A stretch of DNA of 64,000 nucleotides from positions 248,001-312,000 of the forward strand of contig CP038118.1 of assembly GCA_004519485.1 (NCBI GenBank). Direction: 5' to 3'. Origin of the DNA: Nannochloropsis oceanica. Lineage: Eukaryota > Sar > Eustigmatophyceae > Eustigmatales > Monodopsidaceae. A program made the translations under genes and the position numbers. Positions 1 through 64,000 of this stretch are shown piece after piece; the stretch's first letter is position 1; the number at the start of each line of letters is the position of its first letter. Below the pieces are notes generated by a model. It saw only the letters and a list, made by a program, of their open reading frames with translations. It did not search any database and was not told the DNA's origin.

Positions 1-3000
1 TGCCGTTTTCTGACCGAGTCTTTGGAGAGCTCCTGGAGCAAAGGCAGCAGCGTCTGATAGTCTTCGATGCGTTGCCGCAGCTGCTTAAATGCTTCCCAAT
101 CCCGAAGGCGCACCGGAAGCTTCTTGGCTCGCAAAGAAAAAGCTTCCATTTTCTCCGTCAGGTCGGGCAATAGAGGAACCAGCTCATTCCAGCCCATGCG
201 TGACCAGTCCTGCACAGTGTTCAACACCTCTGTGTAGAGTCCGTAAAGCTGGTCCAGTAGCTTGAGTTCCTTTTCCGTCGTCTTCAACTCAGGGTACTCG
301 GTGGTATCCAAAAGAAAAATATTCTCTCCAACCTGATACAAATTGTACTTGCGCTCTCGAATTTTAAACTCCTCCTTGAAGCGTTTAAGTCGCTCGACGG
401 CCACCATGGGCTCCACACCATGGACCATCGGGCCATTACGCAGGAAATCTTGGCGAAAAAGGCCCACATCCTCTACAAAGGTGCGAATGTCCCGGATGAG
501 CCCACGTTTGAAGCCAGCCTGGCGCCGGACTAGCTCGTCTGTACGGTTCTCCGCCTGCTTGAGAAGCCGCTTCCAGGAGCTGCGGAGCACAGTGATCTTA
601 TCGATTTCCTCCTTTTCCATGAAGCCCGACGGCAAAAAAGACTCTAGCATCATATACATGTTCAAAATTGGTTCCATCTCCATCTCCATGCCCGCTTCCC
701 GTATCCGTACCTCCTGCAGCAACAGCATCATAGAACGCAGAGTGTCCAGATCATTTACATTTCGCGTGGTGAGTTTGCCCATTGTGACGCGGATGTACTC
801 CGTTAGACGCTCCAACTCCTCTTTGGCGCGCACGTGCAGATTTAAGGCAAAGTGTAGCTTCCACTGGCTACACTCATTCTTGAAGGACAGCTTCAAACTC
901 GAGGTATCGAGAGACAGAGCCCCAATATTGTGCGAGGGTGAAATAGCCTCGATTTCGGCCTCAACATCATTGAAGCTCTCCAACTTCTCCTTGTAAGCCT
1001 CAAGGGAGGATGTACGACTAACGAATTCTTTGTAGAAAAGATCCTTATCATCCCTCCATACCCAGTCGTAGATGCCAAACGATGCCAGATATTCTTGCAC
1101 AGTGTTGCGGATGCCTTGGATGCAGCCTGTGAGGAGCAAGGCAACGCGAACGATCTCGATATCTCGCGTAACACGCTCATAGAAAGTACCAACTACAGTG
1201 CGAGAGGCCGAGGGAGCAGTGATAGTAGAAGGAGCAGTGGATTGTGTTGTGGCACCGGCACTGTCCATAATTGGTGATGTCGTCGAAGGTGGCACCGTAA
1301 AGGAGGATGACTTAGGCGCAAACTGCAGACTGCCTGCACCTGAAGCAGCGGGCACATCAACGTTGTCACTGCTACCATCGGTATTTCTACCGAGGGCAGT
1401 ACGTCTACCCACATCCCAGCCATTGACTTCAGGCTCATCGGTTCTCTCGCTTACACTACTGAGGTGGAGACCTGCGCTGTCATTGTCTGTTTCATTGTTC
1501 TCAATATTGTCGTCGAAAAAATCCTTTGCACTCGCACCCAGCCCGGTAATACTGAGCCAATCATGCACCTTCGTGAAACACCGTAAGATTGCCTGTGCGG
1601 ACTTGTTGATGCAGCTCTGAATTTCATCCAAAGAAGGCTGTAGCACAACTGATGGTGCAGTCAAGTGTACATTTACCTCGAAGAAGGGCTTGACAAGGGA
1701 AGCTTTGTCGCTGTTGATGGCGTTGCTAACATCAGGCGTGGCAATAGCATCCGCCATAGCCATAATACTCCGTTCCGTCCGTCGTGTCATGTCTACCTCA
1801 GGATTGACAGAGCCCGACATTATCAGTGTGACTCGCGGCGCAATGCGCTTCTTCAACGTGTTCATAGAATTCTTAGCGCAATGCAGCAAAGCCTGAAACA
1901 TGAAGTGATTATAGTGACGCCGAAGCTTGAGCAACTCCTCGGGCTCCTTCGATCGGTCAAGTTGTGAGTCAATCGCATAGGCTCTTATAAGGTGCGTCAA
2001 GTCGTCGACTGCATTTTCAATCTCCACATTCTTGCCTTGCAGGAGACGGGACTGCGTGGCCACATGCCGCTCCTGGGTAGTGACAAATTCCTCTACCGTA
2101 AATGACTCACCCTCGGGTAGATCTACGAGCAAAGTCTTGCTCACCACTTTTAGGGCCTTCTCCACACGATTCTCGATGATGTCGTTAATGTTGGTTACCA
2201 AAGCATCTAACCGGCTTAGGCCTGCGCGTGCAGCAACAATGAAGGCATCAATGTTCATGGAGGTCCAAGTCAGCGTCATCATGCCCGGCCGTAGTTTGAA
2301 CTCCATGTCCTTAAAGTGCGGTTGCAAGGCAAGAGCTGTTACTGGAATCACACGTGTCACCACGCGATTATATTCGAGGAGCACCCACTGCAAGTCATCG
2401 CGGTAAGTCTTGAACTTAGCTTCTTGATAAAGGGCAATTTTGGCGCTTTCAGGGATCACTATGCCGCCCATGCGGTCCAGGCACTTGGCTTCTCGGATGA
2501 GCTGCAAGATCTCCCCGTCGAAGTTGACGTACAGTTTGCCATCCTCAGGATGTCGGACGATCAATGTGGCATGCAGGCCACTTTTGGCTCGCTCCAACGC
2601 CGCGACCCACGCCTCATACCACCGGTACTCAAACGTAATCAGTGTGCGCGCAATCTTGTTGTACATCTTGATGATCTTTTTTGCCTCCTTACCTGCTAAG
2701 ACATTCTGGTTCTTCTCGAACTGTCGCATGGGTGACTCAATGCGCTGGTACAGATGACGGGCCCACGTGATGTTGCCCGCGACAGGCGGCAGATTCCGCG
2801 GGATTGGTGGATCATGCTTCTGCTTTTCATACAGCTGCTGCGTCTGCTCCAGCTCCATGCCATAGTTCTGAAAGATGGTGCTGAGTTTGGAGTCCAGGTC
2901 CGATTTGAGGCTTTCCCGTTGAAGAACGGATTGAAACTTGCGGAGCAGGTCTAAGGAATGCTCGATCGAGGTGATGTTCTCGAAGCTTTGATTGATGAAG

Positions 3001-4913
3001 GTCTGCAACGCTGCCTCAATTTCAAATATACGCGCGTGGAAATCTAGGAAGTCCCGGTCAAACTTGGTATTGTGATGGTCAAGCAAGTCGTGACGCTTGG
3101 CTCGAAATTCCTTAAAAACTGTCTGGAATTGTGCAATCAGGCCTTCCATGCCTTCCAGCTTGTGATGCGAGAAGGCCAAGAATTGATCAAGTGTCGTGAA
3201 GAGGTCGATTAGCTTTAGCAAGCGCTTGCAAAAGGCCTCAAATCGACCAAAAATGGCGGATTCCTCGAAGTCGAATTGTTTTCCCTTAGGCGCTTCTTGC
3301 AGCTTCGCCTTGGCCAACCTATACTGCTCCTGGTAGCCCTGGTTCAGACGCAAGCAATTCTCGAACTGCCGCACTAGATCCTGAGGGACACGGTCCCACA
3401 ACGCATCCACCGATCCACCTGACAAGATCCAGGATTTGCAGCCCTTGATCATCTGGTCCGTGACCTTGCCCAGCAGAGCAGTCATACGTTCGGTCGTGTT
3501 GAAGTAGCGGGAGATAGTATGGATCATTTTGAAGCTGTTAAAAAGCCCTGGCAAGCTGTCAAGCATGCTTGTAGGCGTACCAGCATACAAGGGCTCGATA
3601 AACTTCTCCAATGTTGTGAGGTATTTGACGTTGTCCTTGGCCTCATTGGCCGCCTCTGTAATGGTCACGTCGATTTGCTTCCAGTGCCGCAGCGTTACCA
3701 CCAGCTTTTGCTTACCCGTTGCGGAATTATTTTCCTCATTGATGACAGTGTTCATCGCTCCAGTACCTGTTGCTGCCCTTATTCCCTGCCTAACCGACAA
3801 TGTCATGGACGTTATCGCCCCAGCGGTAGGAAAAGTGTTGGATGAAGAGGAGGACGAGGCTGATGCGGGAGGGGACATCATGAGCGAAGAAGTTAGCAGG
3901 GCCATAATGGTGTTGACGTCCTTGCGGCGAAGCTGTTCAGTGACATTCGTCAGGCGTTGCATACGAATTCGCCAGTAGTCAAGCTCACCCTTGGGGCCTT
4001 CATCCAAAATGGCCGTTAGGCCCCCAGCAGTGCTCGCCCCTGGAGCCCGTTTCTTATCCTTTGCTGCCGGCCGGGCCTCCAAGTAAGCCTCAATTTGATT
4101 GCACCATCCCTCCAGAAGACCATCGAAATACTGCAATAATTCCTGTTGGTGTGGGCTGGAGTGATGGTACGTCTGGTATCGGCCGCTGTTGCGGTTTGCA
4201 ACGAGTGCCATGACGGCGGTGTCGAGCTCCTGGGTCTTTTTCAAGTCTGGTTGCCGAAGCTCCAAGCCCGCAGCTACGCTCTTGAGGGCCTCGTTGAGGC
4301 TATGGGTGAGATGATCCAGCACCTCAAAAAAATAGAATTTGTTCCTCTCAATGGCCTTGCCCCAACAAGTCATGTCCGCGGCCTCAAAGAGTGGTCTGAA
4401 GGCATGCGAGAGTAAGGTCTGAAAGGAGTTGAGCGCGTGGCCACTGACCTCACCAAAGAGCAGATCAGCCTCCCCTTCCTTGGTTGTGTCGATCAAGTGG
4501 CCCAATGGTACAGTGCGTAGAAAATAGCAACACTTTGCTTCTATCCCATCACAGTCGCTGTCGCCCTCGGAAAGGAACAGCACGGGTGGTGATGAAGGCT
4601 TATTGCTACGGTCGCCATTCACCAAGGACGGGAGGGCGGACGACGCGCCTCCCGGACTGTGAGAGGATGTAGCCATGCTAAAAGGTGCAGCAATACTGCC
4701 GGGCGAAGACGTGGAGGAGGCGGAGGAAGAGCATGGTTGAAAGTAAACAAAGAGCTTGGTGGGGCCGCCGGGCTCCCCGCGGAATAGGGCAAGGAATTTC
4801 TGGTGCACGTCTTCTTGCCGAATGAAGGCTTGAGCTTTGGAGTCATCGACTGCAGGGCTAAAGGCTTCTACAATTTTGATTGCACACCATCGGTGCCGTG
4901 CCGACAGGGCCAT
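1..4913 (-). CDS. axonemal outer-arm dynein heavy chain, N-terminal part (runs off left edge)
   Basis: Microtubule motor heavy chain; this part is the tail that binds intermediate chains and neighbouring heavy chains, plus the start of the linker. One frame stays open from an ATG at 4911-4913 to the window edge, 1637 residues, with no intron needed. Visible matches to dynein tails of the DNAH5/DNAH8 (outer-arm gamma) group are ARHLYQRIESPM near residue 718, WDRVPQDLVRQFENCL followed by LNQGYQEQYRLAK, and KQFDFEESAIFGRFEAFCKR with LEGME after it. The last visible residues, around FKQLRQRIEDYQTLLPLL, fit the beginning of the linker (DHC_N2). The AAA+ ring and microtubule-binding stalk would lie outside the window. 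Residues about 1130-1240 are an acidic, Ser/Thr-rich insert without obvious homology. Family assignment is firm; the exact dynein class is inferred from motif resemblance only. Confidence 0.9.
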   Translation of the reverse strand, partial: MALSARHRWCAIKIVEAFSPAVDDSKAQAFIRQEDVHQKFLALFRGEPGGPTKLFVYFQPCSSSASSTSSPGSIAAPFSMATSSHSPGGASSALPSLVNGDRSNKPSSPPVLFLSEGDSDCDGIEAKCCYFLRTVPLGHLIDTTKEGEADLLFGEVSGHALNSFQTLLSHAFRPLFEAADMTCWGKAIERNKFYFFEVLDHLTHSLNEALKSVAAGLELRQPDLKKTQELDTAVMALVANRNSGRYQTYHHSSPHQQELLQYFDGLLEGWCNQIEAYLEARPAAKDKKRAPGASTAGGLTAILDEGPKGELDYWRIRMQRLTNVTEQLRRKDVNTIMALLTSSLMMSPPASASSSSSSNTFPTAGAITSMTLSVRQGIRAATGTGAMNTVINEENNSATGKQKLVVTLRHWKQIDVTITEAANEAKDNVKYLTTLEKFIEPLYAGTPTSMLDSLPGLFNSFKMIHTISRYFNTTERMTALLGKVTDQMIKGCKSWILSGGSVDALWDRVPQDLVRQFENCLRLNQGYQEQYRLAKAKLQEAPKGKQFDFEESAIFGRFEAFCKRLLKLIDLFTTLDQFLAFSHHKLEGMEGLIAQFQTVFKEFRAKRHDLLDHHNTKFDRDFLDFHARIFEIEAALQTFINQSFENITSIEHSLDLLRKFQSVLQRESLKSDLDSKLSTIFQNYGMELEQTQQLYEKQKHDPPIPRNLPPVAGNITWARHLYQRIESPMRQFEKNQNVLAGKEAKKIIKMYNKIARTLITFEYRWYEAWVAALERAKSGLHATLIVRHPEDGKLYVNFDGEILQLIREAKCLDRMGGIVIPESAKIALYQEAKFKTYRDDLQWVLLEYNRVVTRVIPVTALALQPHFKDMEFKLRPGMMTLTWTSMNIDAFIVAARAGLSRLDALVTNINDIIENRVEKALKVVSKTLLVDLPEGESFTVEEFVTTQERHVATQSRLLQGKNVEIENAVDDLTHLIRAYAIDSQLDRSKEPEELLKLRRHYNHFMFQALLHCAKNSMNTLKKRIAPRVTLIMSGSVNPEVDMTRRTERSIMAMADAIATPDVSNAINSDKASLVKPFFEVNVHLTAPSVVLQPSLDEIQSCINKSAQAILRCFTKVHDWLSITGLGASAKDFFDDNIENNETDNDSAGLHLSSVSERTDEPEVNGWDVGRRTALGRNTDGSSDNVDVPAASGAGSLQFAPKSSSFTVPPSTTSPIMDSAGATTQSTAPSTITAPSASRTVVGTFYERVTRDIEIVRVALLLTGCIQGIRNTVQEYLASFGIYDWVWRDDKDLFYKEFVSRTSSLEAYKEKLESFNDVEAEIEAISPSHNIGALSLDTSSLKLSFKNECSQWKLHFALNLHVRAKEELERLTEYIRVTMGKLTTRNVNDLDTLRSMMLLLQEVRIREAGMEMEMEPILNMYMMLESFLPSGFMEKEEIDKITVLRSSWKRLLKQAENRTDELVRRQAGFKRGLIRDIRTFVEDVGLFRQDFLRNGPMVHGVEPMVAVERLKRFKEEFKIRERKYNLYQVGENIFLLDTTEYPELKTTEKELKLLDQLYGLYTEVLNTVQDWSRMGWNELVPLLPDLTEKMEAFSLRAKKLPVRLRDWEAFKQLRQRIEDYQTLLPLLQELSKDSVRKR

Positions 4914-5609
4914 AGCGCGCCTGTTCTAGTTGTGTGGTAATAGGGTTTGCGAAAAGTGAGGGGGCTATGGAACCAAAAAAAAGTCTCAAGATCTGGTCGA
5001 TCACAGTGGGTGGATATAAGCCGCATGATTAATGATAACTTGCTTTTCAAAAATTTTCTCAAGTGTTTTACACTTCACGAAAGTGGGTCTATCGTGACAA
5101 AATAGCACATCCAAAATGCATTGGGAGATGGGCAAAAATAGGCGACATATAATTGCAACGGCTGTCACATTTCTGTTGGATGATAGGATGAGCTTGCGCG
5201 TGTTGTTGCCCTGGCTCACTTTAGCTGCAGTCGCGGGCAATGCCCTTGGCTGTATAAGGTGGTTCACGGACACACACATAGCTGCACAGATCTCTCTCAT
5301 GCGTTTCGCCGCTGCTGGGATGTTGCCGCGGTGTTGCCCTGGAAGAGGCGTAGAGAAAGAGGAGCGTGAAATGAAATACATGCAAAGCGCGAGATCCCAC
5401 TTCGCTTCTCACCATCAGCCATGCCTCCCATCTGCACATACACTCAACCTCATTACACACAAACACACACCAACACAGCTGCACGATTTGGTTAAGCAAG
5501 AGCAGCAGCAGCCGGTGTTGAGCTTGTACTGCATCCGCCACAAAGAGACGAGATAGATCGAGGAAGGAGGGCTTACTCCATTAGCAGCTAGCATTCAATA
5601 CTAGGCATA
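4914..5609. other. intergenic, between divergent dynein and small-protein genes
   Basis: About 700 bp separating two divergent start codons, so it should hold both promoters. It contains a CA-rich stretch near 5455-5480. I see no convincing gene, TATA box or RNA gene in it; open frames here look like chance. Confidence 0.5.
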
Positions 5610-6823
5610 ATGAGCGGCAGCATGAAGCCCTACAAATGGTTCCCTGGCACGTCAGGTTGGGTACACGAGGTCCTGAACAAGCTCCCGGTGAACATGCGAA
5701 CCAAGGTAGGGAGTACAGGGAGTGAGGGAGAGAGAAGTAGGGGAATTGATGATGACGCCAGTGGTGCTTGGCGGCATGACGGCATTTATCAGCATTCACT
5801 TGCTATGCGCACCTTCTTCAAGGCTCGCTACTCTTCGGGATTGTTCAGCTGTTTTATCCGGATATTTTCCCTCATTTCGTCGAAACTCCCACTCTCTCCC
5901 CTCCCTCCCTCGCAACCACAACAGCTTCGTTCCTTGGCCCTGTTCCGTCCCGACGACATCAACGATCTTTATCCCTTCCCTCGCAACCGTATCTCCTACC
6001 CGGGCGTGGAGAGGATAAAGGGTTTCCGTTATCCGGCCCCCGGGTCGAGGGGCAAGGTAAATGTGCCCCAGAGCGAGAGTGATGATAGGTACGGAAGAGG
6101 GATGGAGAGAAAGAGGGAGGAGGAGGAAGAGACAGGCGGGAGGGCCGGATGAGATGTCGTCTCTTGTTCGGCAAGCTGTCTCTGATTGCATGCAAGAATT
6201 TAAAACCTCTCTTACTCACGCGTGTCGCGTTTGCATTCTTCTGCGTCCTTTTCGCTGATCGATTTCTCCCTCTCCCTTTCTCTCCCTCTGCTCCCCCCCC
6301 CCCTTTCCTCTTTTCCCTCCTCTTTCCCCTCAAGGCTGTATGATATCAAGTACTTTGACCATGATACGCGCCGCCGGCCCCAAGAGATTTACTCCTGGAC
6401 ACCCGATTTCAAGCGAGTGGCGCAGGCTGAGTCCCCGGAGCCTGCCAAGCTGATGGGCAGGTAGGTGAAAAGGGAGGGAGGGAGGGAAGGAGGGAGTGTC
6501 AGAATGTACGGCGGGCGAGATGATAGACCACTCAACCCTCCCTCCGTTCCTCCCTTCTTCCCACCGCTCCCTCCAGTCCCGGGAATAAGAACCCTGCCGT
6601 CCTTGCCTACGATCCTACAGGGCTGCGCAGCGCCATGAGCGCCACTAACCAAGAACTTCAGAAGGCCCTCGATAAAGCCATGCCCGATCACCAAGTACAG
6701 TATGCATGGCAAGGAGATGAGGAGGCGATCATTAAGAAGTGTGAGGTAAATGGCTTGCCTGTCCCACCGGGGAAGCGGGCAAAGTTTAACATCCCAGTCA
6801 TGTCGTTGCAGAAGCGGTGGTAG
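5610..6823 (+). CDS. small four-exon protein, possibly a complex I accessory subunit (B14.5a/NDUFA7-like)
   Basis: Proposed exons are 5610-5705, 5925-6088, 6335-6460 and 6577-6823. All junctions are GT-AG, the phases fit and the total is 633 nt, giving 210 residues. The exon 2 donor at 6089 (AG|GTACGG) was chosen over the nearer AAG|GTAAAT at 6057 because only the former keeps exon 3 in frame. The product begins MSGSMKPYKWFPGTSGWVHE, is basic, and carries RYPAPGSRGK followed by KYFDHDTRRRPQE; it ends in SLQKRW. The Y-F-x-x-D-T-R-R block and its spacing from a Pro/Gly-rich segment weakly recall the mitochondrial complex I subunit B14.5a (NDUFA7), but the C-terminal half does not clearly match. 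The exon model is fairly solid; the function is a guess. Confidence 0.6.
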
Positions 6824-8366
6824 AGGAAGGAAAGAAGGAAAGAATGGAGGAGGGAGGCAAGGGAGGGGGGAAAGGGAGGAGGGGAAAAGAGGAATGAGAA
6901 GCTTGTGTTGACATTGGCGGTGCCGTCTATGTTGAGGCAAGGCTTATAAAGGAAATGGATGGATGAATGGTGGGAAGGAGAAGGGGAGATTTTAGTGTGT
7001 GTTCAGGTTTGGTTGGATTTAGATTTAAACGAGGAAATGAAATACTAGTACAGAAGGTGGAAAGGAAGAAGAGGGGGAAGAAGGGAGGGGGACATAAGGA
7101 GAGTGAGAGAAAATCAGTTTGAGGGAAAAGAAAGAGAGAACTGACTATATATGGGAACAGGATAAAAGAAGGAAGAAAAAAAGGAAGATGAGGGTGAAGA
7201 AGGTGAAGATGAAGGTGAAGATGGACAAATTCTTAGGAATTTCCCTGCGGCGCTTCTTCCATATCATTTTCTTGCGCATAAGACTCATTTTTGATAAATT
7301 GGGTGACAACGCAAAAAAAAAAAGCCTAAAAATAATCAAAAGCAGCAGCAACAGCAACAAAACAGCGTCCCTTTCTGTGAAAAATATTGTGGTTGAATCA
7401 TTCTATTGCGTGACTAGCTCATTGTATACAAAGTCTTCTCTTTGTCTTCCGGGTCGTCTTTCATCATTCCACTTGGTCATAAATTTGATTATTCTTATTC
7501 CGCTTTACCTCCTCACCCTCATAATAGTCACCGCTTTCGTCCTTGTTTTTTATGTTTGTGTTTGTCTGTAGGGGGTTTCCTTCCTCTTGCTATCATAACC
7601 CCTTTATATCCTTCCATAGCGACTGCTTCTTGCTTGATTTTAATTTATTTCCTTTCCGGGGCACCACAGGAGCGCGTCTATCTCTATCTTCTTCTTCAAC
7701 TATTTCGGGCCATTCGATGCTTTCCTCTGCATCGTCGTCGTTGTCAATCAATTGTCCTTCTGTTGGTCGAGTGGGAGGGGGGGTCATTTTGAATAACGCC
7801 TTTCATATCCAGGCTTCTGTCTTGTTTTCACTGTCATTCTTTCCCTTCCCTCCTCCGTTCCTTCACTCCCTCTCTCTCCCTCTCTCCCTCTCTGTCTCTG
7901 TCTCTCTCTGTCTCTCTCTGTCTCTCTCCTTCGTCTTCTTTTTAACAGACAGGCATCAGACAGATAAAACAGTCTAAATTTCCCTCTATCCCCCATCCCC
8001 GGCTGAGGGGCTATGTTTTCTCCTACCTTCATCTCACCAAGCACTTTTTCCTCCCTCTCTCTTCTCCCCCTGGTATAACATCTGTCATTTATTCCTCGAA
8101 TCTATTAAATATTAGCGGTTAACTCTTCGACTGTCTCCCTTCCTCAATCTACTTCATGGGTTCAGATCACACGGCGCTCATATTCATCCCTTCCATCTCT
8201 CCTCACTTCAGCTTCAAATCATCATATGTGTCTTTCTCTCTCCCCCCCCCCCCTATTTCCTTTGTCACACTAGAATACCGTTTTCCTCTTACCTTTCTTA
8301 CATAAAGATCAAGACAAAATACCAGGCTTTATCGCCACAACTCTCCCTCCGTCCCTCCGTCTCTCC
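6824..8366. other. intergenic, between convergent genes
   Basis: About 1.5 kb holding the 3' ends of the small-protein gene and the KH gene. It has purine-rich runs at 6830-6900 and 7040-7230, pyrimidine-rich runs at 7840-8060, and short C or A homopolymers. No credible coding or RNA gene seen. Confidence 0.5.
7856..7928. repeat. pyrimidine microsatellite (CTCTCTC/TGTCTC units)
   Basis: A run of TCTC, CCTC and CTGTCTCT units of roughly 70 bp in the gap between two convergent genes. Simple-sequence DNA with no sign of a function. Confidence 0.8.
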
Positions 8367-11300
8367 TTATCGGATCAAAGTCGGGCTTGTCTGCCATTCA
8401 AGCGTCTTCGCTTCTAAGAGGCCCTCGGCGATCTCCACAGCTGCCGGATTGCCCTTTATGTTCACCAGCCTCTCCGCTGTGGGTGGGCTTGCCTCCCTCG
8501 TGAACTCCAAGCGTGCACCCGACTGCTTCTCGATCGCCGTGACATTGATCCCGCCTTTTCCAATCAGAAAGCTGACAGCCTTGTTAGGCACATACACATG
8601 GACAACCGTGAAAACGCCCTTCCCTCCGTTCATGGCCGCAGCAGCAGCAGTCGCAGCGGCGCTGCTTCCACCAAAGACGTTGCTCTCACCGTCTCTCGAC
8701 CCTTCCCTCTCTCTATTTTCCCTCTCTCGTTCCTTTTCCCTTTCCATAATCATCATCACATCTCCCGCGCCCCACCCCCCCTCCCCTCCTGCTTCCCCTC
8801 CTCCCCGCAGGAAAAGACTCCCTGAAAATAAACCACCGGCGCCCGCGTGAGAGGATGGGAAGAGAGAAGAAGAAGCACATAACACATCTTCATGCGGTAA
8901 ATGCTGCTGCAAATGATGCTGGGTGTGACGATGAGAGGAAGGAGCGCCGGCAAGCATGCCCGTGTTGCTGTTCCCCCCTTCCCTGCTCCCCACTCCACAA
9001 GAAGTTGTCCCAACAGGGGAAGAAGACAAAGAGGAGGCAGAGGATGAGGTGGAGGCCGCGCTGTTGTTGCTGCTGGTGCTGCTCAGACTTAAGCTCTCTG
9101 CCATCATATAACTACTATTCCCACCGAGCCCTGCCAAGCTCCCTCCTTCCATCTCTCCTCCCAACAGGCCTCGAGAATTAAACGCACTCGCCAACCCCGA
9201 AAGCGACGACAAAGACACACCCCTCTTTCCTCCCTCCCTCGCTCCCCCTCCCCCACTTGAAGAAGGAGAAACCACAGAGGGGCCTACCACCCCTCCTGCA
9301 GCCATCTTCGACAATTTTGGCTGCTGCTGCTTTGCCAGGAAAACATCTCCACCCCTCCACGTGGAAGGCAAGGTGCGATCGTCCACCAGCTTCCGACACA
9401 CGTGATAGCATGCCGTGGCGTGCGCCACATAACCCCCCCCCAGCATCTCTAGCATCCTTCCCAGCGCTCCCCCCTCCATCTCGCCCTCCGCTTGGAACTT
9501 GAGGATACATCCACTTTCTCGCTCGATGGCCGAGACGACCGTGCCTGCCCTCCCAATCAAGTGACGGACCGTGCAGTTAGGTACGCATAGCTTCAGTTTC
9601 AAACAGCCCTGCGCATCCTTCCAAGTAGGGTGATGGTGGTGATGGTGGTGCTGTGTTTGCTGTTGGTACAGCTGCTGTGTTGGGCCCAAGGAAGGAGAGT
9701 TGGATGTGGACGAGGACGAGGACGACGTCATCGAAGACGAACTCGAAGAGCTTAAACCCAACCCCCCCTCCATCCCTCCCTCCCTCCCTCCCTTCCTCCC
9801 TTCCTGCCCATGCGAATATCCATATTCCCTGCCCACCCCGCTCTGTTCCTCTAAGTGCCTGACCCTCCCCATGATGATCTGCTGCGCGGTCGACACGGCA
9901 CAAATGGAGCCCATCAGGGCCACCTTCCTCTCCCTTCCCCGGTGCACCGTCCGCTCGATCGATATCTGGCACCCAGACAGCCGCTGGATGTCCCCCACGG
10001 TTCTCCCTCCTTTTCCAATAATATCTGCCAAGACCGCGGGAGTGTCGGGGATGAGCATGACGACGGTCATAGGCAAATGGTCCAGGGCATCGCCGAGGAA
10101 GAACGAGGTCTCCACGTCCTCCTCCGCGGTTTCCGCCACAGGTTTGGTCGAAAAGGGGGGAGGAAGTGAAGGGCGGGAGGGCAAGTTTTTATTAAAGGGA
10201 TCAAATTTGCTGCCGCTACAGCTGTTGCCGTCGGTGTGATGCGTGTGGAAACGAGAATTGAAGGGCTGGGCGTGCGAAGAGAGTGTGTGGCCAGAACCGT
10301 GCCCTCCCTCCCTCCCTTTCTCCTTGCCTTGGAGATCTTGGTCTCTCTCGACATCCCCAGAACTCTGCTGCTGCTTCTGCTCATCAGAATGAATGTTTCC
10401 GTCTCCTTCCTGCAAATGGCCATGTCCCCCCTCCTCCTCTCTTACCTGCCGACCAGCAGCAGCTACTACAGCAGCAGCAGCAGAGGCTATTGCAGCTATA
10501 TGGGTCTTCTTGGCTTTAACCCCATCGACACTCAAAGACAAAAAGTCCGACACTGTCCCGCCTTTAACCACCCTTCCCTCCTTCGAGTCCTCCTCCCAAG
10601 CGCGGATAGGCGGGTTGGTGCTGCTCCTGTCCATGTCCTCTCCTGTCATCGAGGGCAGACTGGTCTTCCTCCCCCTCCCAACCCTCTTACCCTCCCCCTC
10701 CTCTTCTTCCTCCACCTCCTCTTCGGTCTGTCCCTGCTCCTCTTCATCTGCTGCGACAATTCTCTCTTCCTGCTTCCCCTCTTTTGTCGCCGCTATCCGC
10801 GTGGAATAAATTTTCTTCATCCTCCTGACACTGCCGCTGTTGCAGCTGCTGCTGACATCCATCCGCCGTACGGCTTCGCGGAGGAATTCGGCGCCTGCCA
10901 AGGTGTCGCCGCCGAAGCTGTCCCTGATGAAGCCCACGAACTGTTTTTAGTTTGGTGGTGTGCATAGCAAGGGGCCGCTTTTATATGAGAGACATGGTGT
11001 GCGACACAATTTGGGTGGTTTATTTTGCTGCTTCTACTGCTGGTGCTAGTGATGCAGCTGCCATGTGTGGGTGGGTGTGGATGTAAGTCCTTTTTGCGGA
11101 AACTGGCCCTCCCGTCGATCATGTTTGGACGCTGGTGCTCTATTTAGAGGGGGAAGACATATGGCTGAATGGATGACTGAGTGCACAGAATGAGTAGCTT
11201 GCTGCTCGTACTGATACTGGCGCTAGTATTTGGGTGAGGGGCGCGTGTCTGGGCTCGTGAATTGTGGTGGTCGGTCTGGCCGGGATTTTCAAGCACGCCT

Positions 11301-11579
11301 CCCTCCGGAGCCCCGACATTCGAGTGAGCAAAAAGAACCGAACGCCCTCACAATGCGAGACAAACATAGGGCTTTTGAAGCTTTGTTGGGTGTGTGCATG
11401 ACAAGACATAAACGCAGGCACTAGTATTCTGGGACGCACGAATAGCTTATTCAGTCTTGATGCCCATTTTTGCTCTGTGCGGGGGGGGCTTTGCTTACAT
11501 GTGACATGTCCTTGGTTTGCATAGCGGCTTGCATCTGCGCCGCGGCCTCCGCGTGGATGTCGCCCTCCTCCTCGGCCAT
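8367..11579 (-). CDS. triple KH-domain RNA-binding protein (PCBP/hnRNP K type)
   Basis: Poly(C)-binding-type protein expected to bind single-stranded RNA in splicing, stability or translation control. The long frame at 10940-8367 has no ATG at its upstream end. A first exon at 11579-11499 (27 codons, MAEEEGDIHAEAAAQMQAAM...) ends in CAT|GTAAGC, and exon 2 opens after AAAAACAG at 10940, both phase 0, giving 884 residues and a 558-bp intron. Counting from the first residue of exon 2, KH1 lies near 290-355 with IIGKGG, KH2 near 445-510 with LIGRAG, and KH3 near 775-840 with FLIGKGG; each has the GxxG loop. Linkers are low complexity: a poly-Ser block, a His-rich patch, Gly-Arg-Glu-Gly runs and an Arg/Glu stretch. 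Three KH domains and the first exon are well supported; the target RNA is unknown. Confidence 0.88.
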
Positions 11580-12553
11580 ACTGTATGAGCACGAAGAGGG
11601 ATGGATGAGAATAAGGCATTGAGGAAGGGAGTTAAAGGGGTGGGCGCGTGCATCCGCGTGTGTTCCTCATCTTCAGAAGTTTGTCTCAGAGAAGGCGTCG
11701 GTATAACGACACGGCAATGGCAGGCGTGCGCACTTATCGACCCAACCCACCGCAAACAGAGAAAAGCAATCCCGAACGAGCACTACTCTAACCTGACGGT
11801 GTTCGAGGTTGGACTTTTACAAAAAGTCATGCAGTGCCAGACAATGTCCGCCAAATGGCCTGTCAAATTTCTCATGGGCGCGTGCTCCTTCCTCCCCATT
11901 AACCGACCTACCATTGCGTTAGTAATCTTGACCTTCGTAACTTAATTCAGGGATGTCATGCGAAATGAGACAAAGTCACCACGTGCACAACATCTCGCAC
12001 TAATGATGCCCTGTTTTTCCCCTGGTTCGATTTTCTTCTGCCTCACATTTGCTTCACCTTTCAATTCACTTTTCACCTCGCTCGCTCGCGCCGCTGCCCT
12101 TCTTTCCTGGGGGGGGAGTAAGGAGCGAGACAGAAGACGTTTTCGACGTCCAAGATACTCGCTGCGCTCCGTTGTTGACCTTGAGTTGTATGCCTTGTTG
12201 CCTGGTTGTCTCACTATCTCTCCACAACACATCTAAACACGTACAGGTAAGGTGCGACGCAGCCAGGTGTAAGCCGGGCAGAGAGCAAGACTCTCCCGGC
12301 ACGTTTTTTGTTTCTGGGGTCATCCCCCGCCGTCACGTCGCGCCGCTGCCCCACATCAAGTTGTAGTGTAGATGCCCGCGTTCTTCTCTTTACGGTAATT
12401 TACCCTTGCGCTTGCGCCTGATACCGCTTTAGTAATACTATCACCAGCGTCCCGCGGATGTGTTGACTCGGGGCCTGAGTGTGACGAGAGCAGCAAAGCA
12501 AATAGCAGGAAAAGGGCTTTGTACGAAGGACCAGCTACGGGCGAAAGAAAAGG
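11580..12553. other. intergenic, divergent promoter region
   Basis: About 970 bp between the start codons of the KH gene (-) and the TBCCD1-like gene (+). Short open frames on both strands have no family signature. No RNA gene seen. Confidence 0.45.
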
Positions 12554-15500
12554 ATGTGGGTTTGGCTACGCGAGGAACGCTTTGAGGCGGCTCTACCACT
12601 GAACCAGCGTGCAATACGGTATGAATATCTTTCTTGAGGTCTTTCTCTTCTTTTCCCCGTCCGCACGTGTTTGCTTCTTTCCAGCTGGCACATTTTCTTA
12701 TTTTCCTCTCCCCCTTCCCTTTCTCCCTCTTTTACCACCTTTCTTGAGACTTTCTTCTTTTCCCAGTCCGCACGTGTATGCTTCTTTCCAGCTGGCTCAT
12801 TTTCTCTCCCTCCCCCCCTTCCCTCCCTCCCTGTTTTACCACCGGCACCCACACCATTTTTGACCATACCCTCCGTCCCTCCGTCCATCTCTCCCTCCTT
12901 CCCACCTCCAGTCCATTGACCTCTCAAGTAATTCACGAGCTCACCCGGACTCTCCGTGCCTGCGCCAAGCTCGAACCAACCATAAGCAGCAGCAGCAGCA
13001 GCAGTAGCCACCTTGCAGGGACAGAGGGAGGAAATGAAAGACGGAAAGACGTCGTGGCTTGGATTGCATATTCCTCATGGGTGACAGAGGCTTGGCGTGT
13101 GTTGCAGTGGGGTGAGGCGACAGCTCATCTTTTCTGGGAGATGCTCCATCTCTTTGCTCCCTCTGCCCCTTCTTCCTCCTCCTCCTCCTCCTCCTCCTCC
13201 TCCTCCTCCTCCTCCCCCTCTACCGAAAGCAAAGATGAGGGAGGAGGGGAGGGAGGGAGGGTGGCATTGACAGAACTGTGTTTGTTTTTGTGGTTGCATC
13301 TTCCTGGCGCCCTCACCAAGGTCTCGACTCATCCAGCGACCTACAACGTAATTTGGCCGCCAGAACAGCAGCAGCAGCAGCAAAACGGGGCGGTAGGGAT
13401 GGGTGGAAATGGAAATGGGAGGGAAGGAGGGAGGGAAGGAGGTTTACATCAATCGCAGTTGCCTTCAGCAGGAAGCTTGAATGCCCCGCTTTCAATGCGA
13501 AGCAATGGGAGGGAGGGAGGGAGGGAGGGAGGGCAGCCTCTTCACTCCTCCCCTGTCCCCGTCCACGCATCCAACTTTTCCAACCACTCGTCATCCGCTT
13601 CCCCCCCCCCGCCCTTCTCCTCCTCCCCCTCCTCCCCCTCCTCCTTCTCCTCTCTTCCGACCTCTCCGTGTTCCCCTGCCGAGAAAGGAGGCATCTCCAT
13701 GACGATTCCGATCCCGGGGAGCCACGGAGGGAGGGAGGGAGGGAGGGAGGGGGGATTGTCAATGATGATGTCGACACCGACGCCTATGCATACTCCTGTG
13801 GGGGGGGGAGGGAGGGAAGGTGGGATGTTGGGAGGGACAAGCCCGATGAGTCCTCGATCGTATTTTCAGATCCAGAACGAGATTAAGGCAGAAGCTTATC
13901 ATGTGTCCTTTATGAAAAAGCATTTCAAAGATATGTTAATGGACATGCACCAGGTGCTGGTGGTCGAGGGAGGGAGGGACGGAGGGAAGCAGGGCGAGGC
14001 ACAGGAGTGGCTTTTGGCGAGGGGAACCTATGTGGGGAGTGGTGGCGGAAGAGGGGGGCATGGGAGGGAGGGAGGAGGGGATGAGGTGGATTGCTGGCCG
14101 GCGCCAGCGTCCAGGGAGAGTAGTAGTAGTGGGGGAGGAAGGGAGGGAGGGAGTGGGGGAGGGAGTGTGGGAGGGATGGATATGAGGGTGACGAGGAGAG
14201 AGCTCGACGCGCTGGGATTTTTATTGAGTGGAGGGGAGGAAGGGATGGAGGGAAGGCAGGTAAGACGGTTGTCTTCCCTTGTCCCCTTCTGGCGCAAGGA
14301 GGAGGAGGAGGAGGAGGAGGAGGAGGAGCAGGAGGAGGAGGACGGGGAGAGAGAGGAGGAGGAAGAGGAAGAGGAGGAGGAAGGCTGCGCGTACATCCTT
14401 CTCCACTCATGGCTCGAAGACGTTTTATGCGTGAATCAAGCCCTGTATCCTCCCCCTCCCGATCCCTTCGTCGGCCTTCCCCCTCTTGAACGACAAGCCA
14501 TAAACAGCCTGTCTCTCCCTCTCCCCATGCCCCCCATCCTGCCCGACGCCCCCCTCTCTTTCCATCATCACAAGCCCACCAGCCATCCAAGTACTGCTGC
14601 TGCTGCCGCGGCTGCCTCAGTCTCCCCCGGCCTCCCTCCTTCCCTCCCTCCCTCTTCCCGCCGCAAACGCCGGCAGGTCTACCCCCACCCACCCCTCCTT
14701 CCTCTTGTCATCACTGCGCTCAATCATGGCACTATCCTCCATGACACCTCTCTCTCTTTCCCCACTTCTTCCTCCTCCCCCTCCTCGTCCTCTGCGTCGT
14801 TCGACCCCTTCCTCTCCACCGTCCCCCCTCCCGCCCTCCCCCGGTCCCTCCCCCTTCGTCGTGTCTTCATCCAAGCCTGTCATGATGCGAATATTTATCT
14901 ACTTGGGCCTATGGAAGGTGCTCATATCGCCGCGTGTACAGACAGCACCATCGTCCTCGGCGCAGTGTCTGGTATGTCCTCCCTCCCTCCCTTCTTCCCC
15001 CCCTCCCTCCCTTCCTTTCTCCCTATACTGCGAAAGCCTGTGAAATACAGGACGCAATTATTATAGCGTGGATTCGGCTTTGGATTGTGGATTCAGTAAT
15101 TATTTCTTATATTCAGTCATTGGTTGCTTGATTGATTCATAGATCATTCACCATATTACAATTACCTATGTGCCTTCACCCTACAGGGCTGGTGCGCGTG
15201 AGCAACTGCGAGCGTCTCACTCTGGTGTGTGCTGGTCGTAGGCTGGTCATCTGCAACTGCCTCGATTCGATCTTCCCGGTGTATCTCTCCCTCCCTCCCG
15301 TCCTCGCAGGCGACAACAGGGGTTGCCGCCTGGCCCCATATAACACAGCCTACCCCTCTCTCGCCCACGATCTCGCCGCTGCCGGCCTTTGGACGGTGGC
15401 GAAGGAAGGGAAGGGGCAGGAGCTGCAGGAGCTGCAGCCAAATCAGTGGAATGCGCCGTTGGATTTGGCCGCGGGAAATTATGCAAAGGGAGGAGGAGGG

Positions 15501-16391
15501 GAGGGAGGGATTGGGGTAGTAAGGGAAGGGAGCAGTGGTGGTAGTGCGGGAGGGGGAGGGATAGGAGGAGGAGTGTCTCCTTGCTCCAGTCCCGGACCAG
15601 AGAGCGGAGGCAGCAGAGGAGGGGAGAGTCTGATTCTTGCCCCAGAGCTGTACTACACCCTTTCCATCCCTGTCTCTCTCCCTCCCTCCCTCCCTCCCTG
15701 CTCCACTGCTCACCCCGACCATCCGATGGAGGGCGGCATTGGGGGTCTCCGCTTCTCGCCCTCCCTTCTTCCGGCCCTGTACCGGAACCCATTTCCTCTC
15801 CCGTTAGAATACGCCTCCGTTCTTCGCGAACGATCCACGAACCTTGATAGGCTACAGCAATCTGTTTTGGGTTCGCTAACGGTCGATCAACGGCCGGGGG
15901 TAGAAACTGTGGTTGTCAAGTAAGCCCTCCTTTCGTCCCTCTCTCTTTCCCTCCCTACTTTTTCCTGTCCTGCAGCAGTTCGTCCTTACATTTTGCTCTT
16001 TTTTTATTTTTATATTTTATTTTATTTTTTATTTTAAATTGTGAATTCCCTTTCTCACGTCCATCTCACTTTCTCTCTCTCTCTCTTCCTTTCCTTCTCC
16101 AGTAAATTTTATGAGTGGCTGGCTGCCTCGGGGAACCTTCGCCAGGTTCTTGATTTGATCCGATTGGAAGGAAATGAACAGCTACAACGGCTGGAAGGAG
16201 GGAGGTATGGAGGGAGGGAGGATGAGGTTGATGAAAGGGAAGACGATGTGATGGTGGCTGGAGAGATGGAAGGGGTGGAGGGAGGGAGGGAAGGAGGGAT
16301 GGCGGCGCCGTCGGGTGGATTGATTGGAAGAATAGTTGCGGAGCACGAGCAGCATGCAGCGCATCACCACCAGCACTACGCTGAGTTATAG
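12554..16391 (+). CDS. TBCCD1: TBCC domain-containing protein 1-like (TBCCD1)
   Basis: Relative of tubulin cofactor C; TBCCD1 proteins (ASQ2 in Chlamydomonas) act in centriole/centrosome positioning and Golgi organisation. Exons 12554-12618, 12912-14971, 15187-15919 and 16103-16391 join in phase with GT-AG sites to give 1048 residues, against roughly 560 in human. Exon 1 (MWVWLREERFEAALPLNQ) matches the conserved LLWV N-terminus. The C-CAP/TBCC fold spans the end of exon 2 (FIQACHDANIYLLGPMEG) and exon 3 (VSNCERLTLVCAGRR, then the DNRGCRLAPYNTAYP block). Exon 4 starts with NKFYEWL, the family's C-terminal signature. The extra length is inserted low complexity: poly-Ser, poly-Glu, Gln and repeated Gly-Arg-Glu-Gly or Pro-Ser-Leu-Pro runs. 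Function is inferred from family. Confidence 0.9.
12624..12843. repeat. two-copy tandem duplication inside TBCCD1 intron 1
   Basis: Two imperfect copies of about 110 bp lie back to back, each containing GTCCGCACGTGT, then GCTTCTTTCCAGCTGGC, then a pyrimidine-rich run ending in TTTTACCACC. The duplication fills most of the 293-bp intron. Each copy carries a TTTCCAG that looks like a splice acceptor; the downstream acceptor at 12910-12911 is the one that keeps the frame. Confidence 0.75.
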
Positions 16392-17459
16392 TCTCTTTGA
16401 GGGAGGGAGGGAAAGAGGGAAGGAAGGAGGAAAGGAGGAAGGGAGGGACAGAGGAAGTTATGGAGACTTGCTCCTCTTTTGACAGAGGGAGTGAGAGATT
16501 TTTGGTGGAGTAAATGATTATAGAAACATGAATGATGAAGGAGGCGAAGAAAGGAGAATTATAGTGGAGGATGAGGAAAAAGGAACTTGGAGAGGTGGGG
16601 GGTCTAGGAGAAGCGGGGAAGAAGATATGATAGAGCGCGATTCACCCTCAACGTATAGGCAGGGGGGAAAGAGATGGGGCCGAGAAGAAAGAGACATCTT
16701 CGATGTTGAAATCCTAGATTCTAGCCTCTCGCCAGCACTTACATACAAGTCTTAAATACAGTTTAAGAGTGCTGCTATGTACGGGTGCGGAGTTGAACAC
16801 ATCCGCTAATCAGAATACGATGGGGGGAGAACATGAAGAGGTGAGAATGAGCAAGAGCAGTGATAAAACAACGATCACAACAAACCAAACGGAACGAAGA
16901 AGATCATTAAATGAGAAAATTTTGAAACGACACTTCCCCTCCCCTTCCCGTCTCTTTAACTTAAAGGTATATATTTATATATGTTAATATAGTCATGGGC
17001 AAACCCTCTAACCTCCCCATCCGAAGAGAAGACAAGACCATTATTAAGGAGCTTCGACGCCCAAAGAGACGCCCAAATACAAGAGCAGGGGCAACAGTAC
17101 TGCGATTTGCATGAATTGTAGTCATTTGTGTCTATAGTGAGGCTTATTTTGAACGTAACGACAAAGGAAAAAGTGAAAATGGCACGAATTAGGGGCATGC
17201 TGAACGGTAAACGTCTCGTCTATGTGTGCGAGCGAGTGATGATCATAGACAACCCGTCGGCTGATTGCATAATACGCAACCCATGCTCCCTATCAACCAT
17301 ACACGCCCTCAATCCGTATTTGTACTTTGCTTGTCATCAGCAGCTGTATGCTCATGTATGCCTCTCTCCTCCACCATACCGTCACAGGCATAAAAGAAGA
17401 AGAAGGAGAAGAAGAAGCTAGCCTCCCCACCCTCGCTCGCTTTCTCTCAATCAAGCACC
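16392..17459. other. intergenic between TBCCD1 and CstF-77
   Basis: About 1.07 kb. It opens with a GGGA/GGAA-rich stretch just after the TBCCD1 stop and becomes AT-richer toward 16900-17000. No gene or RNA recognised; the last few hundred bases should contain the CstF-77 promoter. Confidence 0.45.
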
Positions 17460-20123
17460 ATGGCTGCTGCCCTCGCCCTCAACGCGCCCCTGCTGGGTGT
17501 CGACTCCGATTCGGAAGAAGAGGATGAGGAGATTGTGCCCATGTCCGCAGAGATTGCCCTGTCGCGTGGCAGCATGCTTCTTCCACCCGGCAGCATCACC
17601 CCCCTAGGCAGCAGCAGCAACGCGGTGGCAGCCAGAAGCAGCACTGCCAGCGCGGCTGTAAAGCGCCGGCAAAGCCTAGGTGGAGCCGCATTATCTACAG
17701 CATTTACTGAGACACAGCTGTTGTCGGCCTCGGATCGCTTTCGAGATGCCTGGGCCAGAGTCCAAGCTAACGAGTGGGACGTGCGGGCGTGGACTGCCAT
17801 CCTCAGCGAAGCGCAGACACAACGCTCCGGCCGTGCCATCGCCTTGCGTGATGTTTACAAGCTTGCGACGCGTCAATTTCCTACCATGGCGACGCTGTGG
17901 AAGGACTGGTTGGAGCATGAAATGAGACAAGGGAATTTCGCAGAAGTAGACAATATTTTTCGTCAATGCCTCCTGGAAGTCCCCTCGGTCGACCTCTACC
18001 TCCTCTATGTGGCGCGTGTCCGCAAAACTAATCCTGCATCTCTAGGGGATGGAGCGTCGCCTGATGTGGTGGCGGAGCAGCGGGAGCGAGTGACGGCTGC
18101 ATTTGAGTTGGCCGTGAGACAAGTGGGAGTGCTGGTGGACGCAGCGCCGTTGTGGTGGGATTACATTCGGTATGTTGAGGCTTGGAGGGACGAGGGGGGA
18201 AGGGAAGATGGGGGCAGTTATGGTGCGGTGGCGGAGGCGGGGTCGAAGATAGCGACGTTAAGGAAAGTATACCACCGAGCTGTGCTGGTGCCGTTGGATG
18301 GGCTGGACGAGTTGTGGCGTGCCTATGAAGCGTGGGAGAAGGGATTGAACGAGCACACAGCGAGGCAGACATTACCGCAGTTGCTGCCTGGGTATCAGCA
18401 GGCGAAGACCGTGGCGAGGGAGAGGAGGACGTTGCTTGACTTGCCCAAAGTGAGTAAATGGGCCGTTCCCCCTTCAGAGGCCGCGGAGGAGAAGGAGCAA
18501 TTGCATCTTTTCCGGCGAAAGATCGATTTTGAGAAGGGAAACCCCGAGAATGTGGATCCGGTAGCACTGAAAGATAGGGTGCGATTGGCGTATAGGCAGG
18601 GTTTTGCTTATTTTTATCATTTCCCGGAGGTATGGTTTGAGTTTGCCTTGTACGAGCAAGAGAGCGATGATGTCGCTGCTGCTGCTTCTCTCTTCGCCCG
18701 TGCCACGCGGGCGGTGCCGGACTGTTTACTGCTGCACTTAGCATGGGCAGAATTAGAGGAGGGGAGGGGGAGGGCTGAAAAGGGCGTGGAGGTGTTGAAG
18801 GGCTTCTTGACCCGAGAACCAAGCACACTGGGGTACATTGCATACCAACATTTCGTGAGGAGGACGCTGGGGAAGGAAGCTGCAAGGAAGGTGTTCACAA
18901 GCACGAAGGACTTGAGAAGGAAAGGTGTCTTGGGGTATCAGTGGTATTTGGCACACGCGCGGTTGGAGCAGCACGTGAATCAAGAGGAAGAGGTGGCGCG
19001 GAAGGTCCTCGATCATGGTCTCTCCCAGCATTCCTCGTTTTTATTGGAGCCTGACTACGTCATAGCCACGATGGATCTACTCATCTCCCTCCACGATGAA
19101 CAAAACGTCCGTGGCCTGGCAGACCGGGCTCTCGCCGTGCTCGACGCCGCGCCCGCAGCGGCTGTTGCTGCACCTGGAGGAGAGCGGGAAGAGGTGGCAT
19201 CGGCCGCAGCAGCGATGGCAGCAGCAGAGAAGGCAAGACCGATTTGGTTGAAGCTGCTGGAGTTTGAGATGTGCTTTGCCAGTGATCGCGACCCTTCGAG
19301 GGTGGAAAAGGTCCAGAAGAGAATAGCAGAAGCGTACCCACGACAAGCGGAGCCACATCCTTTCCTGCGGCTGTGGAGGAGGGTGAACATGTTGAAGGCA
19401 GCACCTGCATCAGAGGGGTCGGATGACCTATTGAGGCAGAGATGGGACGAGCCCCGGGTCAGTTACGGGCTAGCGGAGGAGGGAGGGAGGGAGGGAGGGA
19501 TAAGTGGGGGGAGAGGTGGTGGAAGGGGGGCAGGGAAGAGGAATGGAGGGAAGACAGGAGGGGCGTCGGCGGCGGCACTGGCGGCAGCATCAGCAGCGGC
19601 AGTGGCGGCGGAGGGAGTAGGGACGTTGTCGGCAGAGGGAGGGAGGGAGGGAGGGAGGGAGGAGGGAGACGGAGGAGAAATAAGTGGCGGTGGGGATCCG
19701 AGAGCAGCAGCAGCGTTAGCGGCAAGAGAGGGACGGACGAGGAGAGAGGACCCTCATGGAGCAAAGGCGCTACAGCAACGGCGATTGCAGAGTATTCCTG
19801 AGTATTTGCGTCGGCTTTATCAGATCTTGCCCATCCATACAGGTCCTCCCATAGACCCCGATACCATCATAAGGGGTTTGAGAGAGACACCGTTGCCACC
19901 TCGTCCACCGGGACCAGCGCATGGTTCCTCTTCAGGGGCTCTAGGAGAGAGGGAGAGGGGAGGGAGGGGAGGAAGAGCGGGGGGGAGGAAGAGGGGGAGG
20001 TACGGGGGTGGGGGGGATTCGGATAGTGGGGGAAGTGATGATGACATGATGAGGACAGGGACTCGAGATGTGTTTCGACAGCGACAGCAGGAGAAATTGA
20101 TGAACGAGGCGTTACAGGGCTAG
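17460..20123 (+). CDS. CSTF3: cleavage stimulation factor 77-kDa subunit (CstF-77/Rna14)
   Basis: HAT-repeat scaffold of the mRNA 3'-end cleavage and polyadenylation complex, acting in the nucleus. A single exon of 887 codons starts at the ATG in CACCATGG. After an acidic, Ser-rich N-terminus (about 1-75), HAT repeats run from about residue 80 to 650: W-x-x-W and W-x-x-Y pairs such as WKDWLEHEMRQGNFAEV and LWWDYIRYVEAW. The family hallmarks KVYHRAVLVPLDGLDELW, YQQAKTVARERRTLLD and FEKGNPENVDPVALKDRV correspond to the Suf domain of animal and yeast proteins. The C-terminal tail has Ala- and Gly-Arg-Glu-Gly-rich inserts and then RRLYQILPIHTGPPIDPD, like the conserved tail segment that contacts partner subunits. 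Assignment is strong; the low-complexity block at about 675-760 is lineage-specific. Confidence 0.92.
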   Translation: MAAALALNAPLLGVDSDSEEEDEEIVPMSAEIALSRGSMLLPPGSITPLGSSSNAVAARSSTASAAVKRRQSLGGAALSTAFTETQLLSASDRFRDAWARVQANEWDVRAWTAILSEAQTQRSGRAIALRDVYKLATRQFPTMATLWKDWLEHEMRQGNFAEVDNIFRQCLLEVPSVDLYLLYVARVRKTNPASLGDGASPDVVAEQRERVTAAFELAVRQVGVLVDAAPLWWDYIRYVEAWRDEGGREDGGSYGAVAEAGSKIATLRKVYHRAVLVPLDGLDELWRAYEAWEKGLNEHTARQTLPQLLPGYQQAKTVARERRTLLDLPKVSKWAVPPSEAAEEKEQLHLFRRKIDFEKGNPENVDPVALKDRVRLAYRQGFAYFYHFPEVWFEFALYEQESDDVAAAASLFARATRAVPDCLLLHLAWAELEEGRGRAEKGVEVLKGFLTREPSTLGYIAYQHFVRRTLGKEAARKVFTSTKDLRRKGVLGYQWYLAHARLEQHVNQEEEVARKVLDHGLSQHSSFLLEPDYVIATMDLLISLHDEQNVRGLADRALAVLDAAPAAAVAAPGGEREEVASAAAAMAAAEKARPIWLKLLEFEMCFASDRDPSRVEKVQKRIAEAYPRQAEPHPFLRLWRRVNMLKAAPASEGSDDLLRQRWDEPRVSYGLAEEGGREGGISGGRGGGRGAGKRNGGKTGGASAAALAAASAAAVAAEGVGTLSAEGGREGGREEGDGGEISGGGDPRAAAALAAREGRTRREDPHGAKALQQRRLQSIPEYLRRLYQILPIHTGPPIDPDTIIRGLRETPLPPRPPGPAHGSSSGALGERERGGRGGRAGGRKRGRYGGGGDSDSGGSDDDMMRTGTRDVFRQRQQEKLMNEALQG

Positions 20124-20867
20124 GAGGGCGGGAGGGAGGGAGGGAGGGAGAGGCGGGAGGGAGAGAGGGAGGGATATCGAGGGGCGAATGGAGTCAATCG
20201 GAGAGCTCCAAAGGACGATAGACGTAAACAAAGAGTGAAAGAAGCGTATTAAGACGAGACCAAAAGACTTTTCATCAAAGTTCTAGGTCAGGGATTTCAC
20301 TCCATTCCTCTATGCTCCGACTCTCGACAGGTGTAAACAGACACGAGTCAGAGAAATGATGCACAATAGAAAAAGGAAGGCAAACAATCGTTTTTTTCAC
20401 AGAGAATCTTGTCGTATGCGTTATCATTTTCTCAAAACCAATTTTTGTTCCTCTCAAATGTTCTCAACCGTCCCTTCCCCCCCCCTCCCTGTTGTAGGTG
20501 TCTTCTTTCCTTCGTTCTGGGTGTTCCATCACACATCCGTACTTTTCTTTGCTTTCGACTTCGCTATTTGACCGAAAAATGTGCATGAAGACTGACTTTG
20601 CTAACTGTCCTGCTTCACCCAAGCCACAAGTGAAAACTCCCTCCCTCCCTCCCTCCCTCCCTCCCTCCCCCCCTCCCTCCCTCCCTTACTCCTCTTCATT
20701 TCGTCATCGGCTACAACAGCTCTCACTACTCCTACTGCATCTCTTCACATATCCAGCGCTATAGCCACATAGTTGTGTGCGAAAATCTCCTGACCCAGAC
20801 AACTCTCTCACCCCCTCCACCCCTCCCTCCACAACTCCCCTCTTTCTTCTTTCCTCCAATCCCCCTT
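20124..20867. other. intergenic between convergent CstF-77 and acyl-CoA oxidase genes
   Basis: About 740 bp of 3' flank for both genes. It starts with GGGA repeats (20125-20175) and holds a CCCT tract at 20637-20690. No coding gene or RNA seen. Confidence 0.5.
20637..20692. repeat. (CCCT)n / (GGGA)n tract
   Basis: Near-perfect CCCT tetranucleotide repeat of about 55 bp. The opposite strand has at least four GGG runs in a row and could form a G-quadruplex. It is one of many such tracts in this window. Confidence 0.85.
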
Positions 20868-23838
20868 CTACAACTTCGCCCGTCCCGCCTGCCCCTGCTC
20901 CTCTACCTTCCACTGCGGCTGCCATGTTCGGTCCCAACCCCCCACCACATCCTGATGATTCAATGGCTCCCTCTTCGCCGACTCTAGCAAAGCCAATTCG
21001 TACTTCCCGTCCCACCTCCCCAGCGTGCTCTTTAACTCAAAGTCCGACCAGTCCCAGCCATCGCACAACCCCACCGCATCAGGCCTCACTGCCTGCAGCA
21101 AGACATCCAGCTCCTCCCTCGCCCTCCCTGCTTCCTCAGGAGACAACAGGCCAAGCTCCAGAAAATCGCCCGTCTCTCGGCTCAGGTGATAATATGCAAA
21201 CAAAAAGAACAAGCGTTCGATCACTGCCACAAACGCCCCCCCCTCCCTTACCCCCCCCACTCCTGAGACATCCCACCCCTCCTTCAGTCCTTGCAGGCCC
21301 GCGGCAAAATGACGCAAGATAGTATAAAGTGAATGTGCCTTCGAAACAAACATAACATCCACCAGCACACTCTTCCACGCCGCCCCCTGACTCATGACCC
21401 CTCCCTCCTTCCCTCCCTCGCCCTCGGTCAAACCCTGCAGTTTCAAGGCCAGCCGCTCTAGCAAGGCATATGCCCGTCGACTGAACAAATCCAATATTAT
21501 CTGCACATCCCTTCCTCCCTCCCTCCCTAGCCCCCCGCCCTCCCCCTGCGAGGCACTTGCAAAGTACCACAAATCCTCATCCAGACCCCCCCTCTCTCCC
21601 TCACTCCCATCCCCCATCCTCCACTTGATGTAGCTCTTTAATAAATAGCCCGTGGTTTGTTGGGTCAGCAAGACATTATCTCCCTCCACCGTGCATTGCT
21701 GGAGGAAATTGCCTGCGGGAAAGAGAGGGAAAGAGGGAGGGAAAGAAGGAGAGAAAGAGTGGAATGATGAGGCACTGGATTTGGGAGCATGAAAGAAACG
21801 GGCGTCGGGCTAGACGGCAGTGGGCACATGAAATATAGAGGATGGGATGGGGGAGCCAATAAAGGGCGCGACACAAGGAGGATAAGGAGGAAAAGACGAG
21901 AGTAAAGGAACGAATGAAGACAACGAAAAAAGGGAGGAAGGGAGGAAGAGAGGGAGACAAAGAGAGAAAAGAAGATATACCTGACAACTCCGGCAGGCCC
22001 GAGCAAGCCAGATAACCATGTCCTCCGCAACATTTCCTACAATCTTCAATCCCCTCGGCAGCGATCGTCGTACATAGACTTTTCAACCCTGCCAGCGACG
22101 CATGGGCCTTCCCCATCTGCTGCCCTACTTCCGCTTGGCCTTTTTTCCCCAACAAGAGTGCTTGTTCAGTTTCCGCCAGCAAGGCTTGCACGGCACGTCC
22201 ACAGAAAAAGAAGCCAATTGAAGCGGCAAGGAGGGGAAGGAGGCGGTATTGCTGTGAAGGGTAGTCAAGGATTTGATGCTCGCGTTTCACAGGGCCGGAA
22301 TCGTCGGCATCATACCCTTGGTGGCGCACGGCAGAATATCGAATGGCGATGGTGGCAGCTTTGCTCAGCTCCCGGGCAGAGTGGACGACAATGATAGCAC
22401 GGACCTGTGTACATATGTACATTTGGATTTCCCAGAATAAGGTGGACGAAATGAGTCACATACCAGATGATTACATGTTATAAAGTAGTGTTTTTTTTCC
22501 CCCGAAGGAAGAGCCCCGGAGCCACGGTTGTTGGGGTCTCCGAATATTAGACGGCCATGGTGGCGGCTTCGTCCAAGTTCCGGGCAGAGTGGGTGGTGAT
22601 GCTAGCACGACCCCGAGTGCTTCAAATAAAGGGGGTAACTACGTAGACACATTTGTAACTACGTGAACACATTTCGGAGTCAAGAGCGATGCAAAATACA
22701 CTGACACTGATCCAGAATGACGCGAGGGACAGTCCTTAATAAATTCCAGAAAATCTTCCATGGGAAAGGCTGGAGGAAGTGAGGGATCTTCCAAAACCCC
22801 CACACGATGTACCTCCCCACCTACCTGCATCATGGTAACGTAAGCCGCCTTGGGGTGCGTCCCTTCCACCCGGCTCCACACCCCGTCTCTTGAGACACGC
22901 ACAAACCGCTGCGCGAGATTTGCGCGTGGAATTCTGACAGAATGCAGTTCTAGACAGCCATTGTCCATGCCCGCAAAGGCTACCTTGGGTCCTATGTCCC
23001 GCGCCACCACGCCAGGGAGCAGCGCATGCGTGTGAAGGTCACGTAGAGGGACGATAAAGTTGTGGATGCCCAGGTCTTGGTAGGAGGAGGAAGGAGACAA
23101 AGGAGGGGAGGAAGGAAGCAGGAGACGGGCGATGACCATTGCGGTGTTGGCGGTGCTGCGGGTGTGGAGGAGGGAAAGGAGGAAGGAAAAAAGGGAGGAA
23201 GGGAGGGAGCAGGGGACGTTGATACATACAAAGAAACGACAAGCTGCAACTTCTACAGAGGGTATAAACAAAGCAAGAAAGGAAAACGGGACGTACCGGC
23301 CCAGTGTCCCAGGCCACCACTTGAAGGACTGAATGGTGGGCGTGTCGAGGACGAATTCATCGGTTGCGGGATCAAAGGTCGCTGTCGTTTGCAAGGCTTG
23401 AATGTTACTGCCATGCCCCATCTCCGTCTGCGCATAGCATCCTAACACTTTCTTGCTTCGCGCTAAGGGAACCCAGTAAGCTTGTTGCTCTTCGCTGCAA
23501 AGACTCAGGAGGCAGGGGAGGAACATGAGGTCGTGCAAGAGGGTGGGAAGATCCTCCGAGGCGAGAGAACGAAGGACAGCGCCATCCTCCTCGCTCAGCC
23601 CGTGAGTATTGATCAACTGGTCCAAGCGACCACATTTCGCCAGAGCACGTTTGTAGCGCTCGGTGTGATTGAGGTAGATGGCATCTTCATTGCTAAAAAT
23701 GGGGTCTGCTAGAATGAGGCTTCGCAGCCAGCGTCGACGCTCGACCTTGGCAGCGCCACCGTCAACGAGCTGGGTCAGGGAGGCGGGCGAGAAGGAGGCA
23801 TTGCGTCGTTCTTGAACGAGTTCTGGGGCGACGTCCAT
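20868..23838 (-). CDS. ACOX: peroxisomal acyl-CoA oxidase
   Basis: FAD enzyme that oxidises acyl-CoA to trans-2-enoyl-CoA, making H2O2, the first step of peroxisomal beta-oxidation. Exons 23838-23297, 23155-22825, 22404-21981 and 21712-20868 join in phase through GT-AG introns to give 713 residues, close to animal ACOX1 (about 660). Start MDVAPELVQERRNASF aligns with the ACOX1 N-terminus; an upstream in-frame ATG at 24045 is less likely. Conserved blocks are CYAQTEMGHGSNIQ, KWWPGTLG, GPKVAFAGMDNGCLE with RIPR following, TIAIRYSAVRHQ, and CGGHGYLACSGLPEL. The catalytic Glu sits in CTVEGDN. The protein ends in Ala-Lys-Leu, a type 1 peroxisomal signal. It is divergent from the RAP gene across 378 bp. 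Assignment is very firm. Confidence 0.95.
22525..22613 (-). pseudogene. decayed duplicate of acyl-CoA oxidase exon 3 start, inside intron 2
   Basis: Read on the minus strand, this 89-bp stretch in the intron upstream of exon 3 parallels the first codons of exon 3. The real exon reads VRAIIVVHSARELSKAATIA; the copy reads GRASITTHSARNLDEAATMA and then meets an in-frame TAA. The CAG acceptor present before the real exon is not preserved in front of the copy. It looks like a local exon-fragment duplication that has decayed rather than a usable alternative exon. Confidence 0.7.
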
Positions 23839-24216
23839 GAAGGTGGTGATGATGGATGTGTTGCTACCGCTGCTGCTTGACGCCGCTCCTGATGTACTGT
23901 GCTCGGGTGAGCTGGGAAGGGAAAAAATATGAAATTGAGGAGGCAGGAATTTGCAGGCCGGGGCACGTGATACAGGATAATGGCTATGATGACAGTGCTC
24001 GCTGTTATTACGTCCTCGAATGCTCCCCGTCCAGCGTGTTGGCATTCAAGTGAATATGAAATAGGCTGTTGCAGCGTTTGCCAAGGCAAGTTGCACTTTG
24101 CTTTCTTCGCTGCATCTCAGCACTCCTCACCACCCACCCCTGACATCCAACCCGCAGGGAAAACATGCTAATGCCCAAGATCAACACCCCTGGCTGGCAA
24201 TAGCATACCAGTCGCC
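23839..24216. promoter_or_regulatory. shared divergent upstream region (ACOX / RAP protein)
   Basis: Only 378 bp separate the two start codons on opposite strands, so both promoters must overlap or lie close together. I see no clear TATA box. Called from gene layout, not from a recognised motif. Confidence 0.45.
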
Positions 24217-27200
24217 ATGGGAAGGTGGTCGGCCAGGGCGATACGTACTTTCCTCCTGCTTCTTGCGACGCCGCTTGTTTCGACGAGGGGTACGTCATCA
24301 TGTGCGGCGGTGGCTTTCGTATGGCCGCCGCCGCCGCCGCAGCAAGCCAGGCAAATTCAGACTGTGGAGACTTATGCACCTAGCTGTAGAAACGTTCGGA
24401 CTTGCACGAGCGGCAGATGTCAAGGCTTTCGTCCCGATGTCCAATCTTCGAGCATAGACAGCGGCAACTCTCGTTCTACCACCTCCAGCCCAAGCCCTAG
24501 CAGCACCAACAGTGAACGCGATCTGGCAGAGCAAGTCGTTATTCGCGTAGCAATTGAGCTGCGGCAGGGCATGAAGAAGAAACGCGGGACTTTATCTGTC
24601 AGAACACTGGAGCGAAAGCTAGAGGCCGCCCTCCGTCAAGGCAGTCTGCTCATGCCCCCGTCCACTACATCTCCCCAACTACCCAGCGACGTCCCCACCG
24701 AAAAAGAGGATGAGAGGAAAAGTCGGCAACTCCGCACCTCGACTCGCAAGCTCCTCGTCGCTCTTATTCGAGACCTTGCCCGGTTCAACATTGTCCCTTC
24801 CTTTTCTTTCTGGCATGTCTTAAGCATCTGGCTTTCCCCCCCCCTTGCCACTCTGTCCATCTCCGAGCTCGCCACGCTCACTTTGGCCTTAGCCACATTA
24901 GACGTACCTGAGGGAAGCAAGCCTCTGCTTGATGCTGTCCTCCACGCTGTGTGCACACACAAAAAGCCCCCACCCCACCACTTTTCCACTGCTGACGGGA
25001 AGCAACTTTGCAAAGCTCTCACTCTCCTCCAACGGCCCGGGGGTACCTTCCGAGCAGGATCTACACCGTTACTGTCCTGGCTTTTGGACTTACTTCAAGC
25101 AAGGGACTTAGTAGGAGAAGGTAGAGACGCTGCAGCCACTGCTGCTACTGGGAGGAGCATTGCTGAGAGTACTACTAGTAGTAGTATTGGTCGTCGTAGT
25201 AGTAGTATTGGTCGTAGTAGTAGTAGTAGTAGTAGTCGAAGTAGTAGAAGAGGTAGCAACAGCAATAGTAGCTATGGTAGTAACAATAGTAGTTATGCTA
25301 GTAGCAGTGGTAGTAGTAGTGATACAAGGCTGGTGCGTCGGCCTTTGCCGGTGCAACCTATATTCAAGCCGATGAGACGACAGACTGCTCTTACTTCCTC
25401 AGTATTGCACAGGCGAGTCGCGGATTTATTAACCTCTCTAGGCTTTGCCTGTGAGACCGAGGTTGGCTACGGCGGTCTCAACCTTGACCTTGTCCTCTAC
25501 CCTCCTCCCCTCCCTCCTGCCTTCTCTCCTCTCCTCCCCCTCATCATCGAAATTGACGGCCCGCAGCATTTTGTCCATGGCGACCCCACTCGTCCCACGG
25601 GTGCAACCGCGGCACGTCGTCGCCTGCTTCGCTCTCAATACGATCTGTGGGCTGGCTTGGTGGCAATTACTTACGCAGATGAGGAGGAGGAAAGAGGAAG
25701 GGAGGGAGGGATAGGGAGACAGGGAAGGAGAGGGCGGGCGGCGAGGTTGTTGGATGTGGTGGAGAGGAAGGTGAGGGAGGATGGGGGGATAGAGTTGGCT
25801 ATGTATCGAGCGGGCGGAATAGCTCCGGATAATGTTATTACTAATGATAATGAGGCGGGTAAAGAGGACGAGCAGAAAGAGAAGTGGGATGTAGCCAAAC
25901 GTCTCTTCCTCGCGTCATCCCCTGAAAAGCTTTTAGATATCCTGCGTGACGACAGGAATGCAGGGAGACTAGATGCCACCCATTGGGCAACGGCACTTGC
26001 GCGGATGTCGCAATTTGTCAAGCACCACTATCATCAGCATCACCGGCGCGATCAGAGCAATAGTACCGGTAAAAAAGATAGCAGCAACGACAGCAGCTAT
26101 GACACTAGTAGCACAGACAAGAAGAAAAGCGACGCGAAAGGAAGCATCGCCAAGAAACAACGCCGCGGATGGTACATGGGTCCAGAAGGCGTGCTCCGTG
26201 ATGTTGCCCATGCGCGCGAGCTGCTACAACAGTCGACTTTTCCAGCCTTGGCCCTAATGGTCGAAGGTTTGAGTGATTATTATGACTTTGAAAAATACGG
26301 GAAGCTAGAGGAAGAGGACGAGGATGAAAATGATGAAAAGGAGAGGGGAAGGGATGGTGTGAGTGATGCGCTCAATCTAGCCAACATGGCCGTCTCGAGG
26401 GTGAAAGTACTGCAGCGTGGGGTGAAGGAGGAGGAGAAGGAAAAGGAGGAGGAGCAGCAACAACAGCAGCATCAAGGCATGCAGAGGAATAGCATCCTCA
26501 TGACTTCCTCCAGCCTCGTTACCCTCCTTCGCGCCCTCTCTAAGCTGGGCTATCGCTCCCCTTCGTCGCTGCCTGTCTCTTCCACAATCCTACAAGGCAT
26601 GGCCCGTCATGGCCAGTTGGACTCGGCCGCGCTCGCCTCTGTGCTAGACAGTCTCGCTACCATTTATCTTCAGCGGCCATTTCACTCTCCTGCTCCTGCG
26701 TCTTCCTTTTCCTCTTTCTGCCCCAGCTCTCTGCCTGATGACGTGTCCGCCTGCTTGACAACCCTCCTTCGAAGCGGCGAAAGTCAGTTACACGATCTTC
26801 GTCCCCGTGACCTCGTCTCCTTTGTCAGTGCCATGGCACTCTTCAAGGAAGCAAGCCAACTCTGCCCTTCCTTCTCCTCCTCCTCTTCCTCAACGTTCTC
26901 TTCCTCTTCCTCACCAGCAGCAGCAGTGGCAGCAGCAGACGAGGAACGATTGATTGCCGCCATTGTAGGTGCAGCGGGGAAGGGCCATATATGCCAAACC
27001 CTCCCCTTGGCGGACTTGGCTTTGCTAACTTACAAAGGACCGGCCGAAGGCGACGGAGAAGGAGGCATCATCAGCCAGCGTGGACGACGGAAGTCTTTAC
27101 AGTGGCCTCTTGTCGGGGAGGTTCGACGGCGGCTCCGCGCTTTATCACCCTCAGCGTTGGTATCTTTCATGCAGCAAGACATGGCGCAGGAAGACATGGT

Positions 27201-27426
27201 GCCAGCAGCAGTGGCAACGGCGTCAGTCTCAAAATGGAAGACAAAGACAAAAAGCATGAGACGTCGACCACGGCCGACGCGTGCATTTTTGATAATGCTC
27301 ACGAATGAGCTTTATAAGCAGCGAACAGCGTTGACGGCACGAGAAAAAAGTATAGCATCAGTTCATCTTCGAGGCTGGGCCGATATCTACGATGCAGGCC
27401 CTCGATTCTGGCAACGCTTTGAATAA
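24217..27426 (+). CDS. RAP-domain organelle RNA-binding protein, probably plastid
   Basis: RAP proteins with helical repeats control RNA processing or translation in plastids and mitochondria. Single exon, 1069 residues. The N-terminus (MGRWSARAIRTFLLLLATPL...) is a signal peptide ending near SSCAAVA before FVWPPPP, which fits the A|F bipartite plastid signal. The RAP domain lies at about 393-490: RVADLLTSLGFACETEVGYG, then the core IIEIDGPQHF, then YDLWAGLVAITYADEEEE. Downstream segments such as SPEKLLDILRD...ATALARMSQF and LVTLLRALSKLGYRSPSSL look like the degenerate helical repeats (HPR/FASTK style) of this class. In most family members RAP is C-terminal; here about 570 residues follow it. 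An AGT-repeat poly-Ser block sits at about 325-370. AATAAA overlaps the stop codon at 27422-27427. Confidence 0.8.
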   Translation: MGRWSARAIRTFLLLLATPLVSTRGTSSCAAVAFVWPPPPPQQARQIQTVETYAPSCRNVRTCTSGRCQGFRPDVQSSSIDSGNSRSTTSSPSPSSTNSERDLAEQVVIRVAIELRQGMKKKRGTLSVRTLERKLEAALRQGSLLMPPSTTSPQLPSDVPTEKEDERKSRQLRTSTRKLLVALIRDLARFNIVPSFSFWHVLSIWLSPPLATLSISELATLTLALATLDVPEGSKPLLDAVLHAVCTHKKPPPHHFSTADGKQLCKALTLLQRPGGTFRAGSTPLLSWLLDLLQARDLVGEGRDAAATAATGRSIAESTTSSSIGRRSSSIGRSSSSSSSRSSRRGSNSNSSYGSNNSSYASSSGSSSDTRLVRRPLPVQPIFKPMRRQTALTSSVLHRRVADLLTSLGFACETEVGYGGLNLDLVLYPPPLPPAFSPLLPLIIEIDGPQHFVHGDPTRPTGATAARRRLLRSQYDLWAGLVAITYADEEEERGREGGIGRQGRRGRAARLLDVVERKVREDGGIELAMYRAGGIAPDNVITNDNEAGKEDEQKEKWDVAKRLFLASSPEKLLDILRDDRNAGRLDATHWATALARMSQFVKHHYHQHHRRDQSNSTGKKDSSNDSSYDTSSTDKKKSDAKGSIAKKQRRGWYMGPEGVLRDVAHARELLQQSTFPALALMVEGLSDYYDFEKYGKLEEEDEDENDEKERGRDGVSDALNLANMAVSRVKVLQRGVKEEEKEKEEEQQQQQHQGMQRNSILMTSSSLVTLLRALSKLGYRSPSSLPVSSTILQGMARHGQLDSAALASVLDSLATIYLQRPFHSPAPASSFSSFCPSSLPDDVSACLTTLLRSGESQLHDLRPRDLVSFVSAMALFKEASQLCPSFSSSSSSTFSSSSSPAAAVAAADEERLIAAIVGAAGKGHICQTLPLADLALLTYKGPAEGDGEGGIISQRGRRKSLQWPLVGEVRRRLRALSPSALVSFMQQDMAQEDMVPAAVATASVSKWKTKTKSMRRRPRPTRAFLIMLTNELYKQRTALTAREKSIASVHLRGWADIYDAGPRFWQRFE

Positions 27427-27520
27427 AATAATATTGTAGAAAACTAGAGGATGAGAAATGTCTGATTTATGCTGCTGAGATTGCTTTCATCACCATTTTT
27501 GTGATCATTTATCGACTTTT

Positions 27521-27578
27521 GCTGATCTACGGACTACTACGGCTGATCTACGGACTACTACGGCTGATCTACGGACTA
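27521..27578. repeat. 21-bp tandem repeat
   Basis: Unit GCTGATCTACGGACTACTACG occurs twice in full plus a third partial copy, whose end (ACGGACTATACAG) is also the start of dispersed repeat copy A. The same ACGGACTATACAG occurs at the start of copy B, so the tandem unit and the dispersed repeat share an edge. Confidence 0.85.
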
Positions 27579-27777
27579 TACAGAAAGTTATGTAAGTTTT
27601 TTGCTCTTTTTACTTTTTTGGGGTTTTAATCACCATTTCGAGCCTTGCCACCGGCATAGTGACATCTCCTTCTATCATATTTTGAGCACCAAAAATAAGC
27701 CCACCCCGCATGATGGGGTACATGCCGGCATCAGGCCACTGGCGTTTCCTCGGGACGATGACGCCATCCCGCTCCCA
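27572..27777 (+). repeat. dispersed repeat family, copy A
   Basis: About 206 bp running from CGGACTATACAGAAAG to GCCATCCCGCTC. It aligns almost base for base with copy B at 28673, including the T-rich stretch, TTTTGGGGTTTTAATCACC, and TCTATCATATTTTGAGCACC. No open frame or transposase signature inside; the family is not recognised. Confidence 0.85.
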
Positions 27778-28613
27778 GCGCTTGGTCGGTCATGTCCTGT
27801 TGGATTAGCAGTCGAGGCTGACGCTATGCTTTGCCTCCAAGAACTGCATCCCTAGCATCTTGAGGATTGGCAGAATAATTTGAGTAGTAAAAAAGGGAAT
27901 CTGAACGGAAAAGAGGGAAAGTACAGAAAGTGCGAGTAGAGTACTTGACGCGACTGGTAGCACACATAACACCGCATATATTTCAGCAGTATTTTTCTTT
28001 CTGTTTCTTTGCTCGCTTCTTGGTTTTTGACCGGCTTGCTTTCAGACTTCTTGGACATATGCCCATCTTCTAACCGTCTGTTTCTCACTTGTTTACAGCC
28101 TCATACTGCCTACCTGTCTCCGCGGTACTTCTCTCTCCCCTGCATCATACACTAAGGTTTTTCAGAAAACGCTTCTTTCCCACTTTTTTGACCTCCCCTC
28201 TTATCTTCACTTTTTTGGCCACCCCCCTTATCTTATTCTTATCATTCAACTGTACGCACACCCACCCATACTAATTTTATATTGTGATCACCTCTACGCA
28301 TACTTCTATACGGAATCCAATCATTCGCTGCAGTTGCACTGCTGTTTCTGATCGCTCTCTCTAGCTGTTCAAATGCTTTATCTGAACTACTACTCATTTA
28401 AAAGAAACCAATGATCAGATCACGTGCTGTGAGAATCTCAAAATTGAGAGTATTTGAAGGAATGACCCTGTTTAGTACCATGAGGATACTAACAAGATAT
28501 CAAAATCAGGCGGCCACATTGCTTTTACTTGGTGCAGTAAATTCTTCAGAACTCCACTCCTCCTGTCCAACGCCATTCCACTGAGACAATCGGTGGTTAT
28601 TGTGTTTGACGGA

Positions 28614-28636
28614 CCCTAACCCTAACCCTAACCCTA
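28614..28636. repeat. interstitial telomeric repeat, (CCCTAA) about 3.8 units
   Basis: Perfect CCCTAA array of 23 bp, the complement of TTAGGG. It lies 37 bp before dispersed repeat copy B and 840 bp after copy A. It is far from any sequence end in this window, so it is an internal array: possibly a healed break, an old subtelomere or an insertion relic. Confidence 0.9.
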
Positions 28637-28672
28637 TTCATCGTAGATTGGAAGCGGTCCAAGGAGATTCGT

Positions 28673-28877
28673 ACGGACTATACAGAAAGTTATGTAAGTT
28701 TTTTTCTTTTTTTTCTTTTTTGGGGTTTTAATCACCATTACGAGCCTTGTCACCGGCATAAAGACATCTCCTTCTATCATATTTTGAGCACCAAAATAAG
28801 CCCGCCCCGCATGACGGCGAAGCTGCCGGCATCAGACCACTGGCGTTTTCGCGGGACGATGACGCCATCCCGCTCTA
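28673..28877 (+). repeat. dispersed repeat family, copy B
   Basis: Starts ACGGACTATACAGAAAG like copy A and ends GACGCCATCCCGCTC. It differs from copy A by scattered substitutions and small length changes in the T-rich run. Its 3' two-thirds is also the left arm of the fold-back structure. Confidence 0.85.
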
Positions 28878-29009
28878 AACAAACCGCTCCTTTGGCTGCC
28901 GGTCATCCCGCGCCAACGAGTGGGACTAATGCCGGCAGCTTCGCCGTCATGCTGGGCGGGCTTATTTTGGTGCTCAAAATATGATAGAAGGAGATGTCTT
29001 TATGCCGGT
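28752..29009. repeat. fold-back (inverted-repeat) structure, possible MITE
   Basis: Left arm 28752-28832 (ACCGGCATAAAGACATCTCC ...) is an almost perfect reverse complement of right arm 28929-29009. Similarity continues, more weakly, into the 96-bp centre, where CACTGGCG...GCGGGACGATGAC faces GTCATCCCGCGCCAACGAGTG. The arms belong to the same family as copies A-C. This could be a non-autonomous DNA element or a head-to-head duplication; I did not find a clear target-site duplication. Confidence 0.75.
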
Positions 29010-29424
29010 CAGATCCATTGAGTCAAATTTATTTTGAAAGGATGGCTGTGGGAGACGGGAATAACTAAGCTGGGGAGCAGACTACGGAGATCAGCCACCA
29101 ACCTTTTGATCTCAGACATGTCCCTGCGGTTCCACTGAAGGTTATTGTCTCGCATGTCTCTATTCAGAAAATTCCGATGCATTGCCTTGATCTCCTCCAT
29201 CGACTGCCACGGAACGCGAGAGAGACCAAAGGATGAGAGTGCGGGGAATGGTAAGGGACCACCAAATTGGCAAATATTTGTGCAACTTTCAGTCATGGAG
29301 CTCATTCTTCTGTCAGGAAGCCAACCTACGAGATTTAACCGCGCCGTCGAAGACATTCCCGGCCAATCCAAATGCAGCGCCTTCTATGAGACGAATTGTT
29401 CCCGATCTATTCCTCACATTGCCA

Positions 29425-29524
29425 GCAAATAAGCCCGCCTCGCATGACGGGGTAGCTGCCGGCATCAGGCCACTGGCGTTTTCGCGGGACGATGACGCCA
29501 TCCCGCTCTGAACAAGCCGCTCCC
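29425..29524 (+). repeat. dispersed repeat family, copy C (partial)
   Basis: About 100 bp, from AATAAGCCCGCCTCGCATGA through CACTGGCGTTTTCGCGGGAC to GCCATCCCGCTCTGAACAA. It matches the right-hand part of copies A and B; the T-rich left half is absent. Confidence 0.85.
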
Positions 29525-29591
29525 CTTGGCTATGCGACCTCCACCATGGCCTTCAACAATAGATAGGGGCCATTTGAGCTCGAGTCACGGC

Positions 29592-29771
29592 TCAAGAGAC
29601 CAACTTCAAAACACGACAGCCTTTCCCCATTCCTCTAATGAGTGCGGCAGCGGTGCAGTCTTCTAAGCTCACATCATAAACAGTCAAGGACGAAAGTGCA
29701 GGACAGGCACCCTTCTCCAAATGAGCTGCTAGCTTGTTGCAAACCGCCTGGGCCAAAGCGAGCCGTAGACT
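29592..29771 (-). pseudogene. leucine-rich-repeat-like gene fragment
   Basis: A minus-strand stretch of 59 codons reads like one and a half RNI/GALA-type leucine-rich repeats: LAAHLEKGACPALSSLTVYD, then AALIRGMGKGCRVLKL, then a stop. The preceding sequence in the same frame has stops and no start. It looks like a relic of a larger host LRR gene, not a working gene. The resemblance is by pattern only. Confidence 0.35.
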
Positions 29772-30647
29772 TGTCTAAAGGATTATCTGGCTTCACCGGC
29801 GTACGCAGATGGGATCTAATTGTGGATATGTGAAAAACTAAGCTATAGTGTGCGCAAAGGAGGTGCGCGCTCGATGCTGAGGGATGTGATCTGCCGGCAG
29901 CCAGGACGCAAGCGAAAAGAGACTTCGTCAATAAAATGTGAAAAAGAATGGCAAGGCATAAAGTTTTGAGCGCTCTTTCACCATTTATGTCCTTGGTTGT
30001 GGTTCAGTGCCCCTGGTGAGGCCTGAAAGGGGAGGAGAGTGCGGTAAGAGCATTTTTTGTCCCATTATTCCGCGACCCAAATCCCAAGATATACACTCCC
30101 TGACAGAAGAGGTGGGTAAAAAAATAATTACGCCACGCTCAAGTCACTCTCCTGCACATGAAAACACGCATACAGAAACAATTAAAGCGTCCAATCAAAC
30201 CAGCCAAAGTTTTCTCACCTCAACTTCCCACCACCTTTTCTTCCTCTTGCTATACCTCCGAGACTGATGTTCGCTCCGGTTCGCTCCGACATCAGGCTGA
30301 GATCTACAGCTCATCCACCCCTGGTATCGGGCCTGATATGAGGTCACTTTTGTTCACATTTTTTTTACAGTATCACGATCTTACACCTTCCAAATGTGGT
30401 TGCTTAGCCACATTCAGACCATGAGGTGATGAGGGGAGCAGGACGCGTCCGTACCACACTCAACCACATAGCACCAGTCACCAACACGCAATTCCTCACG
30501 ACACAACAGACAGGAGCGTGCTGAAAGACGTCTTTAAACCCTTCTGAGCATTGGTGCTGCCGTACTTCCTCGCCTTATTTCCTTGCATTGCGTGACAAGG
30601 CAGCAACGCATTGCAACTTGCTGCACTCGCTCCTTCCCGGACTGGAA

Positions 30648-31979
30648 ATGCCTTCATCACTACTATCATCTCCGTTCACACCGCGGCAGCAATCGCAGTA
30701 CACGCGGCAAGCCATAGCCTCCCTCATCATCGCCGTCCTGTTTGTCCTCACTGCTCCCTCTAGCATTGCCTGGCGCCTCCCACCATCCACTCCCGTCTCC
30801 TCTCCCTCCTCCTCCTCCTCCTCCTCCTCCTCCTCCTCCTCCTCCTCCTCCTCCTCCTCCTCCTCCTCCTCCTCCTCCTCCTTCTCCTCCTCCAGTCGCT
30901 GCCTTTCCCGCTCCCTACATCTCCACCACTTTACCACGCCCTTCCGATCACTCACTAACACCAGATACAGCACTACAAGTACCGCTCTTACCGCTATTCC
31001 CTCCTCAGATCCCTCGACTGGAAACCCCACCGCCCACGCGGTGAAAGACACCATCGGCACTGCCGTCAAGGAGGAGGAACGGATGGGCCCCGGGGCTCCA
31101 GAAGGCCACTGGACGGACGCGGAAAATATTAAGCGAGAACTCCAGGTTTTCTTCTCGGTGCGTGCAGTGGAGGAACAGCGTCTGCTGGACGAGAAGTCGT
31201 CGAACCCTTTAAGGAATTACCTGGGGCTGACCGATGTGGAACAAAAGCGAATTCGGAAGCGGGACGTATTAATCGATAGAAACCTCTACAGTGACCTCAA
31301 ACGGCATGGATTTGACTATTTAGTCCTACCTATTATGGAACTGGGGGGGTTTCGGGCATTTGCGCCCATGTTCGCCATTCGTGGGGATCAGCCGCCAAGG
31401 CAAGAGGACACGGGGGGGTTAGCGTTAGGTGCGGCCTTGGAGGCAAAATTAGGCACGTTGTCTGATAAGGTCTCGGCGGATCAGGGAAAGGAGGGAAGGA
31501 GGGAAGGAGGTGAGAAAGGAGAGGGGATGCCTGTTTTGCTGACGGCGGGTGTTCCTAGTCATATAAGGGATGATGAGGCGAGCTTGGATCCAGCAGGGTG
31601 GAAGAAGGGGAAGTCCGTCGTCATTGCACCAGCTAAGCCCAAAAAAGATTGGGGGAAGGAGTTTCTCCTCTCCAATCCCTCGAAGCTTTACAGCGCTCTT
31701 CTTCTCCTCGATCTCGCTGTGGGCTTCGGAAGGTCGACGATAGGAGCGCTCGATAGGGGCTTTTTGACTCCCTCCCTCCTGAACTACGTGCAGCTTGCAG
31801 CTGAAGTTGGAGTGCTGGCCAATATTCTGAGTGCGCCACTCATATTTTTGTTTGTGACCAAAGCAGGAAAGCCATGGGAATATGCCTTGCCGTTGGCGGT
31901 GAAGGCTCTTATGGGGGGGCCTGTGGCGATGGTTGAATATAAACTGAAGGGGGAGTTGGGTGGCGATGGTAGTGGGTAG
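30648..31979 (+). CDS. unknown protein, probably plastid-targeted membrane protein
   Basis: Not recognised. The first ATG in the frame is at 30648, giving 443 residues. The N-terminus has a hydrophobic signal segment (IASLIIAVLFVLTAP) ending SSIA before WRLPPST, like the A|aromatic junction of ochrophyte plastid presequences. It is followed by about 25 serines from a TCC repeat. The central part is charged and probably conserved (RELQVFFSVRAVEEQRLLDE; FDYLVLPIMELGGFRAFAPM). The C-terminal third has one or two candidate membrane helices (YVQLAAEVGVLANILSAPLI and the next residues) and ends GGDGSG. It follows the repeat island, with no partner gene nearby. Location is inferred; function unknown. 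Confidence 0.65.
   Translation: MPSSLLSSPFTPRQQSQYTRQAIASLIIAVLFVLTAPSSIAWRLPPSTPVSSPSSSSSSSSSSSSSSSSSSSSSSSSSFSSSSRCLSRSLHLHHFTTPFRSLTNTRYSTTSTALTAIPSSDPSTGNPTAHAVKDTIGTAVKEEERMGPGAPEGHWTDAENIKRELQVFFSVRAVEEQRLLDEKSSNPLRNYLGLTDVEQKRIRKRDVLIDRNLYSDLKRHGFDYLVLPIMELGGFRAFAPMFAIRGDQPPRQEDTGGLALGAALEAKLGTLSDKVSADQGKEGRREGGEKGEGMPVLLTAGVPSHIRDDEASLDPAGWKKGKSVVIAPAKPKKDWGKEFLLSNPSKLYSALLLLDLAVGFGRSTIGALDRGFLTPSLLNYVQLAAEVGVLANILSAPLIFLFVTKAGKPWEYALPLAVKALMGGPVAMVEYKLKGELGGDGSG
30807..30882. repeat. (TCC)n microsatellite inside the coding region
   Basis: About 25 perfect TCC units, encoding poly-serine just after the predicted targeting signal of the unknown plastid protein. Such a run is expected to vary in length between strains. 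Confidence 0.9.
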
Positions 31980-32227
31980 AGGGGGAGGGTAGGGGTGGGA
32001 GAAGGGAAGCAATAGAAGGGATGAGTGGGTTTGGAAGGAGGGAAAGAAATGATGGTTTGTAACATAAATAGATATATTGCATTTGAGTGTGGGATTGATA
32101 TCCCGAAAAAAAAAAGGGTAAACGATGCAGTCTCAAGCAAAGAATGAAAATGGAGACATGATTTTCTCAGCTTTCGAGAAATGCATCGAAAGGGCATTCT
32201 CTACATGGTTGACATCTACAGATATCC

Positions 32228-32376
32228 TTATCACATGCCTCCTTCACGCACGGGCACCCGGCAGTGCGTGTCTCATGATTCTCAGGTCTCCCTCATGCAC
32301 CGGCGTCCGGCAGTGAGTGTCTAGTGGGTTTAAGGTCTCCCTCAAGCATCGGTGCCCGACAGTGAAGTCTGATGGA
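32228..32376. repeat. about 50-bp imperfect tandem repeat, three units
   Basis: Units 2 and 3 begin GGTCTCCCTCA and carry GCACCGGCGTCCGGCAGTGA or GCATCGGTGCCCGACAGTGA. Unit 1 is more divergent (CACGGGCACCCGGCAGTGCG). Period is about 49-51 bp. No coding sense apparent. Confidence 0.75.
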
Positions 32377-32509
32377 TTTGATGTACATATTCGTGTCTTT
32401 CTCCGACAAAATTGTTCGTAAAATATGTGATGGTGGTCCTGAGTTGTCTGCGTTGCCTCAGTGCCGTTCTAAAACGTTCTCCCCCTTATCATCCACTTCC
32501 TCTTTTCCC

Positions 32510-32623
32510 TCCTCGCAGACTGCCGCCAGCCCTGCTGAGCCCGCCTACGTTGTACTGGTAGCGTTACTGCTCGTCGATGACATCCTTTTTGTTGAATCTC
32601 TCAAGGAAATGCAATCAACCTGA
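32510..32623 (+). mobile_element. possible Ty1/Copia-type retrotransposon remnant (reverse transcriptase piece)
   Basis: A short frame contains VLVALLLVDDILFVE, which resembles the catalytic DD-box region of Copia-type reverse transcriptases. Nothing of the rest of such an element, and no terminal repeats, can be seen around it. If real, it is a broken, old fragment of about 110 bp. Called on a single motif, so uncertain. Confidence 0.3.
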
Positions 32624-32880
32624 AGGTTGGTTACGGTTCAAAGTCGTATGGGCCGTGGAAGCTTTTGCTGTCACTAAAAAGCTCCTTTGCTTACATGGCT
32701 ATTTTTAGATCAGCATGGAAAGACATGTTCAAACAATGTACTTTGATGGGGGATAGTTACGCATCAAAAAGTAAAAAGCATGAGGAAGAACCCGGAGTCG
32801 ATCTGTTTGTCTGTCTAGTCGCATGACCACCATGCAAGAAAGAGCAGGCAGGAACCAGGGACAGGCGGAGAACAACTGTT

Positions 32881-32984
32881 GACTCTGGGAGAGTCGAACT
32901 GCAATCCGATACTCTTACGAGACACATCGCCCGTTGACGACAATCGTCGCCAAGGTACGGCACGCAACCACTGAGCTATTCTTC
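32881..32984 (-). other. tRNA-like element, possible tRNA-derived SINE head
   Basis: On the minus strand the sequence starts GGAAGAATAGCTCAGTGGTT, a good match to the tRNA D-arm/A box. About 70 bp later it has GCAGTTCGACTCTCC, resembling a T-arm B box. The acceptor and T stems do not pair, so it is not a working tRNA. Spacing of the two boxes suits an internal RNA polymerase III promoter, as in tRNA-derived SINEs. No second copy is visible in the window. Confidence 0.4.
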
Positions 32985-33494
32985 CTTCGCATCATGAAGA
33001 TAGGCATTTCTTGATGACTATCAAGAGGGTAGACTTGAAAAGACTGATGGAATATATTGTGGGTAATGCGAATTCTTTATGTTTCATGATCATTCTTGTG
33101 CATTTAAAAGGCACATGGGCACCATGTGCCTAGCAACGGCTGGACGGAATTCATGGGTGCCCTCAATTAGTGAACCCCAAAGAGCCAAATTTTAGGAGGT
33201 AATTGATAAAGAGGAGGACAAGCAGATAGGTCGGCGCTGTGCTGTTAGTGGTGGCATTTGTCCACCTGCTCGACCTCCCCCCACTCAGACACCTTCGTTC
33301 ATCGAAGGATGTAAACGCATGCGAGCAGAATTGCATGAGAGATAGGAAAAAAATGTTTCCGAGGCGACTGAAAAATATGTGAAAAAGAACGAGTTTTGAC
33401 CACTTAGATACCCACTGGATTTTTCTTTGGTTTTCTCCGTGCCCTCCCACCCCCTACAGCACCTCTCACTCCCCTCTTTCCCTCTGTCGCCTCA

Positions 33495-34321
33495 TCACCT
33501 TTTCGCATAACTCAGTTTCAACGTATGCGTAGGGGAAAGCTTGTATTCGTTAAGACCGGAAAGAGCCGTGCTTGCTGCGAGCTCATCCCTGAACTCAATA
33601 AATGCAATGCCTCGTTGCCCCGCTAGACGGATTTCTTGGAAGCCATCAAAGCGTGCAAACAGGACACCCAACATCTGTAGGAGAGAGGACCGGGAGGGAG
33701 AGGAGAGAGAAAGAGGTGAGGAACAAATGCGAGGCACAGATTTAATTAGATCTTGAGATTCGCACGATCAAAAGTAGAAGTGGTGTAAAGGCCCTATAGC
33801 CCCTCCTCTTCGTCCTCCTCCCTCCTCCCTATCCTCTCCACTCTCACCTCATCGTTAATCTCCGCCGGCAAGTCCTGTGCCATCAGCATACTGCTCACCT
33901 CCCCACTCGCCACTGGGTTCCCCTTTACCTTCTCTCCTCCTCCTCCTCTTGGTCCTTCCGTCTCCTTCCCCTTCCCTCCCTCCCTCTCCGCCTTCTCCCT
34001 CTTCTGTCTCTTCGCCTTCGGCTCATACTGTCCCTGCCTTAACGCCACTGCATCACTCTTCCCGGTGGCAAAGAAGATCCGCAGCGGCCTCCCAAAAAAC
34101 TGAAAACCCTGCAGACTTCTCAACGCAGTGGTAGCGCTACCGACACTGTCATAGACAACCCATGCTTGCCCTCTTAAATTATTACCCTTACAAGCCACAA
34201 CGTCGATCACGCGGCCGTAGGCTGAAAAGGCCATGTAGAGTTGTTTCTTCAACGCCTCTTTCTTAAGCTTGTCCGGGAGGTTTTGCACGTACAAGGTTTG
34301 ATTGGGGGGGATGTCACCCAT
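33495..34321 (-). CDS. U1A/U2B''-type spliceosomal RRM protein
   Basis: Binds the stem-loop of U1 or U2 snRNA in the spliceosome. Exons 34321-33848 and 33674-33495 join at phase 0 (GAG|GTGAGA ... CTACAG|ATG) to give 217 residues, near human U2B'' (225). RRM1 occupies about 8-90 with RNP2 LYVQNL and RNP1 RGQAWVVY. It includes NLPDKLKKEALKKQLYMAFS and LRSLQGFQFFGRPLRI, typical of the SNF/U1A/U2B'' group. After a charged linker, RRM2 begins at the exon junction with MLGVLFARFDGFQEIRL and ends SPTHTLKLSYAKR at the stop, as in the family. Length favours U2B'', but many protists have one protein serving both snRNPs. Confidence 0.92.
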
Positions 34322-36107
34322 TGTTATGGCGGGTGGGTGGGTGGGTGCGTCTGCGGTGGTTTGGGGTGGGAGAGGGAGAGGTGGAGGAGTGCGGCTCGAC
34401 GAAGAGGGCTCTTTATGGGGGCCCTGCTGGCTAGATGCGTGTCAAACTCGTTTTTGTGATTTTTGACTTGGCGACGGCGGCTCTGCTACGACTCTTGGGA
34501 CAGATCCTGTGTGTGTGTGCAATGGGTGACGACGAAGTGTGCGCATTGGCCGGACGATATAATGGCATGTGTTTCATTCATTTATGGTCTACTCATCCAG
34601 GTGGAGGGGCAACTAGCCGGAAAGAGAAGGACCATAAATATGAACAGGGGGAGGAGCGAGAGGGAAAAAAGTCGTCACGCCCTCTGCCTGCATGCGTTTT
34701 TCATCCATGTGATCGCATGAGGAGCCATGCAGGAGTAAGAGCAGAATGTTTGAAACAGACGTTGAAGAAAGTCTGGCTTCCAGCTAAGTTTGGAGACACA
34801 CAAATAAATCTGGTCTCGCAAGTCGCCAACCGCGTGCTGTCGACCGTGTGCTGCTGTTTCACTACAGCAGGCACGTCCGACCGATTCACCACTCCTCTCT
34901 CGCACAGGGCCATCATCTTATCCAGCGCCCAAGCCTAGTGTACAAAGGAGTATCGCTGGCGTGCAGCGGGTGCAAGGCGCTGAGCGGCAGCGGGTCTCGT
35001 CTCGTCGGTGGTAGGGAGGGAGGGAGGGAGGGGAGGGGTCGTCTACCACCTCAAAGCCGCCGCTGCTCCTAACCTGCGCGATGACGTCGTTGCATAACAC
35101 CTGGTTACCGTCGTCGTGACCAGTGCCTGTACGATGTGTGCGTGGCATAAGAGTAGAAACGCGACAAGTGGGTCATGATGATGATCGAACAAAGCAACGA
35201 TGCGTGCAAGCCTCCCCGCCCTCCCTCACTTAAGACCCTTGTGCGTACCTTGTCTTTTGCCGATACATCTTCTCGCCTCCACAAGATATTAATTCACCCA
35301 CCACTACATATACGATGTACAATTGCTCAATCCACAAATATTTTCACAAATAGACAGACGTATCATGAGGAATTCTCGCCGTGACCTTCTCTCATCGCGA
35401 AGCATCATTTGCCTCCTCCCTCCGCCCCGACACACCTTACATAACCATTTCCTCACACATAAGCAAATTATCACATCAGACAGCATCCCCAGTCCCTCTG
35501 GAGGTGCAAGCTGAACGGGCAGGGCGATTGGCACGTTTAACTTGGTGCAACATGCAGATCTATTCAAACATTCTGGGGCACGCTGACTGCTACTGCAACG
35601 CCCTTGCCTCGACCGGCACAAGCACACACATAGCCACGCTCACTCTCCCACTAGCGGGAAGAAATTGAAATATGCAGGAGAGACATTTGCGAGAAGAGCG
35701 AGCTCGGGGAGCATGTTGCGTTGGTGACCGACGCCTTCGCATTCTCTGCGCGACGTTCCCTCCGCACTTAGTACTTACCCCTCAACGCAGCGGCTTCGAT
35801 CCTGCGGCCTCGCATCCCTAGAAATTAGAACGATGATATTGCCTGAGGCTAGAATGCCATCTGCCTAAGACAGACCTCAGATCACAGCGCTGTTTCGATG
35901 GAACCCATTTATCAATCTCATCCCCCTTTGTTTTTCTTTCCACTTGCACCTACCGTCACCAACAGCTCAGGGTGATTCACACCACCACGCCAGGGGCGGA
36001 TGTGCATACAAGCAGAATTGACGAAGACAACAAGCATGACAGCCGTAAGAAACAACGCCTAGACGCCACACGCAATATCAAAATCCTGCTTTCGGCCGTC
36101 ACTACCA
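34322..36107. other. intergenic, about 1.8 kb
   Basis: Divergent gap between the snRNP gene and the Ada3-like gene. It contains a GGGA tract at about 35015-35038 and several short frames without recognisable motifs. A minus-strand frame near 35148-35075 that could be a first exon is discussed under rejected items. No tRNA or other RNA recognised. Confidence 0.45.
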
Positions 36108-39100
36108 ATGGCAGCATCCTTCTCAGGAGAGGGAGGGGGGGGACCTCCGGAACCTCCACCTTCCTCCTCCCTCCTTCTTGACGACGACGAGGCTGACTTG
36201 CTGTTTGGGTTGGACGAGGGGCTATATGGGATAAGTGGTGTCGGTGGCGATGATTTTTTGGGCGGAGGAGGACTGACTGAAATGGAAATGGAAATTCTTT
36301 TGGGAGGAGAAGGAGAAGGAGGAGGAGAAGCAGGTAGAGGAGGAGGAGGAGGAGGAGGTGTGGGGGAGGCATTGGGAGGGATCGGAGGAAGAAGAAGAGA
36401 AGGAGAAGGGATGCCGTTGGAACGGCAGCGTTTTCAGCAGCAATGTTTACAGCAGCAGCAGCAGCAGCAACAACAACGGGGGCGGTCTCCTCAGCCTTTC
36501 TCTCAAGCTCAGAACATAGACAGTGCGGGCAGCACCAACAGTGCGAACACTAAGAAAGAGGGAGCTGCACTTCCGAAGGGAAAGCCATCAGCAGCAGGAG
36601 GGGGGAGGAAAGCGAAGGGAGGAGCAACAGCAACAACAGCATCAGCAGGTCGCATGCCAACCCCTCCTGACAGCGGGTCCATCCCTTCGTCCTCCTCCTC
36701 TCCTACTCACGCATCTTTCTCGTCATCATTGATGCTTGGGGAGAGTGGCACCTTCTCTGTCTACCCAGGAGAGGGAGACCCACAGCAGCAACAGCAGCAA
36801 CAGCAGCAGTGGTTGAGAGTCTTTCCAGCAGCAGCAGCACCACCAGCGGCAGCAGCAACAGCAGGAGCGGGAGTGGTGCCGGTTGTTATTAAAAAGCCGC
36901 GTAAAAGAAAAGAGAAGAGCGAGGGCGGAGCAGCTGCTGGTGGGAGCAAGAAACAAGCTAAAGCAGGGAAAGGAGCCAGAGGAGCAGCAGGAGAAGGAGG
37001 AGTAGAACAAAGGGGAGGAGGGGGAGAACGAGGGAAGGATTTTTTGACAATGATGTCCTCTATCCAGACATTGGCGCCACAACCATCTTTATTAGATGCC
37101 ACAGGAGGAGAGAGGGGAGGGACAGAGGGAGGGCTGATGGCGAGCTTTTCGTCGTTAGACTCGTCAGCCGTAATGAGTGTCGGAAGTACAAGCAGCAGCA
37201 GTACCACTGCTCCCAAGGAGAAAATCAAGAAACAGCCACAACCACGGAAGAAAGCTCAGGGCAAGGCTGCAGCAGCAGGAGGAGGAGGAGGAGGAGGAGG
37301 AGGAAGAGGTCTAGTGCCCCTCGCCCCACGCCCAGCAGAAGCAGCACGCGCACCGTTCCTTCACCTTCAGCAACAGCCATCACTCCCTCCACCTCCATCC
37401 GTCCCCAAAACCCTCTCCGCCTCTGTCCCCATGCTCCACGCCGCCGCCTCCCACCTGACTCCTCCCACCTTCCACCCCTACCTCCCCCTCCCCCCCACCT
37501 TGTCTCCCACCGAACTCCGCAACCCGTCCTTCCTTCGCACGCTCCGCCACTTACTGAGGAACAGGGAATTGAACTTACCACCCGTGGGACACCCGCACAG
37601 GGAACTCTTGTGCATGGATTTGAAACGCGTGATGGATCTAGCCAGGGCCCAGCAGCGGTATGTGGAGCAGCAGGTCTCGTTGTTGGATGCCTGGTCTGGG
37701 CAAGTGAGATGGGTGGCGGGAGGAGAAGCAGGGGAAGGACGGGGCATGCAGCAGCAGCAGCGGCAGCAGCAGCGGCAGCAGGAGCGGCAGCAGGAGCAGC
37801 AGCAGAATCAGCAGGAGCAGCAGCGGCAGCAAGGGAGAGGAGTCAGGACGGGAGAAACGGGAAGAGTGGAAGGAAGGAGGGAGGGAGGGGTGTGTGGTAT
37901 GATGTCGTCGTTACCGGCGGAGTTGATGGATATGCTTTTTGATGAGAACGATGACAACCATGCTATGCTAGAAGGATTGCTGGAGGATGAGGATGAATGG
38001 GAAGTGGGGGGGGAGGAAAGGCTGCTTCAGAAGCAGCAGGTGCCGGGGGAGGAAGGGAGGAAGGGAGGGGGAATGATGTTGCCAGGGATAGGGGGGGTGC
38101 ACGAGGTTATGACTGAGGGCCCTCTCCCTCCTGCTCTTTCCTCGTCCTCTTCTTCCTCCTCCCCCTCTTCCCCTTTAGGAAGAGGGGAAGGGCGGGGAGG
38201 AGGGGAGGGAGGGGGAGAGAAGGGAGGGATACGTCTATACGAAAGGCTGGTGAAGGTGAGGATACGCTGTGATTCCATCCCTCCCATGAAGAAGGAGAGG
38301 GCTGTTTGTGCCAAGTACTGGTCCAAATTCCCTCCCTCCTCCCCCACTTCCTCGTCCTCGTCCTCCCTTCCTTCCTTACCACTACCCCTCGGGCATGTGA
38401 TTAAGGACACTGACAGCAGGTATTGGAGTCCTGGCCTCTTTCCGCAGCAGCAGCAGCAGCAGCAACAACAGCAGCAACAACAGCAACAACAACAGCATAT
38501 AGCAAGCCACCTATCGGGAATAGCGGACAAAGGGAGGATGGTGAAGCAGCAACACCAACAAGGACCGTTGTTACAGCAGCAGCAAGAGGAGGAGGACGAG
38601 GAGGAGGTTCTACCCTGCCTGAGCATGCGTGATGTCCCTCCTCCTTCCGCGGGCACGACCAAAAGCCGCAAAAAATACAAAAAAAACGACCCAAGGCCAT
38701 TACATCTCCCTTCCTCCCTCCTTCCCTCCCTCCCCCCATCTATCGAAGATGTGCCCTTCTACGACCGCCTAGATGCCTATGCAGATTTTGATTTCAACCT
38801 GCGGAATCTCTGGCTTTTTGTAGACGAAGCAGGCTTCCTCACTCCAGCCCTCGTCCTTCTGTCCCCTTCAGCAGCAGCGGCAGCAGGGAGAGGAGAAGGA
38901 AGTGAAGGGGTGATGAAGAGGGAACTGGAGGCGATGGTACCGTTTGAGGGGGAGGGAGGGAGGGAGGGAGAAGGAATCCTGGAGCAGAAAGACTCGATTT
39001 TGAGGGACGTGGGAGCGGAGTATGAAGAGGTATTGTTGGCAGTGCTGGGGAGGGAGGATAGATGGGAGAGGGGGAAGGAGGATGGAGGGGAGGAGCAGAA

Positions 39101-41609
39101 CATAGAGCTGATGGCATTGAAGAGATCTGCAAAAAGGGATAGGTGGGGGGGGAAGAGGACAGACAAAAACAAAGAGAGAGAGAAGGAAAAGGAGAATGAA
39201 AACCGCGATATCGAAGTTGAGGATGAAGAAAAAAGAGAGGAAGCGAAGGAGGGCGTGTGCAGTTTTTTGACGGAGAGCGAGAGGGAGGGGTTGGAATGGG
39301 CTGAAAGCGGGTACAAAACGGACCTTGGACCACACCCCCTCCTTCGCCGTCTTCTTTCGGCCTTCGTCCACCCTCTAAAACTGCACCCTCTGCCCTCTTC
39401 ACCATCAGAAGAAGGAGCAGCAGTAGCGGCAGCGGTTGTGGAAGAAGAGGAGGAAGAAATGGCAGGAGAGGAGGAGGAGGCGGAGGAAGACAAAGGGAGG
39501 GGGATAAAGAAGCGGAAGAGTTCTAACAGTGATATGGAGGAAAGTCCGGTAGAAGAAAAGGAAGGGAGCGCCTTGCCTCCTTCTCCTTCGCCCCGGAAAA
39601 AGCGAGCTGTAGCACAAGAGGAGAAGGAGAAGGAGAGGGAGGAGGAAGGGAAGAAGGAGAAGGAGAAGGGGGAGGAAGGGCAGGTGGAGAAAGATGAGGA
39701 TGAGGAGGAAGAGAAAGAGGTTGAAGACGAGGAAAAGGATGAGGTGAAAGAAATGAAGGAGGGGTTTCCCGGCACAAAGCTGTCTTCCATTCCTATTTCT
39801 CCTTCTCGACCCACCAGTGCTGGTGCTGGTGGTGCTGCTGGTGCTGGTGGTGTTGCCGGTACTGGTGCCGGAACTTCTCCTACCACACCTAGTGCTGGCG
39901 AAGAAAAAGAAGGAGGAGAGGCTCAGAAGGAGAAGGAAGGAAAGGCAGCCCCGCACCGCTCGAGCTTCACCTTCCCGCCCCCCAGCACCACCAACAGCAA
40001 CAATAGCATTACGAAATCTCAAGCACCAGCGCCATCACAACCACAACAACAACAACAAGAACAAGAATCACCACCACCACCACTACTGCCACCCTATTCT
40101 CCCTCCTGCCTTCTCCAAAAACGCCTCCCTTACTCCTCCCCCCGCACCCCTCGAGGCCGCAACACCCTTTTCTTTGACCATCATCTTGTCCGCAGCAAGC
40201 TCGACGATTGCCTCAGCGAGGAGCTCGAATCAATAGGCATGTGGGACCGATCGGATAAAGAGCGTGCCCTTCGGCATTTTCTCCGTACACTTGCCATGCA
40301 ACAGCAGGGAGGGAGGGAGGGAGGGGAGGCAGCGGTGTTGGAGGCAGAGATTGGTTTAGGATTGAGGCAGGACGAGAGGCGGGTGAAGAGGATGGAAGAG
40401 GAAAATAATAAAAGAATCGCGAAATTGAGAGAGAAGATTCTGGTAGCTGTTGGGGAGGAGTTGAAGTACAAAGCGCTCCATCCCTACCCTGAGAACGAGG
40501 TCTTAGAAAGGTACAAAAAGTACTTGAAACGAAAAGATAAATCAGCGGCAGCAACGACAACAGTTGTAGGAGTAGCAGCAGTACCGGGAGCGGCAGCAGC
40601 GGGGGTGGTTAGGAAAGAGGAAGGAAGTGATGAAAGGGAGGTTGAGGGGGACAGGGTGGGCGTGGTGAGACTGACGGAGGGGAACCATGGAAAGGTGGAG
40701 AAACATATGAAGGAAAAGAAGGAGAGAAAGAAGGTGGGGACAACTTCAGCTGCGGCAGCGCCCGCTGCTGGTGGTGGTAATCGGAGTGGTGTTGGTGGGA
40801 TGGTTGTGAAGGAGGAGAAGGAGAAGGGTAGTAAGAAGGGGTCAGGGAGCAAGGCGGCGTCCACAGATTCCTCATCCACGGTGAAGATCGAAGAAACAGC
40901 AGCAGCAGCTGCAGCAGCACCGCCAGTGCCAGGGAAGGGTCGGGCAAGTAGTGGGAAGCAAGGGAAGCAGGCACTAGCGGCAGCCGCAGCAGCTACAGGT
41001 AAAAGCGACAAGCCGACTGCGGCCCGTAGCCATAAGAAGGGTGCAGCAAAGGCAGCAGTAGCTGCTGCTGCCGCGGCGTCTGGTGGGAGGGAGGGTGGGA
41101 ACGGTGCGGGTGGGGAAGGCTATGGGTTGCATCTGCCGTCCACGTCGTCGAGCGGGAGCAGCACTAGCAGCAGCAGCGGAGCGACTATGATGATGATTGG
41201 CAACAGCATCAGCAGCAACAGTAGCGGCAGCAATGGAGGGGAGGTGTCAAAGGATGGACAAATACAACAGCAGCAGCAGCAGCTTTTACCGTCGTTGCAC
41301 ATCCCTTATCCTTTTCCCTCATCACTTGACGGGCTCGGAGAAGGGATAGGTGGAGTAAAAAAGACGAGAGGACAAATTGGGCGAGGGATGGGGGAAGCTA
41401 TGAGTGGATGGATGGGAGGAGATTGCAGAACGGGAGAAGGGAGGAATGGAGGAGAAATGGGAGGAGGGGGAGGAATTGTGGGAGAAATGGAGAGGGGGAT
41501 GACGGATGACTTGATGGGAGGAGAGCATTTAATTGACCCCGATTCTTTTTTTTCTCCAATGTCTCAAGGAGATCTGATCTCGGCGTTGGGGATGGATGAT
41601 TTATGGTAG
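36108..41609 (+). CDS. very large low-complexity protein with Ada3-like C-terminal region
   Basis: Single exon, 1833 residues, from an ATG in CCAATGGC. Most of it is low complexity: poly-Gly, poly-Gln (about 670-690 and 775-800), poly-Ala, acidic and Lys/Glu runs. Structured-looking islands are TELRNPSFLRTLRHLLRNRE (about 465-485), YERLVKVRIRCDSIPPMKKE (about 710), DVPFYDRLDAYADFDFNLRN (about 880) and residues 1350-1480. The last island reads HHLVRSKLDDCLSEELESIG, then a short spacer, then RVKRMEEENNKRIAKLREKI and YENEVLERYKKYLKRK-like helices. That order matches the Ada3 domain of the SAGA histone acetyltransferase adaptor TADA3/Ngg1. The C-terminus ends LISALGMDDLW. The Ada3 link is plausible, not certain; an unrelated nuclear coactivator is the alternative. 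Confidence 0.6.
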   Translation: MAASFSGEGGGGPPEPPPSSSLLLDDDEADLLFGLDEGLYGISGVGGDDFLGGGGLTEMEMEILLGGEGEGGGEAGRGGGGGGGVGEALGGIGGRRREGEGMPLERQRFQQQCLQQQQQQQQQRGRSPQPFSQAQNIDSAGSTNSANTKKEGAALPKGKPSAAGGGRKAKGGATATTASAGRMPTPPDSGSIPSSSSSPTHASFSSSLMLGESGTFSVYPGEGDPQQQQQQQQQWLRVFPAAAAPPAAAATAGAGVVPVVIKKPRKRKEKSEGGAAAGGSKKQAKAGKGARGAAGEGGVEQRGGGGERGKDFLTMMSSIQTLAPQPSLLDATGGERGGTEGGLMASFSSLDSSAVMSVGSTSSSSTTAPKEKIKKQPQPRKKAQGKAAAAGGGGGGGGGRGLVPLAPRPAEAARAPFLHLQQQPSLPPPPSVPKTLSASVPMLHAAASHLTPPTFHPYLPLPPTLSPTELRNPSFLRTLRHLLRNRELNLPPVGHPHRELLCMDLKRVMDLARAQQRYVEQQVSLLDAWSGQVRWVAGGEAGEGRGMQQQQRQQQRQQERQQEQQQNQQEQQRQQGRGVRTGETGRVEGRREGGVCGMMSSLPAELMDMLFDENDDNHAMLEGLLEDEDEWEVGGEERLLQKQQVPGEEGRKGGGMMLPGIGGVHEVMTEGPLPPALSSSSSSSSPSSPLGRGEGRGGGEGGGEKGGIRLYERLVKVRIRCDSIPPMKKERAVCAKYWSKFPPSSPTSSSSSSLPSLPLPLGHVIKDTDSRYWSPGLFPQQQQQQQQQQQQQQQQQHIASHLSGIADKGRMVKQQHQQGPLLQQQQEEEDEEEVLPCLSMRDVPPPSAGTTKSRKKYKKNDPRPLHLPSSLLPSLPPSIEDVPFYDRLDAYADFDFNLRNLWLFVDEAGFLTPALVLLSPSAAAAAGRGEGSEGVMKRELEAMVPFEGEGGREGEGILEQKDSILRDVGAEYEEVLLAVLGREDRWERGKEDGGEEQNIELMALKRSAKRDRWGGKRTDKNKEREKEKENENRDIEVEDEEKREEAKEGVCSFLTESEREGLEWAESGYKTDLGPHPLLRRLLSAFVHPLKLHPLPSSPSEEGAAVAAAVVEEEEEEMAGEEEEAEEDKGRGIKKRKSSNSDMEESPVEEKEGSALPPSPSPRKKRAVAQEEKEKEREEEGKKEKEKGEEGQVEKDEDEEEEKEVEDEEKDEVKEMKEGFPGTKLSSIPISPSRPTSAGAGGAAGAGGVAGTGAGTSPTTPSAGEEKEGGEAQKEKEGKAAPHRSSFTFPPPSTTNSNNSITKSQAPAPSQPQQQQQEQESPPPPLLPPYSPSCLLQKRLPYSSPRTPRGRNTLFFDHHLVRSKLDDCLSEELESIGMWDRSDKERALRHFLRTLAMQQQGGREGGEAAVLEAEIGLGLRQDERRVKRMEEENNKRIAKLREKILVAVGEELKYKALHPYPENEVLERYKKYLKRKDKSAAATTTVVGVAAVPGAAAAGVVRKEEGSDEREVEGDRVGVVRLTEGNHGKVEKHMKEKKERKKVGTTSAAAAPAAGGGNRSGVGGMVVKEEKEKGSKKGSGSKAASTDSSSTVKIEETAAAAAAAPPVPGKGRASSGKQGKQALAAAAAATGKSDKPTAARSHKKGAAKAAVAAAAAASGGREGGNGAGGEGYGLHLPSTSSSGSSTSSSSGATMMMIGNSISSNSSGSNGGEVSKDGQIQQQQQQLLPSLHIPYPFPSSLDGLGEGIGGVKKTRGQIGRGMGEAMSGWMGGDCRTGEGRNGGEMGGGGGIVGEMERGMTDDLMGGEHLIDPDSFFSPMSQGDLISALGMDDLW

Positions 41610-42658
41610 AGGGAGGCAGGGAGGGAGGAAAGGGGGGGGATGGATCACGTGTGACATAGTGAACAGATGTAGTACAAAAAGCTGTGTGTGCGTGTGATTG
41701 ATACTCGTATGCCACAGACGAATAAGAACAAAGCAGGAAAGAGAGAAACGGAGACGAGAAGACATAGAGGTTTGTAATCACTTGAGAAAGAGCAGTGCGA
41801 GTCATATTGGATGACGTGTAGGCAAATAGATAAGACCGTACCGTGGCAAGTGTTTAAGTGTACACAGCAATTAAGAAGAGGAGGGCCACGAGAGAAAGGT
41901 GCGTGAGTGAACGCTACGTGGGTGTGTGCTTTTCAGACGGAACGATACAGCGATGTTACCCCAAAAAAAAGAAGACACAGAACAAGGAGGAGGAGGAGAA
42001 CGAATTGGATGGAGAGAAATAAAGCCATTGCAAGTGTTTGAGGAAAGCAAATCGCAAGGTAGAAGTAGACGAGAGGAAAAAGAAGGAAAAAGAGGACGCA
42101 AGGGTTTCGCCAAGGGGCGAGGAGGAGGAGGAGGAGGAGGAGGAGGAGAGGGAGAAGGAGAAGGAAGGATACAAAAAGATTCTATGTTGACATCAAGACC
42201 AGCCGCATCACATGCACCAAACAAGTTTCAAACTATCACAGGCGAAGAAATAACATGTAACGGATAATCAAGAATAATTTTAGAGACTCAAGCTTTCTTA
42301 CTTGTTTGCAGTCGCCCCACCCGCTTCACTCCTTCTCCTCTCTTGTTTTCACAAAGAGCGAGTCCAGCAGCACCACGGCGGTGAAGTTGGCACCACAAGC
42401 ACACAACACAAAGACACCATTTTCTCTTGAAGATTAGCGCTTATAATGGCCAACTCTCACTGCCCGTTCTTCTTTGGTGGTTGTTGGTGCTGTGCTTCAA
42501 TGCTTCTTTCCACCCGCCCGTGCCCTGTCACTCACGCTCCTTATTTTGTTGCTGGTCTTCACCTCTTTCTCCTACCCTTGCTGCTTCTCTCCTATCTTCA
42601 ACAAAAAAGTCATCCCCCACCCCTTCAACACTCCCCTTTCTACCATCCTTGCTTTAAT
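41610..42658. other. intergenic between convergent Ada3-like and TCTP genes
   Basis: About 1.05 kb. It holds a GGA-repeat run at about 42118-42165. No gene or RNA seen. Confidence 0.5.
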
Positions 42659-43562
42659 TTAAAACTTGACCACCTTGTACCCACTCTTCACGTATACGAA
42701 CGTCGGGCAATGCGCCCCTTCCTTGTAATAGGAGAAAATCAGCCCCGCATCCGGATTCATAGACTTGCTCATAAAGAACTCCAAGTCGTCATACTTGTCT
42801 ACTAGCCACTTCACAAAAGTAGGGGCCTCCTCCATGAATTTCTTGATGTCCTCAACCGCCACCCCACTGCCCTTCAACGCCTGGCGCACATTGCGCACAT
42901 AATCCTTCACCCAACTTTTGAACTCTCCCTTACTGGAAAAGGGCATGGCGGTATAGGCAAAGCTGCTGGGGCCCGACACGTTATTCTCCTTCTGGGTTGC
43001 GTCGTCAGCGCCTTCGTCATCACCGGCACCACCGAAGGCATTGCCACATCCAATATCGATATCGCCACCGCCGACAGCCACCATGGCAGAGTCTACTTCG
43101 AACAAGCCGGGCACCTCCTCACCGCCTTCCATCACGGGCGTGATCTTGAGAGCGTCCGAGACCTGGAGGGGAGGGCGAGGGGAGGGAGAGAAGAAGGGTA
43201 GGGATGAAATAAACGGGAGCGCACGGTTTGAAAGAGAGTAAGAAAAATGCACAAGTCAGAGGAAGAAAGGATGAATGCTTTACCCACGGACGCTTGGCGA
43301 AGGACAGCGAGGATGGACTGGATTATACGAGGCGTCGCTCCCACCATAATTACATTCCCCCCAGATATGTGCCTGTCTCCTACCCCTTCTGTCCCACCCA
43401 CCAACCACACACCAAACCTTTCCACCATAAAGCAATAATCGCAAAGCGAGTAAACGAGGGACTCAAACAGACAGATATGCAATTGAGGCATATGAATGGG
43501 AGTGAGGAGAGGCACGCACTCACCACTTCGTCGCCGCTGATAACATCCTTGTACACAATCAT
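42659..43562 (-). CDS. TCTP: translationally controlled tumour protein homologue (TCTP)
   Basis: Small conserved cytosolic protein linked to growth control, calcium binding and stress. Exon 1 (43562-43524) encodes MIVYKDVISGDEV. Exon 2 (43162-42659) continues VSDALKITPVMEGGEEVPGL without loss of frame; the intron is 361 bp with GT-AG ends. Total 180 residues, against about 172 in animals. The N-terminal YKDVISGDEVVSDA is the family start. The C-terminal half shows FKSWVKDYVRNVRQALK, FVKWLVDKYDDLEFFMSKSM and GAHCPTFVYVKSG, the helical hairpin and last strands of TCTP. Convergent with the Ada3-like gene. Assignment is very firm; regulation is not visible here. Confidence 0.96.
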
Positions 43563-44719
43563 GGTTGCTTGGTTTCGTGAGAACGAAAACTGTGCCTGTG
43601 ACAGAGAGTAAAAGAGTAATATGAGTTACTGTGTGTCGTGACGCGTGCGGTGCACGGTTATGCATCGCGTGTTTGTGTTTTGCGCGGGTTGATTCTCCTC
43701 TGCCCCTTCTGAGCGAGGAACCGCATGGCCACACATTCGCTGCAACACCGGCGACGAACAGTGTGGTCTCTGTCCCCAGCCGCACATTCCCGAGCTCGCT
43801 AAAAAAGGACAAGAGGGCAGCACAGCTAAGAGTATTCACGGGAATGTGGGCTGTATTTCAGATAAGCACACACAGTTACTCGACATACAAGATGAGCGGT
43901 TGCTGGCTTGCGTTGTTCTCTGGAACGCATAATTCGATCCGCAGGGATTTTGGTTGATGCGTGCAAATGGTGGCATTTTTTGCGGAAGGCAAAAGAAGCG
44001 ACGGAAAGAGGAGTCGATGTTGGCAGACGCTAAGTATATAGACACAATAAAGGACAAGGATGAGAATCATTTTACCCGAAATAACATTTCTTCTAGCGTT
44101 CAAGTTGCGATGGGTGTGGCTCGACTAGATCCTGCGAAAGACAGTGATGCGATTTTCTCGGCTGTTTTGCGAGAAAAAACTGTGAGATCGATGAATTATC
44201 AAGTAATCAATTAATGATAGTTTCCCTCATTACCCCCTTTTAAAAAATCTGCATTCCCCGTGTCACCTCCTTCCCTTCCATCACCGTCTTCCACCACGTG
44301 CCAATCCCACCTGCAACAAGTTGTCAAGAAATCATCTAATTTCTAGACGAAGCTAAACTGCCTGCATATCAAAGAAACTATTTTCTAGGCAGGCAACCGA
44401 TGATAAGAAAGATATGCATCTTACGTGCACTTCCTTCTGCTTTGGTGTTTACTCTACTTTCATCGTAGCGTGCAGTGGGCGTTGACATGGCCTCGTCCCC
44501 GGGCGAAGATGTCTTCTTTATCTCGAAAAAGGAACCACGACTCAATTATTTCATAACTAATTTATGTTACTTCTTTTCTAGAAGTAATGCCGGCAACATG
44601 TTCCCGCACCAGCAAACAAAACACACTCTCCTCTGCTCATTTTTATCTACACCCGTTCTCCAAAGCTGATCTAGCACATACCTATAAACTTCTGCCCTTC
44701 CCTACTTCTGTCACATCCA
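43563..44719. other. intergenic upstream of TCTP
   Basis: About 1.16 kb between the TCTP start and the end of the next minus-strand gene. It should hold the TCTP promoter and the G3P dehydrogenase 3' flank. Short frames present show no family signature. Confidence 0.45.
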
Positions 44720-46593
44720 TTATTTCTTCTTATTGCTCTTCAACAACGCCACCTTGTTCACATTCATCGTCTCCAAAAAGGCCACCGCCTCCGCCGTCTC
44801 CGCCGCCCTCTGCCTCCAAGACCATCCTAGTAGATCCCCCATCAGCTTCACCACCCGCGGGATTGCTGTCGCCGTTGCTTCCGTATCAAGGAAAGCTAGC
44901 CGAGTACGTCGTGCCAAAATATCCATGGGCTTCAAGGCGTATTCCTGCTCCACAGCAAACACGACTTCGGCCTCCAAGAAAGGGTAGCGCATGTGCAACC
45001 TCTTCATTCTCGTCCCGGCCTTCACATCTGTATACCCCGTACGCACCAGCTCCGCCACTTGCAACGCCCGAGTGCCATAGCTCTTGACGAGGTGCGCTGC
45101 CACGTCCTCAGGCAGCTCATAGTCATTCCTAAGAGTAATCCCAATTTTATTGAACTTCTGATCGCACACAATCCTCGCCCTGTCCGCCCCCAGGAGCTTC
45201 ATGTTCCAGGTACTGGAATTGAGGGCCACGGCGCCATCGACCAACAACTCCGGTCTCTCAGCAAGAAGGCGATCGACTGTGTCTTCAGCCATCCTCCTGT
45301 AGGTGGTCCATTTCCCCCCTGTGATGGTTATTAATTTCCCGCTGTCAGACACTTCGATTACATGGTTGCGCGACAAGGCCGCGGTTCCCTCTCTGATCTT
45401 TTCAGGATCCTTGACCAGGGGACGGAGGCCAGACCAGGCAGCGATGAGGTCGTTAGCAGAGACGTTCGTGGTGAGGTAGCGATTGGTCTCTTGCATGATG
45501 AAATTGACTTCTTGGGCGGTCGGCTGGGGCGTCATAGTTATGGTCGAATGTGAGTCCGTCGTCCCGGCAAGAGTGCAGCCTTCCCAAGGCAGGAAAAAGA
45601 GGACACGACCATCGGTGGTCTTTGGAACAATTAGCCCCATTTTGGCGGGCGAAAAGTGGGCGGGAAACATGACGTGGACACCTGCTGCGGGCTCGATAAG
45701 CTCGATCGCTTCCGGGTTGTCCATCTTGCGAATTTTGTCAGCGAACACCCCCGTGGCGTTCACGACGACTTTGGCATGGATTTCCCATTCATCCCCCTTT
45801 ATCTTGTCCCGGACCCGGGCCCCGGAGACGACGCCAGTTTGAGGATCTTTGAGGAGAGAGACGACCTCCACACGGTTCGCGATCGTGGCGCCCTCCTGCG
45901 CTGCTGTCAGAGCAATAGTCAACCCCATCCTCGTGTCGTTCATCTGCCCGTCATAATAAATAATTGCCCCCTTCAATCCATTCCCCCTGAGCATCGGGAA
46001 CTGGAACAGCGCCTCATCCGCGTCCATAAAATGAGAGGACGGCACACTCTTCTGTCGGCTTGCCACCAGGTCGTAAGCTTTGGCTCCTGCCCAAAAATAA
46101 GGCACCTCCCACCACTTATAGATAGGAATCATGATCGGCAACGGCGAATTCATATACGGCGCCGCATTCAACATATGTGCCCGTTCCTCCAACGCTTCTT
46201 GCACGAGGGTGAAAGACCCGTAGTCCAACTTCCAAAAGGCCGTCTCCAAGTACCGAATGCCTCCGTGAATCAATTTAGTCGATCTCCCCGACGTACCCGC
46301 CGAAAAATCGTCCGCTTCCACCATGGCCGTCTTCAAGCCGCGAACTTGCGCGTCCAAGGCTACGCCGGACCCGACGCATCCTCCGCCAATCACCAGAACG
46401 TCGTAGCTCTCCTTCTTCAGACGGCCCAGCTGGTCGTCACGCGTGGGTAGGGAGTAGGGGTAGACCAAGGTGCCATCGCGGCATTTGATAGGCGTGGTCC
46501 GCATGTCCTCCAGCTGCTCGGCCGGAGACTGTTCGCGCTTGTTGCTGTGTGTCTCCTTGCAGCCAGCCGTCCGCGCAGCCAAGGGCAGGTGCG

Positions 46594-46628
<35 letters not shown>

Positions 46629-46729
46629 AGCTTGTCCTTGTTGCTGCTGCCGGGGCCGGAGAGAAGGCGGTCTGCCACGGTCAAGGAGGCCGCCATACCA
46701 AGCAAGGCCAGTTGCGGTGGCAAAGTCAT
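44720..46729 (-). CDS. GPD2: mitochondrial FAD-dependent glycerol-3-phosphate dehydrogenase
   Basis: Oxidises glycerol-3-phosphate to dihydroxyacetone phosphate and passes electrons to ubiquinone at the outer face of the inner mitochondrial membrane, linking glycerol and lipid metabolism to respiration. From the ATG at 46729 the protein has 669 residues, with no intron. The FAD fold starts near residue 107 with IGGGCVGSGVALDAQVRG, followed by GTSGRSTKLIHGGIRYLE. Family landmarks are PLPIMIPIYKWWEVPY, YYDGQMNDTRMGLTIALTAA, VLFFLPWEGCTLAGTTDS and the signature GGKWTTYRRMAEDT. The N-terminus is hydrophobic, then has about 11 glutamines from a CAG/CTG repeat. It ends KSNKKK and lacks the EF-hands of animal GPD2, as in plant and yeast forms. 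The frame extends upstream, but without an ATG. Confidence 0.95.
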
Positions 46730-48059
46730 GGATTGCTTGCCTGAAGAGTGCGCTGTCTTTTGTGTGGGGTGTATTGTTGTGGAGACAGCGTTGATGACGA
46801 AAAGCAAGAGCTTTGAAAGAAAGAGCGACGAAAACACGGGCAGTCAAGAAATTGCGGGGACGTCCGCCGCATAGCAACCTGCAGACATTGCACCGAGTCG
46901 TACACGAAATAAATAGCAAGGAAAACATTGGTTTGGGTTAGCCCGCGAGGGATAATGCTGGCTGAGACAGGCAGGCCTTGCGAACAAGCAGGTCTGCTAT
47001 TGCCGCGTCGAGTTGCTGCACGTCTGGCCCATGTCCCTTTTGGCCCCACATTCTACCCAAACCACTCAATATCGCCAACCACCCGATATACACGCTCAAC
47101 GACAGACAGTCTGTTTTTTAATCTTATGGCCTGCCTCGCATTCTCCAGTTCGCCCCTGGCTCATGGCTTGAGGCAACCCCAGCTCTCTTCGTCCCTTCCG
47201 CCTGATAACCCTGGATGCCGCCACCATACCGTACTGTAGACCACCAGCAGGAAGATGAAGGGCTCAAACTTTATTTTCCAGTACATCAGACATAATATAC
47301 GAAAGTGTTGGGAGCACAGGCGATAGTAATTATTAAAGGCTGTGACTTCGAAGAGGAAGGAGAAGGAGGAAGAGGAAGGGAGGGAGGAACAACGTCGGAT
47401 TTTAGAGTCGATGCTTCCAGCCGTTCAAAGCACTAGGCATTCCACCCATCATGGGCAATTTAATGCTAATGTTGTGATAACAGCAGAGGTAAAAAAGGGG
47501 AGCACCAGGGAAAAACCAGCGGCAGCAATAGCAGCAGTATAATCAGTCCAACTGGCACTGTGATGGAATGACCGGCCATTCCTCATTTTCTTCTTATGGA
47601 CGAGCCTACCTATTTCGTCAGACCTAATAGCAGGATGGAATGGACAGCAATAGCAGTGATAGTAGCAGCAAGATGCGTGAGGGAAGAGAGTGAAGGCCAC
47701 CAGACACGATCGGTGAAGGAGAAGGAAAAGAGGGAAGGTGAGGAGAACGACATTTTGACCGGGCTATGGGTAAGTGCTTTCCAACAAAATGCAGCCACTT
47801 TTGCACACCAAGAACAGTAATAGTAGCAAGAGCAGCAGTGGCAACAGCTGTAGCAGCAGCTGTAACGACACATTAGTCACGGCACACCATCAGCAGTGCC
47901 TCCTGACAGTACACGCCAGCTGGTCCCCTCCCGAGCAAGTAAACGAACAAGGCACACCCTCACAACCAATGACCTACTTCTTCCATAGAGCAGCAGCAGC
48001 AATAATTTTAGCAGGCCAATGCCAAGGCCAAACTCTGGCTGATAAGAGGAATACTTTTG
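46730..48059. other. intergenic, about 1.3 kb
   Basis: Upstream flank of the G3P dehydrogenase gene and the approach to a weak hypothetical gene. CAG/AGC-rich patches near 47800-47870 open short frames. No clear gene or RNA. Confidence 0.45.
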
Positions 48060-48509
48060 ATGCCCCTCCTTCAGATGTCTTACTCCACGGTGTCTGCCGC
48101 GATCAAACAACAAAGCAAACACAATTCTACCAGTGGTGCAACGGCAGCGGGCAGACTCTTATTCCCCGACAAAAACAAGAAAAACCCATGTCTTCGCCCA
48201 ATCAGACATTCCAAACAGGGGAAGCAACAGGTGCGGTCGAAGGCCACCACAACCAGCTCAGCGTCGGACATTCGCAGCTGCCGTGGCCCCTCCCGTGCGT
48301 GTCACCACTTGAACGACGATGACGACGATAACGACAGCACGCTGCCAACAACTTTTTATGGAAACGCAATGTTGGAAGATGTAGTGGAGGCGCAAGAGAA
48401 ATCCGAGCGCCGCCGAGAGGTAGAGGCAGCAGCGGGTCGGTACCTGCAAAAAGTGTTTGCCTTGAGGGAGCTCACAGCGTCGCTGGGGGTCGAGCTGTGG
48501 CCGACCTAG
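48060..48509 (+). CDS. hypothetical protein, weakly supported
   Basis: Frame of 149 codons from an ATG at 48060. The first two-thirds is Ser/Thr/Gln/Lys-rich. The end is a charged helical stretch (NAMLEDVVEAQEKSERRREV, then AAAGRYLQKVFALRELTASL) that looks more like real protein than the surrounding shadows. A possible poly(A) signal AATAAA lies at 48650-48655, 140 bp past the stop. No family recognised; it may be the last exon of a gene with unseen upstream exons, or chance. Confidence 0.3.
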   Translation: MPLLQMSYSTVSAAIKQQSKHNSTSGATAAGRLLFPDKNKKNPCLRPIRHSKQGKQQVRSKATTTSSASDIRSCRGPSRACHHLNDDDDDNDSTLPTTFYGNAMLEDVVEAQEKSERRREVEAAAGRYLQKVFALRELTASLGVELWPT

Positions 48510-48920
48510 GGTCGCTCATTGAAAGAGAAAGGCATGCATAACAAAATCATGCAACTGATTGTCGAGGAGCTGCCACGGTAAATGTAAAGACATACAACCT
48601 ATCAAGTGACAAAAATTGAGAAATGTAAGCAAAAAAAATATTTGTGCGAAATAAACAAAGAACGCGCGGTAAGACTATGCCATAAAAGCAACCAGAAACG
48701 GAATCAGAATGAATTTTTATTTTAATTTACAGGCTCTTTCGTCTTGCGGATTGGCTCTGACTTCCCAGCTCTGAGAAAAACAAAGAAGAAGAAACCAGGA
48801 AACCACACCCGGATCATTCACGCACTTGCCTACCCACTTGGGCCGGTCCCCAACGTGCTTTAACGTCCCCATTCACTCACTCTCACGCACTCCTACCCCC
48901 ACCCACTTGTAATACAGGCC

Positions 48921-50330
48921 ATGGAGGATTCAACGCTTGATGGCGGCAGCAATCGTGTGCAAGGCGGTGGCGGGGCCATGGTTGCCCAAGAGCAAGACAC
49001 ATTGCTGCTCATGCCCTTGCCCGCCGCAGCACCCGCCGAAACCCACCACCGTGATCACGATAGCCGTGGCCACGAGGACCAGCAACACCAGCTGACCACC
49101 AACGTGGATAAGGGTGCCCTCATACTGCCCTGCGAGCCCCATGTGGCTGCTCCTCGATCACTCTTGATTGGCCCACCACCGTCAAGCAGCAGTAGCCTCC
49201 CTCCAGCCCCCACCGCCATCACACCCCCACTCACCTCGGCACAAGGCGGTCCTTGGGCATGCTTCGAGTCTGCCGGCGCATTTCCTCGTGTCGCTCATCG
49301 ACATCTCTACCTTTGGTTGGACCAAATATTGACCAGTCTGCCGGAAGACGAGCAACGGCGTGCGAAAGAGGTGGGGCCGCTCGAGTCGTTTTACCAGGAG
49401 GTTGCCAATGCAAACGCAGCTAATTCCCTGTACGACCACAGTAAGGTCACAGAATTTGTCAACAAACCTTCTCCGCACTCCCTCCTCCTCTTCCGAAAGC
49501 TCGACCGAGATGACACCCCACCTATCATGCGCAAAAAGAGGAAGACGCTCAACCAGCAGCCGCAGCAGAGCGACGACGACGACAACTTTGAAACCACCTC
49601 TACATCCCCCACCAGAGTCACAGCACTCAAACGCAGCAGAACCTACCAAAAAAATGATCAAACAATCACCTCCACTGCCACGGCCCTCAACAGCAGCACT
49701 GGCACCATCAACCTCTCTACTAATGTCCTAAAGCGGTGGAATCGAAGCAACGGGATGATTAACTGGTTCCTCTGGAAAGTCGGAGCGAAGCCCCCAGCCA
49801 CCGAAGAGGTCCTACAGCTCTCCCGCGTGCATGCTGCTAAGACGTTGTTGAAGAAAAGTAGTTCTGCCGCCGCTGCGGCTGCTGCTGCTGTTTCAGCTGC
49901 TGCTGCTGCTGTGGTGACAGGGGCAGGTGGTATGCCTGCTGATGCGCAGACACGGAGACGAAGGATGGGGAGGGCTAAGGGAAGGAAGCCTGGTGAAGAT
50001 AAGGGGGACGATGTGAAGGAGGAGGGCGAGGAAGGGGCTGAAGGGTTGGGAAAGTTGGCAGGAGCAGTTGAAGAGAGAAAAGGAGGCGAAGTAGGAGGAG
50101 AGGGAGGAGGAGGAGGAGGAGAGGGAGGAGGAAGAGGAGGAGGAGAGGGGGAGGGTGCGAGCACCAGCAGTCGCGGTAGCTGCAACAGCAACATTTTTAA
50201 TCATATCCTATTCAAGCCCAACAGTACCGAGAAAGGAGAGGGCGAGAGCACCAGCGACCATCACGTCAGCCGCAGCAGTAGCCACCACAACCACATTAGC
50301 AGCAGCAGCAGTAGCAGCAGCAGTAGTAGT

Positions 50331-50368
<38 letters not shown>

Positions 50369-52859
50369 GCAGATAATAAACGAGAATTTGGCGAAGGAGA
50401 AGCAACCCCTGAACCCACTTACTAGTGTTGTCGTTGCTGCTGCGGCTGGTGGTGGTGGTGATGGTGGTGCGAGTACCACTACTCAGATAAGAGGAGGAGG
50501 AGGAGAAGACGGAGGGGAGGAAGGAGAAACGAATGGAGACAAAGACAATATAGAGCAACAAGGGAAGGAAGAGAAGAAACAGGAGAAAGCAGTAGGAGCA
50601 GCAGCAAGGGCGACAAGTTCTTTAACCGAGGTAAAAGAAAAAGAGGAGATCCCACCTTACCTCTCCCTTCCCCCCCCCCTCCCTCCTTCCCTTCCTCGCC
50701 TTGCCACTCTCGACATGGCAGGCATCATGGCCGCAGATGCCGAGAATTTATTTAACGTCCTCTCAGCACGCCACGCTGAAGGAGGAGCAGGGGCAGGTCT
50801 GTCCCTCCCTGCCGTCCAAGCGGCTGTCGAACAAGGGTTTTGGCGACGGGTGGAGACCGAGGGAGGAGGAAGTAGAGAAGGAAGGGGGAAAGTAATGTTC
50901 GTCCCGGACGAGGGAAGGATGGAAGGCTGGTCGATGGAGAATGGAATATGGCACCACTTTGCGGATTATTGCGCAGCAAGGGGGATGAAGGTGGATACCT
51001 GTGTTTTTGATTTCAGAATGGAAATGGAGCAGAAGGAGAGGATGAGGAAGGGAGGAAGGCGGCCGATGATGCGGCCGCCGGGTAAGGGTAAGGTGGAGGG
51101 GAATGGGGAAGGTGGAAGAGGAGGAGGGGATGGGAAGATTGAGAGGAAGAGGGACGACGGAGAGGGAATGAAGGAGGGAAAGAGGGAGAGGCAGACCAAG
51201 AAAATGGAAGGGAAGAGAGTGGGAGAGGTAGAGTCGAAGGGGAAGGATAAGAGGGAAGGGGGAGAAGGAGCTGTAGTGCTAGATCAGGAGGAGCGGATGG
51301 AGGGAGGGATGCAAGTTGAGGAGGCGGGAGCGCCTAATTTTTTGAGTAGAACGGCAGCAGTCGCAGCAGCAGGAACAACAGAAGCAGCAGTAGCAGGAGG
51401 AGATGGAAGAGGAGGAAGAGGAGAGGAAGGGGGAGAAAAAAGAGATGGAGGGGAGAGAAGAGGAGGAGGGTTAGAAGAAGGAGTAGGAGGAGGTACGTAC
51501 ACTTGTAGTCCGTTTCCCTCCACCGTGCTTGTGTTGGGAGGGGGGGGAGCAGGAGGAGTAGGAGTAGGAGGAGGAGGAGGAGGAGCATCGAGCTGTGAAA
51601 GTGTTGGTGCCCAGCAGCAACAACAGCGACAACAGGACGAGGGAGACCAGCAACAGCAGCCGCAGGAGGAGTCTCTTCAGGTAGCAGTTGAGAAAGTCAA
51701 CAATCGGTTGCTCCAGCGCGTGTGCACCCTCCTCTCCTTCTCCTCCTCCTCCTTCAACGCCCCCTCCTCCCTCTCTCCCTCCCTCCCTCGCTTTCTCTCC
51801 AGCCGAATGACAGTGCGTGCGGTGTGTGTTAAAGAGAAAGAGGGAGGTAAAGAGGTGGAGGTACGACCGTTGCGCTTACTATCACTGGAGCCTCCGCTGA
51901 TTTTATTTCCGGCGTCTGTGCAGCTGGGATCGACGAAGGGGGGAAGACCGCATGGGAAGAAGGATGTGGAGGCGACGATGACTCTGGGTGTATATAAGCA
52001 GACAGAGAAGGAGAAAGGAGGAGAGGAATGGAATGGAGGAATCAATGGTAGTGGGACGAGCGGGAGCCGCCTCTGCAGGGGGCTTTTTACTTCCTCTCCC
52101 AACGTTGCGTCCGCCCCCCCTTTTGGCATTGTGCATGTGGATGCGGGGGAGGAGCGAGAGGGAGGGAATGAGGAAGGGGCGTGTATAGGGAAGGGTTGTG
52201 CGGTGGAGGAAGTGGCTGTGTCAGTGTTTGAGTTCGGGCCCGGTCGCTTCTTGACACTCTCTCTTTTTTTGGTGGGAAAGACGAGCACGAGGAAGGGAGG
52301 GAGTTCGAGGAGGAGGGATGAAGAGGAGTTAGATGCGGATGCGCGGTTTGTGGCCACATACCTGTTGAGCTCTCATGTTGATGATGCCAGCAACAGCAGG
52401 AGAACCATTACCCTCCTCTCTTCTTCTTTTTCTTCTCCTCTTCCTTCTTCTACTCCTCCTACTTCTTCTCCTTCTCTCCCAGGCCATGCTCCCGTCTTCC
52501 TTGATGATACCGCCGTCATTCAAGCAAAAAATGCCTCCTTTCTTCCCTCTTCTTCATTCTTGTCCTCTTCTTTCATCCAAAAAGAAGATCTTGGTGTTCT
52601 ACGCTTTTGGGGGCAGACGAAGGAGCAGCAAGCGCAGCAGGAGCAGCAAGTGCAGCAGAAGCAGCAACAGCAGCAGGAGGTGGCATCGCTGAATCTAAAG
52701 ACATTAGGTGATGTGCTGCGACAGTCCTTAGTCATGCCATTGGGGGAATTTGTGGCCATGACGGGAGGAAGGGGAGAGGGGGAAGGGGGAAAGGAAGAGC
52801 ATCGGCACCAGCACCAGGAGGAGCACGATGTTGGGCTGCTGACAGTGGAGGAAATCTAG
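48921..52859 (+). CDS. large unknown low-complexity protein
   Basis: Not recognised. Single exon, 1312 residues, starting at an ATG in GGCCATGGAG; the AATACAG just before suggests a 5'-UTR intron may end there. The N-terminal 230 residues contain an ordered-looking block (RVAHRHLYLWLDQILTSLPE, VGPLESFYQEVANANAANSL, MINWFLWKVGAKPP). Long Ala, Ser, Gly-Glu and Asn/Gln runs follow, including about 20 serines from AGC/AGT repeats near residue 470. A second ordered block lies at about 595-700 (LDMAGIMAADAENLFNVLSA, GIWHHFADYCAARGMKVD). A third covers the last 370 residues, ending VMPLGEFVAMTGGRG and an acidic His-rich tail. AATAAA at 52886-52891 follows the stop closely. Possibly a nuclear regulator; no domain name is justified. 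Confidence 0.65.
50298..50368. repeat. (AGC/AGT)n microsatellite inside coding region
   Basis: About 23 serine codons in a row within the large unknown protein. The complementary strand would read poly-Ala, Cys or Leu, which explains the long antisense shadow frames here. Confidence 0.85.
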
Positions 52860-53740
52860 ACGAAGTGAGACTAAAGCTGAAGACAAATAAAGGATGGACG
52901 ATAACATACATAAGAAGAGGAAAGAAAAGGTTGGGCGAGAATGAGAAAAGGACACACGGTATATGCAACAACTACACAGTCAGCCAAGGTAAGGTATCAG
53001 CGCGCCAACCTCACCCATTGTTATAAAAAATACTGACATTGCCATTCAAAATGAAACTAAGTAAACCATGCGAAATCATCAATTTCGAGATTTCCGATGT
53101 GGTACCCTGTCGTACTTGCGCATTCGCTCTCCATTCGTGGACTTGGCAGTAATCCATCTCCTGACCCATCGCCGCCGACGGAGATGTGTGACATGCTGTG
53201 GATGCAGAGGAACTTGCCTAGAAAAAAAAGGAGGTCGTTCTGGAGCTTCAAATTTTAGTGCGCTGTATATATAAGTACAATATCATGTAAATCGGACATT
53301 ACCGCATCCACGGTACACCGAGAAAAGCCTGCCAAATTCCTCTGAGCATACCCGGCTTCATCAACGCGCTCTCCCACTACACCACCTCAAACACTCGGCA
53401 CAAACAAAGACTAACCTTTTTCAGCCGCTCCACACGGGTACATTATCTTGACTGCGCTCACAATAGGCTCCACTCGACTCACTAGAAACACAGGGCACAT
53501 TTTCCTCTCTGGACATTTCCAAGAATAAGGGGGGGCGGCAGTGGCAATCTCCGCAAGGCGGCGTTTTCCGCTTTTGGTCCTCTTCATCTACTTCTTGCGC
53601 CGCCGCAGCACTGACAGCAGTGGCAGAGGCAGCAGGAGCAGCGGCTGTCGCTACAAACGGCAGTAAGAGGGCGAATCCGTGGTGGCAAACAGCAGTAGCC
53701 GCCTGCGTCGCCACCACTCAAGCAAGGCCGTTTCAATATC
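52860..53740. other. intergenic, about 880 bp
   Basis: Between the large unknown protein and the dipeptidase, both on the plus strand. It should contain the dipeptidase promoter. No gene or RNA seen. Confidence 0.45.
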
Positions 53741-56114
53741 ATGTCCTTGCCCTCCTCCTCCACGCGGGCACGTCCTACCACTACCGTCTTCGTCGTCCTC
53801 TTTCTTCTCTTCGTGGTCTCTCCTTCCCTTCCCAACACTCATGCAAATAGCACCACCAGCACTCGCCTCGGCCGTCGCGCCCTCCAAACCTCTTTTACCT
53901 CCCGCCGCTCCTCTTCCCTCTCCTACCCCTATCCATCCTCTCCTTCCTTCCCTTCCCGCATCAATCCGAACCCCGGCACCGATCGCTGCACTACCATGAT
54001 TGTCGGTCCAAAAGCTTCAATGGACGGGAGCACGATGACAACCCACACTGCTGACTGCGCTGAATGCGACTTCCGCCTCGCCAAGGTCCCTGCCCGTGAC
54101 TGGCCTGCTGGCTCCCAGCGTCCAATCTACCTGTTTGCTTCCGCCTATCCTCGGCGCGTACAGGAGGGGAGAAGCGCAACATGGGAACCGTCAAATCTGG
54201 ACGACTCGCTTCCCCAGGCCCCCGTGTGGAAAAAAAAAGGGTTCAGTAAGATTATTGGGTACATTCCCCAGGTAAACCACACGTACGCCTTAATCGAGGG
54301 CCTGTATGCGATCGAAAATGAGCACCAGGTTGCCATCGGGGAAAGTACGTGCAGTGGCCGTTTTTGGACGAAGCCTAGGGGAGTGGAGGGGGGGGGAAAG
54401 GCCTTGATGGAGATTGGGGAGTTGAGCTCGATTGCTCTGGAGAGATGCATGACAGCGAGATGCGCCATTGAGACCATGGGTGGCTTGGCGGAAGAGTACG
54501 GTTACTATGGTGCCGAATGGGAGGGGCAGATGGACGACATCATTGCAGAAGCGGGGGAGGCTTTGGTGGTGGGGGATCCGAAGGAGGCGTGGATTTTTCA
54601 CATATTGCCCGATGACACGGGGACGAGTGCCGTGTGGGCCGCGCAGCGGGTGCCGGACGGCCATATCTCTATAGTGGCCAATCAGTTTATCATTAGGGGG
54701 GTGAAAAAAGACAAGAAGGACGAATTTTTGTTTTCGTCCAATTTGTGGGAGGTGGCGGAGAGGAATAACTTGTGGGAGGCGGAGGATGGGGAGCTGGATT
54801 TTTTGAAGGTATACGGGTACATGCGTGTGCATGCTGCTTACGCCACACGGAGGGTGTGGCGGGTGTTCACATTAGCTGCACCTTCGCTCCTTCCATCCCT
54901 GCCCTCCTCCGTGGATGATTTTGGGGATGGTTACCCGTTCTCGGTTGAGCCGGACAAGAAGCTAAATCCGGCTGATTTGATGCGGTTTCAGCGTGATCAT
55001 TATGAGGGCACCGAGTTCGATTTAACGCAAGGAATTGCCGCGGGTCCGTACGGGGATCCGAATCGTTATGACCCCAGTGCGAATAAAGGAGAGAATGTGA
55101 CGTTGCTACAGGCACAGGGAGGTTTTTATGAGAGGAGCATCTCTTTGTTCCGCACCAGCTACTCGACTGTGACGCAGTCGAGGGGAGCATTGCCTAATCT
55201 CGTAGGTGGGAGGGTTTGGATTTGTCAGTACATGCCAGCGATGAGCACCTACACGCCATTGTATGTGGGGGTATCTTCCCTTCCTCCCTCCTACACGCGC
55301 GGGAGTCTGTTTAAGTATGAAAGAGGGAGCAATTACTGGTCTGCGGCCTCGGTAGGAAATTGGGCGACTCGATTTTATAGGTATATCAGACAGGATGTGG
55401 AGGAGTCCCAGAGGACGATTGAAGGGCCTTTAATGCTCCAGGCGGACATGACGGATAAAGCAGCCATGGAAAATTTGGCGACGGGGGATATGAAGGGGGC
55501 AGAGGAGGTGCTGAAAGGCCAGGCGGATTTAGCAGCGAAGGTTGCGTTGGACACGTGGAATGGTAAGCTTTATTATCCTAATTATTAAAGTTATTTGGTT
55601 TAAGATTTCCCTTGACTCTGGTCCAAATAATCGAAGAAGTCTCATCATATTCAAATTTATATGTAATACTTCGACTCACCATCACTCTCCCTCCTTCAAT
55701 TCCTTCCTTCCTCAAGGCCTGTTCGAATTCCTCATCGCCCGCTACCGCGATGGCTACAAAGTTAAGGATATGCTGTCCCCCATCTTTGAGCAAGAATTCC
55801 TCTTCTACCCTTACTGGTGGCTCCAAGTTTCGGGCTTTTTCAAGCATACCCTCAAAATGACCAACCCTGAGCCCCTTCGCGACTCCATTCCTGCCGTAAA
55901 GGAAGGAGAGGAGGCGGGAGGCAGGAAGGTGAAGATGCCTGTGACCAGTTTGCGCTCGGAGCAGCCGAGGGGAGGATTGTGGTGGCATGAAGGGGGGAAG
56001 GGATGGAGGACGGCGTTGGAAATGGTGTTGCTTGTGGTGCTGTCGGTTGCGGTTGGGTTCTGGTGGGGAAAGACATCCACGACTCGATCGTCATACACTA
56101 CGTTGGGCATCTAA
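53741..56114 (+). CDS. peptidase family C69 dipeptidase, secreted or membrane-anchored
   Basis: Ntn-hydrolase-fold dipeptidase. Exons 53741-55562 and 55717-56114 join in phase 1 (AATG|GTAAGC ... CTCAAG|GC) to give 739 residues. The N-terminus has a signal segment TVFVVLFLLFVVSPSLPNTH, then a Ser/Arg-rich stretch. The presumed catalytic cysteine is Cys83 in GTDRCTTMIVGPKASMDGS, which starts the mature enzyme in this family. Conserved blocks follow: NEHQVAIGESTCSGRF, IALERCMTARCAIETMGGLA, GDPKEAWIFHILPDDTG, VPDGHISIVANQF and YLGVSS-like PLYVGVSSLPPSYT. Near the C-terminus ALEMVLLVVLSVAVGFWWG is a membrane helix with a short tail, so the enzyme is probably type I membrane-bound in the secretory route, lysosome/vacuole or cell surface. 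Substrate unknown. Confidence 0.88.
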
Positions 56115-56705
56115 TTGTTTGACTGACTGGCTGGCAAGTTTTGAGATTTATAAAGTACGGGTATATATGAGAGAGGGATCGGAAATAGAGGCGAGGAGGG
56201 GAAACCAGGGGGAAGTTTTGGTGGGGGGTTAAGTCACCTAGACGGCTTGGGTACTTGATATTTGGTGCTTGGTGGGCTTGGTTTGCTTTAGATTCGATGA
56301 ATAAGTGATGCGAGTGTACTAATTTCCCTTACGAGTTGGAGGCATATGAAGAGAGCGACCAGAAATCGAAAATTTTGGCCTGACCTGTTGGTGTCTCTAA
56401 GCGAAAAAGAGAACGAAAAGGGGCTTTGCTGAGGGGGGAGAAAGCTTCACGAAACTTCTTGTCAGTGACTGCGAGTGGTTGGTGTGATTGTTGGCAGAAG
56501 TACGTACACATACATTCAGAGAAAGAGAAAGAGAAAAAGGAGACCAAGAAAAGGAAGAAGGTGGAAAGAGGCTTGGGACGAATAGGAGATAGTCCAAATA
56601 TAATTCACATGACAAAAAGCGACCCACAGAAGCTCATCGGCCTCGTTTAAAGTGTTTTTCGTTCTTTCTATTCTTTTCCATTTCCTAGGTTGGCTAGTTG
56701 TTGTA

Positions 56706-56750
<45 letters not shown>

Positions 56751-56884
56751 TGCTCATGCTACTGCAGCTGGTCGATGATAGTGCTAGGGTGGGTCATGGT
56801 TGTCATTCTTTTTGTACTATTTAATAGCATCTTTCTTGTCTTGTTGTCTACCTATCCGCCGAAGAAGTGGATGGATAGAAGCAT
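56115..56884. other. intergenic between convergent dipeptidase and NFU genes
   Basis: About 770 bp of 3' flanks. It contains a CTG microsatellite at 56708-56748. No gene or RNA seen. Confidence 0.5.
56708..56748. repeat. (CTG)n microsatellite
   Basis: About 13 perfect CTG units outside any gene I can support, 137 bp past the 3' end of the NFU-fusion gene on the opposite strand, so it may lie in that gene's 3' UTR. Confidence 0.9.
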
Positions 56885-58405
56885 CTATACACTCTTCACA
56901 TCCGTCACCCCTGGCTGCCCCTTTAAAGCGTACACCACTCCCAATTTTACCTTCTCTGGACCCTTGTAACAAAGACTCACCACGCCTTCCTCGCTCACGT
57001 CCTCAATCGTTGCAGACGCTCCCAACCCTCGAATCGCCGGCAAAATTTCTTCTAACTTCCCCTCCAATTTCCTCTTCAGTGCTGCTGCTTCTGTCAGCGG
57101 CGTCCCTGCCTCGTCAACCGCTTGAGGCTCTGCTGAGATCGCTTCGATACGATTCAAATTTTCAAATTTTTCACGGAGCACGCGCTCGACTCCCATCTTC
57201 ATGGTAGTGGTGGAAGAAGGACAGGAACCGCAAGCACCTTGAAGGCGAAGGAAGATGTCGCGGGCGGCGACGTCGATCGAGACGATTTCGATGTTGCCAC
57301 CATCTGAAATGAGGTAGGGCCGGACTTCTTCTAAAACTATATCTACATTCTCAGGAGTCAGCGCCAGGAGACCATCGCTCACGGAAGGGGAAGAAGAATC
57401 ACCTCCATTGAACGGGCTCACAATCACCGCTGCTGGTGCTGCGGGTGCTGCTCGTGCTGCTACCTCCTGTGGTGCTTGCTTCTTGATCGTTGCTTGGGTC
57501 TGTCCATCGATAACACCAGACCAGTCACTCTGTTCCACCGCCTTCTTTAACTGGGCCCTCCTAAACATCCTCTCATCCTCCGCCTCCTCCCCGTACTCCT
57601 CCTCCTCGTCCAAGTCATCCAATTCATCCGCCAAGGTTGGATCAGCCATAGCTGTCCTCAACTTCGTCTTGGTATCCTCGTAAGCTGCCCTTTCCTCCGC
57701 CGTACTCCCACTTCCCTGCTCTACCGCTTCCTTAATCGATTTTGCCCAACCACCATTCCCGTTCCCTCCCTCACGGTTCCCATCTGGGACTATATGAGCA
57801 GCCGAGAGCTCTGCAAGCCAAGTTTCTTGCGCCGCGGCCATCTCTTCTCGCTTGGGAAATTTGAAACTTTGCAGCGCCACGGACGAGACGACCTCGGCCC
57901 CATGCACCTGTAGGTGCCCTGTGAGCGACACAACCACGTTGCGCGTCACCCCCACATATTGCAAGGTTTGCTTCGCGTCATACACACCATAGACAGCCGC
58001 CAAACGCACGTCTTTGAATCGATCTAAAAACGCGGCAACGGGCAGCGGGGTCTGGGTCCGTGTGAACGCCTCCGCTTCTGCTGCCGCTGCAGAGGTGGCC
58101 CCGTGGTCATTGTTGTCGCCGTACAAAAACTCGTGCAGGCCCTTGTGCCCCTCGGGTACATTGTCATCCGCAGCTACGGCTGTGACCGCAGAAACGCCCG
58201 AGGCGGAGCTTTCAAGGGCGGCAGGGCGGGTTGCCGTGTTGGTGGCAGAGGAGGAAGGGCTGTGGTGCCTGATGGTGACAGGAGCGGTCTTGGGCGTGAG
58301 GACAAGGAAGGCCTGCACGAGTTCTTGTTGCTGTTGGAAGAAGCTGATCCCACCCAGCAAAAGGACCATGGCTGCGGCTGTCGTTGTCGGACATCTTCTC
58401 ATCAT
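56885..58405 (-). CDS. GIY-YIG / NFU fusion, plastid iron-sulfur cluster scaffold
   Basis: Predicted to carry and hand over Fe-S clusters in the plastid. From the ATG at 58405 the protein has 506 residues, no intron. A signal peptide (AAAMVLLLGGISFFQQQQ) ends ELVQA before FLVLTPK, the A|F bipartite plastid signal. Residues about 118-172 are a GIY-YIG domain (AAVYGVYDAKQTLQYVGVTR, then NVVVSLTGHL) of the type fused to glutaredoxin in plant GRXS16. Residues about 348-412 are the NFU domain (VRPYLISDGGNIEIVSIDVA) with the cluster-binding CxxC in GACGSCPSST. The last 75 residues (LEEILPAIRGLGASATIEDV ... GVTDVKSV) are a second NFU-like domain without the cysteines, as in plant plastid NFU1-3. An acidic linker joins the halves. 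Domain calls are firm; the role of GIY-YIG is unknown. Confidence 0.9.
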   Translation of the reverse strand: MMRRCPTTTAAAMVLLLGGISFFQQQQELVQAFLVLTPKTAPVTIRHHSPSSSATNTATRPAALESSASGVSAVTAVAADDNVPEGHKGLHEFLYGDNNDHGATSAAAAEAEAFTRTQTPLPVAAFLDRFKDVRLAAVYGVYDAKQTLQYVGVTRNVVVSLTGHLQVHGAEVVSSVALQSFKFPKREEMAAAQETWLAELSAAHIVPDGNREGGNGNGGWAKSIKEAVEQGSGSTAEERAAYEDTKTKLRTAMADPTLADELDDLDEEEEYGEEAEDERMFRRAQLKKAVEQSDWSGVIDGQTQATIKKQAPQEVAARAAPAAPAAVIVSPFNGGDSSSPSVSDGLLALTPENVDIVLEEVRPYLISDGGNIEIVSIDVAARDIFLRLQGACGSCPSSTTTMKMGVERVLREKFENLNRIEAISAEPQAVDEAGTPLTEAAALKRKLEGKLEEILPAIRGLGASATIEDVSEEGVVSLCYKGPEKVKLGVVYALKGQPGVTDVKSV

Positions 58406-60309
58406 GGCGGCAGGGTATTGGAAGGCTGTGTTTGGGAGTAGGGGGACAGTGTGGGGAGGGGGGAAGGAAATCTGATCAGTCAAAGTCCAGGACGGACACT
58501 ACACCAAGGGAACCGAGTGCAAGTTGCAAGTTGCAAGTTCGTTGTTGCTGTGTTCCTCGCTCCTCGCTCGGGCCTTCAACTTTTGGGAATTGGTGGCGTA
58601 CTCGCGCCTTGCGAGAATGAAGCAATGCAATGCAGAGAGACTCAAGGAGCGACGGCCGGGACGCTGGCTTATCCTAGTTAAACACACGACAAACCCTTGA
58701 GGTGGAACTCACACAATGTGGAGGAATTTTCTTTATAGTGGTTGTATGTGTAATGGTGTCAATGGTATTTCGGACAGCTAAAAGCGCCAAGTCTTGACCT
58801 CCCCAGCCTCCACTCTCGCTCGAGACCAGCGAAGCCGTGTGCGCACCACATAATCTAACTGTGCCTGCATTTGAAAGTTTTAGCTTTTAGCTGCTAATCA
58901 ATGTCTACAAAGGATAATTGTGTCCTAAAATTCTTTGACAGGCGGTCGTGGGATGTAGTGTGGCGTTGTTCCGACGCAGGAGGCGTCCCTCTGCGAGAGG
59001 GACTGCTGGCCTCAAGGAGAGAACGACGACGAGAGGAAAGTATCCATCCGTCCAATTGACTCTTCCTTCGCTTACCAAGCAGAAGCAGCTGCAGCTTTCT
59101 GGCACATTTTAGCACGGCTTGCACAGCCCTTTACTGATGGGACCACGAGGCCTGAGACAGAGACAAGAAAGCAGGCGAGGCCTTGCTGACCTCTGATTAG
59201 ATAAAATGATGATGGCTTGATCATTTTGCTTCACTCGCATCCCACCACCTCAACAAAAGGAAGCGACTCTTTGGTTGATCATCAACATGCCTGATTGACG
59301 CCCGGGCAAAGCCCTGGGAGATTTGTGATATCCTGGGCAATTTTAGTGGTCACAAGCCCCTGACTATGTCGCTCTTCCTCATGTCCTTTAAGTGGGGGAT
59401 GTGCGAGATGGGCTGTGCTGTTTTGGTGACCCTGCGGCATGGACATTTCAGCACTTGCCTTCAGCTGAAGGGGAACAGTGAGGGCGACGGATGTTGGGGC
59501 TGTTGTTCCATTGCAATGGGATAAACGAATCTTACCACATCAAAATGTCCTTGGTGCGCTGACTAGACACATATACACTCAGGCCCTCTCACTGCGCCGG
59601 CCAGAACAGCCCTCTTTCCAGCGGGTCTGGGTAGCGGCGGGTTGGGGGAAAGCCACGCATCAGAAGGCCAAGGCGCTCTCTGATACGCCTTTGCGTGCCT
59701 TGCCACACACATTAAATGCAGGATATCCTTGGACGTACTCACTCACGCGGCATGCATGGCTGCAATAGCATCATGGCAGAGAGCGCCGCATAATTGACTT
59801 ACCCCTCCCTCCTTCCTCTGTGATACGCCGATACACTCCACCAGGCTTTGTATTCTAAAAGCTTCGTAGTCAGCCTGGACTCCCGCAAGCCCAGCATCTC
59901 CACCTTGACAAAGTATTTGTAAGCAGCACTAGCAGTAGTGCAGCAGCAGCGACCGCGCCCTTCACTGGTACGTGCTTGGATATGGATGCAGGCAGAGGGG
60001 GGGGGATAGGCTGTGCGGAAGGGTGTGGGACATGAATTGTGGGCATTGGTGCTTTGCCGCGAGGACCCGCGCAGCTTTGTGGTGTTGACTGATCTACCGT
60101 CCATAGAATTTGTTCTGGAGTTACCGTTTGTTGCCCTCGCCCTCTCCTTCAATCATGCTCTCTGCCTGGATGCAATTCCCTCTCTCATCAAACCTCATCT
60201 GCATCACACGCACAGCCTCTCACATTCCCGTCCATCACACTTTCATCTCTTCACAGGCAGCCCGAGCGATTGCTAACAGGATAGTTAGCAGGAGGAGTAC
60301 AGGAGCAGT
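58406..60309. other. intergenic, about 1.9 kb, divergent NFU / Pumilio
   Basis: It includes a threefold GCAAGTT repeat at 58520-58541, near the NFU start, and no credible gene. A plus-strand frame at 59478-59768 lacks an ATG start and any motif. Both promoters must lie here. Confidence 0.45.
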
Positions 60310-62020
60310 ATGGGCGGCGATGTATTAGTAGGAATGGACGCCGGCCACCACCACCCGCACCTCAAGCAATCGTCACAGCAGCAGCAGCAGCAGCAGCAGC
60401 CGCAACGGGAGGAGGAGGAGGGGGAAGAGGAGGAGGAACAGCAGCAAGGTGGTAGCATTAGCGGTGACCGTGATCACTCCCTATCCCCTGAACACCGCCC
60501 GCAGCCCAGCAGTAGCAGCAGCAACAGCAATAGCCCCACCCTCTCCTCCCTCCTCTCCAAGCCCGCTAGCGCGGCGCCAGGCGGACCACTAGCAGGGAGC
60601 ACCTCTCCCGCAGGCACCTCTCCGCAGACCACCACCTCGGCCGCTTCCTCCCTTTACGGATCCAACTCTGGCTCCGGGTCTGATTCTGACCGGGAGGGGA
60701 ACAGCAACAGCAGGAGCAGCAGCAGGAGCAGCAGCAGCAGCAGCAGCAGGAGCAGCAGCAACAGCAGCGACAGCTTGGTTAAGGGGGGACTTGGGCATCA
60801 CTTGGGCTCTGCTTCAGGAGCAGTAGGAGTGGGGGGGATTGCTATCCGTGCCTCTCCATCTATCTCTCCCTCCCCTGCCGACTACCTCCTGGGCAATACC
60901 ACCCCTACGGGCAGCCGCACCCGTGGGGCGGAAGGGAGTAGTCCTGTCCTTGAGGGGCCTTTTGGCGCAAGCTTATTTGGGGGCTTTCACTCAACTTCAT
61001 CTCCGGAGCAGCAGCGCCAGAAGCAGGAGCAGATTAATAACAAAGGCAATGAGAGGAGATCGGCGTCTTTGTCCCCTCCTCCTCCTCTGTCGGTGCATGA
61101 TGCTGTGAGCGTGTTTGGTTCCACGGGAAGTAGCAGCAGCAGGCTCTCACTCAACGGCGGCGCGAACCACAACAGCGGCAGCAGCACCAGTAAAGGAGGG
61201 ACCGGGGGAGGGATGGATGGGCGTGGACTGTTCAATTTCCAAAACATGGAATATGAGCTTGTGGACTTGGCTGAAGCGACGGGATATGGTTCCAACAACA
61301 ACAATAGCAGCAGCAACAGCAGCAACAACAACAGCGGCAGTAGCAACAACAATAGCAACACCAGCACCAGCACCACCAGCACCACCAGCAACAACAGCAC
61401 CAACAGCAACAAGAGCGGTAGGAACAGTAAGAATACTGCCGAGCAGCAGGATACGTCTCCGCAGCAGCAGCAGCAGCAGCAGCAGCAGTTGGGTGAGATC
61501 AAGAAGCCCACGGCGCTCAGCCGTGGGAGTGCCTTTGCTGCCTTTGCTCCTGCGGTGGACAGTCCTACGGGGCCTGCGGGGGGAGGCAGCAAGTACACCA
61601 CCTCCTCTGCGTCCTCCTCATCCGCCTCCTCCCCTTCCTCCTCTGCATCCTCCTCTACCTCCTCGGGAGCTTCCGGTCTGCCTGCCTCATCCGCGGCGGC
61701 TCGGCCTTTGCCCCTCCCCCTAAGAGCAGGAGGAGTAGGGGGGGAACAGGTCGGACAGCAATCCCATCCTACCTCCACCTCCGCCTTCTTCCAGCCCCAG
61801 GATCAGCAGCAGTTGCAGTTTAATGGACTGCAGCATTACATGCAGTCAGTGGGTGGCCAGACCGGCGATAATGAAGACCGGCACTCTCCCCTCCATCAGC
61901 ACCAGCAGCAGTACCACCAACAGCAGCAGTACCAGCAGCAGCAACAGACAGCCAACGGCGCCATGCGCTTTTACCTCCCTGCTGATTTTGATGGCTCCCC
62001 AGCCATGTTTGCGGCAGCCT

Positions 62021-62065
<45 letters not shown>

Positions 62066-64000
62066 CGACAGCAGCGGGTGGATCAGAGACGTTGCCTACT
62101 CATTTGATCACGACGGCAGGGACGATGTCTTTGAATCCGACCATAGCTCTCCACCACCAGCAGCAGCAGAACGGCAGCGCCCCCTTCTCGCACCTGATGC
62201 GCGCATTGAACAGTGGAAATGGTGTTACTAACAGTAATAGTAGCAGCAGCAACAACAACAGCAGCAGCAGTAGTGGGTTAGACGGACTGACATACGGTCC
62301 TGGCGGCCTCCCGCTCCTGGTCGCAAATGGGGGAGTAGCAGGCCTGAACGCTCACACAGCCATGCTCCTCCATCAGCATCAACAGCACCTGCAGTTGCAA
62401 CAGCAAAAGATGCCGAAGGGTGGGCGCTCTGCCCACGGCTCGTCGGGAGAAATGAATGGCAGTGATAACTCCTCTCCTACCGGCTTTCCCTCCGCTTCCT
62501 CGTCGTTGTCCTATAAGGATGTAATGGGCCCGCATAATGCCTTTTTCTATGGAGGAGGGGGGTTAGGACGAGGGGGTGAAGGAGGGTTTGGCACCCGTCG
62601 TGGTGGAGGTCGTGATCGGAGCGACAGGCGTAGCTTGGGTGGGATGGGGGGGGGTATGGGGATGGAAAGCAGCAGCAGCAGCAGCAACAATAACAACAAC
62701 AACAACAACATCATCATCAACAACAACAACAACAACAACAACAGCAGCAGCAGCAGCAATGGCGGGTCTGGGATCGGCCTGATGGGGGGAGGAATGGGCC
62801 CAGGGATGGGGGGAGGGATGGGGGCGACAGCGGCGGCTAGCCTGAGTAGTATGTTGGCGGGCTTGGGAGCGCTGGGAGGGAATATGGCGGGGCTTGGTCT
62901 GGAGAGCCTTCTCCTTAATGGCGTGTCGTCGCCGGCGCTGAAGAAGCGTGTAGAGCGCGATCCGGACATCTTGGCTGCCTTGGCCTCAGCTACTCCTTCC
63001 CTGGAAGAGATTCTCAAGAGCTCGACTGTGCACTCTCTTTCTCAAGACCAGGTGGGCTGTCGGTTCCTCCAGTTGAAATTGGACGAGGCAGGGGCGGAGG
63101 CGGCGACGATCATTTTTTCGCAGGCCAAGCCATACATGGCTGAGATGATGACGGACCCGTTCGGGAACTACTTGTTTCAAAAGATATTGGACAAGGCGAA
63201 CGAGAGCCAGCGGTCGATCATCCTGTCCCTGGTGAGGGAGGACTTAGTGGAGGGGGCGTTGAATTTGCATGGCACGAGGTCGGTGCAGCGGATTTTGGAG
63301 GTATGCAAGGGGGTGGATCAGATTGCGACGATAACGAGTGCCCTAAGGCATGACGTGGTGCGGTTGTGCGTGGATGCGAACGGGAACCATGTAATTCAAC
63401 GGGCATTGCAGCATTTGGGCTCCGAGGATCGGACGTTCATCTTTGAGGCGGTCAGCCAGGCGTGTTTGGAAGTGAGCACGCACAGACACGGATGTTGTGT
63501 GATGCAGCGCTGTTTGGATGCAGCGACACCGTTGCAGCGCCGGGCATTGGTGGCTGAAATTGGGCGCAATTGCCTCCAGCTAATGCAGGACCCCTATGGG
63601 AATTATGTCGTGCAGTACGTTCTGGATCGATGTGCATCGGATGAGATTCGGCCGGTGACCTCATGCCCGCTGGGACGGATCGCGTCTCTGTCGGTCCAGA
63701 AGTATAGCAGTAACGTGGTGGAAAAATGCCTGGAGAAGGCATCGGAGGACATCCAATCAGCTTATATCGACGAGATGTGCGGTCCGGGTAATATTAAACA
63801 TTTGATGCAAGACCAGTATGCGAATTACGTGGTACAGCGTGCCTTGTCCGTGGCCACCCACTCGCGAGGCCTTCAACTGGTGGAGGCTGTGAGGCCTCAC
63901 TTGCACGCCATGAGGAACACGGCGGGAGGAAGAAGGATCCTGACAAAGATCACCAAGAGATTTCCCAACGTTGATTTGGGGGCAGATATGTTCTTGACGG
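60310..64000 (+). CDS. Pumilio-family RNA-binding protein (runs off right edge)
   Basis: Cytoplasmic repressor that binds UGUA-type motifs in mRNA 3' UTRs. The frame is open from ATG 60310 to the window end, at least 1230 residues, no intron. The first 870 residues are low complexity: poly-Gln (CAG run at 62023-62061), poly-Asn (AAC runs at 62686-62740), poly-Ser and Gly/Met. Eight PUF repeats span about 895-1215. Their base-reading triplets, repeats 1 to 8, are in VGCRFLQ, GNYLFQ, GTRSVQ, GNHVIQ, GCCVMQ, GNYVVQ, SSNVVE and ANYVVQ. Repeats 2, 4, 6, 7 and 8 match human PUM1 and predict U, U, U, G, U; repeats 1, 3 and 5 keep Cys/Thr plus Gln for A. Expected target UGUANAUA. The stop codon lies beyond the window. 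Confidence 0.95.

Follow-up and report, generated by a model that had tools for sequence, protein, structure and literature searches.

What does a GIY-YIG domain, a fold known from nucleases such as UvrC, do at the front of a plastid iron–sulfur (Fe-S) carrier? The question is raised by a gene of Nannochloropsis oceanica that lies in the window analyzed here, a stretch of 64,000 nucleotides (contig CP038118.1, positions 248,001 to 312,000). Two reviews that describe proteins of this type leave the role of the GIY-YIG module on plastid Fe-S carriers open in the sections drawn on here (PMC3721309, PMC8003979). An initial annotation had noted in the gene a fusion of an NFU scaffold with a GIY-YIG domain; the observation as a whole is confirmed, and the interpretation attached to it is supported in part. 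The features of the 506-amino-acid fusion protein, labeled P0001 (GIY-YIG module plus NFU), are the following, in window coordinates.

56885..58405, minus strand: whole coding frame, 506 amino acids and stop codon (open-reading-frame reading)
58166..58405, minus strand: presequence, residues 1-80, with a signal-like core, a VQA/F site and then a Ser/Thr-rich stretch (by eye)
57488..58162, minus strand: module, residues 82-306, colinear with a cyanobacterial long-family protein (BLASTP, 36% identity, E 5e-34)
57761..58006, minus strand: GIY-YIG core, residues 134-215, GRXS16-like (PDB 2lwf, E 3.4e-8)
57557..57628, minus strand: acidic insertion within the module, approximately residues 260-283 (alignments to the long family)
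57371..57487, minus strand: hinge, residues 307-345, without a match (gap between the NFU and long-family matches)
57125..57370, minus strand: NFU domain, residues 346-427 (Pfam NifU, E 2.6e-23; 2z51, E 2.5e-27)
57221..57232, minus strand: CGSC, residues 392-395, presumed cluster ligands (Cys392 and Cys395 aligned with the CGSC of 2z51)
56888..57100, minus strand: degenerate NFU-fold domain without CxxC, residues 436-506 (best fold matches are NFU domains)

The frame is single and uninterrupted, as annotated. It runs for 506 codons on the minus strand, compared with stop-free runs of at most 137 codons in the other five frames at 56885..58405, which rules out a chance or mis-framed reading. 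A plastid-type NFU domain and a GRXS16-like GIY-YIG core do sit in one protein (Pfam NifU; PDB 2lwf). The "acidic linker" placed between them needs revision: the acidic insertion is present, but most of the supposed linker is part of the cyanobacterial-type module. By eye, the presequence resembles the start of an NFU protein encoded on contig C13 of the same genome. A signal core, a VQA/F site and a Ser/Thr-rich start make up a style that we take to be that of secondary red plastids, and P0001 is probably located in the plastid. As to the surroundings of the gene, a CTG-type triplet run (56709-56752) lies about 130 bases past the stop codon, and a plus-strand frame of peptidase family C69 (53741-55588, 615 amino acids) adjoins it. 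Three further long frames of the plus strand, at 24217-27426 (1069 amino acids), 30588-31979 (463) and 48921-52859 (1312), have no Pfam match at E 0.001.

The NFU half is recognized both by Pfam, with NifU (PF01106) at residues 355-420, and by PDB sequences, AtNFU2 (2z51) being accompanied by other NFU domains. The annotated CxxC motif is the CGSC of this domain. Membership of the NFU family predicts a cluster-carrier function, in which these cysteines would bind the cluster. The degenerate second NFU domain is borne out on the predicted fold, where the best matches of the C-terminal domain are NFU domains; its sequence-level match is weak or absent. The full-length model of P0001 is poor except at the C-terminus (mean pLDDT 39.6), so no active site is mappable on it. 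No GIY-YIG chain appears among the 50 matches listed for this model in the fold search, because the C-terminal domain fills the list; with sequence included in the ranking, Foldseek places 2lwf first (E 7.1e-4). The C-terminal part modeled alone loses its second helix and has low confidence. Plastid NFU2/CnfU (2z51) likewise has a degenerate NFU domain after the one with CGSC; it differs from P0001 in having no GIY-YIG module.

The GIY-YIG-NFU architecture has been described before, from algae and land plants, in reviews of 2013 (PMC3721309) and 2021 (PMC8003979), both cited here from partial texts. The earlier one reports the fusion in some algae, P. patens and Picea, and describes it as seemingly absent from the other angiosperms analyzed; it also mentions two Nfu domains. 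The same source finds that the NFU-fused domain resembles GRXS16 only moderately, considers that the domains perhaps go back to two cyanobacterial ancestor genes, and points to a functional relationship. In the later review, CrNFU1 combines GIY-YIG and NFU but has no second NFU domain. Many microalgae are said to have proteins like it, and orthologs are stated to occur throughout the terrestrial plants apart from dicots, which lost the fusion; its distribution is said to follow no clear pattern. In these excerpts the two reviews therefore differ on angiosperms, the fusion being absent from the other angiosperms analyzed in one and from dicots in the other. Both contradict the annotated statement that plant plastid NFU proteins lack the GIY-YIG domain. 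Table 2 of PMC8003979, as excerpted, ticks NFU1 for Nannochloropsis oceanica, Ectocarpus, Vitrella and Galdieria, among others, and leaves it unticked for Phaeodactylum, Ochromonas and Aureococcus. We read a tick as presence of the fusion, as the table does not restate the domains. On this reading, the annotation's question of whether the fusion had been described in ochrophytes is answered by the ticks for N. oceanica and Ectocarpus. Compared by published descriptions, P0001 and algal and plant NFU1 (Chlamydomonas) share a GIY-YIG module of about 200 amino acids at the N-terminus, followed by a CxxC NFU domain of plastid type. CrNFU1 differs in its C-terminus, in that P0001 has an additional NFU-like fold there.

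Sequence comparison places the front half of P0001 in a cyanobacterial family. The N-terminal domain of GRXS16 (2lwf) matches the core of the module, and the match improves to E 6e-9 with the domain alone as query; the Pfam search of P0001 gives no GIY-YIG match up to E 1 and no glutaredoxin match. With the GIY-YIG core as query, prokaryote genomes yielded 63 candidate stretches, from which two cyanobacterial loci were confirmed. The free-standing cyanobacterial protein L019, of 220 amino acids, covers residues 82-306 of P0001 from end to end. Searched against 386 genomes drawn from the cyanobacterial phylum, L019 finds a match at E ≤0.001 in 107. The match is of the long-family type, at E 2.5e-40 or better, in 25 of these genomes (G064 and G161 with internal stops); in the other 82 it lies mainly in the core, two cases being doubtful (G011, G272). 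The short family consists of 20 chosen core-only proteins that we read, with a C-terminus like RFNPKLKEQGLLDLK. Profile comparison relates the two families at E 5e-27, and NCBIfam has no family for L019, L079 or the second algal gene described below (L007).

P0001 carries the traits of the long family in the same order: the NVPxxHxxLHxFLY block, the GIY-YIG core and the C-terminal block. Each end of the module is recognized on its own by the long-family profile, the C-terminal part with 60.1 bits (18 of 21 rows used) and the N-terminal part with 40.9 bits (21 of 21 rows), each with 0 of 2000 shuffles. By these alignments, the front half is a complete cyanobacterial long-family protein that was joined upstream of NFU, and the module may be of endosymbiotic origin. 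Viral relatives of either the module or the NFU half were dropped from consideration, as none was confirmed among the viral contigs scanned.

The genome of the alga (29.26 Mb in 32 contigs) was searched with one protein per family as query, and only the fusion locus and a locus on C16 were found. The latter, L007 (1246-1809 and beyond; C16:563524-564477), is a second gene for a GRXS16-type domain. It matches the short-family query in two stretches, at 39% and 49% identity, the further stretch (49%) holding the short-family C-terminus. The part of L007 that was read contains no carrier domain, and by sequence the gene is likely an ortholog of the short cyanobacterial family. Nine glutaredoxin matches lie on C2, C6, C10, C19, C22 and C25 and none on C16 or C20, that is, on contigs other than those of the GIY-YIG-type loci; no GRXS16 fusion (GIY-YIG plus glutaredoxin) is therefore seen in the genome. 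In the excerpt of PMC8003979, heterokonts likewise have a blank GRX6 column. A separate, intron-split NFU gene (L005, C13:95329-95910), with a plastid-type start, a CGSC domain and a degenerate second domain, looks like an ordinary NFU2-type carrier. With this gene present, the fusion would seem to be an extra carrier. A third NFU locus (L001, C1:732063-732257) has an upstream frame that reads, by eye, like a mitochondrial NFU N-terminal domain.

According to the initial annotation, P0001 and GRXS16 bear the same accessory domain. We compared the two in a tree of 44 rows and 97 columns, comprising P0001, 21 long rows, 20 short rows, GRXS16 and L007. One branch, supported at 100/96, separates P0001 and the 21 long rows from GRXS16, L007 and the 20 short rows. 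The tree test rejects a grouping of P0001 with nothing but the short rows (p-AU 0.004); once GRXS16 and L007 are added to that group, it does not (p-AU 0.25). For GRXS16 joined to the long rows, p-AU is 0.08. The branch of GRXS16 is very long (2.34), which makes its placement tentative. Profile scores favor the long family for P0001 (90.5 bits versus 56.9 for the short) and the short family for both L007 (92.7 versus 47.4 for the long) and GRXS16 (70.5 versus 56.4). These comparisons suggest that the NFU-fused module groups with the long family, while GRXS16 has its higher score with the short one and a tentative place in the tree. The two have a homologous core; the grouping of P0001 with the long family and the better short-family score of GRXS16 speak against one and the same domain, although the test does not reject a sister relationship of GRXS16 and P0001 (p-AU 0.25).

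Would the module still cut DNA? Profile comparison aligns it with canonical GIY-YIG domains at E about 1e-6. The canonical set holds 18 rows from 10 cyanobacterial genomes, out of 25 matches; L109, L110, L115 and L117, which are long- or short-family members, and L108, L116 and L111 were left out. All 18 rows have an arginine ten residues past the YIG tyrosine. The same position is serine in every long (21/21) and short (20/20) row, in GRXS16, in L007 and in P0001 (Ser160), which accordingly lacks the catalytic arginine in the helix after YIG. The metal-binding glutamate is paired with Q193 by hhalign, and the adjoining E194 might stand in for it. At a second candidate column, 40 of the 41 cyanobacterial rows and L007 have Glu, P0001 has Ala190 and GRXS16 has Thr. 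The first-motif glycine, present in all 41 cyanobacterial rows, is Ala137. P0001 keeps Tyr139, Tyr150, Gly152 and His164 (L007 has Asn at this last position), as well as Arg155 beside the YIG motif, an arginine in 41 of 41 cyanobacterial rows. In comparison with UvrC and other canonical nucleases, P0001 shares the core motif and is devoid of the catalytic arginine and probably of the glutamate.

The cysteine of the 2lwf stretch, which we take to be Cys123, the partner in the disulfide of GRXS16, occupies a column in which all 41 cyanobacterial rows have Cys, P0001 has Val and L007 has Thr; residues 6-391 of P0001 contain no cysteine at all. For GRXS16, an intramolecular disulfide involving Cys123 of the GIY-YIG domain has been reported, as has DNA cleavage by the GIY-YIG domain of AtGRXS16 (review PMC5890173, in excerpt). 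The loss of this cysteine disfavors a switch of the GRXS16 type, and with it the annotated proposal of redox control through the GIY-YIG domain. DNA cutting is disfavored because the arginine is missing and there is no clear glutamate, which fits the annotated preference for a role other than cutting. As the AtGRXS16 domain also has the serine and is reported to cleave, the missing arginine is no proof of inactivity. The case against nuclease and switch is made only by residues, which argue for a module without a recognizable GIY-YIG active site. The stand-alone long-family proteins (L019 and 20 rows) are colinear with the whole front half and fall on the same side of the tree; they differ in being free proteins of about 220 amino acids with no NFU, which keep the cysteine, the first-motif glycine and, in 20 of 21, the glutamate, all lost in P0001. 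The GRXS16 domain shares with P0001 the core, the serine and the setting of a late plastid Fe-S carrier; it differs in its glutaredoxin partner, its retained cysteine and its better score with the short family.

With moderate confidence, we take P0001 for a plastid Fe-S carrier that acts late, belongs to the GIY-YIG-NFU ("NFU1") type and has a pseudo-nuclease docking module. The first NFU domain would bind a cluster through CGSC and hand it on, the degenerate second one may help to contact the scaffold or the client, and the N-terminal module would be the docking surface that brings the carrier to its partner or client. An unlikely alternative is a module that attaches to plastid DNA or RNA but leaves it uncut, tethering the carrier to nucleic acid or to the translation of Fe-S apoproteins. 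GIY-YIG ancestry with a missing active-site arginine is the pattern of a binding-only derivative, and the invariant Arg155 fits it as well, but the long-family C-terminal part of the module is acidic, with a charge of -13 over residues 236-306. We give less credence again to a tolerated passenger or stability domain with no specific role: such a domain could have lost the near-invariant cyanobacterial residues (Gly137, Glu190 and the Cys column) and have the patchy distribution, with dicot loss, outlined in the excerpt of PMC8003979, yet the module is colinear over its full length and the same source has the fusion kept in many algae and plants. Still less probable is the idea put forward in the cited part of PMC3721309, an active or conditional nuclease with the NFU half as supplier or sensor of metal or of cluster state. 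The four conserved residues and the activity reported for the AtGRXS16 domain (PMC5890173, in excerpt) speak for it; against it are Ser160 for the catalytic arginine, no Glu at Q193 or A190 (E194 adjoins) and Ala137 for glycine. That two genes or transcripts have been misread as one is very improbable despite crude in-frame intron candidates, given a single 506-codon frame, an NFU half that alone would have no presequence, a first methionine past the hinge that lies within the NFU domain (Met402) and the same domain order published for other species (PMC3721309, PMC8003979, as excerpted).

Against the docking reading that we prefer, the recurring neighbors of the free cyanobacterial genes show no direct Fe-S link. 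We clustered the neighbors at 20 long- and 20 short-family loci and searched one example per recurring cluster (at least 3 of 20) against families, leaving out one repeat-rich long-family cluster (5/20). Among the searched neighbors that recur in at least 3 of 20 long-family loci there is no Fe-S assembly gene. A sugar-type ABC permease is near the gene in 12 of 20. Five of 20 have, on the opposite strand, a FecE-like iron-uptake ABC ATPase (272.9 bits, under the family cut-off of 375), which is no more than a hint at iron; the example is the following.

L059 6161-7111, minus strand: FecE-like ATPase (loci L054-L072)

A cluster with an aldo/keto reductase as example recurs in 5 of 20 long-family loci, an ABC-2 transporter in 4, and a leucyl-tRNA synthetase, a SAM hydrolase-like protein and a BFA1/DUF3598 protein in 3 each. 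At the short-family loci, a small upstream protein without a Pfam or NCBIfam match recurs in 9 of 20 (e.g., L077 4137-4520) and the remaining recurring neighbors in 3 or 4; no recurring neighbor of these 20 loci gives an Fe-S or iron hint.

To the published architecture, the present analysis adds the extent of the borrowed module, its lost residues and a test, for one protein, of the two-ancestor idea. The lost residues would argue against both of the functions that have been suggested, as a nuclease and as a thiol switch. With the NFU-fused module placed in a family of free cyanobacterial proteins, its role can be asked without the fusion. Possible, though rather doubtful, is that the long and the short cyanobacterial proteins were fused independently to NFU and to glutaredoxin S16; in that case the free cyanobacterial proteins, like the short-family gene retained in the alga, would be expected to partner Nfu or a monothiol glutaredoxin. 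Two ancestral genes and a functional relationship were already proposed in the part of PMC3721309 cited here; free proteins as trans-acting Fe-S partners are a further step. If this were true, the free proteins would represent an unrecognized late Fe-S factor in cyanobacteria.
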